From a virus: 20,197 nucleotides of DNA. The notes under the pieces were generated by a model, which did not search any database, was not told the origin of the DNA, and saw only the letters and a program-made list of their open reading frames with translations. Location: IMG/VR virus record IMGVR_UViG_3300034062_000080, positions 1-20,197 of that record, one strand, 5' to 3'. Shown piece by piece: positions 1-20,197 of this stretch (its first letter is position 1; each line of letters opens with the position of its first letter). The position numbers were made by a program, and so were the translations under genes.

Positions 1-63
1 TACCGCAGGAGCCGATACCGTAATCGAGCCGGATGTATCGCCTGATAGAACTAAAGAAGCCAT
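1..63 (-). CDS. Virion/tail protein, N-terminal fragment cut by the window edge
   Basis: An ATG at 63-61 opens a frame that stays open for 21 codons to the window edge, beginning MASLVLSGDTSGSI. An AAGGA Shine-Dalgarno sits eight bases upstream, just beyond the stop of the preceding fibre gene, so this is a real gene start. Similar short Ser/Thr/Gly/Val-rich N-termini are common in phage tail-fibre and neck-fibre proteins. Its place directly after a tail-fibre gene suggests another fibre or fibre-associated protein. Function cannot be assigned from 21 residues. Confidence 0.7.
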   Translation of the reverse strand, partial: MASLVLSGDTSGSITVSAPAV

Positions 64-75
64 GATTTGATCCTT

Positions 76-711
76 TTACACGATTATCCAACGCGAACCA
101 GTAGGAACAGTCACAGTTGCACTAGAGGCAATAGTTATATCCCCTGCTGAAATAGCGTTCTTATTTGTCGTAATTGTATAACTTGTATTAACAGTATTGC
201 CATTTTCTTGGAATACTTCGTCAGTTCCACCACCTGTAGCACCGCCACCAATACCACCCCATGCAGTCGTATAGCCCTCAAATCGACCCGCATCGGTGTT
301 ATAACGAATCTGACCAGCAACAGCCGTAGGACGTTGAGCATCCGTTCCTGAAGGCAATTTAATAGCCCCTGTACTACTTACCGTTAGTGCAGAAGGAGCA
401 ACAATCGTAGCCGCATTTAGCGTCAGACTATTAGTTGTCGATGCGCCAATAGTTACGTTATTGTTAAATGTAGCAACATTGGCAACATACATCGTACTGC
501 TGAACGTAGCTGCTCCAGTAGCGGTAAATGCACCTCCGACAACGAAGTAATCTCCGTCTGTTCCGGCTTGCATATCCTTGATCTGCGCCATGATTTCACG
601 CATGGCATTGTTTACCCCACTAGGAGCCATGCCTTCAGCAATGTTGATACCACCCACATCGCTATTGTTTGCAGCCGTAGAACTCCACTCACTAACTTTA
701 TCTTTTGACAT
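76..711 (-). CDS. Tail fibre protein
   Basis: A 211-aa protein with a typical phage fibre layout. Residues 1-45 (VSEWSSTAANNSDVGG, then APSGVNNAMREIMAQIKD) match the N-terminal attachment segment common to many podovirus and siphovirus fibres. Residues 60-115 are low-complexity Ala/Thr/Val/Asn, as expected of a beta-structured shaft. Residues about 118-155 carry the GQIRYNTDAGRFEG motif frequent near fibre C-termini. The last residues (TVTVPTGSRWIIV) almost match the end of the virion protein at 9774-10274. The start has an AGGGA site that overlaps the end of the preceding ejection-protein gene. It is likely a receptor-binding or connector fibre; it is short for a complete receptor-binding protein, so further fibre parts may lie beyond the left edge. 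Confidence 0.8.
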   Translation of the reverse strand: MSKDKVSEWSSTAANNSDVGGINIAEGMAPSGVNNAMREIMAQIKDMQAGTDGDYFVVGGAFTATGAATFSSTMYVANVATFNNNVTIGASTTNSLTLNAATIVAPSALTVSSTGAIKLPSGTDAQRPTAVAGQIRYNTDAGRFEGYTTAWGGIGGGATGGGTDEVFQENGNTVNTSYTITTNKNAISAGDITIASSATVTVPTGSRWIIV

Positions 712-713
712 GA

Positions 714-2759
714 TTAATCCCTGCTTTCTAGTATTCCGTAATCAGCTAACAACTGAGCAGTACCAGCCCATCTCTTAGCAGAAGTAGGAGACATCTGACG
801 CAATTCTTTAAGCCTGTTGATACCGTCTGGACTTGTGATTATGTTAGCAATATTTCCGGCATTAGCGGCAGCATCTCGCCTAATTGCCCAGTCAGAAATC
901 ATCTTGCCCCAATTCAACGGCTGTAACGCAACGCCAGCAGTTCTAGCAATGCCAGTCGTTACGCCAGTAACCGGAGGATTCTTGAACAGTTCCTCGTTAA
1001 TCAACTGGTTAAACGCTGTGTCAGAGCCTAGCTTCTTAGCCCTACCAGCAGCCTCTAGGACTTCTGCCAAATCACGCAATGCCTTGAACTGATCCGGTGA
1101 CAAAGCTGCTTGCATAGCCTTCATCTGCTTCGGATCACCAATGATAATGTTTTGCCAAGTATTGCCAGTATCTAATTTAGCTCCCTGCTGAGTCTTTGCA
1201 GGTTTCTTGGCAAGTGTCCATTGCTCCTCTAGGAAAGCCCTAGTAACTGCGTTCCATGCTTCCTCACCACCACCAGCAATAATCTGCTTCTTAGCGTACT
1301 GGATAGTTCCCGGACTAGGATTAGCAAATATCCTGTTCGAAAAGTTCTTGATGTTGTCTGGTGACATCTGCATCAAGGAAACGCCCGTTATACGCTCGTT
1401 GAACTCATTGAGAGGCTGAGAAAAACGCTCAAATGCGCTATTTGCTTCAATGTAAGCAGGATTATCCTTGCCCATTTGGGTAAGCAAGTTTTCCTTAATG
1501 GCAGATAGTTTTGCCTGAACAGTCTTATCCAAAGAGCTAAACGCATCTTCTTTGAACATTGCATCAATCTCAAACTTAGAGTTTTGTAGATTTGGCAACC
1601 TATTCTCTGGCATTAATGTCTTTAGCTCATTGCCATCAACATCAATCTCTGGACGTTGTAGCAAGTCCTTAATCTTGCGTAGGTATCCAGCAGCACGACC
1701 GTTAGATGGCTGAGTCTTTAGCATATTGTCGATCTGGTTCAGCACAGGAGCAGTATCAACAGGCACAGAACGCTCAAACGCTGCCGTATAGATAGGTTCA
1801 GTAGCAGCCTCACGTTCAGAAATTAACTTACGTTTTTGCTCCTCTAACGCAGCAACGCCCCTGTTACCAGCAACAGCAGCATCCTCAACCTGAGATAGAG
1901 TTCCTAAGTAATCATCTACGGCACTCTGTACCTTAGCTTCTCTTTCCTTATAGAACTTCTGCATCTTTACAGAAGTATCTGGCACATTACCGATGACCTT
2001 CTGCTGACCTAGCAATGACGATAGACCCGTTAACTCGCCAGGAGTTAATGGAATGTTGTATTTACCAGCCTTAGACCGCAAGGATTGAACAACGCTTGGA
2101 TTAACCTGAGAAATATCTCTAGCTGTTCTACGCTCTACAAATCCTTTACGAATAGCAGGAGCCAACTCAGCACCACCAGACAATAGACCAGCAATAATCG
2201 GCTGAGATACGTCAAATTCCTGACCCGCTAGACGTTCAGCAATCTTCTGACGAATGATGTTAGTACCAGCCGCTACACTACCAACCGTTGTAGCAGCAGC
2301 AGCAGTACCAACAGGGCTAGAAATAGCTACCGGAGCCATAGCCACACCAGCAGCTACGTCTGGAGCCATCTCCAATACATCCGGTGTGTAGTAAGCAATG
2401 TTAGGCAATACGCCAGAGACTTCCTTGTAGAACTTGCCATCATCAGCCTGATACGCAATATCACCACCAATGACCTGATAACGGTTCTCTGGAATACCTC
2501 GACGTTGGGCAAAGAATCGAATAGCAGCCTGTTTATCAGTAGGCACACCAGCCATAAACGATGTCAAAGCACCAGCACCCATAGAAGGCTCTGAAATAGC
2601 TACAGGAGGCTTCTCTATCGGTGGGAATTGACCACTACCAACCTGTCTGCCAGACGTAGCTCGATTAACCATGCGACTTGCAAAGTCAACCTCATCAACG
2701 GCTTGACTAGGCTGTTTACTACCAGAAACTAACCTACTTGCAAAATCAACTTCAGCCAT
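714..2759 (-). CDS. Large internal virion (DNA ejection) protein
   Basis: A 681-aa protein, the last of four large or medium genes between the tail nozzle and the fibres, which is where podoviruses encode ejection proteins. The N-terminus holds a duplicated motif, EVDFASRLV at residues 3-11 and EVDFASRMV at 23-31. An Ala/Val/Gly-rich hydrophobic stretch lies around residues 134-165. A segment IPLTPGELTGLSSLLGQQ near residues 235-252, of a kind seen in large phage internal proteins, is followed by long amphipathic helices. I see no lysozyme, transglycosylase or peptidase motif. The start has an AAGGTG site four bases before the ATG. Assignment rests on position, size and composition, not on a recognised catalytic domain. 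Confidence 0.65.
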   Translation of the reverse strand: MAEVDFASRLVSGSKQPSQAVDEVDFASRMVNRATSGRQVGSGQFPPIEKPPVAISEPSMGAGALTSFMAGVPTDKQAAIRFFAQRRGIPENRYQVIGGDIAYQADDGKFYKEVSGVLPNIAYYTPDVLEMAPDVAAGVAMAPVAISSPVGTAAAATTVGSVAAGTNIIRQKIAERLAGQEFDVSQPIIAGLLSGGAELAPAIRKGFVERRTARDISQVNPSVVQSLRSKAGKYNIPLTPGELTGLSSLLGQQKVIGNVPDTSVKMQKFYKEREAKVQSAVDDYLGTLSQVEDAAVAGNRGVAALEEQKRKLISEREAATEPIYTAAFERSVPVDTAPVLNQIDNMLKTQPSNGRAAGYLRKIKDLLQRPEIDVDGNELKTLMPENRLPNLQNSKFEIDAMFKEDAFSSLDKTVQAKLSAIKENLLTQMGKDNPAYIEANSAFERFSQPLNEFNERITGVSLMQMSPDNIKNFSNRIFANPSPGTIQYAKKQIIAGGGEEAWNAVTRAFLEEQWTLAKKPAKTQQGAKLDTGNTWQNIIIGDPKQMKAMQAALSPDQFKALRDLAEVLEAAGRAKKLGSDTAFNQLINEELFKNPPVTGVTTGIARTAGVALQPLNWGKMISDWAIRRDAAANAGNIANIITSPDGINRLKELRQMSPTSAKRWAGTAQLLADYGILESRD

Positions 2760-2767
2760 GATGCACC

Positions 2768-4594
2768 TTAAAATGCTATGCCAAATTCAGCAGCTAATTG
2801 ACGGTCAATGGTCTGTAAATCAGCAGGTTTCTTTAAGTCAAGTTTGTACTGCTCTGCGATTTCTTTACCACGCTTATTGATAATTGAAGGCATACTATCA
2901 AGCGGAGTGCTTTCCCAATTCAATCCTTTTTTAAGCGCATAATTCTTACGAGCAAGAGCATATTTAGTCTGCTTAACTGCGTTATTCAGTTTTGCCTCAA
3001 ACTCGGTAGGACTATCACCGCCAAATATGTCTGCGCCAGCATTAGGCAATGAAGCAATGATTCGATCTGCTTCCTGAACACCCATAGCAGCACCAGTCAG
3101 GTCTTTAATGGTCTGGTTAAGGTTTTGCAATGAGTTTTGCTTGTACTGAGAATATTCAGTTAATTGACGCTTTTCAGACTCTGGTAATCCACCAAATTTA
3201 TCTCTAAGCGTATTCCATGCTTGACCAGTCCTAAACTTAATGTTTTGATACTCAGGCTTGTAAGAAAACTGAATATTGTTCAGTCGAGTAATAGCAGCAG
3301 CATCAGCCAAAACGCCTTTTTCAACATCGCCAGCAGTAGTTTTGCTTATTGCACCTGTATACACATTGACAGATGGCGCACCTGATTTTTTAGCAGCCTG
3401 AAGCGCAGGATTCAACTGACCCAAAATATTTGAGTTTGAACCCAAGATTCTTTCAACTTCGCTAACAATTTGAGTGTTATCCATAGCACCTGCTCTAGCT
3501 ATAAGAGCATCTGCTTGATTCCTTAGCGTAGGATGAACACCAGCAAGTTGATTAGTTAAACCAGCAAGAAGTGTTTGTCTTTGATCTTCTTTAGAAATAC
3601 CAGTATTAGGCACTAGAGTAGGAATACCGTCTTTAATAGCCCACTTACCAAGTTTAGGATCAAGACCAATATCAACAGCTTCGTTTGGCTTCAACAAACG
3701 ATTACCGCTAACGTCAGCAATCAAGCCTCTTGTCGTAGAGAAAGCCTTGCCATCTCTAAAGAAAACCTGTTCTTTAGGATCAAGCCTATCTGCTTGACCT
3801 ATCAAAATGTCAGCAGCAGCTTTATCACCTTGCATTGCAGCAGTAACAGCTACCCCTCTTAAACGAGCAGCCTCAGCCTTATTTTCTGGACTAACACCAG
3901 CAAAAAACGGAACATTTCCAGCTACATTAAGAGTAGCAGCACTAGGCGTAGGTACTGGAGCAGGAGCAGGTGGCGCTTGAACAGGTGCTGGTTGAGCAGG
4001 TGGAGCAGTTCCAACGCTACCGTAACCGCCACCCAAAAATCCACCACCATCAGAAGCTATTAGACCAGCAACAGGTTCAGGTGCGGCTTCAACGACAGGA
4101 GCAGCAGCACTAGGAGCAACACTAGGCGCAGGACTAGGAGCAGGACTAGTAGCAGGACTAGTAGCAGTCGGAGTTAGACCGTACATCTTTGCTCGTTCAC
4201 GAATAGAAACCTGACGTACAAACTCATCCGGACTGACATCAGCAAGATAAGCCAAGTCTGGATTAGCCTTTCTCATCGCAGCCAAACCAGTTAGCTGACG
4301 CTGTGATTGAGCCAACTTCATTGCATTGCTGACCTGATTCAGACCTGATTCGTAAGTCTGACCAGCAGCCCCATAACCAGCAGCCAATGAAGTCAAAATA
4401 TTTTGCAATGGAGAACGACGATAGCCTTGTGGACTCATACCCTGAGACAAAGCACTAAGTGAACCTAGCAACCCACCAATATTTGCTCTGCTTTCTAAAG
4501 CAGAACTTTGCTCTGGACTCAAAAGCCCACGATAAACCTCTGGAGTCGTTCCAAAGACTTTAGGTAACTTAGAGAGAATATCTTCAATAGCCAT
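2768..4594 (-). CDS. Internal virion protein with Pro/Ala-rich linker
   Basis: A 608-aa protein of the putative ejection cluster. Residues 1-140 are helical, with a small Gly/Ala-rich part near 68-80. Residues about 141-226 form a long Pro/Ala/Ser/Gly-rich linker with repeated SPAPSPAPS-type units, interrupted by a glycine patch (DGGGFLGGGYG). Residues 227-608 are again largely alpha-helical and charged. A two-domain protein joined by a flexible linker suits a protein packed in the capsid and threaded out through the tail. No enzyme motif is recognised. The start is supported by AAGGTG four bases upstream of the ATG; the next gene follows after eight bases. Confidence 0.6.
   Translation of the reverse strand: MAIEDILSKLPKVFGTTPEVYRGLLSPEQSSALESRANIGGLLGSLSALSQGMSPQGYRRSPLQNILTSLAAGYGAAGQTYESGLNQVSNAMKLAQSQRQLTGLAAMRKANPDLAYLADVSPDEFVRQVSIRERAKMYGLTPTATSPATSPAPSPAPSVAPSAAAPVVEAAPEPVAGLIASDGGGFLGGGYGSVGTAPPAQPAPVQAPPAPAPVPTPSAATLNVAGNVPFFAGVSPENKAEAARLRGVAVTAAMQGDKAAADILIGQADRLDPKEQVFFRDGKAFSTTRGLIADVSGNRLLKPNEAVDIGLDPKLGKWAIKDGIPTLVPNTGISKEDQRQTLLAGLTNQLAGVHPTLRNQADALIARAGAMDNTQIVSEVERILGSNSNILGQLNPALQAAKKSGAPSVNVYTGAISKTTAGDVEKGVLADAAAITRLNNIQFSYKPEYQNIKFRTGQAWNTLRDKFGGLPESEKRQLTEYSQYKQNSLQNLNQTIKDLTGAAMGVQEADRIIASLPNAGADIFGGDSPTEFEAKLNNAVKQTKYALARKNYALKKGLNWESTPLDSMPSIINKRGKEIAEQYKLDLKKPADLQTIDRQLAAEFGIAF
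3917..4174 (-). repeat. Pro/Ala/Ser low-complexity coding tract
   Basis: This encodes residues about 141-226 of the 608-aa internal virion protein. On the + strand, short imperfect direct repeats built on gcaggactagtagcaggact occur at about 4120-4160. They encode (S)PAPSPA units, and a second Pro/Ala-rich block lies at about 3940-4010. The repeats are in frame and likely change length by slippage. Confidence 0.7.
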
Positions 4595-4602
4595 ACGTCA
4601 CC

Positions 4603-5205
4603 TTAGATGAGACTGATCTGTGGTTGCTGGAGCATAGCCGTTTGCTGTTGTTCCATAGGAATCGGATTACCTCTCATTAATCCCGGCTGCATAGATGCTG
4701 CCATAGGCTGAGGCTCGTTTAGACTCTGGAACGCACTAGAGCCTACCTGACCGACCATCGGGTTATCTCGATTAAACTGACCTACAGCCCGCAAACGATC
4801 CATCATCGTCACATCAGCAGTAGTCGATGGAATAAGTCCTGTGCTTGCGTTAGTTGAAACAATTCCCGGCATCGTTGGGTTAGCAAATGGCAATGTATTA
4901 GCTACTTGCATTGACATTCCCGGCATCGTCGGATTTGCAAATGGAGCAGCAGAACTAAATGCAGCATTAGTAGACGCTAATGGCGCAGCAGCTAATTGCG
5001 TTCCTTTAGTAGCACCAGTTACCGCTAGAGGAACACCACCAGCCGTAGTACCAGCAGCCGTAGCAGCCACATTACCAGCACCCATCGCAGCACCACCAAA
5101 GCCACCTAACGCACCACCTAACAACGCACCCTGTAGAGGCTTCTTAGGATTAGTGACAGCACCTACGCCAGCACCAATCATTGCCATAGTTAGCGGATCG
5201 CCCAT
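4603..5205 (-). CDS. Gly/Ala-rich putative internal virion protein
   Basis: A 200-aa protein with a glycine-zipper-like N-terminus (residues 10-60: GAGVGAVTNP, GALLGGALGGFGGAAMGAG), of the type that can insert into or cross membranes. The rest is low complexity, with two exact copies of PFANPTMPG at residues 88-96 and 106-114 and a Gln/Met/Pro-rich C-terminus. The ATG overlaps the stop of the upstream gene (TAATG), so translation is probably coupled. The glycine zipper and the location between other ejection-type genes suggest a small ejection protein that acts in the cell envelope. This is inference; no family was recognised with certainty. Confidence 0.55.
   Translation of the reverse strand: MGDPLTMAMIGAGVGAVTNPKKPLQGALLGGALGGFGGAAMGAGNVAATAAGTTAGGVPLAVTGATKGTQLAAAPLASTNAAFSSAAPFANPTMPGMSMQVANTLPFANPTMPGIVSTNASTGLIPSTTADVTMMDRLRAVGQFNRDNPMVGQVGSSAFQSLNEPQPMAASMQPGLMRGNPIPMEQQQTAMLQQPQISLI
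4864..4944 (-). repeat. Duplicated PFANPTMPG coding repeat
   Basis: Two 27-base units at 4918-4944 and 4864-4890, starting 54 bases apart, encode identical PFANPTMPG peptides. Their DNA differs at several synonymous positions, so the duplication is not recent and the peptide seems to be under selection. Confidence 0.8.
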
Positions 5206-5909
5206 TATTTACCTCCCTGCGGAGTAGAAGTCGTAGTCGTTTCCAATGGCGCACCATAGAACACATTAGCTGCACGTTGCAATCTTTGCATCGGAATGTC
5301 CTGAGCAGCCAATCGACCCTGAATAGCCTGTTGCTCGTAACCCTCACGACCTTGACCAACTTGCAACAATCTCTGAATGTCAGCATAGTCAGCAGCAGCC
5401 ATCTGTGGAGCAGCCTGAGCAGCAGCAACTTGTCTAGCTCTCTCAGCCTCAGCACTCGAATACGCTAGTTGACCACCCTGCTCCGCTAATGCACGAGCAA
5501 AGATGTCTTGAGAAGTTCCAGCCTGTTGACCCATTGCAGCCGATCCATAACGACCAGCAGACGAAGCCTTAGACTGTAGATTCTGAATGTTCCGTGTGTA
5601 CTGTTCACCCGCTAGACGGTTAGCCTGTTCCAAAGCCCCACCTAGAAACGGATTAACGCCACGACCTTCAATCGTAGCAAGCTGTTCAGCCTGAGCAGAC
5701 CGCAGTAGTGGAGAACCACCGATAGCCCGTTCCTGAGCCATCTGGAGAGCTTGCTGAGTCGCTGCTGATGGAGATACTGCCAAGGTCTCAGGAGCCTCTG
5801 GCATACCCTTATAGAGCCTCTGAGCCTCACCTAAGCTATACGTTATGTACGGCTTAAAGTCCGGGCTGATCTCTGTTTTACTCTCTTGAGTACCGCCGCC
5901 ACCACCCAT
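5205..5909 (-). CDS. Putative internal virion protein (MGGGGG start)
   Basis: A 234-aa protein. I place the start at the ATG at 5909-5907 (MGGGGGTQESK), because GAGGTG lies just upstream and the ATG begins two bases after the preceding stop. A longer reading frame to 5975 would overlap the upstream gene by 65 bases. After the glycine-rich start come residues with a PDFKPYITYSLGEAQRLY segment, then Ala/Gln/Glu-rich helices (SAEAERARQVAAAQAAPQMAAADYADIQ). Proteins with MGGGGG starts followed by Gln/Ala-rich helices recur in podovirus ejection modules. It is likely a structural internal virion protein; no catalytic motif is visible. Confidence 0.65.
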   Translation of the reverse strand: MGGGGGTQESKTEISPDFKPYITYSLGEAQRLYKGMPEAPETLAVSPSAATQQALQMAQERAIGGSPLLRSAQAEQLATIEGRGVNPFLGGALEQANRLAGEQYTRNIQNLQSKASSAGRYGSAAMGQQAGTSQDIFARALAEQGGQLAYSSAEAERARQVAAAQAAPQMAAADYADIQRLLQVGQGREGYEQQAIQGRLAAQDIPMQRLQRAANVFYGAPLETTTTSTPQGGK

Positions 5910-5910
5910 A

Positions 5911-6315
5911 TCACACCTCGCAAATCCATCGTCTAGGACGGAAACCGTATGCTCTCGCCCTTCGCTGCCATCCATGCCTATGACTAGAAAAACTCAGGTA
6001 TTTCACCCCTGCTTGACGAGCCATGTCTTTTATGTATTTTAACCCTGAATCTACCAGTTGATAATCATTTTCTAACGTCCAAGCAGCCCATACATGACAC
6101 TCATCACCCATCGGTTGCAAGATAAAGAATCCCGCGAAATGCTGATCTTTTAAGACCACCCATAGCATAGCTTTCTGGTTAAAACAGTCCGTGTAAACGT
6201 CCTCAACAATCCAGTTCTCAGGACTCCGAGTCTTTACCTTCTCTAGTCCGGGTTTAATAGTTCCCCACCAGTTCCTTAGTTGATCGACTGGTATGTATCG
6301 GAACTCAACCGACAA
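5911..6315 (-). CDS. Small GNAT-like protein in the internal virion cluster
   Basis: About 134 aa from a proposed TTG start at 6315 (SVEFRYIPVDQLRNWW), which overlaps the upstream gene by 11 bases. The frame continues to an ATG at 6396, but that would overlap by 92 bases and encode residues unlike a normal N-terminus. The sequence looks like a GNAT acyltransferase fold: beta strands in MLWVVLKDQHFAGFFILQ, a long helix in LVDSGLKYIKDMARQAG, a strand in VKYLSFSSH, and a terminal ARAYGFRPRRW. A clear acetyl-CoA-binding R/Q-x-x-G-x-G/A loop is not seen, so activity is uncertain. Several podoviruses carry a small GNAT-fold protein at this place; T7 gp13 is a positional parallel. Start choice is moderate confidence. 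Confidence 0.6.
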   Translation of the reverse strand: MSVEFRYIPVDQLRNWWGTIKPGLEKVKTRSPENWIVEDVYTDCFNQKAMLWVVLKDQHFAGFFILQPMGDECHVWAAWTLENDYQLVDSGLKYIKDMARQAGVKYLSFSSHRHGWQRRARAYGFRPRRWICEV

Positions 6316-7099
6316 CGATATATCCGTAAGTTTTGTCTGCTGTAGCATTTGCCCAATGTGTAATAGTTGCTTGACCTTGTTGTTGTGTAGAAACATACAG
6401 GTTCGTCGTTGCTGATGGTGCTACATAGTTCAACGTAACAATAGCACTAGGAATAGCCGGTCTAGTCGGACTCGTACTCGTAGGATACTGCTCAATAGAC
6501 ACGCCTACATCAGTTACTCGCCACATTATTTCAGCATAGTCTCCAGCGTTCATTTCCATAAAGAAATTCATCGCAGCAATTAAGTGACTAGGATCACCTG
6601 TGCTTTTTCTCGCTGGCAATGAAAACCGGCTGTTAGACCCATCTATGTTCGTTCCGTTCTTTCTAAACCAAATATCTACATCCTGAGCATCGTTAGTAGT
6701 GTTTTTGAACTGAATAGAAAACTGAATGTTATAAACTCCATAATTCCTGACATTAAGACGAGAACTATTAGAAAGATAAACTCCATTGCTATAGTCTGTC
6801 GTATCAAACGTAACAGCATAGGCAGTTGTCGTATTAGCAGCGGTTTGGTCTGTGGTGTCCTGAAACGCTCCGTAAGGCGCTGAATCAGCTTCAGCAGCCG
6901 CAGATAAGGGTACGAAGAAAATAAGGCTGTCAAAGCCTATACGGTCATCGTAAAGGGTAGTGCTAGTAGCGTTCCCTGTAGCTAATGTAATCTCTCCGGT
7001 GTTATTCGTTTTGCCATTCATAGCACCACGAACAACCTCAGCAACCTGCCTCTGGTCTCCACCAAATACAGGTAACGTCTGGAATTGAATACGTCTCAT
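6305..7099 (-). CDS. Virion protein with C1q/TNF-like jelly-roll domain
   Basis: A 264-aa protein. Residues 1-75 form an N-terminal anchor (RRIQFQTLPVFGGDQRQVAEVV, a motif seen at the start of phage virion proteins). Residues about 78-210 read as a C1q/TNF-like jelly roll: GAFQDTTDQTA, YAVTFDTTDYSNGV, NVRNYGVYNIQFSIQF, VDIWFRKNGTNI, then AGDYAEIMWRV. Such domains are frequent in phage head or tail fibres that contact the host surface. A C-terminal tail of about 50 residues follows. The ATG overlaps the nozzle stop codon (ATGA), so the two are probably translated together. Exact location on the virion (head fibre or tail) is not determinable. Confidence 0.65.
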   Translation of the reverse strand: MRRIQFQTLPVFGGDQRQVAEVVRGAMNGKTNNTGEITLATGNATSTTLYDDRIGFDSLIFFVPLSAAAEADSAPYGAFQDTTDQTAANTTTAYAVTFDTTDYSNGVYLSNSSRLNVRNYGVYNIQFSIQFKNTTNDAQDVDIWFRKNGTNIDGSNSRFSLPARKSTGDPSHLIAAMNFFMEMNAGDYAEIMWRVTDVGVSIEQYPTSTSPTRPAIPSAIVTLNYVAPSATTNLYVSTQQQGQATITHWANATADKTYGYIVVG

Positions 7100-8523
7100 C
7101 GAGTACCCTGCTGCACGACTTCTACCTCAGTTCCAACCAATGTTTTCCAGTTAGTGCCAGTAGCAGTCACTTTAATACGGTGATATTCCCCATTAGACCG
7201 CAAAGAACACCGATTCTCAGCATCAGCAGCTACCGCATCACCAAAAAGTACTTGTTCTGACAATAAATCCCGACTCGCTACCGCTACAGACGCACTTCCA
7301 CCGTCTACAATCGGCTTTGCCAGCAAAACTGTAGACCTACCAACGTCAATATCACCAGAAACTACACTCGCAGTCTTTTTAGAGTTACCAAACGTGATAA
7401 TCCGCTGACCACTTACCCCTGCAAAGATCAAAATACCACCTGCCCATTGAGGATCGTCTAGCGAAACCACCAAAGCATCCAGATTTGCTGAGTAATTATC
7501 AAGATTCTCCAGCGTAACAGTCGCAGTCATCAGCGTATTGATAGCAGCAGCCGTAGTCTGGACGTAAGACCACTTCTGCAAGGGTATCGAATAGACCAAT
7601 AACTCAAATCCACCCGACTGTAGCGGATAACACCAGATAACTAGCTTCTTAATTGGTTCCACAGCAGAAGAAATCGCATACCTCATGTTGCTTCTCTGCA
7701 CTCTTTCAAAGAACCAACGGTTTACTTTCTCCTCGCCAATGTTAGTCATTGACTCGCCATTGGTCATGTAGAACCCATCATCCGCTAGGAAGTAGGTTAG
7801 CCCACCAAACTGAGCTACAGAACCCGGAGCTATACATCCCAAAGTCCTAGAAATGGCATCAAACTGGAAAAAGAACGGGCTACCAGCATAGGTCATGCGG
7901 TAAATCGCTCTCTCTAGGAAGATTAGACCGAATTCACCACCCGCTAGACCCGTAATATCCCCACCGTCAGGGATTACCTGAAAGTCAGATTGGCTAGCAG
8001 CACCCGGAGTCCAGTCCGTTTCATCGTTAATATCCGACCAGTAGACCGTACTCTCGTTTCCACCAGCAACATTAGCCGCTACAACGAAGTCTTTGACTAC
8101 CGTTACATACTTAGCCTGTGGAGCAGCAGCCGCTAAGTCACCGAAATAGGTGCTAACGCCTAACTCATAAGCCTGTAACTTATCTGCTCCGTTAGCAGCA
8201 ATCATCTTGTTACCGTACTGAGTAACATCCCAATACTCAATGGCTGCATAACCCGTAGTCGTTAGCGGATCAAGTGACGTATCACCCGCATCAAACTTGT
8301 ACAGGTTAGAAGCACTAGCCGCAAATACCGTAATTACGCTACCAAACCGACCAGCGAAACTCGTTAGCAACTCAGCACCAGCGGTATTCGAGTAATTAGC
8401 CTCACCCTGAAATGGCGCATAACCGTTAGTTACCGGATAACAGTTCACAGCATCCGTTACAGCCCCTGAAACTCCGGGCTGATCTGGCAACCACTCGCCA
8501 AACATAATCTTTGATTTAGCCAT
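7096..8523 (-). CDS. Tail nozzle / DNA stabilisation protein, P22 gp10-like
   Basis: A 475-aa protein, close to the length of P22 gp10. It is beta-rich, with the opening KIMFGEWLPDQPGVSGAVTDAVNCYP typical of this family, followed by propeller-like strands: FVVAANVAGG, VYWSDINDETDW, IFLERAIYRMTY, SPFFFQFDAISRTLGCIAPGS and GLTYFLADDGFYM. These phrases mark the beta-propeller nozzle proteins that close the portal channel below the adaptor in short-tailed phages and hold the packaged DNA. The ATG at 8523 overlaps the preceding TAA by one base (TAATG). The position between repeat-fibre and jelly-roll proteins fits a tail hub on which fibres assemble. Confidence 0.82.
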   Translation of the reverse strand: MAKSKIMFGEWLPDQPGVSGAVTDAVNCYPVTNGYAPFQGEANYSNTAGAELLTSFAGRFGSVITVFAASASNLYKFDAGDTSLDPLTTTGYAAIEYWDVTQYGNKMIAANGADKLQAYELGVSTYFGDLAAAAPQAKYVTVVKDFVVAANVAGGNESTVYWSDINDETDWTPGAASQSDFQVIPDGGDITGLAGGEFGLIFLERAIYRMTYAGSPFFFQFDAISRTLGCIAPGSVAQFGGLTYFLADDGFYMTNGESMTNIGEEKVNRWFFERVQRSNMRYAISSAVEPIKKLVIWCYPLQSGGFELLVYSIPLQKWSYVQTTAAAINTLMTATVTLENLDNYSANLDALVVSLDDPQWAGGILIFAGVSGQRIITFGNSKKTASVVSGDIDVGRSTVLLAKPIVDGGSASVAVASRDLLSEQVLFGDAVAADAENRCSLRSNGEYHRIKVTATGTNWKTLVGTEVEVVQQGTR

Positions 8524-9773
8524 TATTGTCTCGTCCAGCTATTCGTTGATCCTGATACCTGAGTCCATGTATTGCTATTAGCCGCTACGACATCCCAGTT
8601 ATTTGATCCAGCAGTTACTTGAGTCCAAGTATTACTGTCAGGTGTCTGCTCAGTCCATGTATTAGCTTCTGGAATAACATCCGACCATTCCTCACCAATA
8701 ATGCCACCATTGGCAACTAACAGAGCTACAGCATTAACAGAGGCAATTCCAGCAAATGTCGCATTAGGAACGCATCCGACTATTGCCTCACAGTCAACAT
8801 GAGCAGTACCATCGTAAAGAACGCCACCAATCGCGGTAAATGTTGCTTCAGCATAGACACTCGCATCACCTAGCCGAACTCTAATGCCATTCGCTGTAAC
8901 TGTTGTAGTTGTGACAACAGCCGCATTGCCAAACTGCACCCTTCTACCATTCGCCGTAAATGTTGCATTGCCTGTAACTGCCGCATTGCCAGCAAAGACA
9001 CCAACACCATTCGCTGTAACTGTTGCAAGTCCATTAACTGATGCAACACCAGCAATGACTAAGCCACCATTAGCGGTAAACGTCGCTATTCCATTAACAG
9101 AACCAGCACCTAACTGAACTTTGATACCGTTAGCTGTGACCGTTCCTGTTGCATTAACCGCAGCAGCAGCGAATTGAATCCTGATGGCATTAGCCGTAAC
9201 CGTAGCCGTTCCATTAACAGCGGCATTACCTAACCGTACTAGAATCGCATTAGCTGAGAACGTACCCGTAGCACTTACCGCAGCAGTTCCTAGCGCAACT
9301 CGAATACCCGCTGCCGTAACCGTAGCTGATGTAACAAATACACCAGCACCGAATTGCACCCTGCTACCAGCAGCAGCAACCGTAGCATTGCCTGTTACCG
9401 CTGCATTGCCAAATTGGATACGAATTGCATTTGCTGATACCGTTGCGGTTCCATTAACAACAGCATTGCCAAGCCGTACCCTAATCGCATTAGCAGTAAC
9501 AGTAGCTGATCCACTAACAGCAGCCGATGCTAACTGGATTCTTATACCAGCCGCAGTAACTGTTGCTGTGCCGTTGACATTCGCAACACCAGTTTGAACC
9601 CTGATGCCAACCGCAGTAACCGTAGCCGTACTAGATATTGCTGCATTGCCTAATGCGACCCGAATACCATTAGCGGTAACTGTCGCTGTTCCGTCAATAC
9701 TCGCACTACCAAACTGCGTAGACCCCGCTAACGAGGAATAAGGAGTTTGAGCAAATGCGCTGATACCGAACAT
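8523..9773 (-). CDS. Repeat-built virion protein (17 x 20-aa repeats)
   Basis: A 416-aa protein. Residues 1-21 (MFGISAFAQTPYSSLAG) form an N-terminal segment found on other phage structural proteins. Residues 22-361 are seventeen consecutive 20-residue units with consensus GNAAVNGTATVTANGIRVQL and no insertions or deletions. Alternating small, polar and beta-branched residues suggest a beta-solenoid or extended beta fibre. Residues 369-416 are five 10-residue units carrying a Trp each (NTWTQ, NNWDV, NSWTR). The ATG follows directly on the stop of the upstream gene (TAAATG), and the stop overlaps the nozzle start. It is probably a fibre or sheath-like appendage near the neck or tail. No enzymatic motif is present; exact role unknown. 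Confidence 0.75.
   Translation of the reverse strand: MFGISAFAQTPYSSLAGSTQFGSASIDGTATVTANGIRVALGNAAISSTATVTAVGIRVQTGVANVNGTATVTAAGIRIQLASAAVSGSATVTANAIRVRLGNAVVNGTATVSANAIRIQFGNAAVTGNATVAAAGSRVQFGAGVFVTSATVTAAGIRVALGTAAVSATGTFSANAILVRLGNAAVNGTATVTANAIRIQFAAAAVNATGTVTANGIKVQLGAGSVNGIATFTANGGLVIAGVASVNGLATVTANGVGVFAGNAAVTGNATFTANGRRVQFGNAAVVTTTTVTANGIRVRLGDASVYAEATFTAIGGVLYDGTAHVDCEAIVGCVPNATFAGIASVNAVALLVANGGIIGEEWSDVIPEANTWTEQTPDSNTWTQVTAGSNNWDVVAANSNTWTQVSGSTNSWTRQ
8526..8669 (-). repeat. 30-bp Trp-motif coding repeats
   Basis: Five approximate 30-base units at the 3' end of the same gene encode ANTWTEQTPD, SNTWTQVTAG, SNNWDVVAAN, SNTWTQVSGS and TNSWTRQ. One tryptophan recurs every ten residues, which suggests a regular beta structure or binding tail. 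Confidence 0.8.
8691..9710 (-). repeat. 60-bp coding tandem repeat array (17 units)
   Basis: Seventeen 60-base units, in frame, encode the 20-residue repeats of the 416-aa protein. Units near the middle are most alike (GNAAVNGTATVTANAIRIQF type), while the last three (nearest 8691) are degenerate, including the only two cysteines of the repeat array in unit 16. Diverged codons between units show that the array is old, while the exact unit length shows structural constraint. Confidence 0.9.
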
Positions 9774-10274
9774 TTAGACAACCACCCATCTAGCACCAGT
9801 CGGAACCGTTACCGTCACACCTGTATTCAATGTGACGTTGCCAGCACTCATGCCATTGTAGTTAGTTGGGAATGTCAATGATGTCGCTACCGTATTGGAG
9901 TTCAGATAAACCCCATTAGACGCAGCAAATTGAGCATCGTAAGCCGTATTTGTCTCATCACCATAGACAGCCTTATCCGATGGATACGTTACAAATACAT
10001 CCTTACTATTAGCCGCAAAGTTAATTGCAGCCGTAGTACCAGAGGAGTTAGAGAGAATCGTAGTTCTAGCTAAGGTAGTGCCAGAAGCCGTATAAGTACC
10101 GATCCCAACTTCCCAAGTACCCGCTGTGGAATCAACAATGGCGTAATACGTTGTGTTGCCATTGCCAATATCCGCAAACGAACGGAATCCAGATACAGCA
10201 CCCGCTAAGGTCAACGTACCTGTACCCGCTGTGGTACTCGTTTCCCTGATCCTGTCCTTTACGACTAAAGGCAT
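9774..10274 (-). CDS. Conserved phage virion protein
   Basis: A 166-aa protein with the start MPLVVKDRIRETSTTAGTGT and the phrases AGAVSGFRSFADIGNGNTTYYAIVD, WEVGIGTYTASGTTLARTTIL and DVFVTYPSDKAVY, a combination frequent in uncharacterised podovirus and siphovirus structural genes. The C-terminus (TVTVPTGARWVVV) nearly repeats the end of the fibre protein at 76-711. AAGGA lies upstream of the ATG. Its context among neck and tail genes suggests a tail or fibre-base component. Structural role is inferred from context; the biochemical role is unknown. Confidence 0.65.
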   Translation of the reverse strand: MPLVVKDRIRETSTTAGTGTLTLAGAVSGFRSFADIGNGNTTYYAIVDSTAGTWEVGIGTYTASGTTLARTTILSNSSGTTAAINFAANSKDVFVTYPSDKAVYGDETNTAYDAQFAASNGVYLNSNTVATSLTFPTNYNGMSAGNVTLNTGVTVTVPTGARWVVV

Positions 10275-10283
10275 GATCTATCC

Positions 10284-10670
10284 TTATGCCAGAGTTACAC
10301 TCAAGCTACCAATAGCAATACGGAAAATATCACCAGAAGCAATCGTCTTAGAAGCATCTAGTGGCGTGTGATACAGCATATTGCCTGTGGTCAACGCATC
10401 ACGAATAGCCACATGAGTAATCGCTCCCCATGAGCCTGTAGCCTGTGGGAATTCAATCGCAGCCGAGTTCGTAGATACGCCATTACTAGGCGCACCAAAC
10501 GTAATCGACTGACGAGCATACGAACCACCTGAAACCTCAGTTCCAGTATCCGCATCCGTTGGATCAGTCGTGTACAAAGCCAGATAAACAACAGTAGGAC
10601 TTGTAAAAGCTGTATTTCGTAGAGTAGCGTTAATCAGCGCGTTCTCAAGATAATTCGACATTTCTGCCAT
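10284..10670 (-). CDS. Gp80-like phage virion (tail fibre/decoration) protein
   Basis: A 128-aa protein recognised by the strong pattern MSNYLENALINATLRNTAFTSP, VVYLALYTTDPTDADTGTEVSGGSYARQ, ATGSWGAITHVAIRDA and a terminal GDIFRIAIGSLSVTLA. This is a widespread small all-beta phage protein (Gp80-like family) usually annotated as a tail-fibre or virion protein. I keep the first ATG at 10670 because AGGTGA, which overlaps the stop of the adaptor gene, is spaced correctly; an ATG three codons later is possible. It lies between the head-tail adaptor and other virion proteins, consistent with a neck or head appendage. Confidence 0.75.
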   Translation of the reverse strand: MAEMSNYLENALINATLRNTAFTSPTVVYLALYTTDPTDADTGTEVSGGSYARQSITFGAPSNGVSTNSAAIEFPQATGSWGAITHVAIRDALTTGNMLYHTPLDASKTIASGDIFRIAIGSLSVTLA

Positions 10671-10674
10671 GATT

Positions 10675-11295
10675 TCACCTCACGTTATAAGACATTGACA
10701 TAGGTTGACCACTATACTCACTTGATTGATCTGATGTGTTAATAGCACTAATCGCACGATCATACAAAGCAGACCATGTTTGCAAACGAGCATCATTCAT
10801 CAGATACGGCTCTGCTTCTCCTAGTGACGCATATAACAAAGCATCAGGATAGTTCGCTAGGAATACGTTACTCGGATTCGCGTCACTCAATAGCGTAGGC
10901 TTAGAGTAATACAACATTTGCAACGTATAGGATGTATCTGGAATAGGAGCTAGCTGAATCTCTGAGCCGAGAATCGTATAGTCCACAGGTCTGCCACTCT
11001 CAGTCGTTCTGGCAGTCTCGTAGAAGCTGTTAGGAGCCTTATAGCGCAACGTAAACACCGGATTAGTGTTCAGGTGTATATCGCGCATCTCAAGGAAATC
11101 AGTCGGTAATCCAACTGTAGAGTCACCACCAGTCGTTGTCGCTGTGGCAACTACTAGCATCTGACGAGTCCGAATGTCTCGTCTCAGCCGTTCTTCCGCT
11201 AGTCGGATAAAGTCAGGAATGACGGTGGTCAAATCACTACGGGCTAGATAGCTTGCTACCGTAGTCTTTAAGTCCGAATAGGAAGTAAACGGCAT
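10675..11295 (-). CDS. Head-tail adaptor protein (SU10/P22 gp4-type)
   Basis: A 206-aa protein expected to form the ring that extends the portal downward and joins it to the nozzle. The N-terminal helical part (SYSDLKTTVASYLARSDLTTVIPDFIRLAEERLRRDIR) is characteristic of this adaptor family. A beta region with LPTDFLEMRDIHL, the pattern IQLAPIPDTSYTLQMLYYSKP and a helical YPDALLYASLGEAEPYL follow. The start has GAGGAATAAT upstream, overlapping the stop of the glycosyltransferase gene. Order after capsid and before nozzle is normal for podovirus head-completion genes. Confidence 0.8.
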   Translation of the reverse strand: MPFTSYSDLKTTVASYLARSDLTTVIPDFIRLAEERLRRDIRTRQMLVVATATTTGGDSTVGLPTDFLEMRDIHLNTNPVFTLRYKAPNSFYETARTTESGRPVDYTILGSEIQLAPIPDTSYTLQMLYYSKPTLLSDANPSNVFLANYPDALLYASLGEAEPYLMNDARLQTWSALYDRAISAINTSDQSSEYSGQPMSMSYNVR

Positions 11296-11296
11296 A

Positions 11297-11950
11297 TTAT
11301 TCCTCTAATTGCTCAAAATCTTTCCATCCGTACTCATAGGTTCCTATGTGTCGAATGTGCATGGACAGTTCATGGTCAACGTAGGTTGGGAATCCTTCTG
11401 ATGCAGCCTTGACGCAGAAATAAACATCCTCGCCACAGACTCCATTCTTACCCCATCCAGCATCAAACCAAGGTCTGCCAGTCTTTTCAAATACCTCTTT
11501 GCGGATTAATACAGCACCAAAGCCAATCGCTGTAACTTCCTCAATACCCTCTTTACCACGACTATCGATGTTCTCCCATTTATGGACTAACGTCTCACCG
11601 TCCATATACTTCGTCATCATCTTAGCCGTAGGTGTTACAGGCTTCCTTCTCGTAGTCGCATTAACGCCAACTATAGGCACTTCACGACTCAGCAGAATAG
11701 TAATGATGTCAGGAGGAAACCGCATATCGCTGTCCACAAAGAACAACGCATCACAGCCCTCTTTCAACGCTACCTCTGCCAACTTCTCACGCTGGTCAAA
11801 TATCAGCGTTCCCGGCATCGTATAAAGGCTTAAACCACCCTTACCATCCTTGCATCGGACAGACGCATCATGTGCAGCCATCTTCGCAAAGTCAAACGCA
11901 AATGCCGTGTGAACCTCATCCCTTGCAGGAACGCAAACACCAACTCTCAT
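11297..11950 (-). CDS. GT-A type glycosyltransferase in the structural operon
   Basis: A 217-aa protein with a nucleotide-sugar transferase fold. An N-terminal Rossmann-like strand (RVGVCVPARDEV) is followed by a metal-binding DxD motif, FFVDSDM (D73, D75), a strand PIVGVNAT, an acceptor-region segment GFGAVLIRKEVFEKTG, and GVCGEDVYFCVKA (E174/D175), which resembles the catalytic ED of family-2 enzymes. H198 and H201 in HIRHIG could help bind the metal. The ATG overlaps the preceding stop (ATGA) and it is followed by the adaptor gene, so it is co-expressed with virion parts. It may glycosylate a virion or host surface molecule; the acceptor is unknown. Confidence 0.78.
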   Translation of the reverse strand: MRVGVCVPARDEVHTAFAFDFAKMAAHDASVRCKDGKGGLSLYTMPGTLIFDQREKLAEVALKEGCDALFFVDSDMRFPPDIITILLSREVPIVGVNATTRRKPVTPTAKMMTKYMDGETLVHKWENIDSRGKEGIEEVTAIGFGAVLIRKEVFEKTGRPWFDAGWGKNGVCGEDVYFCVKAASEGFPTYVDHELSMHIRHIGTYEYGWKDFEQLEE

Positions 11951-12249
11951 ACTGTACCTCGATACGTTTTCCAGACAGCATTATCAGGATCATTCAGCCA
12001 CTTGGCAAATCCAACGTCATCAATCACCCTGAAGCCCTTCATAATCCCCATCTGGTTAAGTACATCAATAACCGTGAAAGGTATTCTGGCTACATGGTGC
12101 AGATCGTTTAGATGCCCTTTGCGCTCTTTATCGAAATCTAACTGAGCCTTGTTAGCCTCAATGATCTCGGTAACATCCTGCTTCGTCTCGATGACAATCC
12201 CACCGTCACCGTCCTCATATACTGTTTGAGTCCGTATCTGGTTACTCAT
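11947..12249 (-). CDS. Conserved small phage protein between capsid and adaptor genes
   Basis: A 100-aa protein. I place the start at ATG 12249-12247 (MSNQIRTQTVYEDGDGG), which overlaps the endonuclease stop as ATGA. A longer frame to 12294 would overlap by 49 bases. No good Shine-Dalgarno is visible near this ATG, so coupling with the endonuclease gene is likely. Features: an acidic TKQDVTEIIEANKAQLDFD helix, HLNDLHHVARIPFTVIDVLN, and a C-terminal KWLNDPDNAVWKTYRGTV. The last phrase resembles a motif (LNDPDNR.FRT..G.V) that recurs in proteins beside capsid genes in podoviruses. Its function is unknown; by context it is a virion morphogenesis factor. Confidence 0.7.
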   Translation of the reverse strand: MSNQIRTQTVYEDGDGGIVIETKQDVTEIIEANKAQLDFDKERKGHLNDLHHVARIPFTVIDVLNQMGIMKGFRVIDDVGFAKWLNDPDNAVWKTYRGTV

Positions 12250-12833
12250 GTAATGTGTGTCCAAGTGCGCCCTATTCTCACTCCCCGAACGCAATTTGGG
12301 GATACGCCAAGTTCTCTAGCTATTCCAGCATGACTTAGCGTACTTGAACGGATCAGCCTAACCTTTTCCTCGTTAAGCAATGATTTCCCGTTCCCTTCGC
12401 CTTTAGGAGAAACAACCCGCTTTCTCCCTTTTGCAATCATATCCTGCGTATTTTCCTTTGGCGTACCAATGCTCAAGTGGTGAGGATTGACACAGCTAGG
12501 ATTATCGCATTTGTGCATCACAAACATACCATCAGGTATATCTGTTTTGTTAAATAACTTCCAACTTACCCTATGCGCTCCATCAGACCCTAAAGACTTT
12601 GCGCCTAAGCTAATCCTTCCGTATCCGTTGGATAAACGCTGACCAAGCCATTCCCAACATTCAGATTCCTCTTTCTTATCAACAAAACGCCAGAATCTTT
12701 CTTCCAAACTTCCATGAGCATATTTCTTTTGCTCAACAACGCCATGAGTCTTAAATCTAACGTAATGCTTGTAGCAAAGACCTAAACTCTTAACCCTTAC
12801 TGGAACATCGCAACCATCAACTGAACATTTCAT
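12246..12833 (-). CDS. Free-standing HNH homing endonuclease
   Basis: A 195-aa protein from the ATG at 12833 (MKCSVDGCDV). The ATG at 12845, four codons earlier, contains the GGGAGG Shine-Dalgarno of this one and is not the likely start. An N-terminal zinc module has C3, C8, C20 and H23. The HNH_3-type core is CWEWLG at 59-64, AHRVSW at 86-91, then MHKCDNPSCVNPHHL with H107, N116 and H119 as catalytic candidates. A C-terminal helix-turn-helix (IARELGVSPNCVRGV, 171-185) would bind DNA. Such genes are selfish elements inserted between phage genes. No intron or split gene is visible here: the capsid gene is complete upstream. The stop overlaps the next start (ATGA). Confidence 0.88.
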   Translation of the reverse strand: MKCSVDGCDVPVRVKSLGLCYKHYVRFKTHGVVEQKKYAHGSLEERFWRFVDKKEESECWEWLGQRLSNGYGRISLGAKSLGSDGAHRVSWKLFNKTDIPDGMFVMHKCDNPSCVNPHHLSIGTPKENTQDMIAKGRKRVVSPKGEGNGKSLLNEEKVRLIRSSTLSHAGIARELGVSPNCVRGVRIGRTWTHIT

Positions 12834-12834
12834 A

Positions 12835-12864
12835 AATCCTCCCATGGATAACCACAGGAGGATT
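12835..12864 (-). promoter_or_regulatory. RBS-sequestering hairpin upstream of the HNH gene
   Basis: In the minus-strand transcript, AAUCCUCC pairs with GGAGGAUU, extended inward by two G-U wobbles and UGG/CCA, to give a 13-bp stem with a UUAU loop. The 3' arm contains the whole GGGAGG Shine-Dalgarno and ends one base before the ATG at 12833. No run of U follows the stem, so it is not a typical rho-independent terminator. A TATAAT box lies at 12862-12867. If it works, transcripts starting about seven bases downstream would lack most of the 5' arm and leave the binding site free. Confidence 0.7.
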
Positions 12865-12867
12865 ATA
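12862..12867 (-). promoter_or_regulatory. Candidate -10 box (TATAAT) at the hairpin
   Basis: TATAAT on the minus strand overlaps the first bases of the hairpin and follows TTTGATA. No convincing -35 box is seen at 16-18 bases upstream (TGGCTC at best). The candidate depends on its position relative to the hairpin, and on the similar GATATAAT before the scaffold gene. Confidence 0.25.
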
Positions 12868-12879
12868 TATCAAACTCCG

Positions 12880-13824
12880 TTATAGAGCCATGTCCAGATC
12901 GAATATTCCGCCATGAGCTGCTTCGTTCTTAACTTCCAGAGTGACTTCAGCCAGCAACTGAGTATTCTCAGAGTCACCAGTCTTAGCCAGATCGTTAGTC
13001 TGGAACGGACGCAGATACGCCAATGCTGCGTATTCTGGATCGAGTACCAGAGCATCACGGGTACGCATGAAGCGGTTAGGAACAACCGACATCGTGCCAA
13101 AGTCAGACATATAAACGTCAGCAGCACCGATAATGGTGGTCGGAGTGTTACCCGGAGCCATGTAACGCTGTGCAGCGATACCAGCAAACGAGCTAACCTT
13201 CTGCTTACCAGCAGCGCCAACCATCAGAATCTTAGGTGAGCCACCCGATGTAAACACCTCTGCAACAACAGTCTTCAGCAGAGCTTCGGTGAAAGTACGC
13301 TGAGTACCGTCAGTACGAGTCGATACACCGATGGTCGCTGGATCAGCACCGTCAGAGGCTTTGTCAGAGTTAGTCTTGATCCATGACAGCAGCGAACCGA
13401 GCTTACGAGCAATAGTCGATGTACCAGCCGAACGACCTTGGTTAGCGCACAGGATAGTCTCCAGATCACGCTTGATCTCAGCCGATGCTTTAGCCAGTTG
13501 ATAAGCCTTTTCAGACTTACGACCTGCCTTGTTTACTGTGTCCAGAGTACCCGAAACCTGAACGGTCTTTTGGATAATCTGAGTGTAGTTGCCAAGACGA
13601 ACGGTAGGAGCCAGAGTAGCCGAAGTAGCGTCTGCACCTTCAATCGCTGCGTTAGCAGTAGTAGCAGCAGCTAGGCTGTCAGTCTGCCACTCGTGATAAA
13701 CGGCAGTTGCTTTAGTCTTACCAACCGAACTCATGAAAGGAGTCTCAGTAGGCGAGATGTCATAGATGATGTCGGTCAAATCTTCGCGCTGACCAATCGC
13801 GGTATGTGCTGTAAATGTAGGCAT
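12880..13824 (-). CDS. Major capsid protein, SU10/DUF5309 type
   Basis: A 314-aa protein with the opening TFTAHTAIGQREDLTDIIYDISPTETPFMSSVG, the diagnostic start of this HK97-fold capsid family, followed by TYHEWQTDSL-like VYHEWQTDSL, APTVRLGNYTQIIQKTVQVSGT, KAYQLAKASAEIKRDLETIL (spine helix) and the C-terminal TLEVKNEAAHGGIFDL. It should form the icosahedral or prolate shell around the scaffold. It lies directly after the scaffold gene (eight bases apart), with AGGA upstream of the ATG. Codon use is more uniform and looks optimised relative to neighbours, consistent with high expression. The gene appears complete, and the inserted endonuclease sits after its stop. Confidence 0.88.
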   Translation of the reverse strand: MPTFTAHTAIGQREDLTDIIYDISPTETPFMSSVGKTKATAVYHEWQTDSLAAATTANAAIEGADATSATLAPTVRLGNYTQIIQKTVQVSGTLDTVNKAGRKSEKAYQLAKASAEIKRDLETILCANQGRSAGTSTIARKLGSLLSWIKTNSDKASDGADPATIGVSTRTDGTQRTFTEALLKTVVAEVFTSGGSPKILMVGAAGKQKVSSFAGIAAQRYMAPGNTPTTIIGAADVYMSDFGTMSVVPNRFMRTRDALVLDPEYAALAYLRPFQTNDLAKTGDSENTQLLAEVTLEVKNEAAHGGIFDLDMAL

Positions 13825-13832
13825 GATAGTTC

Positions 13833-14810
13833 CTATAAGAATCGTTCAAATGCTCTTGCGGCATCAGCTACCCTTCCGGTCTGCTTTGCTCGCGCCTTTA
13901 ACTTATTCAGTTCTTCGTTACTGTCTCTGCTCTTTCCAACACCCGACTTCATAACTTTCGGGGCTTCGTTCACCTTCTTCGTGATGGCAGGTTTAGAGCT
14001 TTGCAACTTATCGTATTGCATCGCCTTGTATAACGCTAGAACTGCACGAGAGTCATAAACCCCCGCTAACTCTTGTTCAGAGAAACCTAGTTTGAGTCCA
14101 AACTCCCTAAGTTCCCGCTTCATCGCATCACCACGCTTCGGGTCAGCATACTCAGGAATAACCTCTGCCAGTTTACGAGCCTCAGCCTGTATCACAGACC
14201 CTAGCTGCTCCTGACGTTCCTGCTCCTGCTGCTGTGCAATTCGCTGTCGTTCAGATTGAACTTGAGCTAACTGCTTCTCCCGTTGAGAGAGTTCTGCGAC
14301 CTTCACGGCATAACCGATAGGATCGTTTTCCTTCAAATAGTCCAGATTCTCTGTCTCTGGCTGCTGGTTGAGCATCTGCTCAATAACCTGCAACCTCTCC
14401 GCATACTGGTCTCGTAGGTACTTGGCTTCTTCAATGCGCTGTCGTTCAGCCTCGACTACCTTACGTTCTTCAGCTACGGCTTGCGATTTCTTTGTATAGT
14501 CTGTGCCAAGTTGATAAGACTTGATAAGCTCATCAAGGGTTACCTCACGTTCTTCTCCGGCTGCTTTCACCCGGAACGTCTGAGGCTCCTCTTGCTCATC
14601 CTGCTCATCTTCTTGTTCTACCTCATCAGAATCGTCTGCGACGTATTCCTCAGATTCGGCTTCGCTATCGTTGGCTTCGGTTTGAGATTCAGGTTGTTCC
14701 TGTTCGGAGCCTTCTTCCCCACCCATAAGACCCAAAATAGCGTCAGCTGCACTACCTACATTCAACTCTGGACTACCGGATTCCGGTGTCGTTCCTTGAG
14801 TATCGCTCAT
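13833..14810 (-). CDS. Scaffolding protein
   Basis: A 325-aa protein. Residues 1-75 are strongly acidic (EEGSEQEQPESQ, SEAESEEYVADDSDEVEQEDEQDEQEE). A compact part FRVKAAGEEREVTLDELIKSY follows. Residues about 90-215 form a long coiled coil (AVAEERKVVEAERQRIEEAKYLRDQYAERLQVIEQ, QREKQLAQVQSERQRIAQQQEQERQEQ). The basic C-terminus (KVNEAPKVMKSGVGKSR, KLKARAKQTGRVADAARAFERFL) would bind the inside of the capsid protein. Acidic start, coiled coil and basic C-terminus directly before the capsid gene is the standard scaffold layout. The start has AGGA eight bases upstream. Confidence 0.88.
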   Translation of the reverse strand: MSDTQGTTPESGSPELNVGSAADAILGLMGGEEGSEQEQPESQTEANDSEAESEEYVADDSDEVEQEDEQDEQEEPQTFRVKAAGEEREVTLDELIKSYQLGTDYTKKSQAVAEERKVVEAERQRIEEAKYLRDQYAERLQVIEQMLNQQPETENLDYLKENDPIGYAVKVAELSQREKQLAQVQSERQRIAQQQEQERQEQLGSVIQAEARKLAEVIPEYADPKRGDAMKRELREFGLKLGFSEQELAGVYDSRAVLALYKAMQYDKLQSSKPAITKKVNEAPKVMKSGVGKSRDSNEELNKLKARAKQTGRVADAARAFERFL

Positions 14811-14851
14811 CTTTTCTTTCCTAAATTATATCGGGAACCGCCCGAAACGGG
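14811..14851 (-). promoter_or_regulatory. Intergenic leader of the scaffold-capsid genes
   Basis: A 41-base gap, one of the longer gaps in a compact operon. It contains a perfect TATAAT (14825-14830, minus strand) ahead of the scaffold ATG, though the -35 region is poor (AACCCG at a 17-base spacing). It also holds two mutually exclusive small hairpins: a 5-bp stem at 14831-14845 and a 4-bp stem at 14841-14851. These could mark a capsid promoter or a transcript-processing site. Evidence is only the motif and position. Confidence 0.3.
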
Positions 14852-15082
14852 TTACAAAATCTTTAACCGCTTCTCCTCAATTAGCTTCTCTGACGCTAAC
14901 CCTTCGAGATACGTTTCAATCGACTCTATTGCCCTCAACTGACGATAAGCAGACTCTCTAACCTCTACCTGACCATAATCGCTAGTTGCAAACTTGGCAA
15001 TCTCGTTAGACCGGAGTTCTTCCATCATTTCCTGAAAGTTCTCGTCCTTCAGGAGTATCTCAGCCCAAGTCGCTTTACTCAT
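14852..15082 (-). CDS. Small helical protein after the portal gene
   Basis: A 76-aa, mostly alpha-helical and charged protein (MSKATWAEILLKDENFQEMMEELRSNEIAKF, YRQLRAIESIETYLEGLASEKLIEEKRLKIL). The ATG overlaps the preceding stop (ATGA). Small helical proteins in this slot occur in many phages of this type and are thought to be virion or assembly factors. I do not recognise a named family. The last helix could form a short coiled coil. Confidence 0.65.
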   Translation of the reverse strand: MSKATWAEILLKDENFQEMMEELRSNEIAKFATSDYGQVEVRESAYRQLRAIESIETYLEGLASEKLIEEKRLKIL

Positions 15083-15438
15083 CTGCTCTCCAGTAATCCA
15101 ACAGGCATACGCAGTTCAGTCGGTTCCGCAAATGGACTCTGACCACTCGCTTGCCTAGACCGAGCAAACATCTCTGCCTTATCGTAAATCTCGTTAGTCG
15201 GTTGACCACCTTGTAGCAGGTAATTAACTTCCTCTTGCGTTAGGGTAGGAACTAGCAACGGATAACTCATGCCCTGATCGTTAGTAGCCGAGATTTCAGT
15301 TGAGACACCTTCTGAGCTAGGCAACAGACCAAAGTAACCCTTACCCTTCATCGATAACGGCTCAGACGGACTCTCAGCGTATCTAGCCCCATATGAGGCT
15401 ATACCCTGCTGAATCATGTCGTGTAGAAGTCCGTTCAC
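15079..15438 (-). CDS. Conserved small phage protein after the portal
   Basis: A 119-aa protein starting at a GTG whose GTGA overlaps the portal stop; AGGGA lies about ten bases upstream. Residues about 25-105 hold a motif set that recurs in many phage genomes: KGKGYFGLLP, GVSTEISA, YPLLVPTLTQEEVNYLL, then IYDKAEMFARSRQASGQSPFAEP. In other phages the same block can be part of a longer structural protein. Function is unknown; the coupling to the portal and to the next gene suggests an assembly or virion role. Confidence 0.7.
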   Translation of the reverse strand: MNGLLHDMIQQGIASYGARYAESPSEPLSMKGKGYFGLLPSSEGVSTEISATNDQGMSYPLLVPTLTQEEVNYLLQGGQPTNEIYDKAEMFARSRQASGQSPFAEPTELRMPVGLLESR

Positions 15439-17534
15439 GCTGTCAGATTCCCTAGCTCTTTAATAGCCTTCAGGACAATATCAGCCTGTTTAGCTCTCGT
15501 ATCCTCATCAGCCAAGTCCATCGCTAAAATAGCCTGTAGCTGCTTAACCGCTAACTCAGCCTCACGAATCCGCATATCAGCCTCTTGCTGTTGGGCTTTC
15601 ATGCTCATTTCCATGCCCTTACGGGTGAACTCAGCCTCTAACGACTGACGCTCTAGGTCTAGCTTCGCAGCCTCAATCTGAGTCTTAGCTTCGGTCTTTT
15701 CACGCTCTACCTGAGCCAACATTTGCGCTACTTCAGCCTGTTGATCTGGTGCTGGTGGCTGTGGCTGAGATAACTGCTCGTTCAACTCTGGAGAAATCTC
15801 GTTAAGGAAAGCGTTAGCATCCTTGAAACCAGACGCTTCAATCATTCTAGCCAAGGTATCTCGGTACTGAGCAACGCTAACCAGCGGATTACTTGCGCCA
15901 AACTGAGTCAGAATCTGCTCCTGTTTAGCCATAATCATCTGGAGCATAGCTAGTTTCTGCTCACGATCCCCTGAACCTAGACCCACGTTAATGGCTACGT
16001 CGTACTGGTTAGTCCACGATCTAGGGTCAAACGTCACAAACTTGCCACGCATACGGACAATCTTTGCCTGATCCTGATACTTACCCAATAGGTGCAAAAT
16101 CCCCTTAAACAGACTCTTAACGCCTGTCTCAGCAAAGATACGAGCAATCAACTCCAGCTTGCCAGAGTTTGACTTCATCATCGCTGCAATAGCCGTAGCG
16201 GAAACATTATTCAGTACGTCAGGATCAAGACCCTGTTGCTGGTCATTAACACCTGTCCGTTTAGCCTGAACCGAGTCCATGTACTCAAGCAATGGGAAAG
16301 CCTGAGCCGTTACCGCAGGAACCTCTACCGGCATAATCGCACCAGCAGACTTCATACGGATCAATCCACCCGGAGTAGCATTCAGCGCATCATCCAGATT
16401 AACCTGACCCTCAACCACGCCTAGACGAGCATTGTTCGTCAGATACAGGTTATCCAGCATCTGTCTCGTAACAGTAGACTTGATTAGCTGGATGTCCATA
16501 GTCCGGTCTGCCAATGACTGACCAAAGAACTTATGCGGAATCGGGATAGGACACAGACTGTGGAACGGAACTAGGTCACATTCCTCGTCATCGAGGATTT
16601 CGTTGCCAGAATAGGTAATCTTCCGTAGCTCGGCTATACCATCGCCATTAACATCGATCTGGATGTAGCACTCGTAGACCTCAACCACCTGCATCGTGTA
16701 GTCAAGGCTGATGTTCTCATCCGGCTGCTCACCCTGAGAAAACCTAGCTACTCGTTCAGGAGTGTACTGAAGGTCATCATAGCTAGGCAAACCTTCCACA
16801 ATGTCCTTATCGAACCCCATAGCCGTTAGCTCTGAGCGCGTCATCAAACGACGGTGAGCTACGAACGGACTATCCTCAATGGTTCGTGCAGACTTGCTAA
16901 TTAGGAATTCTTCAGGCGGTACGTTCTCAATCTTCACACAGCCGTACTTCTTAACCGTCTTGACCTTGACCGTGTACATAGGAATCTGAATAGGCATCCC
17001 CATCATATCCACGCCACCATCAAGCATCTCAACCTTCTGGCTAGTTACCTCAATGCTCGGATCACTCAAGAGCAGAGCTAACTCATCCTCAGTCAGGTTC
17101 TTGTAAGTTTCCTTGTTGACGTCCTCTTTGGCTTCCCAATACGCCTTGACTACGCCGACCTTCTGCATCAGCGCATCTTTGAACCAGTTGTGCAGGATGA
17201 TTAGACCGTCATTCTCACGGTAAAAGACCCAATTACAGTAGTCTGTAGCCTGTCTAGCGGACTCCTCATCTTCTGGAGTCTGAGGCTCAAAAGAGACAAT
17301 ATCCTCGGTAGTCGTAAAGACTCGGATAAGCTGTGGCAATGCTCCGTCAATAGCTTCTGCTACCTCGCCGGTAACAATCTGGCTACGACCTTCTACCTCG
17401 TTGCCATAGGGATAACGCAGGTAATACTCTAGTGCCTTAGCACGTTGGTCGGTAGTCTCGGTATCGACATAGCCAATCGCATTGTCGATTTCATTCTCAA
17501 GAATACTCTTGATCTGCCCTTCGTCCATCTTCAT
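15435..17534 (-). CDS. Portal protein, P22 gp1-like
   Basis: A 699-aa protein, near the size of P22 gp1 (725 aa). It would form the dodecameric ring at one capsid vertex for DNA entry and exit, and nucleate assembly. The N-terminal region holds QRAKALEYYLRYPYGNEVEGRSQIVTGEVAEAIDGALPQLIRVF, characteristic of this family, then NWVFYRENDGLIILHNWFKDALMQKVGVVKAYWE. The centre includes KFFGQSLADRTMDIQLIKSTVTRQMLDNLYLTNNARLGV and RTGVNDQQQGLDPDVLNNVSATAI. The C-terminal part (about 590-699) is a charged coiled coil (EREKTEAKTQIEAAKLDLERQSLEAEF), like the barrel helices of P22. AGGGG six bases upstream supports the first ATG at 17534. Confidence 0.9.
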   Translation of the reverse strand: MKMDEGQIKSILENEIDNAIGYVDTETTDQRAKALEYYLRYPYGNEVEGRSQIVTGEVAEAIDGALPQLIRVFTTTEDIVSFEPQTPEDEESARQATDYCNWVFYRENDGLIILHNWFKDALMQKVGVVKAYWEAKEDVNKETYKNLTEDELALLLSDPSIEVTSQKVEMLDGGVDMMGMPIQIPMYTVKVKTVKKYGCVKIENVPPEEFLISKSARTIEDSPFVAHRRLMTRSELTAMGFDKDIVEGLPSYDDLQYTPERVARFSQGEQPDENISLDYTMQVVEVYECYIQIDVNGDGIAELRKITYSGNEILDDEECDLVPFHSLCPIPIPHKFFGQSLADRTMDIQLIKSTVTRQMLDNLYLTNNARLGVVEGQVNLDDALNATPGGLIRMKSAGAIMPVEVPAVTAQAFPLLEYMDSVQAKRTGVNDQQQGLDPDVLNNVSATAIAAMMKSNSGKLELIARIFAETGVKSLFKGILHLLGKYQDQAKIVRMRGKFVTFDPRSWTNQYDVAINVGLGSGDREQKLAMLQMIMAKQEQILTQFGASNPLVSVAQYRDTLARMIEASGFKDANAFLNEISPELNEQLSQPQPPAPDQQAEVAQMLAQVEREKTEAKTQIEAAKLDLERQSLEAEFTRKGMEMSMKAQQQEADMRIREAELAVKQLQAILAMDLADEDTRAKQADIVLKAIKELGNLTA

Positions 17535-17557
17535 AGCAAACCCCTAAGTTTTGCTCA

Positions 17558-18814
17558 TTATACAATCCATTTAGTAGAAATTGGCAACGATGTCTGCCAT
17601 GAAGTATCTGTCTCGTCAAGACCAATCGCTAGGTATCTGGCGGCATCTGCAAAATGTGAAGACCAGTCATGCAAAGGCTTCTCATAGAATATCTGTCTAC
17701 GCTCATCATGCTCTCGACGGTAGTTCCGTAGCGCATCTAGTCCGTTCTTAGTTCTCGGATGGAACCAGCATCTCGGCAACATACGTCGCACAGCCTGTAT
17801 CCCGTCGGCAACGCTAAGTCTCGGAGCGACTGTGATGCTAAGTCCAGCTTCCTCCAGCACTTCCTTACGGCTCTTGCCTGTTCCGAGTTCTCTAACCTGT
17901 ACGTCATGGGGCAGGATTTGGTCAAACTTCCCATAGTCGTTATCCTTCAACCAGCCGACATACCAGTCCAGACCTACGCCATGATTCTCTACGCAATCAA
18001 TGAGCCTGACCTCTTTCCCGGCAAGCTGTGCAATCCAAATTGCAGTCGAATCGCCCATTCCCAAATCCCAAGCAGCAAAGCTACGGCACAGACCGTCAGT
18101 AGGAAAGTCGCTAACACGACCATTGCTCTCAAGATCGTTAATGAGCTTGCCATAGTAAGACCCCTCAACCGCTGCGTTAAAGGAACATTCGAACTCTTGG
18201 TTATACCTATCTTCACCCATCTCTCGATAGGCAGCCTTTAGCTCTGAGTCAGGTAGAACTCCGGTCTGACTAGCCTTGAACTCTAGGAACTTCCAGCCTT
18301 CCTCAGTCTTGGCTCTGTCCGCTAGTTCAGCGAAATGGTTATTGCCTTTAGGAGTACCAATGAACAGACACCAGCCAAGACGATCTGCCAAGGCTGGGCG
18401 TAGGATTTCATTCCAAATTTTAGGGTTTTGGTCGCCAATTTCGTCAAGGCAAATTCCGTCGTAGTACTGACCACGAAGAGAATCGGGATGGTCAGACCCA
18501 TAAAGACTAATGCGACGCCCATAAAAATCAACCCGTAACTCAGCAATGTTGACAGTTGCATTTAGCGGTCTCGTGTATTCCAGCAGGTAATCCCAAGCAA
18601 TACGTTTAGCCTGTCCGTATGTTGGGGCTATGTAAGCAAACCGAGGATTCGGCTTGTCACACTCTATAGCTGACTTGATTAGATGATTGATCGCTGCGAC
18701 AGTTTTCCCAAAACGTCTGTGCATGACTCCGACAACGAATCGGTGGGTGTCTAGAGCCTCATGCAAATCTACCTGATGAACTCTAGGCTCATACGGGATA
18801 ACTATCTCTGTCAT
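17558..18814 (-). CDS. terL: Terminase large subunit (ATPase/nuclease)
   Basis: A 418-aa packaging motor and headful nuclease. I place the start at ATG 18814 (MTEIVIPYEPRVHQ), because it forms ATGA with the stop of the zinc-ribbon gene; a GTG at 18844 lacks a Shine-Dalgarno. Seen: an adenine-binding YEPRVHQ (8-14), Walker A variant HRRFGKT (32-38, K37), a phosphate-sensor-like AYIAPTYGQAKRI, Walker B ICLDE (121-125, D124/E125), coupling motif LFIGTPKGNNHF, then the RNase H-like nuclease with WDLGMGDST and the terminal SSHFADAARYLAIG acidic motif. Slightly short for the family, but all motifs are present. It is followed by the portal gene after 23 bases. Confidence 0.92.
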   Translation of the reverse strand: MTEIVIPYEPRVHQVDLHEALDTHRFVVGVMHRRFGKTVAAINHLIKSAIECDKPNPRFAYIAPTYGQAKRIAWDYLLEYTRPLNATVNIAELRVDFYGRRISLYGSDHPDSLRGQYYDGICLDEIGDQNPKIWNEILRPALADRLGWCLFIGTPKGNNHFAELADRAKTEEGWKFLEFKASQTGVLPDSELKAAYREMGEDRYNQEFECSFNAAVEGSYYGKLINDLESNGRVSDFPTDGLCRSFAAWDLGMGDSTAIWIAQLAGKEVRLIDCVENHGVGLDWYVGWLKDNDYGKFDQILPHDVQVRELGTGKSRKEVLEEAGLSITVAPRLSVADGIQAVRRMLPRCWFHPRTKNGLDALRNYRREHDERRQIFYEKPLHDWSSHFADAARYLAIGLDETDTSWQTSLPISTKWIV

Positions 18815-18900
18815 GCAGTCTTTTGATACCCGCAGTTCAGACACTTGCTATTGACCAGAAATGCGCTGCACATAGGGCAGTTAGTCGGCTTGTAACTCAT
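18811..18900 (-). CDS. 29-aa zinc-ribbon miniprotein between terminase subunits
   Basis: An ATG at 18900 opens a 29-codon frame beginning MSYKPTNCPMCSAF and ending with KCLNCGYQKTA and TGA at 18811. Four cysteines, C8, C11, C20 and C23, form CPMC-x8-CLNC, a zinc-ribbon knuckle pair. The gene is locked into the operon: ATGA with the small terminase stop (18897-18900) and ATGA with the large terminase start (18811-18814). GGGGA sits five to six bases before its ATG. It is too short for most ORF finders. The role is unknown; zinc ribbons often bind nucleic acid or a partner protein, so a terminase cofactor or translation-coupling peptide is possible. Confidence 0.75.
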   Translation of the reverse strand: MSYKPTNCPMCSAFLVNSKCLNCGYQKTA

Positions 18901-19133
18901 TTCTTTCCCCATCTAATAACCATCTCTTGAGGCTCACCATCCATCCCCGTGACCTCTGTTCTCGCTAGGTCAGGAATAGTCTTTCTCAGCAGAATATCAG
19001 CCGCTTTAATCTGGCTTGAACTCATGTCCACTTCGCCATTAACGTGCTTAACTAGCCTGTCCAAGATAACTCCTGCCTGTATTCTGGCTTTCCATTCATC
19101 TGTTAGCTTAGTCTTTCTGATTCTCGCTGCCAT
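18897..19133 (-). CDS. terS: Putative terminase small subunit
   Basis: A 78-aa protein, small for this role. It is helical and basic at the start (AARIRKTKLTDEWKARIQAGVILDRLVKHVNGEVDMSSSQIKAADILLRKTIPDLARTEVTG). The phrase ending SSQIKAADILLRKTIPDLARTE resembles the DNA-binding helical part of short terminase small subunits found just before the large subunit. An in-frame TGA upstream rules out a longer N-terminus. No good Shine-Dalgarno is seen before the ATG. It ends in ATGA with the zinc-ribbon gene. Position immediately before the large subunit supports the call more than the sequence does. Confidence 0.65.
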   Translation of the reverse strand: MAARIRKTKLTDEWKARIQAGVILDRLVKHVNGEVDMSSSQIKAADILLRKTIPDLARTEVTGMDGEPQEMVIRWGKK

Positions 19134-19195
19134 AAGTTTCTGTTTCGTAACGGTTTTTCAGAGCATACTATATTGCAATACCTTCCGGTGTCTTG
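19134..19195. other. 62-base intergenic gap before terS
   Basis: The longest gap in the window. On the minus strand it is AT-rich and contains TATAGT, which could be a -10 box, but the -35 position is poor. A short ACC-GGAA-GGT inverted repeat is too weak to be a terminator. I see no clear promoter, terminator or RNA gene in it. Confidence 0.4.
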
Positions 19196-19774
19196 CTAGT
19201 TTAATAATCCCGGTATTTCTACTAGAACTGGTCTGCCTTTGCCTTCTGGCATATTCCTACGACCATAGGCTCTAAGCATCCTGCCTTTGCTTATGTCTTT
19301 GCCAATGTACTCGCCTGACTCATCATCTTTGTACGCTGGAACATCATTGAAGTCGTAGTTATCGATAACGAATACTCTGTTCATCTCTGGCACTACCTGA
19401 TACCTGAATTGACCAAGCGTAGTACGGATGTTCTCAAATGGATTCTTCTCTCCGGCTTTTATACCAGCATTTACTGTTAGTTGCTCTTTAGGAACAAACT
19501 TATCGTAATCCTTGTACGTTATATAGCCTCTTGTAGCATTAGGATCAGCTAGTTGCTTTGCCCGGATGATCTCCATGATGTTAGCAAGCTCACCCTTTGT
19601 AAAATCCTTCTCCGTTATCTTGGACTTATTGTTATCTAGGAAAGTATTTAGGTACACACGCTGTGAAGATGGCATTTGCTGACGGTCATTCACCATGTCA
19701 TAGCCCACCAACGAGGCTTTTACTGCTGCGTCTGATAGCAAACCGCCAATTTTTGACAATAAGTTGTCAGCCAT
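19196..19774 (-). CDS. Uncharacterised phage protein, 192 aa
   Basis: Not recognised as a named family. The N-terminus (NLLSKIGGLLSDAAVKASLVGYDMVNDRQQMPSSQRVYLNTFL) is followed by an acidic/basic helical middle (KITEKDFTKGELANIMEIIRAKQ). A beta-type segment comes next, TTLGQFRYQVVPEMNRVFVIDNYDFND, of a kind (F.Y.....G..V.D.YDFN) that I have seen in other phage proteins of unknown role. The basic stretch KGRMLRAYGRRNMPEGKGRPV precedes the end. GAGG precedes the ATG, which overlaps the stop of the upstream glycosyltransferase by eight bases. Its place directly before the terminase genes suggests a late morphogenesis or host-interaction role, but nothing decides this. Confidence 0.6.
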   Translation of the reverse strand: MADNLLSKIGGLLSDAAVKASLVGYDMVNDRQQMPSSQRVYLNTFLDNNKSKITEKDFTKGELANIMEIIRAKQLADPNATRGYITYKDYDKFVPKEQLTVNAGIKAGEKNPFENIRTTLGQFRYQVVPEMNRVFVIDNYDFNDVPAYKDDESGEYIGKDISKGRMLRAYGRRNMPEGKGRPVLVEIPGLLN

Positions 19775-20197
19775 ATATAGCCTCGTACATATCAGGACGG
19801 TTTTCTTTTATCCACGCCCTAGGTTCCTCATGGCATTTCTTAAAATCCATCCCTACTGTCTGGCTTCCTGCATGATGCACATAAGCCCTAGAGACGAAAT
19901 GCCTAAATCCCGCTTCTTGCAGGTCATGGCAGATTATATTATCTGAATACCAATTCGTGCTAGGAAACTTGGCTACCTTCCAAGCCTCTCTCGTTATCGT
20001 CGCAAATATAGGTGCTATGACAGCCGTTTCCTTAATCTGCCCCTCACTAGCCCAATACAATCCTTGCTGCCTATCGTCATGTACCGGGAACCTAATGTTC
20101 TGGTCTGGCAATACATAGTCGCTTCTTGCGCCCAAAAATCCTACTTTATGAGCGTTTTCCCGCAAAATCAGCCTGTCCTCGCCCAATAACTCAATAG
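19767..20197 (-). CDS. Glycosyltransferase-like protein, C-terminal part (cut by window edge)
   Basis: The reading frame stays open to the window end (IELL precedes GEDRLILRENAHKVGF), so the TTG at 20186 is not necessarily the start and the N-terminal part is missing. The visible part has the C-terminal half of a family-2-like glycosyltransferase: IAPIFATITREAWKVAKFP, then NWYSDNIICHDLQEAGFRHFVSRAYVHHAGSQTVG. The SDN acidic site and the HHAGS histidines fit a catalytic base and metal ligand of GT-A enzymes. The DxD region is outside the window. It precedes the packaging genes, and may act on virion or host glycans. Confidence 0.65.
   Translation of the reverse strand, partial: IELLGEDRLILRENAHKVGFLGARSDYVLPDQNIRFPVHDDRQQGLYWASEGQIKETAVIAPIFATITREAWKVAKFPSTNWYSDNIICHDLQEAGFRHFVSRAYVHHAGSQTVGMDFKKCHEEPRAWIKENRPDMYEAIYG

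Follow-up and report, generated by a model that had tools for sequence, protein, structure and literature searches.

Gene context of the HNH endonuclease gene

The window, i.e. the whole 20,197-base stretch of viral DNA analysed here, belongs to an SU10-like podophage: its capsid and portal proteins are of the SU10 type according to Pfam, and its scaffolding and terminase proteins were recognised with PHROGs. A freestanding HNH endonuclease gene lies downstream of the major capsid protein gene and on the same strand (Table 1). Its product matches PF13392 with 39.9 bits for a cut-off of 24.8, and thus carries an HNH domain. The SU10-type match of the flanking capsid gene agrees with the preliminary description of this DNA, which had placed the element beside the capsid gene of a P22/SU10-like podovirus. 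In relatives devoid of the HNH gene, the next virion-module gene (phrog_3982) directly follows the capsid gene and its hairpin, and possesses its own Shine-Dalgarno site, which is absent in the window. A second in-frame ATG occurs at positions 12843-12845 of the window, within the 3' arm of the hairpin described below (CCATGGGAGG) and four codons upstream of the likely HNH start. An Rfam search of the window matched no family.

Table 1. Features of the capsid-HNH region, in the order of transcription (window coordinates)
Feature	Position	Strand	Basis
Major capsid protein gene, SU10 type	12880..13824	(-)	PF17236 SU10_MCP, E 2.6e-102; phrog_1328 major head protein
TATAAT, candidate -10 box over the base of the 5' arm	12862..12867	(-)	Sequence, 6/6 match; no good -35
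5' arm AATCCTCCTGTGG, contains anti-Shine-Dalgarno CCTCC	12864-12852	(-)	Fold; covariation in relatives
Predicted transcription start, G12855, six bases past TATAAT	12855	(-)	Inferred from -10 spacing
Hairpin loop TTAT	12851-12848	(-)	Fold
3' arm CCATGGGAGGATT	12847-12835	(-)	Fold
Shine-Dalgarno GGGAGG of the HNH gene, wholly within the 3' arm	12843-12838	(-)	P(unpaired) 0.001 in long RNA (computed on L081, identical leader)
Start codon ATG of the HNH gene	12833-12831	(-)	Sequence
Freestanding HNH_3 endonuclease gene, 195 aa, MKCSVDGC...	12246..12833	(-)	PF13392, E 3.2e-10; phrog_3593 HNH endonuclease, E 4.9e-33
ATGA overlap, HNH stop / next-gene start	12246..12249	(-)	Sequence and HNH-free relatives
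Next virion-module gene	11947..12249	(-)	phrog_3982, function unknown

A hairpin covers the Shine-Dalgarno site

The RNA between the capsid and HNH genes folds into a hairpin (12864-12835) of 13 pairs, two of them G-U, closed by a four-base loop, and its extended base also pairs the AUG of the HNH gene. Sequence and folding both confirm the earlier claim that the 3' arm of this stem covers the whole GGGAGG. The segment 12870-12820 folds at -20.4 kcal/mol, compared with -9.7 +/- 2.4 kcal/mol for shuffled sequences (z -4.4, 1 of 200 shuffles being as good), and the larger minus-strand segment 12890-12800, whose folding had been proposed as a check, reaches -28.8 kcal/mol (z -2.8).

A hairpin at this place could also belong to the capsid message, as its terminator or as a structure stabilising its 3' end, and cover the HNH site only through the shortness of the intergenic space. 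This reading gains from the fact that each of the 44 distinct HNH-free relatives examined (L001-L080) carries a stem of 6 bp or more behind its capsid gene, and from the five or six T that follow the stem in the L117 group of HNH leaders. The window hairpin, however, has no T run: its stem precedes TATGAAATG, with 4 T in the 8 bases past the last GC pair (counted on the identical leader of L081), which is not the succession of GC-rich stem and T run of an intrinsic terminator, and a terminator scan of the window lists no site at the hairpin. As for the 44 HNH-free relatives, their hairpins are GC-rich and followed by a T run in only 12 cases, and many of them may be mRNA-stabilising structures or partial terminators.

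Leaders of related HNH genes

A search of viral contigs from uncultured phages with the HNH protein returned 78 loci, of which 68 were analysed; the HNH gene is located 48-67 nt past the end of the capsid gene in all 68. Their leaders fall into several types with differing stems and flanks, but in each a strong hairpin holds the Shine-Dalgarno site within its 3' arm. According to a uniform computation, the probability that this site is unpaired is below 0.01 in 35 of 38 distinct HNH leaders and in 4 of 287 control genes, taken among the other genes of the capsid contigs and of the window. A -10 box with at least 5/6 matches, placed so as to remove the anti-Shine-Dalgarno strand, was found with an identical search window in 30/38 leaders and 30/287 controls, and the combination of buried site and releasing -10 box in 27/38 and 0/287, respectively, all these counts being descriptive since the relatives are not independent. 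The leader of L147 displays no recognised -10 box. Leaders truncated at the predicted start often retain some pairing, partly with the coding sequence, and their site is unpaired with a probability of 0.14-0.74.

The comparison of relatives with and without the HNH gene, also proposed as a check beforehand, reveals that the buried site is specific to HNH genes. The post-capsid hairpin of HNH-free relatives leaves the site of the next gene free (median P 0.58), with 2/34 sites buried against 35/38 in the HNH leaders, and a suitable -10 box is found in 0/34 of them against 30/38. Both results weigh against the reading as a hairpin of the capsid message.

Covariation of the stem

Pairing was evaluated in two sequence-made alignments. 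Among window-type leaders (n=9, gapless), 91.5% of cells are paired and at most 60% after sliding of the partners; among leaders of a second type (n=11), the values are 99.2% and at most 66%. The covariation score exceeded all 500 shuffles in each alignment. Compensatory double changes distinguish L081 from L085 (GC to AT) and L117 from L118 (AU to GC and CG to UA), and two others separate L096 from L101. Across 30 hairpins, a set picked by minimum energy in which pairing is therefore partly by construction, most pair positions present four to six of the standard pair types. In independent comparisons on the tree, a purine/pyrimidine swap of the 5' arm at pair positions 1-4 and 9-12 nearly always has its counterpart on the 3' arm, and this is clearest at positions 1-4. 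Related leaders devoid of compensatory pairing had been named in advance as evidence against the proposal; instead, about 30 distinct hairpins retain their pairing through many double changes.

The same changes bear on the idea that the inverted repeat is a DNA operator through which the HNH protein represses its own promoter, as I-TevI does (PMC2988022). For an operator, the sequence rather than the pairing would be expected to stay, whereas the repeat changes freely among close relatives while its pairing is kept; G-U pairs break the symmetry of the DNA, and the Shine-Dalgarno site is included in every version of the repeat. We regard an operator as highly improbable as the explanation of the repeat, even if the two roles could coexist.

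A candidate promoter inside the hairpin

In the window, TATAAT runs directly into the anti-Shine-Dalgarno strand, the six bases CCTCCT, after which comes G12855 at the place expected for +1. An RNA starting there (12855-12820) lacks the anti-Shine-Dalgarno strand and folds at -5.1 instead of -20.4 kcal/mol, which is no better than shuffles. The overlap of TATAAT with the 5' arm and a start near 12855 had been pointed out in the preliminary description, with correct coordinates and arithmetic, and its remark that a good -35 is missing is borne out as well: in the identical leader of L081, the best -35 at 16-18 bp has 3/6 matches. The strength of the window promoter is doubtful because TATAAT is preceded by neither a -35 nor a correctly spaced TG; a simple promoter scan does not list it.

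The missing -35, together with the fact that the AAT of TATAAT belongs to the stem, fits a simpler reading without any internal promoter: TATAAT would be stem-base sequence, and the hairpin would only lower translation on one joint capsid-HNH message. The other subfamilies argue against it. The -10 box is kept among subfamilies whose stems and flanks differ, and boxes with 5/6 or more matches at this position are about 7 times rarer among control genes. While the window subfamily has TATAAT without -35, the leaders of L109, L111, L112, L114 and L116 contain TTGACA-17-TAGGAT, that of L125 contains TTGACC-17-TAAGAT with a TG before the -10, and the L117 group displays TGATATAAT or TGATACAAT, an extended -10 with its TG in place. 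The weak boxes (TAGGAT, TAAGAT) thus go with a -35 of 5-6/6 at 17 bp, and such a balance of weak -10 and strong -35 is what working sigma-70 promoters would be expected to display. Given these patterns, a hairpin without internal promoter seems unlikely to us. In the protein tree, L109, L111, L112, L114 and L116 nest near the window-type group, yet they have a different leader hairpin and the TTGACA-type promoter; as a side observation, their leader may have been replaced or rebuilt with its architecture unchanged.

The promoter elements look host sigma-70-like. A comparison with bacterial genomes yielded a sole match of 53 residues to a Bacteroidota bin, which is not informative as to the host. 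None of 15 related records contains the exact consensus TTGACA-15/19-TATAAT. A search of 15 related records for a single-subunit RNA polymerase, which had no working positive control, detected none. Two long HNH-carrying records (G001 and G003) encode NinB, RusA, Erf-like and repressor-like proteins, and their ORFs comprise no gene of polymerase size, which together is in line with transcription by the host polymerase, without proving it. A promoter for a late sigma factor or a phage RNA polymerase was also considered and no evidence for it was found, with the same reservation on the control of the polymerase search.

Insertion junctions and mobility of the cassette

Three pairs of HNH-carrying and HNH-free loci (L095/L059, L098/L057 and L101/L056) have flanks 89-98% identical and reveal clean junctions. 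On one side the flanks meet at the capsid stop or a few bases from it, on the other side at the HNH stop. Downstream of the HNH gene, the terminator hairpin of the resident locus (CCCTCGGGGCTTCGGCCTCGGGGGTTTTTT and similar, with TTTTTT) survives. The site-covering hairpin of L095, L098 and L101 is consequently not the resident one, and the cassette being located between the capsid stop and the capsid terminator, the HNH coding region is comprised in the capsid message. L081, identical to the window in this region, shares 99% identity on both sides with the HNH-free L003, so that intergenic insertion with near-identical empty-site relatives is observed for the window type too. The junctions show that the hairpin, the -10 box and the HNH gene move as one cassette.

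These loci also weigh on the capsid-terminator reading, since a resident TTTTTT hairpin is kept apart from the hairpin that covers the HNH site. An intrinsic terminator as the main role of the latter was rejected, given the missing T run and terminator score and the resident terminator downstream in the three loci, and the broader idea of a terminating or stabilising capsid hairpin that covers the site by proximity appears to us quite improbable, though less so than an operator.

Most other loci, those of the window type among them, lack both the resident hairpin and the Shine-Dalgarno site of the next gene, and their HNH stop overlaps the next start as ATGA. The next virion-module gene may there depend on the HNH gene being translated, or on a message of its own.

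Other interruptions were observed in the capsid gene itself. The HNH-free relative L043 harbours a group I intron (L043:4045-4341; RF00028, 73.7 bits, E 1.9e-18) within the 5' part of its capsid gene. The capsid gene is thus targeted by more than one mobile element, and the homing of such an intron might be assisted by a freestanding HNH enzyme. In Phage C72C1 (OQ984150.1, 8542-9731), the capsid match is in two pieces with two capsid annotations, which suggests another interruption of an SU10-type capsid gene.

Extent among HNH relatives

More distant HNH genes, 41-45% identical to that of the window or to that of L160, were found in L160 and L164 after P22-type coat genes, the coat gene of L164 being judged from its ORF and place only. 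Their site is also in a hairpin, with a TATAAT in the 5' arm in L160. Among HNH relatives in other gene contexts (L161, L162, L186-L190, L192 and L193), the sites are free or mostly free, and the start codon of several overlaps the upstream gene. These free sites rule out a buried site as a universal trait of the HNH family and assign the design to the capsid-linked lineage instead of the whole protein family.

Two other cases deserve mention. In the cultured Sulfitobacter phage phiGT1 (L161), an SU10-type capsid gene has two HNH genes nearby. The first of them offers a natural contrast, its Shine-Dalgarno site being free despite an upstream hairpin. In another HNH group (L171-L173), the leader hairpin contains an AGGAGT in its 3' arm and is preceded by a possible -10.

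Proposed switch

We consider it probable that the leader is a mobile regulatory element, in which the hairpin silences the HNH gene on read-through RNA and an internal promoter yields a translatable RNA. A read-through message from the capsid gene would hold the whole hairpin, with the Shine-Dalgarno site and the start codon paired, and the endonuclease would not be translated from it. The -10 box directly before the anti-Shine-Dalgarno strand would start a second RNA inside the 5' arm, which could not form the hairpin and from which the endonuclease would be translated. The likely benefit would be to keep a DNA-cutting enzyme below the output level of the capsid, with a small dose supplied from its own promoter.

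The preliminary description had recognised in this arrangement the logic of I-TevI. This likeness is upheld by the kept pairing, by a -10 box whose position is conserved, and by a hairpin that moves together with the HNH gene. The late-only expression of I-TevI need not apply here, because the promoters are host sigma-70-like and located behind a capsid gene. The latter is presumably late and strongly expressed, and the timing could even be the reverse of that in T4: a sigma-70-type message of its own would allow the HNH gene to be expressed early or at any other time, and the gene would be silenced on the abundant late message of the capsid gene. This extension is tentative and, in our estimation, somewhat less than evenly probable. 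If it holds, the leader would insulate a selfish gene from the expression of its neighbour, within the mobile cassette itself, and an HNH gene could invade a capsid operon harmlessly.

Comparison with known systems

The hairpin-plus-internal-promoter switch is known from a few endonuclease genes of T4-like phages, namely I-TevI, I-TevII, I-TevIII, segB and Aeh1 mobE (PMC2988022), and about 40 distinct leaders from an unrelated podophage lineage are added here as probable cases. With this number of leaders, clear covariation and a switch that travels inside the mobile unit, our results suggest a general and repeatedly used means by which homing endonucleases establish themselves in operons with high expression. 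The TTGACA-type, extended -10 type and TATAAT-only type leaders represent natural variants for testing the switch, and as a rule such genes could be recognised by a -10 box that the six bases of the anti-Shine-Dalgarno strand follow immediately.

As proposed for the window, a hairpin on long upstream transcripts covers the Shine-Dalgarno site of the I-TevI endonuclease, and a promoter at the hairpin makes an RNA too short to fold it (PMC2988022, PMC3014915). The I-Tev genes are however inside group I introns and under T4 middle or late promoters, whereas the window harbours a freestanding gene after a podophage capsid gene, with host-type promoter elements. Closer in gene type, mobE of Aeromonas phage Aeh1 is a freestanding HNH endonuclease gene with a hairpin-sequestered site and its own promoter nearby, but it belongs to a T4-like phage and is inserted in a ribonucleotide reductase gene, and RNase E-like processing is described for it (Gibb and Edgell 2007, 2009, cited in PMC2988022). 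T4 segB, as cited in PMC2988022, is likewise a freestanding homing endonuclease gene with a site-covering hairpin and a promoter in matching arrangement, and differs by its GIY-YIG enzyme and its location in a tRNA gene region. The intrinsic terminators that follow phage capsid genes share with the window a GC-rich hairpin right behind the capsid gene, but that of the window lacks a T run and lies over the next Shine-Dalgarno site, and three relatives retain a resident terminator downstream. The proposed mechanism itself is already known from I-TevI, segB and mobE; its probable occurrence in SU10-like podophages, the capsid-adjacent insertion and the host-type promoter elements set the present case apart.
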